Below are positions 1 to 48,160 of a stretch of 48,160 bases of DNA, piece after piece. Source of the stretch: Bacteroidota bacterium (GTDB lineage: Bacteria > Bacteroidota > Ignavibacteria > SZUA-365); contig JACZJN010000025.1 of assembly GCA_014860565.1 (NCBI GenBank), positions 1-48,160 on the forward strand, written 5' to 3'. The translations under genes were made by a program, and so were the position numbers. The notes beneath the pieces are model-generated. The model searched no databases. It saw only the letters and a program-made list of their open reading frames with translations, and was not told the DNA's origin. The first letter of the stretch is position 1, and each line of letters begins with the position of its first letter.

Positions 1-26
1 CCTGAGAGAATGCGTCGTTCGTCCGC

Positions 27-365
27 CTATTTCCCCTTTTTCTGGGGCAGGCTCCGCACGAAACGATGGCAGCGGGAAACCCACTCCGCGAGAACTGCAT
101 CATCCGCACAGCCCGCGGGATCGACGTACACGTATCCCTTCATCGGCTTCCCGGTGAAATCCATTTCCCGCACATGCGGCTGCGTGAGCGCATGTGCGTG
201 GTGCTCCGGTCCGACGCGCGCCATGAGCACGTCTCCGAGAACACCGACGAACATGTAGTCGTGGGACATGAAGGCCAGACCGCCGAACATTTTCTTCTCG
301 ACGATGCCCTTCTCGGATTGCAGAATCTCTCTCACTCGCTGCGCGAGTCCTTCATCGTATGCCAT
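27..365 (-). CDS. TfoX N-terminal domain family protein
   Basis: The 112-aa product matches the TfoX/Sxy N-terminal domain family: it opens MAYDEGLAQRVREIL, followed by a KKMFGGLAFM segment and a central MARVGP stretch, which are hallmarks of this small alpha/beta domain. The C-terminal TfoX domain of the Haemophilus competence regulator is absent, so this is the stand-alone form whose molecular role is generally unknown. It ends with a basic tail (PQKKGK). A GAGGAAACG ribosome-binding site lies just before the ATG. It sits 12 bp downstream of the lipocalin gene on the same strand, so the two are probably cotranscribed. A role in competence cannot be inferred from this domain alone, although comEC lies elsewhere in the window. 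Confidence 0.85.
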   Translation of the reverse strand: MAYDEGLAQRVREILQSEKGIVEKKMFGGLAFMSHDYMFVGVLGDVLMARVGPEHHAHALTQPHVREMDFTGKPMKGYVYVDPAGCADDAVLAEWVSRCHRFVRSLPQKKGK

Positions 366-377
366 TGGCGTTTCCTC

Positions 378-932
378 TCATTTCTTCGTGTCCGGGACAA
401 CCGCATCGCGGATCGCCAGCGGATAGTCGTTCGTCGCGATGAGCTTGGTGACGTCAAAGCCCTTGGCAGTGAGGCGTGCTTTCAGATCCTCGAGGGGAAC
501 GGCATCCCAGCGGGGCTGCCGGGCCATGATCCACAGGTACTCGCGGCTGGGGGCGCCGACGGCGACCCACTGGTAATCCTTGTCGAGTTCGAGAATCCAG
601 TAGTCGCCCTTGAACGGCCAGAAGAACGATACTTTCAACTTGCTGTTGTTGCTGCCCTCGACCACCCAGGCCTTGCCGGTGACGCTGTCTTCCTCGCCGC
701 GAACGCTGTCCTTGCGGCAGCGGTTGATCACACGCACGGTTTCGGCGTCGATGATCTCGTACTCGGCGGTGGAATTCCAGCAGTTCTTCTGGAATGAATT
801 GGGCAGCCGCATGATTTCATACCATTTGCCAGCATAACGGTTGAGATCGACGGAACCGACGGTGTCGAGAGGAGGATAGTTTCCGCCGCAGGCGGGAAGA
901 AGGGCGCAGAGAAAGACGAGAATGCGTTTCAT
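378..932 (-). CDS. Lipocalin family lipoprotein (Blc-like)
   Basis: Bacterial lipocalin of 184 aa. The N-terminus MKRILVFLCALLPAC is a lipoprotein signal with lipobox LPAC, so the mature protein is lipidated on its first Cys. The lipocalin signature GKWYEIMRLPNSFQKNC (the GxW motif) follows, then the usual beta strands and a FWPFKGDYWILELD segment typical of the Blc family, which binds hydrophobic ligands such as lysophospholipids. I chose the ATG at 932 over a TTG at 968 because only the former puts the signal peptide at the N-terminus. It is upstream of, and probably in an operon with, the TfoX-like gene. A purine-rich intergenic repeat lies just upstream of the start. Confidence 0.9.
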   Translation of the reverse strand: MKRILVFLCALLPACGGNYPPLDTVGSVDLNRYAGKWYEIMRLPNSFQKNCWNSTAEYEIIDAETVRVINRCRKDSVRGEEDSVTGKAWVVEGSNNSKLKVSFFWPFKGDYWILELDKDYQWVAVGAPSREYLWIMARQPRWDAVPLEDLKARLTAKGFDVTKLIATNDYPLAIRDAVVPDTKK

Positions 933-960
933 GGGGATCGTACGGATGTAAAATTGTGAA

Positions 961-1023
961 CGTGTCAAAAAGGCAAAAGGTCAAAAGGGTTAAGAAGTTG
1001 AGAGGTTAGGAAGTTAAGAAGTC
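961..1023. repeat. Purine-rich dispersed intergenic repeat, copy 1
   Basis: On the plus strand this stretch is a degenerate tandem of 8-9-nt units of the type AAGTTAAG, GGTCAAAA, AAGTTGAG and AGGTTAGG. Similar tracts, on the opposite strand, occur at about 44958-45010 and 47795-47842. It lies upstream of the lipocalin gene. It is non-coding and has no hairpin or transposon ends. No function is assigned. Confidence 0.6.
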
Positions 1024-1165
1024 GTGAGTGGAGTTGAAAGGGGGGCGGTTTTTCGTCCCCATGTCACAAAGAGGTATGCCTTGTGTGTCTCTTGCATTGT
1101 GTCGGCATTGTGGAACGGACGCGTTCCGCGAAAACAGAGCCCCATCATTAGACAACGGTTCCACT

Positions 1166-1822
1166 ATGCATACCATGAAAAGCACCCTTTTCATCGCGGG
1201 TCTGCTGTGCCTGCTCGCAAGCACCGCGTCCGCCCAGAAGGACGCACTCTCGAGCTCTACACGCGGCGGCGGACAGCAGCCCGCGGCGGAAAATATGAAC
1301 GGATCCGATAGTCCGTTTACCGGCCCCGCCGGGGGACCCTCCCTTGCCTGGCACAATTTCCGGCAGCATCGCACCGCAAACGACATCGCGCCCGGAGTCG
1401 TTCTGACCTGGGATATTCCCGTGACCGCGCTGCCCGAAGACCTGACACTGAGCGTTCGCCCCGGACTCAGCTACCTCCATCCTACCGTGCTTGTCGACGC
1501 GGTTGCGCGGTTGCAATTGCGTGACCATGTGGCGGTGATCGCGGGGTTGAGTTTCGATTTCACCGGCGACCGGGAATTCCGCTTCGAGGAGTCCACTCCC
1601 GAGTGGCGGTGGTTCAACGAACACGACAGCTTCGGCAAGCGCAGCTTCGCGCAGCTGGGCCTGCAGATCCCCACGGGTTTCGCATATTACGAACTCCTCT
1701 ATCGCGTCCAGCTCGAGAAGGGGTCACATGCCTACTACACAGACGCCGCCCGCAGCTTCCAGATTCCCGCGGGGTACCGACGGTATTTCATCCTCTCGGT
1801 AGGCATGGGCGTGTGGCTGTGA
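1166..1822 (+). CDS. Exported protein of unknown function, possible outer-membrane beta protein
   Basis: A 218-aa product with a clear signal peptide: MHTMKSTLFIAGLL followed by a hydrophobic core and a SPase I site ASA before QKD. The start is either ATG 1166 or ATG 1175; the open frame runs further upstream but is not protein-like there. After a low-complexity Gly/Ser/Pro segment, the mature region shows alternating hydrophobic/polar stretches with many aromatics (LTLSVRPGLSYLHP, HVAVIAGLSFDF, FILSVGMGVWL at the very C-terminus), which suggests beta strands of a small outer-membrane barrel. I do not recognise a family. It stands alone between minus-strand genes. Confidence 0.7.
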   Translation: MHTMKSTLFIAGLLCLLASTASAQKDALSSSTRGGGQQPAAENMNGSDSPFTGPAGGPSLAWHNFRQHRTANDIAPGVVLTWDIPVTALPEDLTLSVRPGLSYLHPTVLVDAVARLQLRDHVAVIAGLSFDFTGDREFRFEESTPEWRWFNEHDSFGKRSFAQLGLQIPTGFAYYELLYRVQLEKGSHAYYTDAARSFQIPAGYRRYFILSVGMGVWL

Positions 1823-1888
1823 TGCCGGGATGGCAGACGCCGTTTCCCTCAGACGAACCGGCGTGCGGGTCGAAAGGGCATCCACAAT

Positions 1889-1922
1889 AAAAAAACCCGT
1901 ACGATGCGAAACATCGTACGGG
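1889..1922 (-). terminator. Rho-independent terminator downstream of tdh
   Basis: Perfect 11-bp stem CCCGTACGATG/CATCGTACGGG (1896-1906 with 1912-1922), loop of 5 nt, followed on the minus strand by seven T (A-tract 1889-1895 on plus). It is oriented to end the kbl-tdh transcript about 130 nt after the tdh stop. Confidence 0.85.
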
Positions 1923-1951
1923 CTTGAAAGGTGGTTCGCCCTGCGGGCGTA

Positions 1952-2054
1952 TTGCCTACCGCCTACTGCCTACCGCGGCGACGCAGTCGCCTCCACCGGT
2001 GACGCAGTCACCCCCACTGGCGGCGCAGCCGCCTCCTGCGGCGACGCAGTCGCC
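1952..2054. repeat. Heptamer tandem followed by a 21-bp array of four mini-hairpins
   Basis: Positions 1952-1976 hold three heptamers of form NNGCCTA plus a partial one. Directly after, four units repeat with an exact 21-bp period at 1977, 1998, 2019 and 2040. Each unit starts with a 15-nt inverted repeat with a 3-nt GCA loop: GGCGACGCAGTCGCC, GGTGACGCAGTCACC, GGCGGCGCAGCCGCC and GGCGACGCAGTCGCC. The two variable stem positions change in pairs, which keeps the stem. The last unit abuts the tdh stop codon at 2055, so on the minus strand the array is the tdh 3' untranslated region, before the terminator. Confidence 0.85.
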
Positions 2055-3023
2055 TTACAGCAGTCCCTTGTCGTGACGGGCCTGGAGCTTTTCGAGCATG
2101 TCTTTCGTCATGCTGTCGAGATCGTAGGAGGGATTCCAGCCCCAGTCTTCGCGGGCGGGCGTGTCTTCGACGCCATCGGGCCACGAGTCGGCGATCGCCT
2201 GACGGAAATCAGGCGCGTAGTCGATGGTGAAGTCGGGGATGATCTTCTTGATCGAATCGGCGATTTCCTTGACCGTGAAGCTCATCGAGCCGACGTTGTA
2301 GTCGTTGTGGCGCTTCAGGTTTGCAAACGGCGCTTCCATGAGATCCATGGTCGCCTTGATGCAGTCAGGCATGTACATCATCGGGAGACGCGTGTCTTCG
2401 CGGACGAAGCAGGTGTAATGCTTGTTCTTGATCGCCTCGTAATAAATGGCCACGGCGTAATCGGTCGTGCCGCCGCCGGGCAGGGTCTCCGAGGAGATGA
2501 TTCCCGGGTAGCGAAGGCCGCGGCTGTCGAGGCCGTATTTCTTCACGTAGTAATCAGCCAGGATTTCACCGGCCACTTTCGTGACACCATACATCGTGGT
2601 GGGATGAAGCGCGGTGTCCTGCGGTGCGATCGACGGCGTGCCGGGACCCCACACTGCGATGGAACTCGGCATGACGATACGTGCCATTTCGTACTTCACG
2701 CCGAGATTGAGGATGTTCAGCGTGCCGTTCATGTTGACGTCCCACGCCATCGTCGGATTCTTCTCGCCGACGGCGGAGAGAATCGCCGCCATGTGCACGA
2801 TGGTGTCGATATCGTATTTGTTGATCATTTCCTCGACGGTCTCGATCGTGTTCACGTCGATGAAATGGAAGGGACCCGATTCCTTCAGTTCCTTGCTGGG
2901 TTCGGTTTTGCGTCCCGTTGCGACGACGTTTTCCGCGCCATATTTCTCGCGGAGTGCCATGGTGAGTTCGGATCCGATCTGTCCGACGGCACCAGTCACA
3001 AGAATTTTCTTGATCTCTTTCAT
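2055..3023 (-). CDS. tdh: L-threonine 3-dehydrogenase, SDR type
   Basis: A 322-aa NAD-dependent epimerase/dehydratase-fold protein. It has the Rossmann motif TGAVGQIGSEL (residues 10-20), MPSS before the active site, and the YGVTK catalytic pair (Tyr145, Lys149). The sequence TGAVGQIG and the neighbouring kbl gene point to short-chain-dehydrogenase-type threonine dehydrogenase, which oxidises L-threonine to 2-amino-3-ketobutyrate with NAD+, rather than UDP-galactose epimerase. ATG 3023 is preceded by GGAAGAG. It lies 94 bp after kbl with a strong hairpin between them, and is followed by hairpin repeats and a terminator. Together the pair converts threonine to glycine and acetyl-CoA in the cytoplasm. 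Confidence 0.9.
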   Translation of the reverse strand: MKEIKKILVTGAVGQIGSELTMALREKYGAENVVATGRKTEPSKELKESGPFHFIDVNTIETVEEMINKYDIDTIVHMAAILSAVGEKNPTMAWDVNMNGTLNILNLGVKYEMARIVMPSSIAVWGPGTPSIAPQDTALHPTTMYGVTKVAGEILADYYVKKYGLDSRGLRYPGIISSETLPGGGTTDYAVAIYYEAIKNKHYTCFVREDTRLPMMYMPDCIKATMDLMEAPFANLKRHNDYNVGSMSFTVKEIADSIKKIIPDFTIDYAPDFRQAIADSWPDGVEDTPAREDWGWNPSYDLDSMTKDMLEKLQARHDKGLL

Positions 3024-3074
3024 GTACTCTTCCTGGATAATTGCTCTAATGCGTTATGCGTAGAAAACGGGGAG

Positions 3075-3109
3075 GCGTCGTTCCGGATCTTTCGCATCCG
3101 GAACGACGC
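3075..3109 (-). other. Perfect 14-bp stem-loop in the kbl-tdh intercistronic gap
   Basis: Inverted repeat GCGTCGTTCCGGAT (3075-3088) and ATCCGGAACGACGC (3096-3109) with a 7-nt loop. It lies 9 nt after the kbl stop on the minus strand and is followed by CTCCCCGTTTTC, only a weak T-run. It could be a partial terminator, an mRNA stabiliser or a processing site lowering tdh relative to kbl; a strong terminator is unlikely given the weak U-tract. Confidence 0.65.
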
Positions 3110-3117
3110 TCCGTATA

Positions 3118-4356
3118 TCAGATCATGCCCAGTTCTTTTCCGACCTTCGTGAAGGCGGCGATGGCGCGGTCGACATGCTCGGGGGTATGGGCGGCGCTGA
3201 GCTGGACGCGGATGCGATCCTTGCCCCGCGGCACGACCGGGAAGGAGAATGCGATCACGTAGATGCCTTCGGCCAGGAGACGGTCGGCGAACTCCACCGC
3301 GAGCGCGGAGCAGTTCTCGTACTTGCCGAACATGATCGGAACGATCGGGTGGTCGCCCGGAATGATGTCGAAGCCGGCAGCGGTCATTTCGCTCCGGAAA
3401 CGTTTGGTGTTGGCTTCCAGACGATCGCGCAGTTCGGTCGAGGCGGTGAGCAGTTCGAGTGCCTTGAGCGTGGCGCCGACGACGCCCGGGGGAACCGTGT
3501 TGGAAAACAGATACGGACGTCCCTTGTTCCGCAGCCAGGCGATGATTTCCTTCTTGCCTGACACACAGCCGCCGGACGCGCCACCGAGGGCCTTGCCGAA
3601 GGTTGTGGTGATGATGTCGGTGCGTCCCATAACGCCGCAGTACTCATGGGTGCCGCGGCCGGTCTTGCCGAGGAAGCCGGAGCAATGGCTTTCATCGTGG
3701 AGCACGAGCGCGTCGTATTTTTCCGCGAGGTCGCAGATGACGTCGAGCTTCGCGATCTCGCCGTCCATGGAGAATGCGCCATCGGTGACGATTACGCGGA
3801 AACGGCAGTCCTTCGCTTCCTTCAGGCAGCGCTCGAGTCCCTTGGCCATTTTACCCGTGCCGGGATCTTCGGCTTCGGTATCGCCGAGGTGTCCGTGATT
3901 GTAAATCCAGCGCTGGGCCTTGCTCAGGCGGATGCCGTCGATGATGGAGGCATGGTTGAGCGAATCGGTGATGATCGCATCCTGCTCGCCGAACAGCGGT
4001 TCGAACACGGCGCCGTTTGCATCGAAGCAGGAGGAGAAAAGGATGGTGTCTTCGGTGCCGAGGAACTCCGATACTTTCTCTTCGAGTTGCTTGTGGATGT
4101 CCTGTGTTCCGCAGATGAAGCGCACGGAAGACAAGCCGAAGCCGCGTTTGTCGATGGTTTCATGTGCCGCCTTGATCAGGTCGGGATGGGACGAAAGTCC
4201 GAGATAATTGTTTGCGCAGAAATTGAGCACCTTGCTGCCGCGGACAATGATCTCCGCGCCCTGCTCGCTTTCGATGATGCGCTCGTTCTTGTACAGCTTT
4301 TGATCCTTCAGAGACTGAAGTTCCTCGCTGAGAAACTCCTTCATCTTCCCGTACAT
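3118..4356 (-). CDS. kbl: Glycine C-acetyltransferase (2-amino-3-ketobutyrate CoA ligase)
   Basis: A 412-aa PLP enzyme of the alpha-oxoamine synthase family. It cleaves 2-amino-3-ketobutyrate with CoA to glycine and acetyl-CoA. Diagnostic segments: NFCANNYLGLSSHP (46-58), FSSCFDANGA, LHDESHCSGFLG (219-230, PLP-contacting Asp221 and His224) and TTFGKALGGASGG with the Schiff-base Lys255. The length is normal for the family (about 400 aa). The next gene downstream is the SDR-type tdh, which supports Kbl over serine palmitoyltransferase or BioF/HemA relatives. ATG 4356 has an AAGGAG site 7 nt upstream. Confidence 0.95.
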   Translation of the reverse strand: MYGKMKEFLSEELQSLKDQKLYKNERIIESEQGAEIIVRGSKVLNFCANNYLGLSSHPDLIKAAHETIDKRGFGLSSVRFICGTQDIHKQLEEKVSEFLGTEDTILFSSCFDANGAVFEPLFGEQDAIITDSLNHASIIDGIRLSKAQRWIYNHGHLGDTEAEDPGTGKMAKGLERCLKEAKDCRFRVIVTDGAFSMDGEIAKLDVICDLAEKYDALVLHDESHCSGFLGKTGRGTHEYCGVMGRTDIITTTFGKALGGASGGCVSGKKEIIAWLRNKGRPYLFSNTVPPGVVGATLKALELLTASTELRDRLEANTKRFRSEMTAAGFDIIPGDHPIVPIMFGKYENCSALAVEFADRLLAEGIYVIAFSFPVVPRGKDRIRVQLSAAHTPEHVDRAIAAFTKVGKELGMI

Positions 4357-4481
4357 AAATCAGCTCCTTATGAAAAAGTGATGCGTGGAAACAACAACGT
4401 TCGATTTCAGGGGAGAAACTCACGAAAATGCAGGCATTCACCGACGTGAGCACGCGTCGTCATTGCAACTGACGCTGATTA

Positions 4482-4489
4482 CAAATATA
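4482..4489 (-). promoter_or_regulatory. Candidate Bacteroidota -7 promoter element for kbl-tdh
   Basis: On the minus strand the sequence TATATTTG matches TAnnTTTG exactly and would give a leader of about 120 nt before kbl. No well-spaced TTG at -33 is evident, so support comes from one box and position only. The rest of 4357-4544 shows no gene; the kbl Shine-Dalgarno is at 4364-4369. Confidence 0.4.
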
Positions 4490-4544
4490 TGGGTTTTCTT
4501 CGCAATTCCCGATGCAAATATCCGAGGGGGAGGAAGCGGAGGAG

Positions 4545-4869
4545 TAAGGGAGGGTGCAGAGAACACGGAGAAGATTTTACTACGGAGGCGCAGGAGGCAC
4601 GCGGAGAGATTTTGTCGGATGGAGCGTCGTCCCGAGTAACGGCGATTCGCCGAAGGCGGATGACGCGTATCGAGGGACCGTGCCTCGATACGGTCGCTGC
4701 CGCGAACTACTCGGCATGACGAAGTGTGAAAAACACACTACGGTTGTCAACATTGCCGTGGATAAAATCTGGCGCCCCTCCCTAAAAAACCCTCCGCGCG
4801 CCTCTGCGTGACTCCGCGGTAAAATCTTCTCTGTGGCCTCTGCACCCTCCCTCCCTTTCTCCTCCCTTA
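4545..4869. mobile_element. MITE-like nonautonomous inverted-repeat element
   Basis: About 325 bp with imperfect terminal inverted repeats of about 60 bp. The outermost TAAGGGAGG occurs at 4545-4553 and inverted at 4861-4869. The core AGGGAGGGTGCAGAG then GAGAAGATTTTAC and CGCGGAG recurs in both arms (left about 4547-4610, right about 4790-4852). Nested inside are CCGAGTA/TACTCGG (4632-4638, 4708-4714) and CGTATCGAGG/CCTCGATACG (4666-4675, 4683-4692). It has no coding capacity. The right end supplies the TAA stop of the neighbouring TPR gene. No clear target-site duplication is visible. Confidence 0.6.
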
Positions 4870-6009
4870 CCTCACGTACGCGGTTTTTTTGTATTTCTTG
4901 GCCATGTCGTGCGAACCCTTGAAATCGGGCATGCGCAGCACTTTGTCGTATTGCTTGAGCGCGTAGCTGCGCTGATCCATCATGTCGTGCAGCTGGCCCA
5001 TGCGAAGATTGGCCATAATCATGAAGCCGGATGGTTCGTCGTCGACCTTGCGCGACAGCTTGTCGCATTCGACGAGATACTTCATAGCCTCCGATGGATT
5101 TTTCTCTAGCATGCTGTTGTAGCCGAGATAGTACTGCGCCTCGCGCTGCATGCGTGTGCTGTAGCCGCGCTTGCCGGCGTCGACGCGGCGCACGATGTCG
5201 GCAAACACCTGCGCGGCGCGTTCCCAGTTGCCGAGCTTGATGTAGATGCGCCCGAGATAGCGATGGAATACCGGGTTGTCGGGAAATTCGCCAAGCAGCT
5301 TCCGCACGTACGTCAGCGCGGAAGACGGCTTGTTCTCGTTGCTGTAATAGACCTGCATCAGGAAATACATCGCCTCATAATTGGCGTACTTCCCTTTCTC
5401 GGCGGCCTGCCGCAGTTCCTTCAAACCCAGTTTCTTGTTGCCCTCCGGAAGAAATACCATCAGCGGCTTGAGCACGGGATAGCGATCGGGCAGCACGGCG
5501 GCGTAATAATCGTATATCCCGGTTCCAAACGCCAGGTCGGCATTGTCGGGTGCGAGTTCCGCGGCATCCATCACCACCGGCAGCGCCTCCTTTCCGGTCG
5601 TCGCGGCTTTGACCCAGCTTTTCCGGTTGGCCAGAAGACGTCCCTTGAAGCCGATGGAACCACCCTTGAAAAACAAACCCGCGACGTCGTTTTCGTTTTT
5701 ATCGAGCCGCTCGTCGCACATATCGATGACGGCGTCCAGCATGTCGTAAAAACGGTCGTCGCGCGATTCGTCTTCGATCTCGATCAGAATGCGCCACCAC
5801 TCGACCATGGCAAGGAAAAACGGTCCTGCCGGATGATCGGGATAGGCCTTCGCCACTTTCTGAAAGGCAGCGTCGGCGGATTCGAACTTCATGTTGTAGG
5901 TGTCGTGGATGCCGTCTTTAATCAGCGCATCGATGGCGGGATCGTCGATCCATTGCGCGTGCATGGCGGCAGGCGCAAGGAGGAGCAGAAGCAGGGCAAT
6001 GTATTTCAT
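4867..6009 (-). CDS. Exported tetratricopeptide-repeat protein
   Basis: A 380-aa protein with signal peptide MKYIALLLLLLAPAAMHAQ (cleavage after AHA or AMHA, before QW). The rest is alpha-helical with TPR-like segments, for example FESADAAFQKVAKAYPDHPAG, KPSSALTYVRKLLGEFPDNPV, HRYLGRIYIKLGNWERAAQVF and YALKQYDKVLRMPDF. Such proteins usually scaffold periplasmic or outer-membrane complexes; no specific role can be assigned. The ATG at 6009 overlaps the CPBP gene stop (ATGA), so translation is probably coupled; a longer frame upstream is spurious. The gene is last in the long minus-strand operon and its TAA stop lies within the end of the inverted-repeat element, which suggests the insertion may have redefined the C-terminus (…AYVR). 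Confidence 0.85.
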   Translation of the reverse strand: MKYIALLLLLLAPAAMHAQWIDDPAIDALIKDGIHDTYNMKFESADAAFQKVAKAYPDHPAGPFFLAMVEWWRILIEIEDESRDDRFYDMLDAVIDMCDERLDKNENDVAGLFFKGGSIGFKGRLLANRKSWVKAATTGKEALPVVMDAAELAPDNADLAFGTGIYDYYAAVLPDRYPVLKPLMVFLPEGNKKLGLKELRQAAEKGKYANYEAMYFLMQVYYSNENKPSSALTYVRKLLGEFPDNPVFHRYLGRIYIKLGNWERAAQVFADIVRRVDAGKRGYSTRMQREAQYYLGYNSMLEKNPSEAMKYLVECDKLSRKVDDEPSGFMIMANLRMGQLHDMMDQRSYALKQYDKVLRMPDFKGSHDMAKKYKKTAYVR

Positions 6010-7046
6010 TCTCGAACCTCTATCGTTTCCTGGAGCATTGTTTCGTCGGGAAGCGGGGCCACCAACGCGCGAACGCGTGGATGATGCAGGGCTGCTGTTG
6101 CAGCGAGAAGCAGCAGCGTGACCAGGATGCCGCCTTCGGGACCGAATGCCCCGCCGCTGATCCACTCCGCGCCCCGCGGAGTCGTGACAAAGACACTGCG
6201 CTCGATGATGCCGCTCACGGGGAAGCCGAACACCGGACCAAGAAAGAAATTCCACCCGATGTGCATGCCCACCGACAACCAGAGCGACCCGGTCACGATG
6301 CGCGCGACTCCCAGCCAGATGCCCGCAAGAAAGATGTTTGCGAAACCGATCCAGCCGATGCCCGGATTCAGGGCGTGCATCAGACTGAACAATCCGGAAG
6401 TCAGCAGTAATGCGAGCGCTGCGCTGCCCTGCTTCTGAAGTACCCGGAATGCATATCCGCGCACCAGAATCTCCTCGGCGAATCCGACCAGAATAAATGA
6501 AGCAAACCCGTAGAGGAGGAGTGACAGGGTGTGTGCGATTGTCACATGGCCGGACAACATACGCGCGCCGCCGAAAAGAAGTTCCAGTACCAGAAGAATG
6601 CCCTGCAGCAGCAGAGTGATGCCAAGACCGAGGAGAAGCTGCCGCAGCGCTCGGGGATGCGGCCGCAAACCAATGAAATCAAGTATTGGCCCGGTCTCTC
6701 GCAGGGGGATCCGCTCTATCGCCCAGGCGCAGAAAAGCGTCGCGGCCAACGCAGCGGAGAGCGTGATGATCGGTGTGGCAAATCGCCAGTCGGCCTCGCG
6801 AAAAATCCCGAAGAAAGCGATTCCGCCAAAGATCATCGCGAAAAAGGCTACCGTGCCGTAGGCGCTTACTTTCCAGAAGACGCGGAATTCTCCATGCAGA
6901 TACCAGAAGTTCGTCTCCCCACCGATACCCGCACTGCGAGTAAGCGGCGCGATGGGAGACGCAGGCACGGTGTCCCTCTCCACCTCGGCTATGGAATCCC
7001 GTTCCGTACTCAGATCCTGTGGTTCCGGACCCTTCGATTCTTCCAT
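6006..7046 (-). CDS. CPBP family intramembrane metalloprotease
   Basis: A 346-aa polytopic membrane protein with the CPBP (CAAX protease and bacteriocin-processing, Abi) motifs: FAEEILVRGYAFRVL with Glu191-Glu192 and Arg196, FSLMHALNP with His224, and HIGWNFFLG with His262 and Asn266. A soluble acidic N-terminus of about 55 residues precedes about eight hydrophobic segments. Family members are glutamate-dependent intramembrane peptidases related to prenyl-protein proteases. ATG 7046 was chosen because the longer frame runs through the glycosyltransferase gene; even so the two genes overlap by 37 bp. It is followed by the TPR gene with an ATGA overlap. Confidence 0.9.
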   Translation of the reverse strand: MEESKGPEPQDLSTERDSIAEVERDTVPASPIAPLTRSAGIGGETNFWYLHGEFRVFWKVSAYGTVAFFAMIFGGIAFFGIFREADWRFATPIITLSAALAATLFCAWAIERIPLRETGPILDFIGLRPHPRALRQLLLGLGITLLLQGILLVLELLFGGARMLSGHVTIAHTLSLLLYGFASFILVGFAEEILVRGYAFRVLQKQGSAALALLLTSGLFSLMHALNPGIGWIGFANIFLAGIWLGVARIVTGSLWLSVGMHIGWNFFLGPVFGFPVSGIIERSVFVTTPRGAEWISGGAFGPEGGILVTLLLLAATAALHHPRVRALVAPLPDETMLQETIEVRE

Positions 7047-8158
7047 GTATAGCCTCCAGAAAACCCGATGATCGAAACAAACACCAGATAATATGCATGC
7101 AGCACTTCCCCTGCCAGCAGGTCCGACAATCGCACCGGCTGACGGAACAGGGCAGCAGAAGCATACAGGACCGAGACGTCCGCTATTATTTTCAGCACGA
7201 AGAAGAACATTCCCGCGGCCATCGCCGCGGGAGATGAAATGCTCACCAGTGGTGCCGTGGCGGCAAAGAGGAAATACACGAAGAGCATCACGAGAAACGA
7301 TACAAACCGTCCGTCGTCGTAGCTCCTTCCCTTCGAGGCCCAACGGATGCGCTGACGCAGAAACGCGCGAAGCGTGGGTGCGCCCGAGGTGCGCACGACG
7401 GACGCGGGGGCGGTCGCGAACTGTGCGTTGCCGCCCTCCCGATACACGATTTTGTGCAGAAGAAATTCGTCGTCACCGCTGTGTACGCCATCGTTTCCCT
7501 CGAAACCCGCGACCGCGGCAAACAAAGCGCGGCGATACGCGAAGTTCGCGCCGTTGCAGAGCCGTGGATAGCCGATACCGAAAAATCCCGCGCCGACTCC
7601 CATCAGACCAAGGAATTCCAGAGCCTGCAGACGCTCGAACAGCGTCGTGCGCTCCTGGTATACCACCGGACCCGCCACGACGTCCGCTCCGTCAAGAAAC
7701 GGTGCGGACATAGCGCGCAGCCAGTCTTCGTCATGCGTGCAATCGGCATCGGTGGTCACGATGATGTCTCCGCACGCGGCCTGCACACCCTGCGTAATCG
7801 CCGCTTTCTTTCCTTCTTCCGGCATGGCCAGGAGGCGAAATCGCGCGTCTCCCAGGATCGCGGCGGCGGCGCGCTCATGCGTTGCATCCTCGGAATGATC
7901 GTCAAGAAGCAGCACCTCCATCTTCGCCACCGGATATCGCTGGGCGCGCAGCGATGCGACGAGACCATCGATCTGCTCCGCCTCGTTCCTCGCCGGTACA
8001 AGCACCGTCACCGCGGGCAGGCGTGCATCGTCAACAGAGGGCAACTCTCCCTGTGGCTGTTGCGCAATGTGCCGCAGACCCGCGCGCAGGCGAAAAAGAA
8101 ACAGCATGTACACGGCAGTCAAGGCGGCGAGGAGGGTGAAGAAGACGTAGGCAATCAC
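7010..8158 (-). CDS. Membrane-associated glycosyltransferase family 2
   Basis: A 382-aa processive-type GT2 enzyme. An N-terminal transmembrane helix (about 3-23) precedes a GT-A domain with LLLDDHSED (84-91), the TTDADC metal/nucleotide motif (Asp137, Asp139), SGDDEFLL (GDDE 228-231, catalytic-base region) and RQRIRWASKG (268-277, the R/QxxRW motif). Two or three C-terminal transmembrane segments follow. It probably adds a sugar to a lipid or growing glycan at the inner membrane. The start is GTG 8158, overlapping the stop of the upstream flippase-like gene by 4 bp (GTGA). Substrate is unknown. Confidence 0.88.
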   Translation of the reverse strand: MIAYVFFTLLAALTAVYMLFLFRLRAGLRHIAQQPQGELPSVDDARLPAVTVLVPARNEAEQIDGLVASLRAQRYPVAKMEVLLLDDHSEDATHERAAAAILGDARFRLLAMPEEGKKAAITQGVQAACGDIIVTTDADCTHDEDWLRAMSAPFLDGADVVAGPVVYQERTTLFERLQALEFLGLMGVGAGFFGIGYPRLCNGANFAYRRALFAAVAGFEGNDGVHSGDDEFLLHKIVYREGGNAQFATAPASVVRTSGAPTLRAFLRQRIRWASKGRSYDDGRFVSFLVMLFVYFLFAATAPLVSISSPAAMAAGMFFFVLKIIADVSVLYASAALFRQPVRLSDLLAGEVLHAYYLVFVSIIGFSGGYTWKNRRVRNHRI

Positions 8159-9216
8159 TGCATCGCCTCCAGAGGCGGTCGGACTTCGCTGCGCGGCGCG
8201 CGAAACAGCACGGTGAGTCCGGCGATACTGGGAAGAAAAATGTTGATGGCGAAGAGAAGCAGGGATGCGTTGAATGCCGCCGCGGCGAGTATCCCCGCAT
8301 GCCCGAGCACAAAGACACTCGCGCCCTCGCGGATGCCGAGTTCGCCGATGGTCACTGGCGGGATCACGGTCTTGAGAAGCATGATCGTGCTGATGCCGGT
8401 CAACGCAGTCAGTGTATCAACCGGACCAAATGCCGAAAGCAGAAGAAAGAACTGCAGAAGAAACGTGAGGTAGAACAGCAGCGAAAGCAGCAGCAGTGCG
8501 CGCAGGAGCGGCGCATCGAGCCCACGCAGCAACCTGCGAATATCGCCGATCCGGCGGCGAAGAAACCCGTCGTGCCGGGTACTATTCGCTGCGTCAGCGG
8601 CCGGATCCGTTCGCGGGACGGCTGCACGCCAGCGGAAGCGAAGAAACACAGCTGCGGAGATCACGATTCCGAGCAGAATCGCCGTCAGGATAACGGGATT
8701 CATGAACGGATGTCGCCAGCAGAACAGTAGCAATCCACAACAACCGACGAGCACGGTCACGGCCATTGTCGCCAGCTTGTCCACCGCGGTCAGCCCAACA
8801 AGCGTCATTCGATCCGTCGCGGTGAGGACCCCCTTCTCGTCCCTGCCGTTGGTTGCAGCTGCAGTCCGCGGATTCCGGTTGCGAATTCCCGCGGCACGTC
8901 CGCCGAATTCCCCGATGCGTGCCGGAGTAACGATGCCGAGGGTGAAGCCCAACAGCAGCGAAGAGCTCACATCGCCCGGCGAGACAAAAGGGAAGCGGCT
9001 GCGCACGAGCAGCCGCCATTTTTGATACTGAAAGAAGAGGTTGATGGGAAGCAGCAGGACCGCCGCGGTAATCAAAAGCGGATTCGCACGCGCAAGGACC
9101 GATGCAATCGCGTTGCCCTCAAGGGACTTCATCAGAAATGCTATCAGCACGGCGGCCAGCAGCAGTTTCCCTGCCCAGGGCGCCCAGCGGCGTATTTCCT
9201 CGCGCCGCAGCTGCAT
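8155..9216 (-). CDS. Lysylphosphatidylglycerol synthetase TM-region / YbhN-like flippase family protein
   Basis: A 353-aa polytopic membrane protein of the UPF0104/LPG_synthase_TM family. It starts with a basic cytoplasmic N-terminus, then multiple helices. Family-typical segments include TLGIVTPARIGEFGGRA (early loop) and TVIPPVTIGELGIREGA (late loop, the conserved G-E-L-G-x-R-E motif). Members without the soluble MprF synthetase domain often accompany glycosyltransferases and are inferred lipid or glycolipid flippases. Its TGA and ATG junctions interlock with both neighbours (1 bp with DUF4837, 4 bp with GT2), so it is part of the same operon. Confidence 0.85.
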   Translation of the reverse strand: MQLRREEIRRWAPWAGKLLLAAVLIAFLMKSLEGNAIASVLARANPLLITAAVLLLPINLFFQYQKWRLLVRSRFPFVSPGDVSSSLLLGFTLGIVTPARIGEFGGRAAGIRNRNPRTAAATNGRDEKGVLTATDRMTLVGLTAVDKLATMAVTVLVGCCGLLLFCWRHPFMNPVILTAILLGIVISAAVFLRFRWRAAVPRTDPAADAANSTRHDGFLRRRIGDIRRLLRGLDAPLLRALLLLSLLFYLTFLLQFFLLLSAFGPVDTLTALTGISTIMLLKTVIPPVTIGELGIREGASVFVLGHAGILAAAAFNASLLLFAINIFLPSIAGLTVLFRAPRSEVRPPLEAMQ

Positions 9217-10292
9217 CAGGACGATGCTTGCGTGCCTTTTGGCGCTGCGGTTCGCATGGATTTCATCACCATATCGATATCCTGAATCAGCTTCTTCTTT
9301 TCATAGCGCGGCGCGAAAATGGAGCCCTCGATGAAATAGATGCGCTTCTGCGCTTCGTCGTAAAAAAGATAGCTGATGAAGGGACCGCCCATGCTGTAAT
9401 CGCTCATGCGCCAGAGTCCTTTCATTCGGATGGCGAAGCGATTGAGAAAATTCACTTCGTCGTACTGAAGGAAATTCGCCGTATCGATGACGACCCAGGC
9501 AGCGTCATCGTAGGTGCGATAGAGGCCCTCGGTCAGGCGATTGCGTGTCTCGAAAGCGAACTCGTTGGTCAACAACGCCGTGTTCGTGGTATCGATCCAG
9601 TGCACCATCAGCCAACGTTCCGTTTCCTTGGGTGCCTGCCTGCGCAGCAGTACGGTGTTTATCTCACTGCTGTCCTTGGCGATAAACCAGCTCTTGATGA
9701 GAGTGAACGAAAAGCCATGCTCATCGAGCAGCTTTTCCTCGATATCGTTTTCGCGCGGAAGATTGCGCAAGCGTGCAAGCTCGCGTTCGTCCCACGCCTG
9801 TTTGAAATAGTACTCAAGCTGCTGTGCGTTCGCGGCCATGAAATCGCGCAAATCCTGCATCGATTTTCCGGTCAGGTGCACGACAGTCTGTCCGCGATAC
9901 CACAGATCCCTTTTCACGAACACATGCTCCTCGCCCTTGTTCACCAGTTCCCGAACAGAGGAATCGAGCGCGGTGCGCATGTACTCACCCATGCGTCCCG
10001 TGGCGTCGAGAGGCGCGACGATAAGGATATTGCGGTCGCGTTTGTGATTGAGGAGTTCCGCCAGGTCATAACGCTGCCAGGTGAACCAGGTCTCCGGCTG
10101 CGGAGTAAAGAAAGGCTGTCCGAAAGAATTCTCGATAACGTCTGCGAGATCTTCGTAGTCGCTGCTGTCAGCGATAATTGTGATGACGTCGTTTTCCCCG
10201 ATGGCCTCGGGTTTGGTGTCAAGCCCGCAGGACGTTACGCCCAGCAGCAGCGCGGCGAGAACGACGGAAATGCGGATTGTCATGTCAGCCAT
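9216..10292 (-). CDS. DUF4837 family lipoprotein
   Basis: A 358-aa protein resembling DUF4837, an uncharacterised family of Bacteroidota/Chlorobiota. The signal ends with a lipobox-like LLGVTSC, so the mature protein is probably lipidated on Cys. Characteristic stretches: EAIGENDVITIIADSSDYED, NSFGQPFFTPQPETWF, KRDRNILIVAPLD and a C-terminal YFIEGSIFAPRYEKKK. No catalytic motif is evident. The start may be ATG 10292 (8-bp overlap with the upstream gene) or ATG 10283. It shares one base with the following flippase-like gene start. Position between a polyprenol-kinase-like gene and a flippase suggests an envelope-lipid role, by inference only. Confidence 0.85.
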   Translation of the reverse strand: MADMTIRISVVLAALLLGVTSCGLDTKPEAIGENDVITIIADSSDYEDLADVIENSFGQPFFTPQPETWFTWQRYDLAELLNHKRDRNILIVAPLDATGRMGEYMRTALDSSVRELVNKGEEHVFVKRDLWYRGQTVVHLTGKSMQDLRDFMAANAQQLEYYFKQAWDERELARLRNLPRENDIEEKLLDEHGFSFTLIKSWFIAKDSSEINTVLLRRQAPKETERWLMVHWIDTTNTALLTNEFAFETRNRLTEGLYRTYDDAAWVVIDTANFLQYDEVNFLNRFAIRMKGLWRMSDYSMGGPFISYLFYDEAQKRIYFIEGSIFAPRYEKKKLIQDIDMVMKSMRTAAPKGTQASS

Positions 10293-10962
10293 CCAGAAGG
10301 TAAATGTTCAGTTCCGGGAGAAATACGAGATACATCAGCCACAGCGCGGCGCCGATGGCGATGGGAATGGCAAAATTGTCGTCGATGATGTCGAAGGAAA
10401 ACACTTCGGCCAGCGCCCCGACAACCGCCGCCACGATGGCGACCAGGTATTCCACAAAAAGATGTTGCACCTTTGGCGTGAACAGAATCACGATGGCGGC
10501 GGAAATCACGAAAGCCGAGGATCCGGCCAGCGTTTTGTCGTTGAATTTCTTTGTCCCGAAGCGCCGTCCGACCAATGCGGCGGTGGTATCGGAGATGATC
10601 AGAATGGTAAATGCGGTAATGGTGATGAGCTTGGGAAACACCAGCACGCAGACCGCCGCGGAAATGAGCACCCAGCTCGCTCCGTTGAGTGTCTTCTTCT
10701 TCAGCGTCTTCTCATGCGGTCGCAGCATGCGGCCGAACACTTTGTTGTACAGCTTGAACGTCGGCTGGTGATACGAACGCAGAACGTCGGCCACGACGAA
10801 AACCAGCGCCAGCGGTATGATCAACGCGAGCATGAGTTCCTTCGACAGGAAATAGTACGCGACAGGAATGGAGAGCGACATCATGTGAATGCCCTTCCGT
10901 ATCAGCTCATACTGAAACGAGACATGATGGCTGCTGGCGGTAGCCGCTTGCGGTTCGCTCAT
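10285..10962 (-). CDS. Polyprenol/dolichol kinase-like (CTP-dependent SEC59/VTE5 family) membrane protein
   Basis: A 225-aa protein with about six to seven hydrophobic helices. The segment [15 protein letters not shown] (122-136) followed by KTLAGSSAF (143-151) is the CTP-binding signature of the dolichol kinase / phytol kinase / Dgk1 group, related to CdsA cytidylyltransferases. The expected reaction is CTP-dependent phosphorylation of a polyprenol, phytol or diacylglycerol at the inner membrane. The N-terminal [12 protein letters not shown] matches the conserved ELxRKxxH start of the family. It overlaps ftsH by 4 bp (ATGA). Substrate cannot be told from sequence. Confidence 0.85.
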
Positions 10963-13112
10963 GCGCCCTCGCCCGATGTCGTTTCCTTTCCTTCCTGACG
11001 CTTAATTTCCTCGACGGCCTTGCGGATTTTGTCTGCCCGCTCCTGGTCAATGCGCAGGCGCTCCTCGCCCTCGCGGCGGACGTCGTCATCACCATTCGAG
11101 GATATCTTCTTCGGAGGCAAATCCTCGCCGCGCAGGATCGCGTCGATTTCCTCGCTGTCAAGAATTTCGCGCTCCAGCAGAGCGTCGCTGAGCCGGTCGA
11201 GCGTTTCACGGTGCTCGAGCAGCAGCTCTTCGGCTCGGTTCATGCCGTGCAGCACGATCACGCGCACCGCCTCATCGATGGCGATGGCGGTCTTTTCACT
11301 GTAATCACGATGCTGGGAAATTTCACGGCCCAGGAAAATCTCCTCCTGCTTTGCACCGAAGGTGAGCGGGCCGAGTTCGCTCATGCCCCATTCGCAAACC
11401 ATCTTCCGTGCCAGTGATGTCGCGCGTTCAATATCGTTGCCGGCGCCGGTGGTGAGCTGTCCGAAAATCAGCAGCTCCGCCGCACGTCCGCCCATCGCAT
11501 AGGCGATCATCGCTTCGAGATATGGCTTGGAATAGGTGTGTTTCTCGTCGATGGGGAGATACGTCGTCACGCCAAGCGCCCGCCCGCGGGGAATGATGGT
11601 GACCTTGTGCACGGGATCGGCTTCGGGAATCATCTTCGCGACCAGCACGTGGCCGGCTTCGTGATAGGCGGTCATCCGCTTCTCGGCATCGGATATGATG
11701 AGGCTCTTGCGCTCCATGCCCATCATGATCTTGTCCTTGGCTTCCTCGAAATCACGCATCGTCACGGCTTTCATATTGCGGCGCGCCGCGTAAAGGGCGG
11801 CTTCGTTGACGAGATTGGCGAGATCTGCGCCGGCCAGACCCGGCGTGCCCTTGGCCAGAATTTCGATGTCGACATCAGGGTCGAGTGGGATTTTACGCGT
11901 ATGCACCTTGAGAATGCCGAGGCGCCCCTTCACGTCGGGACGATCGACGACGATCTGGCGGTCGAAGCGGCCGGGACGAAGCAGTGCCGGATCAAGGACG
12001 TCGGGACGGTTCGTCGCGGCGATGATGATCACGGTGTTGCCCTGCTCGAAGCCGTCCATCTCAACCAGAAGCTGATTGAGTGTCTGTTCGCGCTCGTCGT
12101 GGCCGCCGCCGAGTCCGGCGCCGCGCTGGCGGCCGACCGCGTCGATCTCATCGATGAACACGATGCACGGGGAATTTTTCTTGGCGTTTTCGAAAAGGTC
12201 TCGTACGCGGCTGGCGCCGACACCCACGAACATCTCCACGAATTCCGCACCGGAGATGGAGAAGAACGGCACGCCCGCCTCACCGGCCACGGCACGCGCG
12301 AGCAGCGTCTTGCCGGTTCCCGGCGGACCGAGCAACAGCACCCCGCGCGGGATCTTTCCGCCGAGCCGCTGGAACTTGTCCGGCTCCTTCAGAAATTCGA
12401 TGACTTCCTGCAACTCGTATTTCGCCTCGTCGGCGCCCGCGACATCGGAGAAATTGACCCGAATGGAATTTTCATTGATCATCTTCGCACGGCTCTTCCC
12501 GAAAGAAAAGAGTCCCTTCTGTCCGCCGCCGGCGCCGGCCTGCATGCGGCGCATGAAGAACAGCCAGACGCCGATGATGAGAATCCAGGGGAGGAAGCCG
12601 ATCAGCGTCTGCGTCCACAGCGAATCCTTTTCCTCGAAGCTGACTTCGATACCGCGCTCGATCCATTCGCGCTGGATTTCTGCGTCCACCGCGCCAAGTG
12701 TGACGACGAACTCGGCGGATTCCTTCGCTGCTTTCGCGTCCTTGTCCTTCAGCGGGATGCTCGTATTCAATGTCCCGTGGAGTTCGTAGTCGTTGAAATT
12801 CGACTTCTTCACAACGGCCTTGAGGATTTTCACCTCCGTGTCGTCAAGCGTCTTGACCTGGCCGGTCAGCAGTTTCTGATACTCGGAATAGGTAATGGAC
12901 GGTACTTCACTCTTCGGATTGAACATCGAAATCGCGGCAAACACGAGCACCAGCACGAGCAGCCAGGTGAGAATCACCTTGGAATACCGTGTCCAATTGT
13001 TTTCGTCGGGCGGTCGGGGGGCCTGCTTGTTGTCGCGTTTCGGTGACGGACGCGGACCGCCCTCGTTGTCGTTGCCGGCCATATGCCAGCTGGGGGTTCT
13101 GAATTCCTGCAT
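10959..13112 (-). CDS. ftsH: ATP-dependent zinc metalloprotease FtsH
   Basis: A 717-aa membrane-anchored AAA+ protease that degrades misfolded and regulatory membrane proteins. Order: charged N-terminus, TM1 (about 46-62), periplasmic domain, TM2 (about 168-187), AAA domain with Walker A GPPGTGKT (262-269), Walker B FIDEID (319-324) and second region of homology [17 protein letters not shown], then the peptidase zinc site HEAGH (484-488). The C-terminal tail is acidic/basic and Glu/Arg-rich. ATG 13112 lacks a good Shine-Dalgarno, and Met11 (13082) is an alternative. It is 25 bp after hpt and overlaps the kinase-like gene, keeping the tilS-hpt-ftsH order seen in many bacteria. Confidence 0.97.
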
Positions 13113-13137
13113 GGAGTGCTATAAAGATGAAGGTATG

Positions 13138-13719
13138 TTATTCGTTTCCGGAACTTCCGTTGCCGTCGAGGATGTAGATCGCCGGCAGGTTGCGCGCTTT
13201 TTGCGCGTAATCGAGTCCGAATCCGACCACAAACTGCGGCGGAATCTCGAATCCGACATAATCGAGTTTGTGGGCGATTTTCGTGCTCGCGGGTTTATGC
13301 AACAATGTAACAATTTTCAGTGAAGCGGGGTTCTTTTTTTCAATCCACTTCTTCATGAATTCAATGGAATAGCCCGTATCGACGATATCCTCTACCAGTA
13401 CGATATGCCGCCCCTCGACCTCGCAGTTGAGATCCTTGACGAGTTCGACCTGTCCCGATGAGATTTTCCGTTCGCCATAGCTGGAGAGTTTGAGAAAATC
13501 CACTTCGAGGTCGATGGTGACATGGCGCACCAGATCCGCAAAGAACATGAATGCACCGTTGAGCACACAGATGAAAATCGGTGTATGGCCATCCAGATCC
13601 GCGCTGATTTGCGCGGCGAGCTCGCGAATGCGGTCCTGCAGACGGTCAACGAGAATGTACGGGACAAAGCGGTCGCCATTGATTTCGATGCTGGGGGGGA
13701 TGGATACATTAGATGTCAT
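13138..13719 (-). CDS. hpt: Hypoxanthine phosphoribosyltransferase
   Basis: A 193-aa purine salvage enzyme that makes IMP/GMP from hypoxanthine/guanine and PRPP. The PRPP-binding loop VLVEDIVDTGYS (107-118), ICVLNGAFMFFADL, and LSSYGERKISSG match the HPRT family. ATG 13719 is chosen because this gives the normal family length; the frame continues upstream inside tilS. The start overlaps the end of tilS by 11 bp, so the genes are likely coupled. A C-terminal VVGFGLDYAQKARNLPAIYILD segment is typical. Confidence 0.96.
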   Translation of the reverse strand: MTSNVSIPPSIEINGDRFVPYILVDRLQDRIRELAAQISADLDGHTPIFICVLNGAFMFFADLVRHVTIDLEVDFLKLSSYGERKISSGQVELVKDLNCEVEGRHIVLVEDIVDTGYSIEFMKKWIEKKNPASLKIVTLLHKPASTKIAHKLDYVGFEIPPQFVVGFGLDYAQKARNLPAIYILDGNGSSGNE

Positions 13720-15121
13720 GTGTCGCTCTGTCGTTAGTGAGAAATCGAAGGCGTCCGACGTGCCTTGTCTCGGGCCGGACGGCCGCGTGCTGTGCGAGCC
13801 GTACACCACAGACCCAGATGATGCCGTGTTCTCCGGTGAGAACCGGGATGCGCCGCCGTCGTGCAAGAACATATCCGCCGTCAGCAAGGAAATCACCCAC
13901 CGTTTTTTCACGCCCGAAGCCCAGGGGCTCGAAACGGTCAGCTTCAGTCCAAGGTCGCAACCGCCAGCGAGCACCCGCCGCATCGAGGTCGATCAGCTCT
14001 TCAGTGGGATCGGACGAGAATGCGGGCCGATCGCCGCCGAGATCTTCGGCTGTAAACCGCCACGCTCCCCATCGAATGTCACTGGCCGGTTCCACAGCCA
14101 CCGGCGGTGGTGCCGCTTCTTCCTGGAGCAGGCGGAGTCCGGTTTGATCCCGCACGGCAGTGATCCCTTCACGGAGCAATGCCGTGGAACCTGGCTGCGC
14201 ATCCAGAAGCCGCAGCAGGGTGAAGCTCTCTTCGAGTGTCGCTTCCGTCCCGCGCAATTCAAACAGCGTGAAACGGCAAACCATTAATTTCTCAAATTCG
14301 GCGTTGTCATTCAAGGAATTTCCCCGTACCAGAATCGTACCCCCATCGTGGTCGACGCAGCGTCGGACAAGTTCTGCGGTGTGTGCGCGAAGGAACGTGG
14401 CCAGCGATTCGAACAGTCGCGCGCTGTCGCCGACCGCGCCGACCCACCCCGGACCGAGTACGGAGGTGATCTCAGGTGTCACGTGATGCCGCAGGGCGTT
14501 GCGTCGATACTTGTCGCTGTCGTTGGAAGCATCGTGCATCCAGGCAATGTCGCGTGCTTCAGCCCACTCGCGGATTTGCTGCTGCGTGACAGCGAGCAGC
14601 GGACGCGCCACGCGTCCGCGTACCGGACGAATGCCTGCCAGTCCGTCCGGTCCCGCCCCGCGCAGGAAGTGCGCGAGCAGCGTCTCGGCCTGATCGTCGG
14701 CATGGTGCGCGGTGAGGATCACGGAAGCGCCTGCCTCGTTGCACATCTCCTCGAGCGCTTGGTAGCGCAGACGGCGGGCGGTATCCTGCACCGTGGCTCC
14801 CGTGCGCAGGGCTTCCCCCTGCACATCGACATGCCTCGATAGAAATCCCGTGCCGAGCTGCGCGGCAAGATCGCGCACAAAGGCGAGTTCCGCGTCCGCC
14901 TCGGGCCGCAGGCCGTGATGCACCGTGGCCAGTGAGACGCTGCAGTTCCACGCAGCGGCGAGGTTGGCCATGATATGCGCGAGCACGGTGGAATCGCATC
15001 CGCCGCTCGCGGCCACAAGGAAATGCGTCCCCGGCCGATCCGGCGTTCCGGGTGCCAGCAGGCGATGTGCGCGGAGGAATTCCGCGGCCCTGGATTCAAG
15101 ATGGAGACGATCGACGTTCAT
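13709..15121 (-). CDS. tilS: tRNA(Ile)-lysidine synthetase
   Basis: A 470-aa PP-loop ATPase that modifies the anticodon C34 of tRNA-Ile(CAU) to lysidine. The PP-loop is AASGGCDSTVLAH (37-49), followed by VHHGLRPEAD and AHHADDQAETLLAHFLRGAG, which are the conserved N-terminal TilS motifs. The C-terminal part (LRPWTEADRFEPLG, FLADGGYVLARRRRIPVL) is the TilS substrate-binding domain. It lacks nothing obvious. The ATG overlaps the stop of the upstream unknown gene (ATGA), and its end overlaps hpt. Expected to be essential. Confidence 0.95.
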   Translation of the reverse strand: MNVDRLHLESRAAEFLRAHRLLAPGTPDRPGTHFLVAASGGCDSTVLAHIMANLAAAWNCSVSLATVHHGLRPEADAELAFVRDLAAQLGTGFLSRHVDVQGEALRTGATVQDTARRLRYQALEEMCNEAGASVILTAHHADDQAETLLAHFLRGAGPDGLAGIRPVRGRVARPLLAVTQQQIREWAEARDIAWMHDASNDSDKYRRNALRHHVTPEITSVLGPGWVGAVGDSARLFESLATFLRAHTAELVRRCVDHDGGTILVRGNSLNDNAEFEKLMVCRFTLFELRGTEATLEESFTLLRLLDAQPGSTALLREGITAVRDQTGLRLLQEEAAPPPVAVEPASDIRWGAWRFTAEDLGGDRPAFSSDPTEELIDLDAAGARWRLRPWTEADRFEPLGFGREKTVGDFLADGGYVLARRRRIPVLTGEHGIIWVCGVRLAQHAAVRPETRHVGRLRFLTNDRATHDI

Positions 15122-15561
15122 TGCTCCGATCCGGCCGCGCCTTCGTCCTGCATGTAATCGAGTTCGAGATTCTTCAGTGCCGTGAAATCCTCCGCAAGCG
15201 CAAGCAAATTTTTCAACCCGCTCTCGTTGACCTCCAGCGCATGACGCTCGACCATGGTGCGGAAGTCCTCATCCGCGTCAACCACGAAGGCGCTGACCAT
15301 GCCGTGGAAATCGTTGACCGCGCGCGAAAATTCCGGCTCCAGTTTGTCATAGAGTTCGGTTTCCTGTGTCTGGCGTCTGATCGTGATATAGAGGTTGCGC
15401 AAATATTTTCCATGGAAGGCGAGAGCGCCCAGCGCATCCTGCTTCCCGCTGTTCTGTGCATGCTGCATGAATTGGGCAAAGAGCCGCTCGTCGCGCAGAC
15501 CGTCGTTTGCATACTGCTGCAGAAACTCGAGGATCATCTCAACCTGCGGGGAAATCTCCAT
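15118..15561 (-). CDS. Conserved-looking helical protein of unknown function, first gene of the tilS operon
   Basis: A 147-aa, predominantly alpha-helical, acidic protein (MEISPQVEMILEFLQQYAN…) with no signal peptide or transmembrane segment. Regions such as FAQFMQHAQNSGKQDALGALAFHG and LYITIRRQTQETELYDKLEPE suggest a helical bundle. No family recognised. ATG 15561 is the only good start; its stop overlaps the tilS ATG by 4 bp, so it is translated in the same operon and probably heads it. The coupling to tilS argues that it is a real gene. Confidence 0.7.
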   Translation of the reverse strand: MEISPQVEMILEFLQQYANDGLRDERLFAQFMQHAQNSGKQDALGALAFHGKYLRNLYITIRRQTQETELYDKLEPEFSRAVNDFHGMVSAFVVDADEDFRTMVERHALEVNESGLKNLLALAEDFTALKNLELDYMQDEGAAGSEQ

Positions 15562-15889
15562 GTCCGGACCTTTCTTCTATGGTTTATCCTGATAAAGTAC
15601 GAAAAATCGCGCGTTTCCCCTTGAAGGGCGATTTCGAGCCTCGTACTCAAAAGAGAAAATCGCAAACGAACCTGAGGGCGTGCTCCTTCCAATGCGCATG
15701 CGGAGGAACCACAAAGGAATTCCGGTTGTACAAAGAATCTGTGCGTTCGTTTCACACCCGCTCCAATACCTGCAACCCCTTTGATTTTGTTGCATTTCTA
15801 GCGATAAAAAAGTAGTTTGACGTCTTGATGGCACATCAGTCAAGAGCCCTGAGCTTATTCTATCTCTTCAATAGCCTTCGCGGAGTATT
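15562..15889. other. Divergent intergenic region with a candidate leader stem-loop
   Basis: No gene is seen here. An imperfect inverted repeat at 15597-15646 pairs GTACGA…AATCGC with GCGATTT…TCGTAC and has an inner CCCTT/AAGGG. It would sit in the 5' leader of the minus-strand tilS operon. The rest is AT-richer and should contain the promoter of the GH57-like gene, but no exact TAnnTTTG box is found. Confidence 0.4.
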
Positions 15890-18472
15890 ATGAGACGCAG
15901 TTCCCTCCACCTGCTGGTTGCACTCCTGTTTGTACCCGTATTCGCCCATGCTCAGCCCTCAAAGACGGCTGAAGGCATCTCTTTCGTGTACGCGAATGCC
16001 GAGGCCGCATCTGTTTCGCTTGTCGGCGATTTCAATGCCTGGTCGAAGGAAGCGCATCCGATGAGCAAGGCAGGCGACGGTACCTGGTCGGTGACCGTTT
16101 CTCTTCTTCCCGGGACCTACCAGTACGCGTACTCGGTCGATGGCAGCAGCATCGAAATCGATCCCAAGAATCCGCTGACCTTCGAATCCATCGACGGCCG
16201 GCGTTTGAATTCTCTTGTCTCGGTCTCTGATGACGGCAGCCTGCTCACCCAGGGATATCCCGTACGGATGAATCTTGATGACACGTACGAGAAAAAGGGC
16301 GGGACCGTGTATCTGAATATCGTTTTCCGTCACCACGTCCCCCTTTATTACAGCGCGGCTACCGATCGCATCGAGGCACCCTTCGTGCGTCAGCATGCGC
16401 TGCGCGATTATTTCCAGATGGCCGACGTGATCCAGCGCTATCCGAACGTCCATGCGACGGTGGTGCTCTCTCCGACCCTGCTCTGGCAGCTTCAGGAGAT
16501 TTATGTCAAGCGCCTCGAACCGTATATCAAGAAATACCGTGCAATGAATCCGTCGACAGCCGACATGGACGGCGCGCGTTTCCTTCGCGAAATGAAAGGC
16601 AAGACCGATCCGTGGATCGACGCCTGCCTCACGCCCGCCGAACAGTTGACCGAGAACGACAAGGCGTGGCTGTACAAGAACGAGTGGAACGCCTTCACCA
16701 TGAGCGAAGTGCGCCTGTACCGCTTCCCCGAACTGATGGAGCTGTACACCAAATGGCGCGACGCGAAGGGCAATCCGAGCTACACCGTCGATGAACTGCG
16801 CCTTCTGAAATTCTTCGCCATTTTCTCGAATTTCGACAGCGAATTCTACGAGCGGCGCGTGCCCCTGATTCAGACCGGTACCCGCATCTACCGCTCGCTC
16901 GACCTGCGCGACCTCGTGTCCTTCCGCAGCGACGGCAAATACTACCTCAAGCGCGCGATCACGGAAGACGATTGCCAGCGCATCGTCGCCTCGGCCTGGT
17001 ATATCATGGCCAGTATTCAGCCGGCATTCGACAAGACGAAATTCGACAGCCGCGCGATGATCGGACAGCTCGAGCTCGCCGCAACGTCGTATTCCGACGC
17101 CATCCTGCCGTTGTTGATCAACTCCGACGTCGCAAAGCAGGCGGATCCGGGCATCGGGCTGCCTGCAGCCTACATGCATCCCGAGGATGCCGATGCGCAG
17201 CTGAAGATGAGCCTCACCGCATATCAGAAATATTTCAACTACAAACCCACGGGCTACGTCGCTCCTTTCGGTGCGATCTCGCCCGCGGTGATTCCCCTGC
17301 TGAAGGATAATGGCTTCGACTGGTTCGTCTCCGACGAGCAGGTGCTGAAAAATTCTTCGCCGAAAAATCTGCCGAGCACGATTCCGTATTCGGTGACGGT
17401 CGACGGCAAGACGATGTACGGCGCGTTCTCGAATTCCCTGCTGACCAATCGCCTGAACTGGAGCTATCGCAATTACTACGCGGAAAACTCCGCCAACGAT
17501 TTCATCAGCAACGTGCTTGCGATGGCGCCGAATAATCCGAAGAAGCATGCGCTGGTGACCATCGTTATCGACGGCGATGACGCCTGGCAGTATTACCAGC
17601 GCGACATCGACGGCAAGGGCATCATGAACGGCATTTACCGCAAGCTGAATAAACTGTTCAAGACACGCGCGATCGTCTCGGTGACGCTCAGCGAATACGT
17701 GAAGGGCAACCGCATGCGCGGCATTCCCGCCAACAAGATCGAAGACTTCGATTCCATCAAGGAACTCGCCGCGGGCTCGCGCTTCAACGGCAAGTTCAAC
17801 ATGTGGATCGGCAGCCGCGATATGAACAAGGCATGGGATTACCTGCGGCAGGCGCGCGCCGATCTCGGCAAGGACGCCGCACCGGTCACCACCGTGGAAT
17901 ATCTTGACAACTTCACCAAGCAGCCGATGAACTTCTTCTACGCCGCGACCAGTCCCCACTGGATGCAGGAGTTCAATAGCAGTTCGTTGCAGGCGATGCC
18001 CCCGAAGCCGTTTGAACTGCAGTTCCGCAACCAGCTGGCCGACGCCTACGCGCTTGCCGGATTGGCGAAGCCGACCAAATTCGACGCCTTCATCAATCCT
18101 GCCGATTTCAATCCCGAGTGGAGCAAGCCACGCAAACGGACGACCGTGACCTTCCTCTGCAAGCTCGTGGATCGCGAAGCGATCACATCGGTATTCATTG
18201 CCGGCAACCGCAAGGAGCTGTCGAACATGGAGCCGAATACGATTCGCATGTGGGACAACGGCGAGAATGGCGACAAGAATTACGGCGACAACCAGTGGAC
18301 ACTGATCGTCGAGCTCGATGCTGGTGATCTGCTCTACAAGTACTGCAATTCCGGCGGTCAGGGCACCTGGGACGGCGCGGAAACCTTCCCCGATGAATGG
18401 CGCCGGGTCAAGATCGAAGGCGACAAGATGACGATCGAAGACATCTTCGCACGCATCAAGAACAAGTATTGA
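15890..18472 (+). CDS. Secreted GH57-like protein with CBM48 and CBM20-like modules (possible pseudoenzyme)
   Basis: An 860-aa protein. Signal peptide of 21 residues ends FAHA before QPS. An N-terminal CBM48/AMPK-type glycogen-binding domain (about 30-90: SVSLVGDFNAWS, GDGTWSVTVSLLPGTYQYAY) is followed by a GH57-type (beta/alpha)7 domain: IVFRHHVPLYY (145-154) at the family HxHQP position, ATSYSDAILPLL (398-409), GYVAPFGAIS (455-464) and VIDGDDAWQYY (559-569). A starch-binding CBM20-like domain closes the protein (about 745-845). In GH57 the GMWPSEGSVS motif carries the nucleophile Glu; here that position is Phe460, while the acid/base Asp region (Asp561) is kept. The protein may therefore bind rather than hydrolyse alpha-glucan. 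A terminator follows directly. Confidence 0.85.
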   Translation: MRRSSLHLLVALLFVPVFAHAQPSKTAEGISFVYANAEAASVSLVGDFNAWSKEAHPMSKAGDGTWSVTVSLLPGTYQYAYSVDGSSIEIDPKNPLTFESIDGRRLNSLVSVSDDGSLLTQGYPVRMNLDDTYEKKGGTVYLNIVFRHHVPLYYSAATDRIEAPFVRQHALRDYFQMADVIQRYPNVHATVVLSPTLLWQLQEIYVKRLEPYIKKYRAMNPSTADMDGARFLREMKGKTDPWIDACLTPAEQLTENDKAWLYKNEWNAFTMSEVRLYRFPELMELYTKWRDAKGNPSYTVDELRLLKFFAIFSNFDSEFYERRVPLIQTGTRIYRSLDLRDLVSFRSDGKYYLKRAITEDDCQRIVASAWYIMASIQPAFDKTKFDSRAMIGQLELAATSYSDAILPLLINSDVAKQADPGIGLPAAYMHPEDADAQLKMSLTAYQKYFNYKPTGYVAPFGAISPAVIPLLKDNGFDWFVSDEQVLKNSSPKNLPSTIPYSVTVDGKTMYGAFSNSLLTNRLNWSYRNYYAENSANDFISNVLAMAPNNPKKHALVTIVIDGDDAWQYYQRDIDGKGIMNGIYRKLNKLFKTRAIVSVTLSEYVKGNRMRGIPANKIEDFDSIKELAAGSRFNGKFNMWIGSRDMNKAWDYLRQARADLGKDAAPVTTVEYLDNFTKQPMNFFYAATSPHWMQEFNSSSLQAMPPKPFELQFRNQLADAYALAGLAKPTKFDAFINPADFNPEWSKPRKRTTVTFLCKLVDREAITSVFIAGNRKELSNMEPNTIRMWDNGENGDKNYGDNQWTLIVELDAGDLLYKYCNSGGQGTWDGAETFPDEWRRVKIEGDKMTIEDIFARIKNKY

Positions 18473-18489
18473 TTCTTTCGTGAAACGAC

Positions 18490-18528
18490 GAGGCTGTCTT
18501 CATTTCTGATGGCAGCCTCTTTTTTTTT
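18490..18528 (+). terminator. Rho-independent terminator after the GH57-like gene
   Basis: Stem GAGGCTG/CAGCCTC (18490-18496, 18513-18519), loop able to pair further, followed by nine T (18520-18528). It lies 17 nt after the stop at 18472 and just before the HD gene start. Confidence 0.85.
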
Positions 18529-18541
18529 CCCCGCGAGACGC

Positions 18542-19159
18542 ATGGACTCACCGCTTCCACTCTACAATCAGACGCATTTCACGCGCCAGGATCTGATTGA
18601 CGCGATTGCGACGAAACTTGATCCGGTCGAATTGACCACCGTGCTCGGCGCGTACGAGATGGCCAGCAGCGTGCACGAATATCAGCGGCGCAATGATTCT
18701 ACCCCCTATTTCTGGCATCTCTCGCGCGTTGCGCGCATCGTCATCGACGAACTGCACTACCTCAATGCCGATGTCATCAGCGCGGCATTGCTTCACGACG
18801 TGCTCGAGGATTCCGACATCATCACCGCCGAGGTCCTCAAGTACAATTTCAGCGCCTACATTTCCTACATCGTGGAGGTGCTGACGAAAAACATCCGTCT
18901 GCTGGGGATGCAGCGGGAGCAGGAAGACAGCGACTATGTCGAACGCCTGCGCTTCAGCAGCATCGACTGCAAAATCATTAAGTTTGCCGAACGCCTCGAT
19001 AATTACCGCTGTCTTGAATTCGGCGTCAAACGCAATCCTTTCGGCTACATCGAAGCCACCGAGCGTGACTATTACCCGATCGCACGGGAAGAGCAGAACG
19101 AAATGCTCGATCGCATCGTTGAGGAAATGGACCGAATCAAGCGCAAACTTTTCTCCTGA
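18542..19159 (+). CDS. SpoT-like HD hydrolase domain protein (possible small alarmone hydrolase)
   Basis: A 205-aa protein aligning with the hydrolase half of Rel/SpoT: FWHLSRVARIVIDELHYLNADVI with His59, ALLHDVLEDSDI (His85-Asp86, Glu89-Asp90) and KFAERLDNYRCL at the place of KLADRLHNMRTL. The metal-ligand Asp of the latter motif is Glu150 here, a conservative change. No synthetase domain is present, so a stand-alone (p)ppGpp hydrolase is a reasonable inference, with a generic HD phosphohydrolase as alternative. The start ATG 18542 lies just after the terminator; an upstream frame reads through the terminator and was rejected. dtd follows after 12 bp. Confidence 0.8.
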   Translation: MDSPLPLYNQTHFTRQDLIDAIATKLDPVELTTVLGAYEMASSVHEYQRRNDSTPYFWHLSRVARIVIDELHYLNADVISAALLHDVLEDSDIITAEVLKYNFSAYISYIVEVLTKNIRLLGMQREQEDSDYVERLRFSSIDCKIIKFAERLDNYRCLEFGVKRNPFGYIEATERDYYPIAREEQNEMLDRIVEEMDRIKRKLFS

Positions 19160-19171
19160 ACACTCCGCCCC

Positions 19172-19657
19172 ATGCGCATACTCATTCAACGTGTCAGCCG
19201 CGCCCGCGTCACTGTGGGTGAAGCCGTTCCCCGCATCTGCGGGGAGATCGGTCCGGGACTGCTCGTGCTCTGCGGCGTGCGGCACGGTGATACCGACGAC
19301 GACGCCGTGTATCTCGCCTCTCGCGTGGCGCGTTTGCGCGTGTTCAGCGACAGTGAGGGCAAAATGAACCTGTCGCTGCTTGATACGGGCGGCGCTGCCC
19401 TGGTTGTCTCCCAGTTCACGCTTCACGCAGACACGCGCAAGGGCAATCGTCCCAGCTACGGCCATGCCGCCGAGCCCGTGCTTGCCGAGCGGCTCTACGA
19501 TCGTTTTGTGGAAGAACTGCGCACGCTGCTCGGGAGCGATCGCGTGGGCACCGGGGAATTCGCCGCCATGATGCAGGTCGAACTGGTGAACGACGGGCCG
19601 GTCACCGTCACCGTGAAAAGCAAATCCGAGTACGCGGCAGGGAACGGAGATGACTGA
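19172..19657 (+). CDS. dtd: D-aminoacyl-tRNA deacylase
   Basis: A 161-aa DTD enzyme that removes D-amino acids and glycine mischarged on tRNA. Family signatures present: [15 protein letters not shown] at the N-terminus, [18 protein letters not shown] (the SQxxL motif) and NDGPVTVTV (the Gly-cisPro motif is GP here). Length is slightly above the usual 145-150 aa because of a short C-terminal tail. Its end overlaps the following metalloenzyme gene by 8 bp, suggesting cotranscription with the HD hydrolase and metalloenzyme. Confidence 0.95.
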
Positions 19658-20582
19658 GCACTCGCCCGGCCGGCGCGTTCTTCTCGTCTTTCTCGACGGC
19701 CTCGGCATCGGAGCGAAGGACCCGCGCCGCAATCCGCTGTTCAACGCGCGTCCCCGCTTTCTGACTTCCCTCCTCGGAGGCACACTCCCTTCCCTGGGCA
19801 ACCGCATCATTGAAAGCAGCGAGGCGATGTGTGTCCCGCTGGATCCGAATCTGGGCGTGCGGGGACTTCCCCAAAGCGGTACAGGACAGGCGACACTCTA
19901 CACGGGCATCAATGCCGCACGCATCATCCATCAACATTTTGGTCCGTATCTGTATTCGACGCTCAAGCCGATCGTCGAGGCACACAGTATTTTCGCACAG
20001 CTGAAGAACACCGGTCACAGCCATCCCGTCGCGCTGGCCAACGCCTTCCCGCAGCGCTTTTTCGATTATCTGGAAGGTCCTCGCCGCCGCATCGTCGCAG
20101 GCATGTATGCCGCCCTGACCGCGGGCGTGCGCTTCCGTGATATCGACGACTTGAAAAACGGTACCGCCGTTTCCACCGACATCACCGCCGAGCGCTGGAA
20201 GGCGATCGGACATCCCGATGCCCCGGTAATCACTCCCTACGAGGCAGGCGCCACGCTCGCACGCGTGGCCGATGCACAGACGTTCACGCTGTTCGAGTAT
20301 TTCAGCACCGACAAGGCCGGACATGAAATGAACAGCGCGAAAGCGAACCACGTGCTGGGTGAAGTCGACGAACTGCTTCGGGGCATCTACGATCATGTGG
20401 ACCGCACGCGCACGCTGGTCATCGTGACCAGCGACCACGGCAACATGGAGGAAATCGGCATCAAGACGCATACCCGCCACCCGGTGCCCGCCATCCTGTT
20501 TGGCGACTGGAAGGGATTTCCGAAGGACGGACTCGTTTCTCTCTCGCATCTTGTTCCCTCCATTCGTAGTTTTTTAGGATAG
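19650..20582 (+). CDS. Alkaline phosphatase superfamily metalloenzyme (iPGM-like)
   Basis: A 310-aa member of the metalloenzyme/iPGM clan. N-terminal metal Asp in [15 protein letters not shown] (Asp16), nucleophile-region [14 protein letters not shown] (Ser76 or Thr78), [21 protein letters not shown] and [13 protein letters not shown], which together supply the binuclear metal ligands. It is shorter than cofactor-independent phosphoglycerate mutase (about 510 aa) because it lacks that enzyme's large insertion, so it is probably a different phosphatase/phosphotransferase. The start overlaps dtd by 8 bp. comEC begins 61 bp downstream. Substrate unknown. Confidence 0.85.
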
Positions 20583-20643
20583 GACACCGGGCGGCACAGG
20601 GAAACGCGCCGCCTGCTGACACGATCGATCAGGGAGAATCATC

Positions 20644-23064
20644 ATGCGTCATCCGTGGCGCAGCGTCGCGCTCCTTCCGGCGATGCGCATATTCCTTTTC
20701 CTCGCCGCTGGCATCCTCCTGCAATGGCATGCGCCCTGCGGAGAGCATGTCTTGAGAGTCGCCGCTGTCACAGTGCTGGCGCTCTCCATCATTCTGCTGC
20801 TGGCCGAACGGCGGCAGCCGCTGCTGCAGCTGCCCCGCGACGTCACCCTGACGCTGCTCCTCCTTCTGTGCGGCATGCTGCTCTGCGCGCATGCGCTCGC
20901 GAGCTTTCCGCTCGATCTTCTGCCCTACGCGGACTTGAAGGAGAAGGTACAGCTTCGCGGGACGGTCGTCTCGAATCCGCGGGTCGCGGATGATCGACAG
21001 CGCTGCACGGTCGAGGCCTCGCAGGTGATTGTGGGCACCGATACCGTGCGGGTAGCCGGACGCGTGCTGCTCTCGTACAATCTGAGCCGCTACGATGATC
21101 GCGACACGCTCGTGCCTCTTCGCATCGGCGACATCATCCAGGCGCGCTGCAGATTGCGAACACCGCGTCCCCCTCGTAATCCCCATGCCTTCGACGCGCG
21201 CAGCTGGGTGCTGCAGGAAGGAGCGCTGCTGCAGGCCTCGGTTTCGAAGGGTGGCGATGTACATCGACATGACGCAGGACACGCATCCTGGTGGAGGCTT
21301 CGCATCGCCGCCTTGCTCGTTGCGCTGCGCGATGGTATCACGTGCCTGTACCGACCACGGCATGCCGCGGTTATGAGCGGTCTTCTGCTCGGCGACCGCA
21401 GCGGCATTGACGAGGATACGTTCGACGACTTTCGCCGTTCAGGTATCATGCACATCCTCGCGGTATCGGGACTGCATGCGGGCATTGTGCTGATGATGGC
21501 GTTTGTTCCGCTCGAACGTCTGCGTTTCCCGCTGCGCGCCGCAGCCGCGCTTTCCTTTCTCTGGACCTTTGCCGCGGTGACCGGCTTCGCTCCTCCGGTG
21601 ACGCGGGCGACACTCATGGCGACGCTCTTTCTCGGGGGTGTCCTGCTGCAGCGCGCCGGCAGCAGCATCAACGCGCTGGCCGTCGCAGGTGTCATCATCA
21701 CGGTGATTGATCCTCTGGCAATACTCGGTCTGAGCTTCCAGCTTTCATTCGGCGCGGTGCTCGGCATCCTGCTCTTCCATGACCGCATCCAGTGTTCTCT
21801 CACCGCACTGCTCCCGCGTCGTCTGCGCGGCAAGGCAGCCGGCGCAGTGCTCGCACTGGTCGCACTGACCATCTCCGCGCAGTCGCTGACGCTGCCCATG
21901 CTGGCAATGAATTTCGGACAGCTCAGTGCATCGGGATTGCTGACGAATGTCATCGCCGTTCCGCTCGTATTCGTCGTCGTCTGCTGCGGCATTCTCTCCG
22001 TGCTCATCTTCCCACTCTGGGTCACGGCGGCGAAGCTGTTTGCCGCGACGGCGGCGGCGGCATTGGATCTGATCATCATCGTTTCCAACCACCTGGCGGC
22101 GGTTCCCGGTGCCGTCATCGACCTTCCCGCGCTTCCATCCGCGGCGATGATTCTGTATGTTTCCGCTATCGCCTATCTTTCCGCAACCCCGGGTCGCATG
22201 CGTCAGAAACTCGTTCTCCTCACCCTTTTCATACTCACCGCCATCGTCACCGGCTCGGCGCTGACACCCTCCGCGCTTCCGCGTCTGCGAGTGACGTTCC
22301 TGGATGTCGGTCAGGGCGACGCGACGCTAATCGAGATTCCCGGGAGCGATCCCTGGCTGATCGATACGGGCCCCGGCGGCGCGCATGGCAACAGCGGCAC
22401 ACAGACCATCATCCCGTATCTGCGCGCCAACGGCATCGGCCGACTGGCCGCGATGGTTATCACGCATCCAGACGACGACCATCGCGGCGGCGCGGCGGCG
22501 GTGCTCGAGGGCATTCGGGTCGACAGTGTGTATATCAGCTGCAGCTGGCCAACGGAGGGCGAGGCCGGAACACTGCTCGCATTGATGAGGACGCGGACAC
22601 GTGGAGTACGAGACGTGCGGGCGGGCGAACGCTTCACCCCGGGCGGACAGGCGCGATTGTATGTGCTTTCACCTCCCGCGGATGGGGATTGCGTCCCGTC
22701 AAACGAAAATTCCGTCGTGATTATGCTGGTGTACGGAAAGACTCGCTTTCTTTTCACCGGCGATGCCGACGTCGCAGCCGAGCGGCGTATGATCGCGCGC
22801 TACGACACCTTCCTTCGTGCCGATGTGCTCAAGGTGGGACATCACGGCAGCACGACCAGCACAAGCCCGGGCTTCGCCGTGAAGGTGAAGCCGAAGCATG
22901 CCGTGATCTGTGTGGGACGCAATAATCAGTTCAACCACCCGCGGCAGGAAGTACTCAACCGCCTGCGGCTGGTGGGTGCACGGATTTATCGCACGGATAT
23001 CGACGGAGCGGTGATCTTCGAATCGGACGGACATCGCGTGTCCAGACTCCGCTGGTCGAAATAG
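20644..23064 (+). CDS. comEC: ComEC/Rec2 family DNA-uptake channel protein
   Basis: An 806-aa polytopic protein with three parts: N-terminal helices and a DUF4131-type soluble region (about 1-210), the competence core with SGIMHILAVSGLHAGIVL (about 265-282) and many helices, and a C-terminal metallo-beta-lactamase domain starting FLDVGQGDATLIE (about 553), with ITHPDDDHRGG and KVGHHGSTTS. ComEC forms the inner-membrane channel for single-stranded DNA in natural transformation; the MBL part is thought to degrade the other strand. An AGGGAG Shine-Dalgarno precedes ATG 20644. It is convergent with truA. Its presence suggests natural competence, though other competence genes are not in the window. 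Confidence 0.93.
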   Translation: MRHPWRSVALLPAMRIFLFLAAGILLQWHAPCGEHVLRVAAVTVLALSIILLLAERRQPLLQLPRDVTLTLLLLLCGMLLCAHALASFPLDLLPYADLKEKVQLRGTVVSNPRVADDRQRCTVEASQVIVGTDTVRVAGRVLLSYNLSRYDDRDTLVPLRIGDIIQARCRLRTPRPPRNPHAFDARSWVLQEGALLQASVSKGGDVHRHDAGHASWWRLRIAALLVALRDGITCLYRPRHAAVMSGLLLGDRSGIDEDTFDDFRRSGIMHILAVSGLHAGIVLMMAFVPLERLRFPLRAAAALSFLWTFAAVTGFAPPVTRATLMATLFLGGVLLQRAGSSINALAVAGVIITVIDPLAILGLSFQLSFGAVLGILLFHDRIQCSLTALLPRRLRGKAAGAVLALVALTISAQSLTLPMLAMNFGQLSASGLLTNVIAVPLVFVVVCCGILSVLIFPLWVTAAKLFAATAAAALDLIIIVSNHLAAVPGAVIDLPALPSAAMILYVSAIAYLSATPGRMRQKLVLLTLFILTAIVTGSALTPSALPRLRVTFLDVGQGDATLIEIPGSDPWLIDTGPGGAHGNSGTQTIIPYLRANGIGRLAAMVITHPDDDHRGGAAAVLEGIRVDSVYISCSWPTEGEAGTLLALMRTRTRGVRDVRAGERFTPGGQARLYVLSPPADGDCVPSNENSVVIMLVYGKTRFLFTGDADVAAERRMIARYDTFLRADVLKVGHHGSTTSTSPGFAVKVKPKHAVICVGRNNQFNHPRQEVLNRLRLVGARIYRTDIDGAVIFESDGHRVSRLRWSK

Positions 23065-23118
23065 ACACCCCCTCCGACCAACGCCCCCTGCCGGTGATTC
23101 GTCACTCGTCTTTTCTCA

Positions 23119-23937
23119 CTACTCTTCCATTTCCCTTGCCATGCGCAGTTCATTCATGATTTCATTCACCTGCGCACGCTCGTCTTCGCTGTACCCCACC
23201 TCGGTCAGTACCAGTCCGTGCGCGGGTGCAAGCATGGGTGCGCGGCCCCGATCACGTGCGGCAAGCATCGAGATGAATTCTTTCGGCGTGATGCGCTGGC
23301 GGCCGACATGCACGATGCCGCCGACCAGACACCGCACCATGCCCTGCAGGAAGCGGTTCGCCCGGATGCGAAAGCGGCTCACGAGTTCGTCACTCTCCCA
23401 CGACGCATCGAACACGTGGCAGTAGTGATGCGGCATGCTGGCGACATGTTTGGAGAAAGTCGTGAAGTCATGTGTCCCGCGCAGGGCGTCGACCACCTGC
23501 CGTATGGCATCATGATCGAGCGAGGCATAGAGTATCCATTGCTGGCGGCGGTCGAGTGAGATTCGTTCCTGAACAATCGTGTATTCGTAGGAACGGGAGG
23601 AAGCGGTAAAACGGGCATGAAACTCCGGATCAACTTCCACGGTCTCGCGGATGGTGATATCGAGAGGAAGTTCCGCGTTGAGGGCCCGTGTGACCGTCCC
23701 GGCATCGAGCCGGCTGTGGAGGTCGAAATGCGCCACCTGTCCCGTCGCATGCACGCCCGCATCGGTGCGGCCCGCCCCATGAACGCGGACGGACTGCTGA
23801 AACAGCCGCTGCAATGCCAGCTCCATTTCTCCCTGTACCGAACGACCGTTCGGCTGCAGCTGCCACCCGACGAAATCGGTGCCATCGTATTCGATGCGAA
23901 CGCGAAACCGTCTGCGCTGTTCTTCAACCATACTCAT
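23119..23937 (-). CDS. truA: tRNA pseudouridine(38-40) synthase
   Basis: A 272-aa TruA. Characteristic segments are RIEYDGTDFVGWQLQPN (14-30), AGRTDAGVHATGQVAHFD with the catalytic Asp59, and MVRCLVGGIVHVGR. It isomerises uridines 38-40 in the anticodon arm of tRNAs. ATG 23937 overlaps the glnE stop by 4 bp (ATGA), so the two are cotranscribed. Confidence 0.96.
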   Translation of the reverse strand: MSMVEEQRRRFRVRIEYDGTDFVGWQLQPNGRSVQGEMELALQRLFQQSVRVHGAGRTDAGVHATGQVAHFDLHSRLDAGTVTRALNAELPLDITIRETVEVDPEFHARFTASSRSYEYTIVQERISLDRRQQWILYASLDHDAIRQVVDALRGTHDFTTFSKHVASMPHHYCHVFDASWESDELVSRFRIRANRFLQGMVRCLVGGIVHVGRQRITPKEFISMLAARDRGRAPMLAPAHGLVLTEVGYSEDERAQVNEIMNELRMAREMEE

Positions 23938-26795
23938 GATCCATGACCCGTTGCAGTTACGAAGGAAGATACGGACTCAAGCACGAATTCGAAATCCCGG
24001 CGCGCTGCCGCCATGCTCCGCCGCACAATATCGAGCAGCTCCGTGCCACCGTCGATGTCCATCGCCGCCGCGAGTCGATTGCGCGCCTCTTCCTCCTGCG
24101 GGAAATAGTTCGAAGGAGTGTCGATCAGCAGACGGAGGAACAACTGGATGCGCCTGAGAAACTGGTAATGCGCGCGAAGTCGACCGGCGATATCCGCGAT
24201 CGAGGGCAGAAGATGCGCGGCTTCATCGAGAACATCGACCGTTCCTCCGGTACGAAGTTGGGAGAACGCAAGCTGCAGCACCTGGGCCGCGAATTCCGCA
24301 TCGATCAGTCCCCCGACGGATTTCTTGATATCGATGAAATCCTGCTGGCGAAAACGATTCTCCGGCTCCATCCTTCCCCGCATTGTTCGTATGGCAGCAA
24401 TGTCAGTGGGCTGAAGCCGGGTACCGGTGCGCAGCTGTTCAATGACGGACAATATCTCCCCGGCCAGAATTTCATCTCCAGCGGCGATGCGGGCGCGCAG
24501 CAGTGACTGCCGTTCCCACAGCGAAGCGCGTTCATGCAGATAGCGTTGCCAGGAATCGCGCGTAACGGCAAGCGGCGCGTTACGTCCTTCAGGACGCAGC
24601 CGTGCATCGACCTCATACAGTGCCGGCACGACACCGCCCTGCATTTCACGGATAAGCTCCCGCGCAAGTCGCTGGGCACGTTCATGATCTCCCTCGTCGT
24701 ACGCCTCGTAGAGCAGAATCACATCGAGATCGCTCCCCGGAATCAATTCTTCGCTTCCATACTTGCCCAGTGAGAGCACGGCAAACGGGAAGCTGCCGTC
24801 ATGCAGCCGATCCAGCGAGCGCTTCAGCAGCATATCCGCCACGCTCGTGAGTGCGCGGCCGCATGCGTCCATTCCGCAGTCATCGAGGAGAAGCGAGGCG
24901 AGTGCGGAAATCGACACGACACGCTGCAGGCGCGGGGCATCCAGACCTGCGGCCTCCCAGCCGCTGAACACAAGCTCGAGGGCAAACGGGTCACGCTCGA
25001 GCTGTCGCAGTGCCACCGGTGCGAGAGCGGCGAGACGCAGCAGAAGCTGACGGGCGCGTCGATGCTCGAGGTACGTCACTCCTCCCGCGCCGCCGGCGGC
25101 ATGGGTAAAATACTCGACACCCCGGAGTGCCTGTACCGGGAGCGGCGTGGCGGCGATATCGGACAGGAGCTCGGGCAGGAGTTCGCGAAGCCGGTGCCGC
25201 TCGGCCGTGCTGTGTGGCGCACTGCTGCGCCCGAACAGGATGTCGTGGATGAGAGCGCGCGTGTGCGGGTCCTCGGCGAGAACGGAAGGAAGCTCGACCG
25301 CATCTTCGTCTTTCTGCTCCCCGGATGTGCCGAGAATCTCGCCGCAGATTCGGTCGACGTCCGTGCGCGTCTGCCGCAGGCGGCGCTGGAAGGCGTCAAC
25401 GGAATCGAACCCGAGCATCCAGGCGACGCGCAACATGTCGGAAGCCTTCTCCGGGAGGGAATGTGTCTGTTCGAACGCTTCAAGCTGCAGCGCGTGCTCT
25501 ACTCGCCGGAGGAATATGTATGCACTGCGCAGCAACGCCTCCTCTTCCGGCCTGAGCAGTTGCTCCGCTGCGAATGCGGCAATGGACTCCATGGTCGATG
25601 GTGTACGAAGCGATGCGCGTTGTCCGTGCAGAAGCTGCAGCGTCTGGAGGCTGAATTCGATGTGTCGGATCCCGCCGCGCATATGTTTCACGTCCGCGTC
25701 CGCTTTCCACCGCTCCGCAAGCCTCGCCTGCACGTCTGCGCGCATCTGTGAGGGCGGTCGGAGGATGGTGCGTGGATACACAAACGGTTCGATGCGATGA
25801 AGCAATTCCGTACCCAGCTCCGCATCGCCCGCGCAGACGCGGGCGCGCAGTAGCATCTGTCTCTCCCATAGGGCGCCCCGACGCTCGTAATAGGCAACGG
25901 TCGCATCCAGGGAAAGCGCCAACGCACCAGCGGAACCGTCGGGCCGCAGCCGCAGATCGGTGCGGTACAGCATGCCTTCGCTGCTGCTTTCGGTCAACAG
26001 GCGGAGCATTTCCTTCACCACGGCGATCACGACGTCGTGCTCCCCTTCGTACACAATCATCAGATCGATATCCGAACTGTAGTTCAGCTCACCGCCCCCA
26101 AGTTTGCCGAGCGCCAGAATGGCAATGCGCGGAACGGGCGAGCCCTCGCGCCGTCGCGCCACTGCCGTCATGGCCTCTTCCAGCGTGCAGTTCACGACAG
26201 AATCCGCAAGAGCACTCAGTTCTGCTACTACCGTGGCGAACGGTTTGCGCCCCATGATATCAGCGGCCGCGATGCGCAGCAACTCGCGCCGCTGAAAACG
26301 CCGCAGCGCGTTATGCCTCAGCTCCGGACGATCGAAGCGGCGCAGCGCGTTGCGCGCTCCCTCGGACAGGGCGGCACGGGACGGCGCCTGCTCGAGTACG
26401 TCCGAGGCGAGCAGCCAACGGAAGAGTCCGGCATCACGCACCATCGTATCGGCGAGCCAGAGAGAAGAAGATATCAGGAGTAGATAATCGGAAAGAAGAC
26501 GAGGAGCCCGAAGGAAATGTTCGATGATGCCGGAGGGACTCATCGCCGCTTCGAGAAAGCGATCGAGATGCACCAGTGCGCGCTCGGGAGAAGGAACACG
26601 TTGAAGCGCGTCACCGAGCAGCGCTTCCATGATCACCGCGCCACGCTCGATGGTCAACGCCGCGCGAACGAGAATGCCGCGGTACAGTCGCGTGCAACGC
26701 TCTGCATCCTCGCAGCGGGCGAGCACGCTGTCGGCGGGTCGCAGATCGCTCAACTGCTCCAACAGGCGTTTTTCCGTATGGGATCGCTGAATCAC
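23934..26795 (-). CDS. glnE: Bifunctional glutamine synthetase adenylyltransferase/adenylyl-removing enzyme
   Basis: A 953-aa GlnE with two nucleotidyltransferase domains: LGKLGGGELNYSSDIDLM (229-246) in the N-terminal adenylyl-removing half, and LGKYGSEELIPGSDLDVIL near residue 690 in the C-terminal adenylyltransferase half. Both Asp pairs are intact. Helical GlnE-linker stretches (FIDIKKSVGGLIDAEFAAQ, HMRGGIRHIEFSLQTLQLL) follow each domain. It reversibly adenylylates glutamine synthetase in response to nitrogen status. The start is GTG 26795; neither glnA nor glnB is nearby. It ends overlapping truA by 4 bp. Confidence 0.93.
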   Translation of the reverse strand: MIQRSHTEKRLLEQLSDLRPADSVLARCEDAERCTRLYRGILVRAALTIERGAVIMEALLGDALQRVPSPERALVHLDRFLEAAMSPSGIIEHFLRAPRLLSDYLLLISSSLWLADTMVRDAGLFRWLLASDVLEQAPSRAALSEGARNALRRFDRPELRHNALRRFQRRELLRIAAADIMGRKPFATVVAELSALADSVVNCTLEEAMTAVARRREGSPVPRIAILALGKLGGGELNYSSDIDLMIVYEGEHDVVIAVVKEMLRLLTESSSEGMLYRTDLRLRPDGSAGALALSLDATVAYYERRGALWERQMLLRARVCAGDAELGTELLHRIEPFVYPRTILRPPSQMRADVQARLAERWKADADVKHMRGGIRHIEFSLQTLQLLHGQRASLRTPSTMESIAAFAAEQLLRPEEEALLRSAYIFLRRVEHALQLEAFEQTHSLPEKASDMLRVAWMLGFDSVDAFQRRLRQTRTDVDRICGEILGTSGEQKDEDAVELPSVLAEDPHTRALIHDILFGRSSAPHSTAERHRLRELLPELLSDIAATPLPVQALRGVEYFTHAAGGAGGVTYLEHRRARQLLLRLAALAPVALRQLERDPFALELVFSGWEAAGLDAPRLQRVVSISALASLLLDDCGMDACGRALTSVADMLLKRSLDRLHDGSFPFAVLSLGKYGSEELIPGSDLDVILLYEAYDEGDHERAQRLARELIREMQGGVVPALYEVDARLRPEGRNAPLAVTRDSWQRYLHERASLWERQSLLRARIAAGDEILAGEILSVIEQLRTGTRLQPTDIAAIRTMRGRMEPENRFRQQDFIDIKKSVGGLIDAEFAAQVLQLAFSQLRTGGTVDVLDEAAHLLPSIADIAGRLRAHYQFLRRIQLFLRLLIDTPSNYFPQEEEARNRLAAAMDIDGGTELLDIVRRSMAAARRDFEFVLESVSSFVTATGHGS

Positions 26796-26862
26796 GGTGT
26801 AAAATACAAGAATTCCGGGAGATAGGGTTTGGAGTCGAAATCAGGAGCGGTGTGGCAGCAGA

Positions 26863-28593
26863 TCAGTTCTCTGGCGTAAACTCCATGATGCTGCGAAGGT
26901 CTCCGGCTTCGAAGATGTATCGTCGGACGTCGTCGGGAAGGCGGTCGCGCTCGATGCCGATCATATGCGTTCCGGCACCCTGCCAGCCGTCGACGAGGAC
27001 GAGCGCCTCGGCTCCGTTGCCATCCATGAGACGCAGCCGCACGAATGCAGGCTGACCGAGTTCATAGCCGAGGAGAATGATTCCTGCGCCGGCGGACTGC
27101 GGTGTGGAGATGCGTGGCTCGAACACCGGCATGGAGGGAGCGGGAAGTGTTTCCTCGACCTGCGCAAGGGTGACGCCTGCACCCGCTGTCGCACTTTCGT
27201 TCCAGAAAGCGTCGAGGGCGGTCACGGCGAAGTTATCAGCAGTCGAGCCAGACGGCAAGGGCCATTGGAGACGCGATGCCGGCAGCAATGCCGCCAGTTG
27301 GTCTTCCGCCTCCGTGGCGCTACGACGGTAGACCGCATACCATGACGCCGCATCTCCGTCTGATGCGGTCACCGGAGCATCCCACGCCAGTGAACCGTTT
27401 TCATCGCGAAGATGCATCGGCGGATTCGGACGCAGCGGATCGCGCCATGTCATTGCGGGCGGAATCGACAATCGGTCGAATCGTCCGGCCATCGCATTTC
27501 CTTTCACATGCTCATACCGGAAGAACACAACCCCGTCGGCCCCATGGTCGCGTGTCGCGTCGACATGATCGGCGAGCCAGGGCTGCACGTTGTCCTTGTA
27601 TGCCGCGACCCCGGCATAGACTTGGCGACCGGACGCGTTTGCTTTCCAGTCATCCACCAGCGCCTCGAAATCGATGTTGCTGCCGCGACGCTTCAAGCCC
27701 CAGTATATCTGCGGAACGACGTAATCGTGGTAGCCTTCGCGAAGCCAGCGACGGGAGTCCTGGTAGATGGCGTTGCGTCCCTCCCACCCTTTTGCGGTGG
27801 GGAGATTCTGGTAAATGCCGATGGGCGCGGAGCCGACCTGCAGGGCGGGACGCACGGCAGTACAGCGCTGATACGCATCGCGTACGAAGGCGCTGATGTT
27901 GTCGCGCCGCCAGTCATCGATCGGCTTGCCGCTGCCATGGCGATGGTAGGTGTCGTCGTCCTTGAAGCCGCGGTCGGGATAGCGCACGTAGTCGAAATGC
28001 AATCCGTCCACGGCATAATTCCGGACCATGTCCTCCGCGACCTGCACGGTGTATGCGCGCGCGGCGGGAATCCCTGCGTCGATCCACAGGTCGTCGCCGA
28101 AGCGCTGCACCCACTCCGGATGCAGACGCGCGATATGCGCGGGGGTGGACGCAGGCGGTTCGCCTTTGCTCCACACACGGCAGACGTTGAACCAGGCGTG
28201 AAGCTGCAGCCCGCGCGCGTGACATTCCTCGATGGCGAAGGCCAGCGGGTCCCAGCCCGGGTCGCGTCCCAGCGTGCCGGTGAGTTCCGACGCCCATGGC
28301 TCGTAGGCGGAGCGATACATGGCATTCCCGCGCGAGCGCACCTGGAAGAAGACGGTGTTGTAGTGACGCTGCTGGAGATCGTCGAGGATTTCCCGCAGTG
28401 CCTGCTTTTGCGCATCCACGTTGCCGCGTAAAGACGCGGCGGGCCAATCAAGCCCGAGCAACGTCGTCAGCCACACACCCCGCACTTCCCTTCTCGCGTT
28501 CTGCGCGATGGCGGAATGCCGCGGCACGGCCACCGCTGCGAGCAATAGCGCGGAGAACAGAAGGAGTGGAAAGCGTGCGGCAGCGCGTGGCAT
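26863..28593 (-). CDS. Secreted family 10-like glycoside hydrolase (GHL10/DUF187)
   Basis: A 576-aa protein with a signal peptide (hydrophobic core, cleavage near SAIAQ). The domain starting EVRGVWLTTLLGLDWPAAS, then NTVFFQVRSRGNAMYRS, LHAWFNVCRVW, VDGLHFDYVRYPD and DYVVPQIYWGL is the GHL10 (YngK, DUF187) TIM-barrel fold. Such proteins probably act on envelope or extracellular glycans; the substrate is unproven. A C-terminal region of about 180 residues is fibronectin/beta-sandwich-like. It follows the GT-C gene after 5 bp and precedes glnE by 67 bp. Confidence 0.88.
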   Translation of the reverse strand: MPRAAARFPLLLFSALLLAAVAVPRHSAIAQNARREVRGVWLTTLLGLDWPAASLRGNVDAQKQALREILDDLQQRHYNTVFFQVRSRGNAMYRSAYEPWASELTGTLGRDPGWDPLAFAIEECHARGLQLHAWFNVCRVWSKGEPPASTPAHIARLHPEWVQRFGDDLWIDAGIPAARAYTVQVAEDMVRNYAVDGLHFDYVRYPDRGFKDDDTYHRHGSGKPIDDWRRDNISAFVRDAYQRCTAVRPALQVGSAPIGIYQNLPTAKGWEGRNAIYQDSRRWLREGYHDYVVPQIYWGLKRRGSNIDFEALVDDWKANASGRQVYAGVAAYKDNVQPWLADHVDATRDHGADGVVFFRYEHVKGNAMAGRFDRLSIPPAMTWRDPLRPNPPMHLRDENGSLAWDAPVTASDGDAASWYAVYRRSATEAEDQLAALLPASRLQWPLPSGSTADNFAVTALDAFWNESATAGAGVTLAQVEETLPAPSMPVFEPRISTPQSAGAGIILLGYELGQPAFVRLRLMDGNGAEALVLVDGWQGAGTHMIGIERDRLPDDVRRYIFEAGDLRSIMEFTPEN

Positions 28594-28598
28594 GTCCC

Positions 28599-30587
28599 TT
28601 ACCGCGTGAATGTGTAGCTATGCACGCCCTTCGCCTCGAGAGAATCGGTGCGTTTGATCTGCATGGCGGAACGGAGGGACGAACGTGCCTGGAAGGACTC
28701 GGGATTGATCTCCAGCGCGCGTTCGAGGAGGCGGATTCCATCGTCCACGCGATGCTGCTTCACGAGAATATCGGCCAGCGGTACCATCGCCGGGGCATAC
28801 TGATCGTGCAAAGAGACCGCCTGCTCGAGATAGACGCGGGCGTTGGCGGTATCGCCAAGCTGAAGAATCGTCAGCCCATAGAGCGTGCTGGTGCGGCAGG
28901 AATAGGGATCTTCCTTGAACGAGCGCTGCAGCACTGCCTCGGCGTCGCGCCATCGCTTCTGTCCCATGAGACGCGCCGCCTCGACGTTGAGCGCGCTGGC
29001 GGCCTGCGACATCAGGTGTGTCTGTCCGGACGTATAGAGAAAGACTTCCATTACTCCGGGCTGCGACGGATCGGATGTGAAGAGCGGGTTTGCATTCACT
29101 ACCTCGAACTCATCTCGACGGGCAGCGATGTGCGTCACCCGGTTCGAACGAAATTCCGCCACCAGTTCCTCAAGGTTGCCCATATGATCGATCACGGACG
29201 GTGTGAGCTTTCCGGTAATGTCGAAAACAGGACGTCGGCCGTAGTAGCTCACCGCACCCGGCAGATGCGTCGCGATGCGCGCATCCTCAAACGTATTCTC
29301 CGCGATCCATCTTCCCGCAGCGACCTGACGATCGAGCACGAGCCGAACGGAACGAAAGTGTGCGTCGCGGTACGCCATCCAGTCGCTGAGGGCGATCACC
29401 ACCGCGGCACCCGCGATGATCGTGACGACCGTCCGCGACAGGGTACGTATGAACGGCAGGGGCAACGCCTCGGCCATGAGCGCGAACGCGCGCCAGAGTC
29501 CCCACACGCCCAGCAGGGTGAAAAACGGGAGCGTCGGCAGGAGCACGTGATTGTCGAGAATGATCGGGAATATCAGGCCGTACGCCGCGATCATGCCGAC
29601 GACGAACGCGGCGCTCATCAACAGCGGTACGTGACGGCGGCGCACGATATCAACAGTGATCATCATCAGGGCGAAAATCGCGAACAGCACGAGCGCGGCT
29701 TCCCACGAGTGTGAATAGAACCCCCAGACTTCCCTGGCAAACGCCGTCGTGGCATTTGCGTAATAGGTCAGCTTCGCCCCGACGGGATTGACGAAAAACG
29801 AACCCGAGAGGACGTAATTGAATATCCCATAGCCGGCAACGAGCAGCAGATACAGGATGCCGCCGATCGCGGTCGCACGCCCTGTGACCGGGCGCTCTCC
29901 TTCAAACGACGGTTTGTTTTCCTGCTTCACCGCGAGATGGCTGTAAAGCAGGTGCACGATGGCAGCGAGAAAAAACACCAGCGCGGCGGGATGGGTCCAC
30001 AGCGCGAGGCCTGCGAAAAGGAAAAACAGCATCGATCGCCGGGCGAAATAGAAATACGCGGAGGCGAGTACAAGTGCGGTAAACGGCAGCGTGGGGAGTC
30101 CTGACACGGCGGCGCTGGCCATATGCGGGGAAAGGGCGACGAGCAGCGCAGCGACTGCGGCGATCCATTCGCGGTCGCGAAAAAGGCGAAGACCGAGAAG
30201 AAATGTGAGTCCGGTCACCACGGCGAAGCTCACGATACCGATCGCGAAACTGGCCCGCACCCCCTGGGCGAAAATACCGATCGCGGCGAGCAGGAACACC
30301 TGCAGCGGCGCGGTCACGCCCGATGTCGCCGGCACGCCCGCGTGGAAGGAGTACGCGCCATGCTCGAGCAGATTCCGTGCGAAGGTCAGCGCCGTGTACG
30401 CATCATCGAAGGGAAAGCCCGTCTCTCCCACCGTACCGGGCATCGGTACGGCGTATAGAAGACCTGCGATGACCGCAAGTATGGGGAACAGCCCTGCCAA
30501 CACCGCCCGCCGTGAAGGTGTGAAATGAAACGCCTCGACGACCGTCGATTTTGCCGCTCCCTTCCCTTGCGTCTTCGATTTCTCCAT
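28599..30587 (-). CDS. GT-C type membrane glycosyltransferase fused to TPR region
   Basis: A 662-aa protein with about eleven hydrophobic helices in the first 430 residues. The early loop GFPFDDAYTALTFARNLLEHG contains the DDAY motif of GT-C enzymes that use polyprenyl-phosphate sugars. A soluble region follows (GRWIAENTFEDARIATHLPG) and then several TPR-like repeats near the end (LMGQKRWRDAEAVLQRSF, LGDTANARVYLEQAVSL, HRVDDGIRLLERALEINPES). It probably transfers a sugar in the periplasm. It lies 5 bp upstream of the GHL10 gene. Acceptor unknown. Confidence 0.82.
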   Translation of the reverse strand: MEKSKTQGKGAAKSTVVEAFHFTPSRRAVLAGLFPILAVIAGLLYAVPMPGTVGETGFPFDDAYTALTFARNLLEHGAYSFHAGVPATSGVTAPLQVFLLAAIGIFAQGVRASFAIGIVSFAVVTGLTFLLGLRLFRDREWIAAVAALLVALSPHMASAAVSGLPTLPFTALVLASAYFYFARRSMLFFLFAGLALWTHPAALVFFLAAIVHLLYSHLAVKQENKPSFEGERPVTGRATAIGGILYLLLVAGYGIFNYVLSGSFFVNPVGAKLTYYANATTAFAREVWGFYSHSWEAALVLFAIFALMMITVDIVRRRHVPLLMSAAFVVGMIAAYGLIFPIILDNHVLLPTLPFFTLLGVWGLWRAFALMAEALPLPFIRTLSRTVVTIIAGAAVVIALSDWMAYRDAHFRSVRLVLDRQVAAGRWIAENTFEDARIATHLPGAVSYYGRRPVFDITGKLTPSVIDHMGNLEELVAEFRSNRVTHIAARRDEFEVVNANPLFTSDPSQPGVMEVFLYTSGQTHLMSQAASALNVEAARLMGQKRWRDAEAVLQRSFKEDPYSCRTSTLYGLTILQLGDTANARVYLEQAVSLHDQYAPAMVPLADILVKQHRVDDGIRLLERALEINPESFQARSSLRSAMQIKRTDSLEAKGVHSYTFTR

Positions 30588-30757
30588 GGAGTCTCATCTG
30601 TCCTGTTTCAACGACGAATATTCAGAAAATATACGCTTTTCGTCCGAATGGGAACAAGGGCCGCGGTGCACCTGACTCATCGTTCCTGTGCTGCTGCCGT
30701 TGCCTTTCAACCCATCACGACGTAGCTTATGGGTTTTCCACAGGGAAACCGAACGCA

Positions 30758-32917
30758 TTGCCGACCGACGCACTCATACTGCCTGAAAAGACTCCCGTAG
30801 CCCAGCTCCCCGGTGTGGGTCCCGGCCGCGCGCGCGTACTCGAGGGCGCGGGAATACACACGGCGTGGGATCTTCTCTATTACTTCCCGCGCCGCTATCT
30901 CGACCGCAGCACCATCGTACCGATAGAAGAGCTCTCCCGGCATGCGGGCACGGTGGTGACGGTGGTCGGACGCGTCGGCAACATCGCGACGGTGCACGCC
31001 CGTCGAAAGCGCCTCCTTGTCACGCTTCGGGATCAGCGCTGGTCGATGGACCTGGTGTTCTTCCAGGGACTGCACTACTGGCAGAATGCGTTCAGCGAGG
31101 GTGAGGATATCGCCGTCTCGGGTGAAGTCCAGCTGTACGGACGCAAGGCCAGCATGGTACACCCGGATATCGACCGTTTGCAGGACGGTGAAACCCTGGC
31201 CTTCATTAATACCGGCGGCATCGTGCCGGTCTATCCCTCCAATGCCGAGCTGGAAAAAGTCGGACTCAACCGCCACGGCGGCTTCCGCAAACTGATCCAT
31301 GCCGTGCTGCAGCGGCATCTCGCGGGACTCCGTGACTGGTATTCTCCCGCATTGATGAAAAGCGAAAAGCTGCTTCCCCTGCAGGAAGCGATCGAAGTGA
31401 TTCATCGTCCGCCGGATACGGACCGACTCAATGCCGCCCGGGAGCGCCTGATCTTTGATGAGTTCTTCGTGCTGTCGCTTCAGCTCGCGTTACGAAAGCG
31501 CATGCAATCGGGCGCCGCGCCCGGCATCGCCTTCGAGGCGGAGAGTCCCACCGCACGCGATCTCGTTCATCGACTCCCCTTCGAACTCACCTCCGCGCAG
31601 AAGCGCGTGCTGCGCGAAATCGTCGGTGATATGCGGCTGCCGCATCCCATGAACCGCTTGCTGCAGGGCGACGTGGGTTCGGGAAAAACGGTGGTGGCAC
31701 TGCTGGCCATGCTGCTGGCAGTGGATAACGGACATCAGTGCGCCTTGATGGTCCCGACGGAAATTCTCGCCGAGCAGCATTTCCGAACGATCACGCATCT
31801 TGTCGACGATCTGAGCATACGCGTCGAACTGCTCACCGGACAGCAATCCGCCGGGCAGAAACAGCAGCTCGGTGCGGCGATCGCCAATGGCGACGCGCAT
31901 ATCGTCGTCGGCACGCACGCGCTTATTCAGGACGCCGTGCAGTTTCAGCGCCTCGGACTCGTGGTCATCGACGAGCAGCATCGCTTCGGTGTCATGCAGC
32001 GCGCGGACCTGCGAGGGAAAGCTTCCTCGCCCGACGTGCTGGTGATGACCGCCACACCCATTCCCCGCACGCTGTCGATGACGCTGTACGGCGATCTCGA
32101 CGTGTCGGTGATCGACGAACTCCCGGCGAACCGCAAGCGTGTGAAAACCGCCATCCGCTTCGACGAAGATCTTGAAAGCGTCCATACGTTCGTGCGCGAG
32201 GAAGTTGCCGCGGGCAACCAGGCATACATCGTTTTTCCGCTCGTCAGCGAATCCGAGAAACTGGATCTGAAAGCGGCGACCGAGGAATACGAGACCCTGC
32301 GGACGACGGTCTTTCCCGACCTCCGGCTCGGATTGCTGCACGGGCGCATGAAACCGGAGGAGAAGGACGGGGTCATGACCGCGTACAAGAAGCGCCAGAT
32401 TGATATTCTCGTGTCGACCACCGTTATTGAAGTCGGCGTCGACGTTCCCGATGCGACCGTGATGGTGATCGAGCATGCCGAGCGATTCGGTCTTGCGCAG
32501 CTGCATCAGCTTCGGGGACGCGTCGGACGCAGCGACAAACAGGCGTACTGCATCCTTGTGACGTCGAAGCGCATGTATTTCGCGGGCAAGGCACGCACCA
32601 CCGAGGAGCAGAAGGAAATCAGCGACCTGCGGCGGCGGCTCGACACCATGCGCGATTCGACCGACGGGTTCCGCATCGCGGAAGTGGACATGGAAATCCG
32701 TGGTCCTGGCGACCTGTGGGGCACGCAGCAAAGCGGCTTCCCCGCCTTTCGCATCGCAAACCTGCTTGAGCATGGGCACATTCTTCAACGCGCGCGCGAC
32801 CGCGCTTTCGCCATTATCGAAGACGATCCACAGCTGCGCAAGGCCGCGCACAAGGGCATCCGCGAAGTGCTCGGACCGCGCATCCGCGAACAGCTGGGCC
32901 TGTCGACGATTTCGTAA
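30758..32917 (+). CDS. recG: ATP-dependent DNA helicase RecG
   Basis: A 719-aa RecG that remodels stalled replication forks and branch-migrates junctions. The N-terminal wedge domain (LPGVGPGRARVLEGAGIHT, YYFPRRYLDRST) is followed by helicase motifs: LLQGDVGSGKTVVALL (Walker A near residue 304), VVIDEQHRFGVMQR (DEQH near 405), MTATPIPRTLSMTLYGDLD and the C-terminal VIEVGVDVPDA and HQLRGRVGRSD. No ATG start fits; TTG 30758 with an AGGGAAA site about 10 nt upstream is most plausible, although the frame extends to 30551 through non-protein-like sequence. rlmB follows after 18 bp. Confidence 0.95.
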   Translation: MPTDALILPEKTPVAQLPGVGPGRARVLEGAGIHTAWDLLYYFPRRYLDRSTIVPIEELSRHAGTVVTVVGRVGNIATVHARRKRLLVTLRDQRWSMDLVFFQGLHYWQNAFSEGEDIAVSGEVQLYGRKASMVHPDIDRLQDGETLAFINTGGIVPVYPSNAELEKVGLNRHGGFRKLIHAVLQRHLAGLRDWYSPALMKSEKLLPLQEAIEVIHRPPDTDRLNAARERLIFDEFFVLSLQLALRKRMQSGAAPGIAFEAESPTARDLVHRLPFELTSAQKRVLREIVGDMRLPHPMNRLLQGDVGSGKTVVALLAMLLAVDNGHQCALMVPTEILAEQHFRTITHLVDDLSIRVELLTGQQSAGQKQQLGAAIANGDAHIVVGTHALIQDAVQFQRLGLVVIDEQHRFGVMQRADLRGKASSPDVLVMTATPIPRTLSMTLYGDLDVSVIDELPANRKRVKTAIRFDEDLESVHTFVREEVAAGNQAYIVFPLVSESEKLDLKAATEEYETLRTTVFPDLRLGLLHGRMKPEEKDGVMTAYKKRQIDILVSTTVIEVGVDVPDATVMVIEHAERFGLAQLHQLRGRVGRSDKQAYCILVTSKRMYFAGKARTTEEQKEISDLRRRLDTMRDSTDGFRIAEVDMEIRGPGDLWGTQQSGFPAFRIANLLEHGHILQRARDRAFAIIEDDPQLRKAAHKGIREVLGPRIREQLGLSTIS

Positions 32918-32935
32918 CCATCCCTGCGAGGCATC

Positions 32936-33658
32936 ATGTACATTCACGGAAGAAATCCCATCATCGAGGCCTTCAAGTCCGGTACCACCGTGGCGAAGGT
33001 CTTCATCCGCTTCGGCACACAGGGGCATGTCGTCGAGGAGATCAAGCGCTATGCGCGCGAACACGGCGTGCCGGTGACGCAACTCGACAAACAGAAATTT
33101 GACCGCCTCGGCGCCCCGCGCGAGGCACAGGGCATCGTCGCGCTGATCGAGGAAATAACTCCGCTGTCGCTGGAAGAATTGCTCGCGATACGCCACGAGC
33201 AGGATCCGCCTTTCTTACTTGCCGTGGACAATGTCACCGATCCACGGAATCTCGGAGCCATTCTCCGAAGCGCAGAGTGCGCGGGAGTGCACGGCGTTAT
33301 CCTGCCACAGCGCGATTCCTCGCCCATCACGGATGTGGTGGTCAAAACCTCTGCGGGGGCGACGGCGCATCTGCCCATCGCACGAGTCGGCAACCTGCAT
33401 CAGGCGTTGCTGCAGATCAAGGAGGCCGACATCTGGGTGGCCGGGCTCGATGCCGATGGCGACACCGACCTACTGGGCTTCGATGGCTACCGGCCGCTCT
33501 GTATTGTGGTGGGAAGCGAGGGCAAGGGTCTGCGTCCACTGATTCGCAAGAGCTGCGACATTCTGTTGCGCATCCCCATGTGGGGGAAAGTCGATTCGCT
33601 CAACGCCTCCGTCGCCGCCGCGCTTGCGCTGTATGAGGTGCGCCGGAAGCGAATGTAA
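32936..33658 (+). CDS. rlmB: 23S rRNA (guanosine2251-2'-O)-methyltransferase RlmB
   Basis: A 240-aa SpoU-family methyltransferase. N-terminal substrate-binding domain starts MYIHGRNPIIEAFKSG. Motif 1 is DNVTDPRNLGAILRSAECAG, motif 2 IVVGSEGKGLRPLI, and motif 3 IPMWGKVDSLNASVAAALALYE, forming the trefoil-knot SAM site. The start is ATG 32936 with GAGG upstream. Distinct from the shorter SpoU homologue at 44439-44972. Probably cotranscribed with recG. Confidence 0.93.
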   Translation: MYIHGRNPIIEAFKSGTTVAKVFIRFGTQGHVVEEIKRYAREHGVPVTQLDKQKFDRLGAPREAQGIVALIEEITPLSLEELLAIRHEQDPPFLLAVDNVTDPRNLGAILRSAECAGVHGVILPQRDSSPITDVVVKTSAGATAHLPIARVGNLHQALLQIKEADIWVAGLDADGDTDLLGFDGYRPLCIVVGSEGKGLRPLIRKSCDILLRIPMWGKVDSLNASVAAALALYEVRRKRM

Positions 33659-33719
33659 CGAACGCGCATCCTGAATCGCGGCGGCATGAAAGTCGCTTTG
33701 TTGTTACGCGTGCCGGATG

Positions 33720-33738
33720 ATCTCCCCGGATGGGAGAT
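33720..33738. other. Intergenic hairpin with repeated GGGAGA motifs between convergent genes
   Basis: Stem ATCTCCC/GGGAGAT (33720-33726, 33732-33738) with a 5-nt loop in the 124-bp gap 33659-33782. Related ATGGGAGA/ATGGGA motifs recur at about 33749 and 33773. No T-tract follows, so it is not a clear terminator. Function unknown. Confidence 0.45.
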
Positions 33739-33782
33739 GTGGCACGAATGGGAGACGTTGCGCTGGTGAGAAATGGGAACGA

Positions 33783-34487
33783 CTACTTGCGCTCGCGAAT
33801 TTCGTTCATCAGCTCGATCTGGATTTCCTGAATTTCGATCAGGCGCTCCCATTGATGTGAGAGCAAATGATCGAGTTTCTGGTGCAGGTGCCGAATTTCG
33901 AGTTCGGCCTTGAGATTCACCTGGTAATCCCGCACAGCACGAAGCCGGTCGCGGGATTCCTGGCGATTCTGACTCATCATTATGACCGGGGCCTGCACCG
34001 CCGCCAGGCACGAAAGGATCAGGTTCAGGAGAATGAATGGATAGGGATCGAATGGCCGCGTCGCCAGGACAATCGTATTGATGGCGATCCAGACGAAGAG
34101 CACACTACCGAACCAGAGGATGAACGTCCAGCTCCCACCTACGGTCGCGATGCGATCAGCCAGACGCTGTGCCGCCGTCGTTGTGGACGCAAACTCCTCC
34201 TCCGGATTCTGGGAAAGAATCTCCTGCTGGCGGAGGCTTTCGAGCACTCCTTCCTCCAACTGCGTTAATTCGCCCTTTTCCGACTCCAGTAGCGACCGCA
34301 CGTATTCGTCGCGAAAATGCTGGAGATCCTTCGCACAGATCCACCCTTCCTCGGACCAGCTTCCCACTTCTTTTGTAATGAGGTCCGCGACTGCCGTGCG
34401 TACAAGCACGCCCGGGTGCAGCATGTTCCGGTCAGTGCTTCCGCATATTTGACAGACACGTGATTTCTTCGTACGGATGTTGTTCAT
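33783..34487 (-). CDS. DUF1003 family membrane protein
   Basis: A 234-aa protein. The N-terminus has a Cys pair (VCQICGS) and a third Cys in GWICAKDLQHF, a possible zinc-binding module. The DUF1003 region follows: LADRIATVGGSWTFILWFGS with its two hydrophobic helices (about 113-133 and 146-165), the connecting PFDPYPFILLNL and a downstream charged coiled-coil (LEIRHLHQKLDHLLSHQWERL). ATG 34487 has an AGAAGGA site. Members have no firm function. It lies in a minus-strand group with the SDR gene and has its own promoter-like box upstream. Confidence 0.85.
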   Translation of the reverse strand: MNNIRTKKSRVCQICGSTDRNMLHPGVLVRTAVADLITKEVGSWSEEGWICAKDLQHFRDEYVRSLLESEKGELTQLEEGVLESLRQQEILSQNPEEEFASTTTAAQRLADRIATVGGSWTFILWFGSVLFVWIAINTIVLATRPFDPYPFILLNLILSCLAAVQAPVIMMSQNRQESRDRLRAVRDYQVNLKAELEIRHLHQKLDHLLSHQWERLIEIQEIQIELMNEIRERK

Positions 34488-34583
34488 GTTCCTTCTGCTC
34501 CGATCATTGCGAAAGCTCAACCCTCGGATATCCCATCCGGAAGATATTGAAAACCGGGGGGATGTCAAGCTTCAGACAACGAA

Positions 34584-34591
34584 CAAAGGTA
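34584..34591 (-). promoter_or_regulatory. Candidate -7 promoter element for the DUF1003 gene
   Basis: On the minus strand TACCTTTG fits TAnnTTTG exactly, about 95 nt upstream of the ATG at 34487. A TTTC sits about 17 nt upstream of the box as a weak -33 match. No other function is evident in 34488-34624. Confidence 0.4.
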
Positions 34592-34624
34592 TTGTCAGTG
34601 GTGTCGAAACGCACTCTCTCGACA

Positions 34625-36079
34625 TCACGCAGCAGCCCGTTTGGCGATGCGGTTGATGAGTCCGCTGAAAATGAAGGCGTGGAGTGGGTAGAGCGCATAC
34701 CAGTACGACCATCCCGCCAGGCCTTTGGGCGCGAAGAATGCGGTTTGCGAAAGCAGCGTCGTGCCGTCTTCCCGCGGCGTCACCTGAAACTGCAGCCAGG
34801 CTTTCCCTGGCACGATCATCTCGGCACGCAGACGAAGCAGGTGATCGGGTTCCACCGCTTCGACGCGCCAGAAATCGAGCGCATCACCCACACGGAGATC
34901 GTCGGGATGCCGGCGTCCCCGACGCAGTCCCACACCACCGATCATTTTGTCGAAAAAGCCGCGGATGTTCCAGGCCCAATTCAGCGTCAGCCAGCCGCGT
35001 TCGCCCCCCAGTCCGGTGAAAACGCGAAAAATATTTCCCGGGGGCGCGGCGACAACGCGCTGACGTCGTTCGAGGATCATTCCTTCGTGGACGGTGAGCG
35101 TCACCGGGGGCACATCACCCTGGCTGCTGCTGAGCGCATCACTCCATATCGTCTCCACGTTGTCTGCCTGCAGGCGTGCGAGGGCGCGTTCCACCGACGT
35201 ACGATACCCGACCGGATCGATCGACGGAAAGATCTGCTTCGCGCTGTGCTCATGCACGACATTTTCATTGCGGAGTCCTTCGATCAACGGACGCGCGATG
35301 ACGGCCGGGATGGGAGTCACGATGTTCACCCAGTATGAAGAAAGGCGAGGTGTGAGCACCGGCACCTGCAGCAGCCATCGGCGGAGCCCCCGAACCTCCG
35401 CATATATTTTCATCATATCGCCGTACGTGACGACGTCGGCGCCGCCGATTTCGATGATGCGGCCTGTGCTTTCCGGTACTTCCAGCGCGGCGGAGAGATA
35501 CGCGAGCACTTCACGAATGCCGATCGGCTGCGTGCGTGTATACACCCAGCGGGGACAGATCATCACTGGAAGACGCTCTGATAGATAGCGGATCATTTCG
35601 AAGGAAAGGCTGCCCGAACCGACGATCACACCCGCACGGAATTCCGTGACCGGGACGCCGCCGCTGCGCAATGCATCGCCTGATTCCTGTCGAGAACGCA
35701 GATGCTCGGAGAGTTCCGGAGATTCTTCCGCAAGTCCTCCGAGAAAGATGATCCGCCGCACACCTGCTCCGTGCGCGGCAATGCTGAAATTCCGTGCAGC
35801 GGTCATATCCCGTTCGTGGAAATCGGCACCCCCGGCCAGGCTGTGTATTAGATAGTACGCGGTGTCGACCCCGTTCATCGCCGGTGCCAGACTTGCTTCG
35901 TCGAGCACGTCCCCTGCAGCCACCTCGACAGCATCGAGCCATGGGCGACCCTCCAGGCGCGCCGGATCGCGTACAAGGCAGCGGACATGGTATCCAAGTT
36001 CAAGCAGACGCGCGACGAGACGTCCGCCGATATATCCGGTAGCCCCGGTGACGAGAATGATACGGTCGGTTTCAGACAA
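34625..36079 (-). CDS. SDR family NAD(P)-binding protein fused to DUF2867
   Basis: A 484-aa protein. The N-terminal half is an atypical short-chain dehydrogenase with IILVTGATGYIGGRLV (GxxGxxG) and YLIHSLAGG, akin to NmrA/complex-I-NDUFA9-like proteins. The C-terminal half (about 330-480) is DUF2867: MILERRQRVVAAPPGNIFRVF, GGERGWLTLNWAWNIRGFFDKM, GLRRGRRHPDDLRVGDALDFWRVE and WYALYPLHAFIFSG. This pairing matches the YbjT-like group of unknown substrate. No ATG start fits; I take TTG 36079 because the product then starts just before the Rossmann strand, with TTG 36118 as an alternative. Confidence 0.85.
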   Translation of the reverse strand: MSETDRIILVTGATGYIGGRLVARLLELGYHVRCLVRDPARLEGRPWLDAVEVAAGDVLDEASLAPAMNGVDTAYYLIHSLAGGADFHERDMTAARNFSIAAHGAGVRRIIFLGGLAEESPELSEHLRSRQESGDALRSGGVPVTEFRAGVIVGSGSLSFEMIRYLSERLPVMICPRWVYTRTQPIGIREVLAYLSAALEVPESTGRIIEIGGADVVTYGDMMKIYAEVRGLRRWLLQVPVLTPRLSSYWVNIVTPIPAVIARPLIEGLRNENVVHEHSAKQIFPSIDPVGYRTSVERALARLQADNVETIWSDALSSSQGDVPPVTLTVHEGMILERRQRVVAAPPGNIFRVFTGLGGERGWLTLNWAWNIRGFFDKMIGGVGLRRGRRHPDDLRVGDALDFWRVEAVEPDHLLRLRAEMIVPGKAWLQFQVTPREDGTTLLSQTAFFAPKGLAGWSYWYALYPLHAFIFSGLINRIAKRAAA

Positions 36080-36246
36080 GGCGATAATCCCGTTGAAAGT
36101 GAAATGCGGTCTACCCAATCAACCATCGTTTCGCGCGTAAGGTTCACCTTCCCGATCCTTGGTCGTTGCACTACGCCCCTGAATCCGGGAAAGAAGCGCC
36201 ACGGATCTTCCCGTCAACTCTGTCTTCTGCATCAAAGAGGAGACCG

Positions 36247-36558
36247 TTACGGGTTCCCCGGAAGGACCCGTCGAAAAAACACGCCGGAGTAGGCACCGGC
36301 GAATGCGATGGCGAGTGCGATGACCGCTCCTGAATCCCCGTTGCGTATCCCTTCGTTGAGTGGGATCCACAACCCGATGCCCAGTGCCCACAGCCATGCA
36401 AGCCGAGGGTGCGCCGCTCCGAAAATTCCTGCCAGCAGGAATACTCCCATCGCCATCACTCCCGTGTCGTCCCATTTGGGCTGAGAATCCACCCAGGCTG
36501 CCGTTAATCCGACCGCATTGGCAAGCAGGAACAGTATCCACAATTTCATCTTCCGCAT
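36247..36558 (-). CDS. Small integral membrane protein, unknown function
   Basis: A 103-aa protein starting MRKMKLWILFLLANAVGL with three hydrophobic segments (about 4-22, 36-55, 80-96) separated by short loops containing DSQPKWDDTG and IPLNEGIRNGDSG. No family recognised. ATG 36558 is chosen over an upstream Met because it places the first helix at the N-terminus. It lies upstream of the SDR gene on the same strand. Confidence 0.55.
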   Translation of the reverse strand: MRKMKLWILFLLANAVGLTAAWVDSQPKWDDTGVMAMGVFLLAGIFGAAHPRLAWLWALGIGLWIPLNEGIRNGDSGAVIALAIAFAGAYSGVFFRRVLPGNP

Positions 36559-36928
36559 GGCGTATTTCGTCCCGCAACTGTGATAATGGTACGGCATAGT
36601 ATGCCCTTCGTCACGATTGATGCAAGGGAAAAACACGTGAGAAAAACATTGCGGACAATTATGATCATCATTGCATTTTGCTTCGAATACTTGTAGGTTT
36701 ATTTGTACTCAGTAAAAATTACCAGCTTTCCCCTTCATGGTACCGAGGCAATGGCCCGCGTGATCGAGGAGAGCAGATCAAGAAACGCACCTATCGACCG
36801 CTTCCATTCGAGACGAAACGGCAGGCTTATCATTGCCCCCGAATACGTTGATTCGAATGACCATGCGGTCGCAGTCGCTCTTTTCATTGCCATCGAAGTC
36901 ATTTTTCTCCATAAGCCGGAACACTGTC
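36559..36928. other. Divergent intergenic region upstream of the T9SS surface protein
   Basis: About 370 bp without a convincing gene. A TTG-N20-TAGGTTTA arrangement near 36669-36699 on the plus strand is a near match to TTG/TAnnTTTG and could drive the large surface-protein gene with a leader of more than 200 nt; the last base deviates from consensus. No hairpin or operator is evident. Confidence 0.35.
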
Positions 36929-39900
36929 ATGAAACGCTCGATACAGTTGATATTGGTATGGTGGGCATTGCTTTGCGTCGGACTCGTTTCCTATGCAGGC
37001 GCTCAGTCATATGTCGCGGAGGCCGGTTCCAACGGTTTCACACTCAAAAAGGTCGTCAGCGATACGGCTATCGCGACGGGACAGAATTTCTCCTACACGA
37101 TCTATTTCTCCATACCGGCAGGGGCAACGGGCGTCACCATCACCGACGCACTGCCTCCGGCTCTTACGTATCAGGCGATCAGCATCACCAGCGCGTGCGG
37201 TTCCCCCACGGTCGTCACCCCGACGGTTGGGACCTCGGGCACGGTATCGCTGACCTGGGGCACTGTCTCCTCGGGATGTTCCGGTTCATTTGTCGTCACC
37301 GTACAGTTCCCCAACGGAACCACATGCAACGGAGTCTCTGTACGCAACAACGTCTGCATGACGGCGATGCTCGGTGGAACGCCCATCGACTTCTGTACGG
37401 GATATGTCAACACGCGCGCGATCGCCGCGAATCCCTGGAACATCGGGAAATGGGTCATCGGCGCAGGCACACAGACCGGTCCCTGTCCGAACGTGACGGC
37501 GGACTCTGTCGTGAACTACCAGATCTGCGTCTACAAAAGTGTCGGCGTCACGGGACAGCTGAACATGGTGAATGCGGTCGTGTATGATACCCTGCCGGCC
37601 GGCGCGCAGTTGGTCAGTTCGACATGCGGCGCCACACAGGCGGGCAATGTCGTTACCTGGAACATCGGCACGCTCTCGGCCCTTCCGATGTATACCACGG
37701 TCTGCTGTACGTACTCGATTCTTTATCCGCGGACGATTTTCCCGACCGGCACGCAGCTGACCAACCAGGCCACGCTGCAGGGCACGCTCGGGAGTCCGAA
37801 CAATCCCTGCGGTCCTGCGCTGCATGTCAGTAATTCAACCTGCGTGGAAATCAAGACCATCACATCCGGTACACTCAGCAAGTACGTGTACACGAACGGT
37901 CAGCCCGGCTGCACGGGCAAGTACAGCATCTGGTTCTGCAACAACGGCAGTGTCCCGATCACGTCGATGACCATCACAGATACCATCCCCTTCCCGTTGA
38001 CGGGACTCTCCATCGGCGGTTCGTCCGCCTCGCTTTCGCCCTCGCTCGCGGGGAACATCGTGACCGCGACGCTCACTTCGCCGCTCGCGCCGAACGCGTG
38101 CGTGTACTTCGAGGTGAATTTCACCATTCCCAACTTTGCGACGGTCGGCAGCGTCGTCACCAACTGCGTGCACGCCACGATCGTCGGCACCGCGCCGCTG
38201 ACCGCATGCGCCAGTTTCACCGTTGCAGCACCCGCGCCGAAGCCCTGCGTCTGGAAAGAAGTCTGCAGCAAGCAGCCCTCGTACACTCCCGGAAGTATTT
38301 TCCGCTACCGCCTGCGTGTGCAGAACATCGGCGGATTGCCCATCACGGGCGCGACGATTACGGATGTCCTCAATCCCAACCTGCAGTATGTTGGAAGTCC
38401 CTCCTACTATACCGCCGCGGCATGGAACGTGCCCTGCCAGACGACTTCCAACTGGACAGGAGTCACTCTATCCCAGGTCGGCAATACGCTGACGTTTACT
38501 CTGCCCAGCATCCCGGCCACGTGTCAGAATACGTTCTACGGCAACTGCGGGATGTACGGGACATTCGGCGTCCCCTACTACTTCATCGAGTTCGATGTGA
38601 AGGTCGCCGATACGACGGCTCTCGGAAACATTCCGAACAGCTTCACGATAGGAGGAGGCAATCTATCGGGAACGACACCGTCGAATATCGATTACGTGAA
38701 CGTCGTCGGCACCACGGGATTCTTCCTCGACAAGGGCGTCGCGACGGATACTACGAGTTGGGCGTCGACGCTGAGCACCACGGCGGGCTCCAATGTGAAT
38801 TACCGGCTGCGTCTGACCGTCGCACCCGGAAGCGTTGGCCTCCGTCATGTGACGTTTGCCGACCTGCTGCCTCGTGACAATCCACCCAACGACAATCTCA
38901 TTCTCGGGCCCTGCGGTCCCCGCGGCAGCGCGTTCAACCTTGCGTTCGCATCACCGATCACTTCGGTGCCGAGCGCTGTCGACTATAAAAACGGTACCAG
39001 TTTCTCGAACGTAAATATCTTCACTCCGGCCGGGGCTCCCGCCCCGATGTTCACCAGTGGCTGCGGTACGATGGGCAGTTGGGCAGCGGGCATCGTCCCG
39101 CTCGACCGCAACCTCGGCTGGTATTTCGGATCGGCTCCGCTGGGCGCCGGCAACACGGCGACAACCATGTTCACCGCCACTGTCGCACCCGGCGCGCAGG
39201 ACAATACGACGGCCTGCAACACCTTTGCGGCAAACGGGGCGGTGCGGCATCTGATCAACAGTGCCGTCTACACCGACCAGGCGACGGGTAATCTCGAATC
39301 GGGTACGGCCTGCGTCACGGTGGTCAAGGATACGACCGGTCAGACAGAGTGCTTTTCCGTGCAGCCGAAATCCATCATCAGCACCGGTGTCGATCCGAAA
39401 GGAAACTGCACATACGACATCGTCGTGACGATAACGAATCCGGGTCCGGCCACGACGGGATATTTCGAATCGTTCTCCGGCACCGTCACGCCATCGCCAC
39501 TTGCGATTCCCACCGGCACGACGACGGATACACTGACCTTCATTGATACCCCACCAACCGATACCTTCGTCTGCATTCGCTACGGAATCTTCGATGCCAC
39601 GGGTGTCCGTACGCTCTGCGACAGTCTCTGCATCGACCTGCCTCCGTGTGGCGGTTCGGATCCCTGCGATTCGCTCTCCGTCAAGGTGTCGGCGGTAAGT
39701 TCGACAGGCGTGGGAGCGACCGGCGACTGCAACTATACCGTGGTGCTCAACATCACGAACTCGACGGCATCCCCGCTCCCGGTCTGGTTTGATTCGTTCG
39801 CGGGCACGGTGGCGCCGAGCGGACTGACGCTCCCGGTTGGACCCAGCGTCCAGACGCTCACATTCACGGATACGCCTCCGACGAACAGCTTCGTGTGCAT

Positions 39901-41716
39901 CCGTTACGGGCTCAGCATCCAGGGCGCCCGCGTCGTCTGCGACAGTGTCTGTTTCGACCTTCCACCGTGCGGCGAAACCAGCCTCTGCGATTCCGTGTCC
40001 GCGCAGGTTAAGTCCGTCACATCAACCGGCGTGGATGCGGTCGGTGACTGCACATACTCCGTGGTTCTTTCGTTCACGAATGCCGCGGCCTCCCCGATTC
40101 CGATGTGGTTCGAATCGTATCAGGGCACCGTCGCCTTGCCGATTCTGACAATCCCTGTTGGAGCAAGCACGCAAACGCTGACCTTTACCGACACGCCGCC
40201 GACGAATACGTTCGTGTGCATCCGCTACGGATTCTTCCAGGGACCGCAGCCGGTCAAACGGGTACTTTGCGACAGCGTATGCTTCGACATCGAACCGTGC
40301 GGCGATACAAAGCCCTGCGATTCACTTCTGAAGGCAGAGCTTGATACGGTGTGCTGCGAGTACTCCGCAACCATCGTCAACGGTCCGGGCACTCCGATCA
40401 CCTCGATATCGTACTACGTCACCGGTGGCACCGTGGCCAACTTTACGACCATGCCCTGTCCGCCTGTCACACCCGCACCGGTCGGAAGCACGTCAGGCGT
40501 TCTCACCTACAGTCCGCCATGCGCCGGAAACATCCTCTTCAATTTCCAGGGCACTCCGACCACACCATCGAACACCATCTTCGTCACGCTGGTCGTGCAT
40601 CACGGAAAGGACTCCTGCACGATCCGCTTCCAGTACACCTGCGACCGTACGCCGCTCCAGCACTGTGACGACATCAAGGTCAAGCCGTACGTCACTGCCG
40701 GACTCGCCCTGTCTGGACGTGCGTTCACCATCCTGAACACCAAGGTACCGGCATCCCCCATCACCTACGTAAGCGTTACCCCGATCCCAACACCGTGCAG
40801 CGTAGTGGGAGGCGGACTGCAGGTCGACTACGTCGCCACGAGTTGGCCCTCGCCATACACGCGCATTCCGACTACCGGATTCATCAGTGCGAACTCGGCG
40901 GTCAGCTTCAATCTCGCGATCAACTACTCGTGCAACTGGGCAGGCAACGTACAGATCGTCGTGCATCATGCCGACGGCGACAGCTGCCTGTACACGTATG
41001 GTCCGTGGAAAGCGCAGCTCGGCACCGGTACGGGTGTCGTGCTCACCGATCCAATCAAGGGCCGCGTATTCGCAAAGAAGCTGCGCCTGCAGAATCCTTC
41101 CGGCAGCGAGCCAGTGAAGTGGCTTTCGGTCAGCGTTGAATCGCAGTCCGACGTCATCATCGCAGGTTCGGGCCGCCACTGGGAAGGTGCGACCCTATCT
41201 TCTGGCTACGAATCCCTCGAGGGCTACGACCAGGGTGCGACGGATGCGTTGTTCACGTTTGAACGGTTGATCCCGGGAGGCGGCATCAGCGGCGACTTCA
41301 ACCTGGTGGTCGCACGTGATTCGGCGGAGAGCGGAACACCGGTCATACGCTGGACCACCTACGACGAAGACGGCAATGCTCTCGCCACGGATACGGTCGG
41401 CATTTCCGGTACGGTCCTCACGATTCGCGGCAGCGGCGGTTCGTCACTCGCCGGTGACTTCGAGTTGCTGCAGTCCTTCCCGAATCCCGCATCGCATTCC
41501 GCCACCATCAATTATGCGATGAAGAAAGCGATGACCGTGCAGCTTGAGCTGTACAATCCGATCGGCGAACGCGTCGGGGAGGTAGAGTCCGGCTTGATCA
41601 ACGCCGGCCTGCACTCCGCGCATTTCGACATCTCGGGACTGGCACCCGGGACATACTTCCTGCGGCTCTCCGGAGCGTCCGGCTCCGTCACGAAGCCGCT
41701 GGTCATCGCCCGATAG
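36929..41716 (+). CDS. Giant secreted surface protein with DUF11-like domains and T9SS type A sorting domain
   Basis: A 1595-aa protein. Signal peptide (MKRSIQLILVWWALLCVG…AGAQ) is followed by about five Ig-like/DUF11-type domains at roughly 36, 168, 310, 438 and 598, each with phrases such as VTITDALPPALTYQ, MTITDTIPFPLTGL and ATITDVLNPNLQYVG. Next come three ~108-aa repeats (about 807, 912, 1020) with CDS…VKSV, STGVD and DTPPTNTFVCIRYG, a fourth partial copy near 1129, and many Cys. The C-terminal ~80 residues (FELLQSFPNPASHSATINY … LAPGTYFLRLSG … KPLVIAR) are a T9SS type A sorting domain, so the protein is exported across the outer membrane and cell-surface-attached or released. Function is probably adhesive or structural. 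ATG 36929 places the signal peptide at the start. Confidence 0.9.
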   Translation: MKRSIQLILVWWALLCVGLVSYAGAQSYVAEAGSNGFTLKKVVSDTAIATGQNFSYTIYFSIPAGATGVTITDALPPALTYQAISITSACGSPTVVTPTVGTSGTVSLTWGTVSSGCSGSFVVTVQFPNGTTCNGVSVRNNVCMTAMLGGTPIDFCTGYVNTRAIAANPWNIGKWVIGAGTQTGPCPNVTADSVVNYQICVYKSVGVTGQLNMVNAVVYDTLPAGAQLVSSTCGATQAGNVVTWNIGTLSALPMYTTVCCTYSILYPRTIFPTGTQLTNQATLQGTLGSPNNPCGPALHVSNSTCVEIKTITSGTLSKYVYTNGQPGCTGKYSIWFCNNGSVPITSMTITDTIPFPLTGLSIGGSSASLSPSLAGNIVTATLTSPLAPNACVYFEVNFTIPNFATVGSVVTNCVHATIVGTAPLTACASFTVAAPAPKPCVWKEVCSKQPSYTPGSIFRYRLRVQNIGGLPITGATITDVLNPNLQYVGSPSYYTAAAWNVPCQTTSNWTGVTLSQVGNTLTFTLPSIPATCQNTFYGNCGMYGTFGVPYYFIEFDVKVADTTALGNIPNSFTIGGGNLSGTTPSNIDYVNVVGTTGFFLDKGVATDTTSWASTLSTTAGSNVNYRLRLTVAPGSVGLRHVTFADLLPRDNPPNDNLILGPCGPRGSAFNLAFASPITSVPSAVDYKNGTSFSNVNIFTPAGAPAPMFTSGCGTMGSWAAGIVPLDRNLGWYFGSAPLGAGNTATTMFTATVAPGAQDNTTACNTFAANGAVRHLINSAVYTDQATGNLESGTACVTVVKDTTGQTECFSVQPKSIISTGVDPKGNCTYDIVVTITNPGPATTGYFESFSGTVTPSPLAIPTGTTTDTLTFIDTPPTDTFVCIRYGIFDATGVRTLCDSLCIDLPPCGGSDPCDSLSVKVSAVSSTGVGATGDCNYTVVLNITNSTASPLPVWFDSFAGTVAPSGLTLPVGPSVQTLTFTDTPPTNSFVCIRYGLSIQGARVVCDSVCFDLPPCGETSLCDSVSAQVKSVTSTGVDAVGDCTYSVVLSFTNAAASPIPMWFESYQGTVALPILTIPVGASTQTLTFTDTPPTNTFVCIRYGFFQGPQPVKRVLCDSVCFDIEPCGDTKPCDSLLKAELDTVCCEYSATIVNGPGTPITSISYYVTGGTVANFTTMPCPPVTPAPVGSTSGVLTYSPPCAGNILFNFQGTPTTPSNTIFVTLVVHHGKDSCTIRFQYTCDRTPLQHCDDIKVKPYVTAGLALSGRAFTILNTKVPASPITYVSVTPIPTPCSVVGGGLQVDYVATSWPSPYTRIPTTGFISANSAVSFNLAINYSCNWAGNVQIVVHHADGDSCLYTYGPWKAQLGTGTGVVLTDPIKGRVFAKKLRLQNPSGSEPVKWLSVSVESQSDVIIAGSGRHWEGATLSSGYESLEGYDQGATDALFTFERLIPGGGISGDFNLVVARDSAESGTPVIRWTTYDEDGNALATDTVGISGTVLTIRGSGGSSLAGDFELLQSFPNPASHSATINYAMKKAMTVQLELYNPIGERVGEVESGLINAGLHSAHFDISGLAPGTYFLRLSGASGSVTKPLVIAR
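39349..40350 (+). repeat. Three in-frame ~324-nt repeats within the surface protein gene
   Basis: Segments starting near 39349, 39664 and 39988 encode repeated blocks containing STGVD/STGVG, a GTV…P middle, and DTPPT..FVCIRYG ends; a partial fourth starts near 40316. Spacing of the DTPPT block is about 325 and 321 nt. The copies differ clearly in DNA sequence, so they are not recent duplications. Confidence 0.8.
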
Positions 41717-41739
41717 TCCAATCGGTTCACGATACACCT

Positions 41740-41773
41740 GTAGGGGCGCAGCATGCTGCGCCCCTACTTTTTT
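41740..41773 (+). terminator. Rho-independent terminator made of a long palindrome
   Basis: 13-bp perfect stem GTAGGGGCGCAGC (41740-41752) and its complement (41755-41767) with a 2-nt AT centre, then six T. It ends the surface-protein transcript; the T-tract touches the stop codon of the convergent reductase gene. The near-perfect palindrome resembles dispersed REP-like units. Confidence 0.85.
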
Positions 41774-42318
41774 CACCATATCGAAAGATTGTGGATGATT
41801 CCATACCGGCTCTGCACGATTCCACTTTCAAAGCTTCGGGTTTCGACATGGCGGAGCGGAATATCCGCTTCAAGGGGACCGAACAGCGGAATGCCGCTCC
41901 CAATGAGTACAGGAATTCTTGTGATGATTATTTCGTCCACCAGCCCCTCACGAAGAAATCCCTGGATGGTCGTTCCGCCATCGATATACAGGTATGCATA
42001 TCCCCGATCCGAGAGCCGCCGCACGACGGACTCTGGCGAGCCGCCGAGTTGTGACACCGAGGGAGGGACCTGCGGGGGGAAGACAAGATCGCGCGAACTC
42101 AGCACAACGACCGGCTTTTCTCCGTATGGCCATGCGCCGAAGGTGAGGACCAGCTCGAACGTGTTTCGGCCCATCACGATCGCATCAACGGATTCGAAAA
42201 ACGCTCCGTAGCCGTAATCCTCCCCTGACTCCATGGGTGCGGGCAGCCAGTCGATGGCGCCGTCCTCACGCGCGATGAAGCCGTCGAGACTTGTTGCGAT
42301 AAAAACGCTGATTTTCAT
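41773..42318 (-). CDS. Dihydrofolate reductase / RibD C-terminal domain family protein
   Basis: A 181-aa protein of the DHFR-like RibD_C group: MKISVFIATSLDGFIAREDG at the start, AIVMGRNTFELVLTFGAWPY, YLYIDGGTTIQGFLREGLVDE and RIPVLIGSGIPLFG. Family members are NADPH-dependent reductases of undefined substrate. ATG 42318 with a GGCGAGGGA site gives the conserved N-terminus; the frame extends further without homology-like sequence. Confidence 0.9.
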   Translation of the reverse strand: MKISVFIATSLDGFIAREDGAIDWLPAPMESGEDYGYGAFFESVDAIVMGRNTFELVLTFGAWPYGEKPVVVLSSRDLVFPPQVPPSVSQLGGSPESVVRRLSDRGYAYLYIDGGTTIQGFLREGLVDEIIITRIPVLIGSGIPLFGPLEADIPLRHVETRSFESGIVQSRYGIIHNLSIW

Positions 42319-42424
42319 TTTTCCCTCGCCTGTATGCTGGATCCTGCAACGATTTTCGCGCTGACCGTGGCCACAGAAAGTGGCGTACACGCCCTGGAGT
42401 CGCTTCCCCTTCTCCGACTGGGAA

Positions 42425-43120
42425 TCATCCAGCCACCGTACCGAACAGCGCTCCGATCCCGGCTGTCGCAGCCATGGCGAGGGCTCCCCAGAGCGTCACC
42501 CGGCCGGCGCCCACGGCGATCTTCGCACCGCCTGTTTTAGCGGCAAGGCCCCCCAGCAGCGCAAGGCAGAGCAGTGATCCTGCCGTCACTGCAGGGATAA
42601 TGCTGGCGGTCGGGGTCAGGAACGCGGTCAGAAGAGGAACGGCCGCCCCGGCAGCGAACGTGACCGCCGAAGCGAACGCCGCCTGCAACGGTCTTGCCGT
42701 GTGGATTTCATTTAATCCGAGTTCATCCCGGGCGTGGGCAGAGAGCGCATCATGACGCATCAATTGCCTGGCAACCTGCTGCGCGAGCGCCGTCTCCAAG
42801 CCTCTCCCCTCGTAGATTGCTGCGAGTTCCTTCGTCTCCAGCTCCGGATTCGCTGCGAGTTCATCTTTCTCCCGCGATAAATCCGCCTTTTCCGTATCAG
42901 CCTGCGAGCTGACCGAGACATACTCTCCGGCCGCCATCGACATCGCCCCCGCGACGAGTCCGGCCGTGCCGGCGATCAGGATGTTCCCGTGAGAGGTGCT
43001 GGCGGCGGCCACGCCGACAAGAATGCTTGCGGTGGAGAGAATGCCGTCGTTCGCACCCAGTACGGCGGCACGCAGCCAACCGATACGCTCGGCAAAATGC
43101 CGTTCGCTATGATCGTTCAT
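42425..43120 (-). CDS. VIT1/CCC1 family iron/manganese transporter-like protein
   Basis: A 231-aa membrane protein. It starts MNDHSERHFAERIGWLRAAV, then LGANDGILSTASILVGVAAAS and GLVAGAMSMAAGEYVSVSSQADTE, the signature of the VIT family, with a charged cytoplasmic helical region (LSREKDELAANPELETKELA) and three C-terminal helices. Homologues move Fe2+/Mn2+ out of the cytosol. ATG 43120 has a GAGGAG Shine-Dalgarno. It lies upstream of the reductase gene on the same strand (106-bp gap). Confidence 0.92.
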   Translation of the reverse strand: MNDHSERHFAERIGWLRAAVLGANDGILSTASILVGVAAASTSHGNILIAGTAGLVAGAMSMAAGEYVSVSSQADTEKADLSREKDELAANPELETKELAAIYEGRGLETALAQQVARQLMRHDALSAHARDELGLNEIHTARPLQAAFASAVTFAAGAAVPLLTAFLTPTASIIPAVTAGSLLCLALLGGLAAKTGGAKIAVGAGRVTLWGALAMAATAGIGALFGTVAG

Positions 43121-43261
43121 GTGCTCCTCATGCAGTCATCGGTGGAATTCGGAATTGGCCCGGAATGAATGAAAGATAGTGACGCATGCCAACAACTCCA
43201 CGTGCTGAATTCTCCCTCGTTTTCCGTAATTTATCGTTTTATCCATCTTGCGCAGGAATGT

Positions 43262-43864
43262 GTGAAGCCGCTATTCGACTGGATTCGAAAAATGTACGCC
43301 TGGGTCGAAGGATTCTCGACCAAGCCGGGGGCACTGTGGGCGCTCTTCATCATCGCGTTCATGGAATCGTCATTTTTTCCGGTTCCTCCCGACGTTCTCC
43401 TGATCGCCCTGGCGGTGGCCATGCCCACGAAATCGATGCGCTTTGCCGCGGTGTGTACAGGGGGATCAGTGCTGGGCGGCATGTTCGGATATTTCATTGG
43501 CTATGAACTGATGGAAATCGTCGGACGTCCCATCATCGACTTTTACAATGCCAATCACTATTGGCTCAAGGTCGAGGAAGCGTATCGAGGTCCTGTCGGC
43601 GTGTGGTTCCTCGTTGCCGCGGCGTTCACTCCCATCCCCTACAAGGTCGCCACGATTGCCGCCGGTGCGACGCAGATGCCGTTCGTCCCCTTCCTGATCG
43701 CTTCCGCCCTCGGACGCGCAGCGCGCTTCTTCCTCGTCGCCGGACTCATCTGGAAGTTCGGAGCGTCGATCAAGACCTTCATCGACAAGTACTTCGACAA
43801 GCTGTCCATCGCCTTCGTCGTTCTTCTGGTGCTGGGATTCGTCGCCGTGAAGTACGTGTTTTAG
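43262..43864 (+). CDS. YqaA/DedA-related VTT domain membrane protein
   Basis: A 200-aa protein of the SNARE-associated (VTT) superfamily, YqaA branch: LFDWIRKMYAWVEG, ALFIIAFMESSFFPVPPDVLLIALA, GGSVLGGMFGYFIGYELM, GVWFLVAAAFTPIPYKVATIAAG and ASALGRAARFFLVAGLIWKFG. The family is linked to lipid/polyprenyl carrier scrambling and envelope homeostasis. GTG 43262 with AGGA upstream is chosen because related proteins begin a few residues before the LYDW-like motif; ATG 43169 and ATG 43292 are alternatives. Confidence 0.9.
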   Translation: MKPLFDWIRKMYAWVEGFSTKPGALWALFIIAFMESSFFPVPPDVLLIALAVAMPTKSMRFAAVCTGGSVLGGMFGYFIGYELMEIVGRPIIDFYNANHYWLKVEEAYRGPVGVWFLVAAAFTPIPYKVATIAAGATQMPFVPFLIASALGRAARFFLVAGLIWKFGASIKTFIDKYFDKLSIAFVVLLVLGFVAVKYVF

Positions 43865-43917
43865 GCCGTGGAGCGTCGCGCTCCAGCGCAACGGAGAGAT
43901 GCCCCCTGAACGACTAG

Positions 43918-43955
43918 AAATGAGAACGCCCCCAAATTCGGGGGCGTTCTCATTT
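43918..43955. terminator. Bidirectional terminator between convergent genes
   Basis: 16-bp perfect stem: AAATGAGAACGCCCCC (43918-43933) pairs with GGGGGCGTTCTCATTT (43940-43955), 6-nt loop, with A/T-rich flanks on both sides. It serves the yqaA-like gene (+) and probably the small Cys-rich gene (-). Confidence 0.75.
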
Positions 43956-43960
43956 CTATT

Positions 43961-44015
43961 GACGAGCCTGAAGGCTCATCCTCCTAATTCCGACGAGCCT
44001 GAAGGCTCATCCTCC
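43961..44015. repeat. Tandem 24-bp repeat containing a 6-bp hairpin
   Basis: Two identical 24-bp copies (43961-43984 and 43992-44015) separated by TAATTCC; each holds the palindrome GAGCCTGAAGGCTC. A nearby GGAATTA (44022-44028), partly inside the downstream gene's 3' end, mirrors the spacer. It lies between the terminator and the Cys-rich gene's stop. Confidence 0.75.
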
Positions 44016-44025
44016 AGGGGAGGAA

Positions 44026-44289
44026 TTAGTTCTTCTTTGCTTCGTCTTTCTTGGTGCTGGTCTTGTTTGCCATCGAGCATCCGTCGCCGCACTTGTCGCC
44101 GCATTCGTGCTTGGAGGCCATTTTCTTGGTCTTGGTGGCAGCGTGATCGCAGCATCCACCCTTTTTGGCTTCGCTGCTGCACTCGGTCTTCGCCTTCTTG
44201 GCGGTTTCCTTGGGTTTATCCTGTGCGTGCGCGGTGTTCAGGGACATCGCGAGTGCGAACATCGCGACGAGGCTGAGGACCTTCTTCAT
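44026..44289 (-). CDS. Small exported Cys/Lys-rich protein, possibly metal-binding
   Basis: An 87-aa protein. Signal peptide MKKVLSLVAMFALAMSLNTA with AHA before QDK. The mature 65 residues are very Lys-rich with six Cys (37, 46, 47, 63, 67, 71) and His49 and His61, arranged as GGCCDH and HECGDKCGDGC. The spacing suggests a small metal-binding or disulfide-stabilised periplasmic protein, but no family is recognised. GGAG precedes ATG 44289, and a promoter-like sequence lies about 50 nt upstream. The Lys/Cys/Ala composition differs from its neighbours. Confidence 0.75.
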   Translation of the reverse strand: MKKVLSLVAMFALAMSLNTAHAQDKPKETAKKAKTECSSEAKKGGCCDHAATKTKKMASKHECGDKCGDGCSMANKTSTKKDEAKKN

Positions 44290-44336
44290 GTGTACTCCAG
44301 TGTATTGTTAGTGGTGTTTAGGGACAAGCTATATCC

Positions 44337-44367
44337 GAAATATAGACCCCCACTGAGGGAAATCCAA
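44337..44367 (-). promoter_or_regulatory. Candidate promoter of the Cys-rich protein gene
   Basis: On the minus strand TTG (44365-44367) is 20 nt upstream of TATATTTC (44337-44344), one mismatch from TAnnTTTG. A dyad CTATAT/ATATAG overlaps the box and could be an operator. The start ATG is about 48 nt downstream. Confidence 0.45.
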
Positions 44368-44438
44368 GTCATAAAATCCGAACTATTCAGCATTCTGGCA
44401 AGGGAAATCGTGAGGTGGAACCCTTCCCTCTTTCTCGC

Positions 44439-44972
44439 TCACTGAAGCACGCGTACTCCCTCAAAACAGATGATCCCAGTGGCGACAGCAACATTGAGCG
44501 ATTGTTTCGTACCGAACATGGGGATTTCTATCGCCATATCGCACAACGCCAGCGCTTCGTCGGATACTCCGGCGACTTCGTTGCCTACGACAACGGCCAA
44601 GGGGAACATATCCGCCCTCAGGTTAAAGCAGGACAGGCTGTCTGTGGTGTGTTCCAGCGCGGCGATGCGCCAACCCTCCGATTTTAGCCGACGCAATGCT
44701 TCGCAGACATCGTACACATATTCCCATGGTACGGTGTCATCGGCACTGAGCGCGGTTTTGGAGATTTCCTTCCGTGGAGGATACGGGGAGAATCCACAGA
44801 GGTAGAGCTTCTCGACCAGTGCGCCGTCGCAGCTGCGGAAGATCGAACCGACGTTGTAGAGCGATCGCACGTTGTCGACCACGATGACGATCGGATGCCG
44901 CCGCTTCGCGGAAATCTCCTCGTGCGGTGTGCGCGCGATCTCTTCGTGACGAAGTTTCCGTAACTTCTTCAC
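44439..44972 (-). CDS. TrmH/SpoU family RNA 2'-O-methyltransferase
   Basis: A 177-aa protein with the SpoU knot motifs: VVDNVRSLYNVGSIFRSCDG (motif 1), VVVGNEVAGVSDEAL (motif 2) and EIPMFGTKQSLNVAVATGI (motif 3). It lacks the N-terminal extension of RlmB, so it is a different paralogue acting on an unknown tRNA or rRNA position. The start is GTG 44972 with AAAAGGTGAAG upstream; both lie in the purine-rich repeat. It is the third gene of a minus-strand group with ddl and the TPMT-like methyltransferase. Confidence 0.88.
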   Translation of the reverse strand: MKKLRKLRHEEIARTPHEEISAKRRHPIVIVVDNVRSLYNVGSIFRSCDGALVEKLYLCGFSPYPPRKEISKTALSADDTVPWEYVYDVCEALRRLKSEGWRIAALEHTTDSLSCFNLRADMFPLAVVVGNEVAGVSDEALALCDMAIEIPMFGTKQSLNVAVATGIICFEGVRVLQ

Positions 44973-45010
44973 CGCTTCACCTTTTCACTTCTTGACTTCT
45001 TCCTTCTTGA
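44958..45010. repeat. Purine-rich dispersed intergenic repeat, copy 2
   Basis: Minus-strand tandem of GTCAAGAAG/AAAAGGTGAAG/CGGTGAAG-like 8-9-nt units, related to the tracts at 961-1023 and 47795-47842. It spans the C-terminal codons of the TPMT-like gene (FVKKEEVKK) and the GTG start and Lys codons of the TrmH-like gene, so the repeat appears to supply the latter's ribosome-binding site and start. Confidence 0.6.
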
Positions 45011-45683
45011 CGAACAGCAACAACCGCTCCCTTCCCCGCCGGGGTTTGACGGAAGTTTCAGGTGTACTTTCGTGTGCGAGGGTGAACGCCTTCTCCGCCT
45101 CGCGTTTGAATTCTTCGACATCAATGGAGAACGGCGGCCCGCCCGGACGACCGTCGACGGGGAACAGCAACGCCAGCAGCGCGCCGCCGGGCCGAAGGAC
45201 TTCTGCGGCGAAGGCGAGGAACTCCGTTCGTCGTACAGGTTCGATGGCACAGACACAGGTGTATTCCAGCAGCAGGTCGTAATGCGCAGGATGTTTCGTA
45301 CCCAGAGAAAACATGTCCTCCTGCAGAATTCGTAGTTCGAGCCCGCGTTTCTTCTGCTCCGATTCGAGCCACTGCAGAGGTTCGGCGGAGAAGTCTAATG
45401 CGGTCGTTTCCCAACCGCGCTCCGCGAAAAGCAGCGCGTCGTATCCACGGCCGCTGCAGGGGACCAGCACGCGTGGCGCCCTGCCGAAATGCGAGAAATC
45501 AGGTCCGCCGAGCTCGCGTAAATCCATCCCGAGACGCTCGAGCAGGTCCGTGAACACCGGCGTCGGCGTCCCCATGTCCCAGTTGTCGCGATCCTCGCGG
45601 TACGCGGCGTCCCAGAACCCGGGCGCATTGATGTCAGACTCGGGCCTGATCCCTTCGGGACGGACACTGCTCCCGTCACCCAT
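44985..45683 (-). CDS. SAM-dependent methyltransferase, TPMT-like
   Basis: A 232-aa protein. GFWDAAYREDRDNWDMGTPT resembles the N-terminus of the thiopurine S-methyltransferase family, followed by the SAM motif VLVPCSGRGYDALLFAERGW and a LALLFPVDGRPGGPPFSID acidic loop. A conserved EYTCVCAIEPVRR segment is present. It probably methylates a small molecule (thiol, selenite or similar). ATG 45683 overlaps the ddl stop by 8 bp; a longer frame continues in ddl and was rejected. The C-terminus is Lys-rich owing to the intergenic repeat. Confidence 0.85.
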   Translation of the reverse strand: MGDGSSVRPEGIRPESDINAPGFWDAAYREDRDNWDMGTPTPVFTDLLERLGMDLRELGGPDFSHFGRAPRVLVPCSGRGYDALLFAERGWETTALDFSAEPLQWLESEQKKRGLELRILQEDMFSLGTKHPAHYDLLLEYTCVCAIEPVRRTEFLAFAAEVLRPGGALLALLFPVDGRPGGPPFSIDVEEFKREAEKAFTLAHESTPETSVKPRRGRERLLLFVKKEEVKK

Positions 45684-46809
45684 CGCGGCGATGCCAGTCG
45701 GTTTTCGGGGTGTACGATCGCAGCAGTGCACGCTGTTCGGCATGCCGGCGTTCGGCCAGCGCGATCAGGCGTTCGAGCAGTTCCGCATAGGGAATCCCCA
45801 CGGCGGCGAAGAGCTTCGGATACATGCTGATCGACGTGAAGCCGGGGATGGTATTGATCTCGTTGATGAACAACGAACCGTCGACGCGCGAGAGCAGGAA
45901 GTCCACCCGCGCCATGCCTTCGCAGTCGAGGGTGCGGAACGCCTTCACCGCGAGGGCGCGAACGCGGTCTGCCAGCGCGTCGGGCAGATCGGCCGGAATA
46001 TGCAGCGCCGATGCGTTATCGACGTACTTCGCGTCGTAATCGTAGAAATCGTTGCTCGGCACGACTTCTCCCGGAATGCTGGCGACTGGATCCTGGTTGC
46101 CGAGAACGGCGACCTCGATTTCCCGCGCCTCGGGTACGGCGCGTTCGACCAGCACCTTGCGGTCGAACAGCGCGGCGTGACGCAGCGCGGCGACGAGTTC
46201 TTCCCGGTTCCGCGCCTTGCTGATACCGACACTGGAACCGAGATTCGGCGGCTTGATAAACAGCGGCATGCCCAGTGCCGCTTCCACCTCGGCGGCGATT
46301 TCTTCCGCGCGCTCGCGAATGGCCGTGGAATAATAGTGAAGGAAGGCCGGCACGGGGAGTCCCGCATCGCGATGCAGACGTTTCTGCAGCACCTTGTCCA
46401 TCGCCACGGCGGAACCAGCGACACCTGCGCCCACGTAGGGAAGGTCGGCGAGTTCGAAGAGTCCCTGCATCGTGCCGTCCTCCCCGAAGGTGCCGTGGAT
46501 CACGGGGAACACGACGTCGATGGGAATTTCCTCGCTACCGTCATCGGAGAAAACGATCAATGACCGGCGCGTGGGATCGGGCGGCAGCAGGCAGGGACGG
46601 CAGTCGGCGGGCGCTTCGCCCTCCCCGCGACGGAGGTAGGCCATGGCGCCCGGACCGGTCCACCAGCGTCCTTCCTTGTCCACTCCCACCGGCACGACTG
46701 TGTGACGCGTCGGGTCAAGCGCTTTCATGACCGATTCGGCCGAGACCAGCGACACCTCATGCTCTCCTGAGCGTCCGCCGAACAGCACAGCAATGGTTTT
46801 GGGTTTCAT
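45676..46809 (-). CDS. ddl: D-alanine--D-alanine ligase
   Basis: A 377-aa ATP-grasp ligase that makes the D-Ala-D-Ala peptidoglycan dipeptide. Motifs: AVLFGGRSGEHEVSLVSAES (N-terminal substrate loop), HGTFGEDGTMQGLFELADLP, MPLFIKPPNLGSSVGI, and FINEINTIPGFTSISMYPKL (metal/product site). Length is typical for the longer Ddl type. ATG 46809 gives the canonical start MKPKTIAVLFGG; the frame extends into the divergent intergenic region and was rejected. First gene of a group with two methyltransferases. Confidence 0.95.
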   Translation of the reverse strand: MKPKTIAVLFGGRSGEHEVSLVSAESVMKALDPTRHTVVPVGVDKEGRWWTGPGAMAYLRRGEGEAPADCRPCLLPPDPTRRSLIVFSDDGSEEIPIDVVFPVIHGTFGEDGTMQGLFELADLPYVGAGVAGSAVAMDKVLQKRLHRDAGLPVPAFLHYYSTAIRERAEEIAAEVEAALGMPLFIKPPNLGSSVGISKARNREELVAALRHAALFDRKVLVERAVPEAREIEVAVLGNQDPVASIPGEVVPSNDFYDYDAKYVDNASALHIPADLPDALADRVRALAVKAFRTLDCEGMARVDFLLSRVDGSLFINEINTIPGFTSISMYPKLFAAVGIPYAELLERLIALAERRHAEQRALLRSYTPKTDWHRRDG

Positions 46810-46949
46810 CGCACACACAAGAAGTGGAAATGATACAATTATGAAAATTACTGCCATGCGTGGGGAGATGCAATCAAATCTCATTCGTCGCTGTATTCGA
46901 TGGACATCGATCGTCGTCGCCGACAGTTGCTGCAATGACATTCTCGAAC

Positions 46950-46979
46950 GTGCCGTATTTCCCTTGAATTGTACGGCAC
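46950..46979 (+). promoter_or_regulatory. Dyad upstream of the TA module, candidate antitoxin operator
   Basis: Perfect 8-bp inverted repeat GTGCCGTA (46950-46957) and TACGGCAC (46972-46979), 14-nt spacer, half-site centres 22 bp apart (about two helical turns). It ends 19 bp before the antitoxin ATG and fits an RHH autorepressor site. It could also affect the divergent ddl. Confidence 0.6.
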
Positions 46980-46998
46980 TATTCCGCACATTTTTTCC

Positions 46999-47283
46999 AT
47001 GAACCAAAAAAACACACGAATCGAAATCCGTGTCGACGAGGCGGGAAAACTTCTCCTCGAAAAAGCCGCGGAGTTGCGCGGCCAATCGTTGAGTTCCTTC
47101 GTCCTTTCCGTGGTCCTGCCGGAAGCCCGGAGCATTCTTGACGCATACGAAGGAACGCGTCTTTCACGAACCGATTGGGAAGCGCTTGATGCCCTCCTTG
47201 CCAACCCTCCCAAGCCCAACAGGAAACTCCTCACCGCAGTAAAAAAGTTTGCGCGCCAGGTAACCGTCGAACATGGCGGTTGA
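46999..47283 (+). CDS. DUF1778-type (RHH) antitoxin
   Basis: A 94-aa protein. The N-terminus TRIEIRVDEAGKLLLEKAAEL and SLSSFVLSVVLPEA form a ribbon-helix-helix DNA-binding fold as in TacA; the C-terminal LSRTDWEALDALLANPPKPN and KKFARQ region is typical of the toxin-neutralising segment. It overlaps the GNAT gene by 11 bp, the usual TA arrangement. ATG 46999 is taken because it gives the family length. The dyad upstream is the likely autoregulatory site. Confidence 0.9.
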   Translation: MNQKNTRIEIRVDEAGKLLLEKAAELRGQSLSSFVLSVVLPEARSILDAYEGTRLSRTDWEALDALLANPPKPNRKLLTAVKKFARQVTVEHGG

Positions 47284-47785
47284 ACCGAATATCATCCTGC
47301 TCAGCGGGGAACATGATAGCGATGGCTTCGACTGCGGTGAACCTTCGCTCAACACTTTCCTCAGGCAATATGCCTTGCAGCATATGCGAAAGAATATGAG
47401 CAGAACCTGGCTCCTTGCGGAAGGGATACACATTCTGGCGTATGCCACGCTGTGCGTTGGGGAAGTCCGGCGCGATGACACTCCCGTAAGGAACGTTCGC
47501 TCACTCCCGCGTCACGCCATTCCCGTTCTGCGGCTCGCCCGGCTTGCGACAGACCTCCAGCATCGCGGCAGGGGATTCGCCACCCGCCTTCTGGTGGATG
47601 CCCTGCAGAAAGCGTTCCTCCTTTCCACGAGTGCCGGACTTCACGCCGTCGAAGTCCACGCGCTGAGCGAATCTGCATCGAAATTTTACCGCAGCTTCGG
47701 GTTCTGTCCGCTCAAGGATGACCGCCATCATCTCTATCTCCCCATCGCCACCATCGTTGACGCCTTCGACAATCCTTCCGCCTGA
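47273..47785 (+). CDS. GNAT-family acetyltransferase toxin (TacT/AtaT-like)
   Basis: A 170-aa GNAT protein: FDCGEPSLNTFLRQYALQH (19-37) is characteristic of DUF1778-partnered toxins, acetyl-CoA-binding QHRGRGFATRLL (96-107) and the catalytic Tyr139 in KFYRSFGF. Such toxins acetylate the amino group of aminoacyl-tRNA and block translation. It follows the antitoxin with an 11-bp overlap. Key motifs are intact, so the toxin is probably active. Confidence 0.9.
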   Translation: MAVEPNIILLSGEHDSDGFDCGEPSLNTFLRQYALQHMRKNMSRTWLLAEGIHILAYATLCVGEVRRDDTPVRNVRSLPRHAIPVLRLARLATDLQHRGRGFATRLLVDALQKAFLLSTSAGLHAVEVHALSESASKFYRSFGFCPLKDDRHHLYLPIATIVDAFDNPSA

Positions 47786-47794
47786 CCATCGTTC

Positions 47795-47842
47795 CCCTCT
47801 TTCCCTCTTTCCCTCTTTCCCTCTTCACCTTTTGACTTCTTG
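47795..47842. repeat. CCCTCTTT tandem plus purine/pyrimidine repeat, copy 3
   Basis: Octamer CCCTCTTT is repeated from 47795 (47795, 47803, 47811) with a variant CCCTCTTC at 47819, continuing into TTTTGACTTCTTGA. It is the same family as copies at 961-1023 and 44958-45010, inverted relative to the first. It sits between the TA module and the XRE gene. Confidence 0.65.
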
Positions 47843-47851
47843 AAACCATCT

Positions 47852-47871
47852 ATGTCAAATATACTTGACAT
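47852..47871 (+). promoter_or_regulatory. Operator-like dyad over the XRE promoter
   Basis: Inverted repeat ATGTCAA (47852-47858) and TTGACAT (47865-47871) with a 6-nt spacer. The second arm contains the TTGACA -33/-35 box of the XRE gene, so binding would block its promoter; autorepression is inferred. Confidence 0.6.
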
Positions 47872-47895
47872 CATCAAACCGAAGCACTATCTTTG
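47865..47895 (+). promoter_or_regulatory. Promoter of the XRE regulator
   Basis: TTGACA (47865-47870), 17-nt spacer, then TATCTTTG (47888-47895), an exact TAnnTTTG box. Because the ATG begins at 47900, only 4 nt after the box, the transcript would start at or very near the start codon; no Shine-Dalgarno is seen. A leaderless mRNA is therefore suggested. Confidence 0.6.
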
Positions 47896-47899
47896 TCCC

Positions 47900-48121
47900 A
47901 TGAACGAAGAAGCCCTGATAGGAACGCACTTGCGCGAGACACGGCAGCGCCTTGGATGGACGCAGGCGCAACTCGCCGAGCGCGTCGAGGTGAGCCGGCA
48001 GACGATCAACTACGTGGAGAACGGGACGTACTGTCCTTCCACCTACCTCGCCCTCCGTCTCGCCCGCGAACTCGGAGTTCCGTTCGAAGAACTGTTTTTC
48101 CTGAAAGACCAGGAGGGTTGA
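47900..48121 (+). CDS. Small XRE-family helix-turn-helix regulator
   Basis: A 73-aa Cro/CI-type regulator: LGWTQAQLAERVEVSRQTINYVENG is the HTH, followed by YLALRLARELGVPFEELFF. The small-HTH type often precedes a membrane protein gene that it regulates. ATG 47900 lies directly after the promoter box; upstream in-frame Met codons would overlap the dyad and are unlikely. An AGGAGG at 48111-48116 inside its 3' end serves the next gene. Confidence 0.88.
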   Translation: MNEEALIGTHLRETRQRLGWTQAQLAERVEVSRQTINYVENGTYCPSTYLALRLARELGVPFEELFFLKDQEG

Positions 48122-48123
48122 AG

Positions 48124-48160
48124 ATGTTTGATCCGACAAAAGATGAGCGGCTGAAACTGG
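48124..48160 (+). CDS. Partial gene cut by the window end
   Basis: ATG 48124 lies 7 nt after a strong AGGAGG and 2 nt after the XRE stop; visible residues are MFDPTKDERLKL. The frame is open to the window edge. It is probably cotranscribed with, and possibly the target/partner of, the XRE gene. Identity unknown. Confidence 0.6.
   Translation, partial: MFDPTKDERLKL

Follow-up and report, generated by a model that had tools for sequence, protein, structure and literature searches.

The window, that is, the whole 48,160-nucleotide stretch of DNA analysed here (from a Bacteroidota bacterium of the class Ignavibacteria, order SZUA-365), carries a gene for a secreted protein resembling glycoside hydrolases of family GH57, in which the catalytic nucleophile is missing. 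The question raised by this locus is what such a protein was derived from, and what it might do. A preliminary description had proposed either a scaffold that binds alpha-glucans or an enzyme with a relocated nucleophile; here, both proposals are weighed against orthologs, catalytic relatives and the genomic setting of the gene.

Domain layout, distribution and descent

The features of the locus are collected in Table 1. The protein matches the Pfam Glyco_hydro_57 profile (PF03065) with 100.8 bits over residues 144–612, compared with a cutoff of 21.2, and thus belongs to the GH57 family by profile, while the CBM_48 match (42.5 bits, residues 26–87) is also above the Pfam cutoff. The Q22-P23 pair following the signal peptide is invariant across 12 aligned sequences from the clade and its catalytic relatives. 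Alignment by phmmer to solved GH57 structures (best E-value 4e-23) placed APFGAIS on PPEASVS, with F460 in the column of the nucleophile Glu; IDGDDAW fell on LDGEN, the acid/base motif, and retains Asp561. The residue assignments made initially, namely replacement of the nucleophile by Phe460 and retention of the acid/base region, were therefore correct. AlphaFold models, built from 7 sequences, were of very low confidence (pLDDT of 38 for the full-length protein and 36 for the GH57 domain). An antisense ORF of 666 aa (15959–17959, minus strand) overlaps the gene and is taken to be a side effect of base composition.

Table 1. Features of the pseudo-GH57 locus (window coordinates; res, residues).
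Feature	Coordinates	Strand	Remarks
Secreted GH57 pseudo-glucanase gene	15890..18472	+	ORF, 860 aa, ATG start; order-wide single-copy orthologs; purifying selection
Signal peptide, type I, res 1–21	15890..15952	+	Cleavage between AHA and QP; from sequence
CBM48 module, res 26–87	15965..16150	+	Pfam match; Ala/Gly replaces Lys80 in 16/16, W51 retained
GH57 (beta/alpha)7-type domain, res 144–612	16319..17725	+	Pfam and alignment to PDB 9ii1/8zyi
CSR-1, degenerate, RHHVP, res 147–151	16328..16342	+	Catalytic relatives have HQHQP; second His retained
CSR-2, degenerate, Asp403-Ala404	17096..17101	+	His-Pro in 87/87 relatives
CSR-3, degenerate, GYVAPFGAIS, res 455–464	17252..17281	+	Phe460 codon (17267–17269) at nucleophile position
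CSR-4, DGDDAW, res 561–566	17570..17587	+	Acid/base Asp561 retained; Asp in place of Glu563 and of Asn564
C-terminal domain, res 748–856	18131..18457	+	Homologous to CBM20 of catalytic relatives; K817 and W827 retained, Met780 in place of the site-1 Trp
HD_4 gene, RelA/SpoT-hydrolase-like	18509..19159	+	Downstream neighbour; adjoins GH57-like gene across the order

In whole-genome searches, each of the 16 genomes of the order yielded exactly one full-length ortholog, with 46–94% identity to the window protein. The class sample comprised 391 genomes, 93 of which held a match at E ≤ 1e-60, including the 16 from the order; the genomes are assemblies, several of them draft. No members were found outside the class among 395 sampled genomes across the phylum, nor were GH57 relatives found on viral contigs. 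Presence of the trait in 16 genomes rules out a one-off sequencing error as its cause, and compensation by another GH57 protein is ruled out for the window genome (G000), in which a second one was not found. The only second GH57 protein in the order (L039, G012:C107:110-1243) is catalytically complete and contig-truncated, and falls outside the clade on a deep branch of its own.

In all, 103 proteins were aligned, 8 of which were more distant members of GH57, and a maximum likelihood tree (quick search) was built with the conserved catalytic columns omitted. The 16 orthologs formed one clade (SH-aLRT 100) on a long stem branch (0.99 changes per column), the exact place of which among the deepest branches of the tree is ambiguous. 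Since the catalytic machinery is complete in all other members of the group in which the clade is nested, and in the outgroups, catalysis has been lost rather than being ancestrally absent. Estimates of dN/dS for the whole protein, with all domains taken together, were about 0.04–0.20 (Nei-Gojobori, nine pairs, with synonymous sites partly saturated in the wider pairs), and values as low as these indicate that the gene has been retained by strong purifying selection.

Losses in the catalytic cleft

The nucleophile column contains Glu in 87/87 relatives and Tyr (10), Phe (3) or Gly (3) in the 16 orthologs. An alignment of close homologues had been suggested as a check on the conservation of Phe at this position; the absence of Glu proved to be general (16/16), whereas Phe itself is confined to three sequences. 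Among the other hallmarks of active GH57 enzymes, the acid/base Asp of CSR-4 is present, residue 561 being Asp in 15 members of the clade and Glu in one (FEGDEAW, ortholog L006 of G010), whereas HxHQP of CSR-1, which had rightly been called degenerate, HP of CSR-2 and an intact CSR-5 have given way to RHHVP, SDAIL and GSRFN, respectively. Indeed, degeneration is much wider than was first stated, with some 20 normally invariant cleft positions changed, a changed position being one that is at least 93% constant in the relatives yet altered in the clade. Positions altered in 16/16 orthologs include H147 (R/K), W165 (F), N192 (V/A), H403 (D/E), P404 (A), W457 (V/I), E460, R514, D520, W631 (R/K), W693 and W694, and W146 is replaced by Phe in 13/16. 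Five cleft Trp residues are thereby lost throughout the clade, as are His147, His403, Arg514 and Asp520, and neither the five CSRs nor the two sugar-binding modules have escaped change. Since the retaining mechanism of GH57 enzymes needs both the Glu and the sugar contacts, and both are gone, hydrolysis of alpha-glucans by the protein is unlikely, as judged from its sequence.

Other residues of the old active site persist or have been exchanged in a uniform manner. Asp561 and His149 remain, the latter invariant; Glu563 is now Asp; and His403 and Asn564, which are His and Asn in 87/87 relatives, have become Asp or Glu in 16/16 orthologs. The slowly evolving positions among those that switched are 400, 404, 165 and 563, and the nucleophile position is fast evolving within the clade (80th percentile). 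The changed positions as a set had a mean rate of 0.80, compared with 0.97 for random domain positions, and random sets were as low in 9% of cases; the set does not evolve significantly more slowly than the domain, so that a constrained new acidic pocket is put forward here as a suggestion.

Binding modules and genomic setting

Both flanking modules had been described as intact. In AMPK, the glucan-contact residues of CBM48 are W100, K126, W133 and N150 (PMC4032982), K126 has been reported as necessary for glycogen binding (PMC4032982, PMC2642990), and its mutation reduces binding (PMC2642990). In the clade, the residue at position 80, which corresponds to K126, is Ala or Gly in 16/16 orthologs, and there is no Trp at residues 86–87, beside the place expected for W133. 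The contacts that are kept are W51 (16/16) and N107 (13/16). The CBM48 module therefore stands as regards its profile match and W51, but not as regards the contact Lys.

The description of the C-terminal domain as an intact CBM20-like module cannot be upheld. The homologous domain of a catalytic relative is called CBM_20 by Pfam (44.7 bits), while the window protein gave no Pfam CBM20 match at E ≤ 1 and is not counted as a CBM20 member. Additionally, the first Trp of canonical site 1 (position 780) is Met, Leu or Lys in 16/16 orthologs, with K817 and W827 invariant. The roles of these Trp, Lys and Trp positions are presumed to be those of W543, K578 and W590 in A. niger glucoamylase.

The gene lies in a neighbourhood conserved in the order, comprising ftsH, a phosphoribosyltransferase gene, tilS, a hypothetical gene, the GH57-like gene, the HD_4 gene, dtd and then a metalloenzyme-family gene. 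The HD_4 protein is small and resembles only the hydrolase part of RelA/SpoT; its gene is directly downstream in every locus checked, in the same direction and at a distance of ~60–195 bp in the nine loci measured, and co-transcription of the pair is possible. Catalytic relatives, by comparison, are typically encoded among GH13 enzymes, T9SS-tailed proteins and MalE/MalF/MalG. In the window genome the maltodextrin transporter genes, for a MalE-MalF fusion and MalG, lie at a separate locus with no GH57 gene beside them. The fusion is a single ORF of 779 aa (L149:10348-12687, on G000:C136), followed by MalG; long fused MalE-MalF-like ORFs are also present in G007 and G005, and the genes are separate in class relatives. 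Within the window, positions 36833–41716 encode a protein of 1627 aa that contains DUF11 repeats and bears a T9SS sorting tail; it was considered as a neighbour shared with the catalytic loci and rejected, as only the sorting tail matched.

These observations bear on the proposal that the dead barrel, together with the CBM48 and CBM20 modules, retains starch or glycogen on behalf of other enzymes. By homology, the folds of both modules are preserved, the genome encodes several GH13 enzymes and a glycogen synthase, and the invariant W51, K817 and W827 make weak residual binding possible. However, loss in 16/16 orthologs of the CSR-1 and CSR-2 His, the cleft Arg and Asp, five Trp, the CBM48 Lys and the CBM20 Trp argues against an intact alpha-glucan-binding scaffold, as do the lowered glycogen binding of AMPK mutated at K126 (PMC2642990) and the position of the gene away from those for alpha-glucan metabolism. 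The proposal is considered to be weakened accordingly, and improbable.

Possible function and comparison with known GH57 proteins

The observations are best explained, with a probability of roughly 0.68, by exaptation of a secreted alpha-glucanase, which would have become an envelope protein devoid of catalysis, its acidic pocket remodelled to suit another ligand or partner; the retained protein very probably has a new role. The protein would have descended vertically from a secreted alpha-glucanase with CBM48-GH57-CBM20 architecture that belonged to a maltodextrin system. In the ancestor of the order, both diagnostic histidines and the Glu nucleophile, which make up the retaining machinery, would have disappeared, along with the aromatic and charged residues that contact sugar in the cleft and with key positions in each binding module. 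The gene would have come to lie in a cluster of housekeeping genes, and purifying selection would afterwards have maintained it in the core genome as a single copy. The protein, which is probably periplasmic, would not hydrolyse alpha-glucans and would most likely act by binding, with a scaffold provided by the barrel, which is intact, and by the beta-sandwich modules on either side of it. The former cleft would form an acidic pocket from Asp561, Asp563, Asp/Glu564 and Asp/Glu403, with His149 and Arg/Lys147, and this putative binding site may accept a different ligand or a protein partner in the cell envelope. Against exaptation as a binding protein, Asp561 is conserved (with one Glu), which pure scaffolding does not require; the retained W51 of CBM48, and K817 and W827 of the C-terminal domain, may confer some affinity for glucan; and the new fixed carboxylates could restore some chemistry.

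The last of these points could feasibly be extended to an enzyme that is still active because its catalytic residues have moved or its mechanism has changed (Asp561 acting with Asp403 or Asp564, for instance), directed at a different glycan, or to a metal-dependent relative within the NodB/GH38 superfamily. Such activity would be consistent with Asp or Glu at position 561 in 16/16 orthologs, with the fixed exchanges at 403 and 564 and with the invariant His149, but rapid evolution of the original nucleophile position within the clade and the occurrence of Glu at 561 in one member render it distinctly unlikely. A more specific conjecture, and likewise a doubtful one, is that in all members of the order the barrel has been rebuilt so that Asp/Glu403, Asp561, Asp563, Asp/Glu564 and His149 constitute a new active or metal-binding acidic centre for an envelope ligand other than alpha-glucan; if true, a new acidic centre would have been derived from a starch-degrading ancestor, catalytic relatives of which survive in sister lineages. 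Decay of a functionless gene, to which the many lost catalytic residues and the long stem branch might point, is scarcely credible in view of full-length ORFs in 16/16 genomes, the low dN/dS and the conserved neighbourhood, and pseudogene status is contradicted by selection and the intact ORFs.

A dead GH57 protein is not new in kind, since ‘like’ proteins without catalytic residues are already known, comprising the AAMY-like, 4AGT-like, APU-CMD-like and GBE-like groups (Janecek & Blesak 2011; PMC6037648). The clade shares with these the GH57 barrel, replacement of one or both catalytic residues and clustering next to active enzymes. The ‘like’ groups were compared by description, and are sorted by CSR features without function; in the clade, by contrast, changes affect every one of the five CSRs as well as both sugar modules, the secreted protein carries CBM48 and CBM20-type domains, and it is known which relatives are catalytic and in what operon context they lie. 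Those relatives, the catalytic CBM48-GH57-CBM20 proteins of the class (e.g. L130:8398-11016 and L018–L021), have the same architecture, a signal peptide and ~34–39% full-length identity, but differ in their full catalytic machinery, Trp-rich cleft and location in maltodextrin operons with GH13 and MalE/F/G. The best match among solved structures is a 477-aa GH57 protein (PDB 8zyi, 9ii1, 9jlq series; E-value of 4e-23 with a single sequence and 5e-55 with a profile), which, unlike the clade, keeps HMHQP, YHPLIP, PPEASV, LDGEN and TWFD and has no CBM48. Neither a GH57 pseudoenzyme nor GH57 in Ignavibacteria was found in the open-access literature that was searched, and what is new with respect to that literature is the order-wide, secreted and modular form, together with the identification of its catalytic relatives, the shift in genomic setting and the concurrent losses in the binding modules. 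The clade appears to represent a clean natural conversion of enzyme to non-enzyme: the architecture is unchanged, sister lineages contain catalytic relatives, the orthologs form one supported clade on the tree, and the positions that changed and became fixed can be listed. A GH57 or CBM48 annotation in such genomes does not equate to starch degradation, and the protein offers a defined system in which to study the function of pseudo-glycosidases that have been retained.
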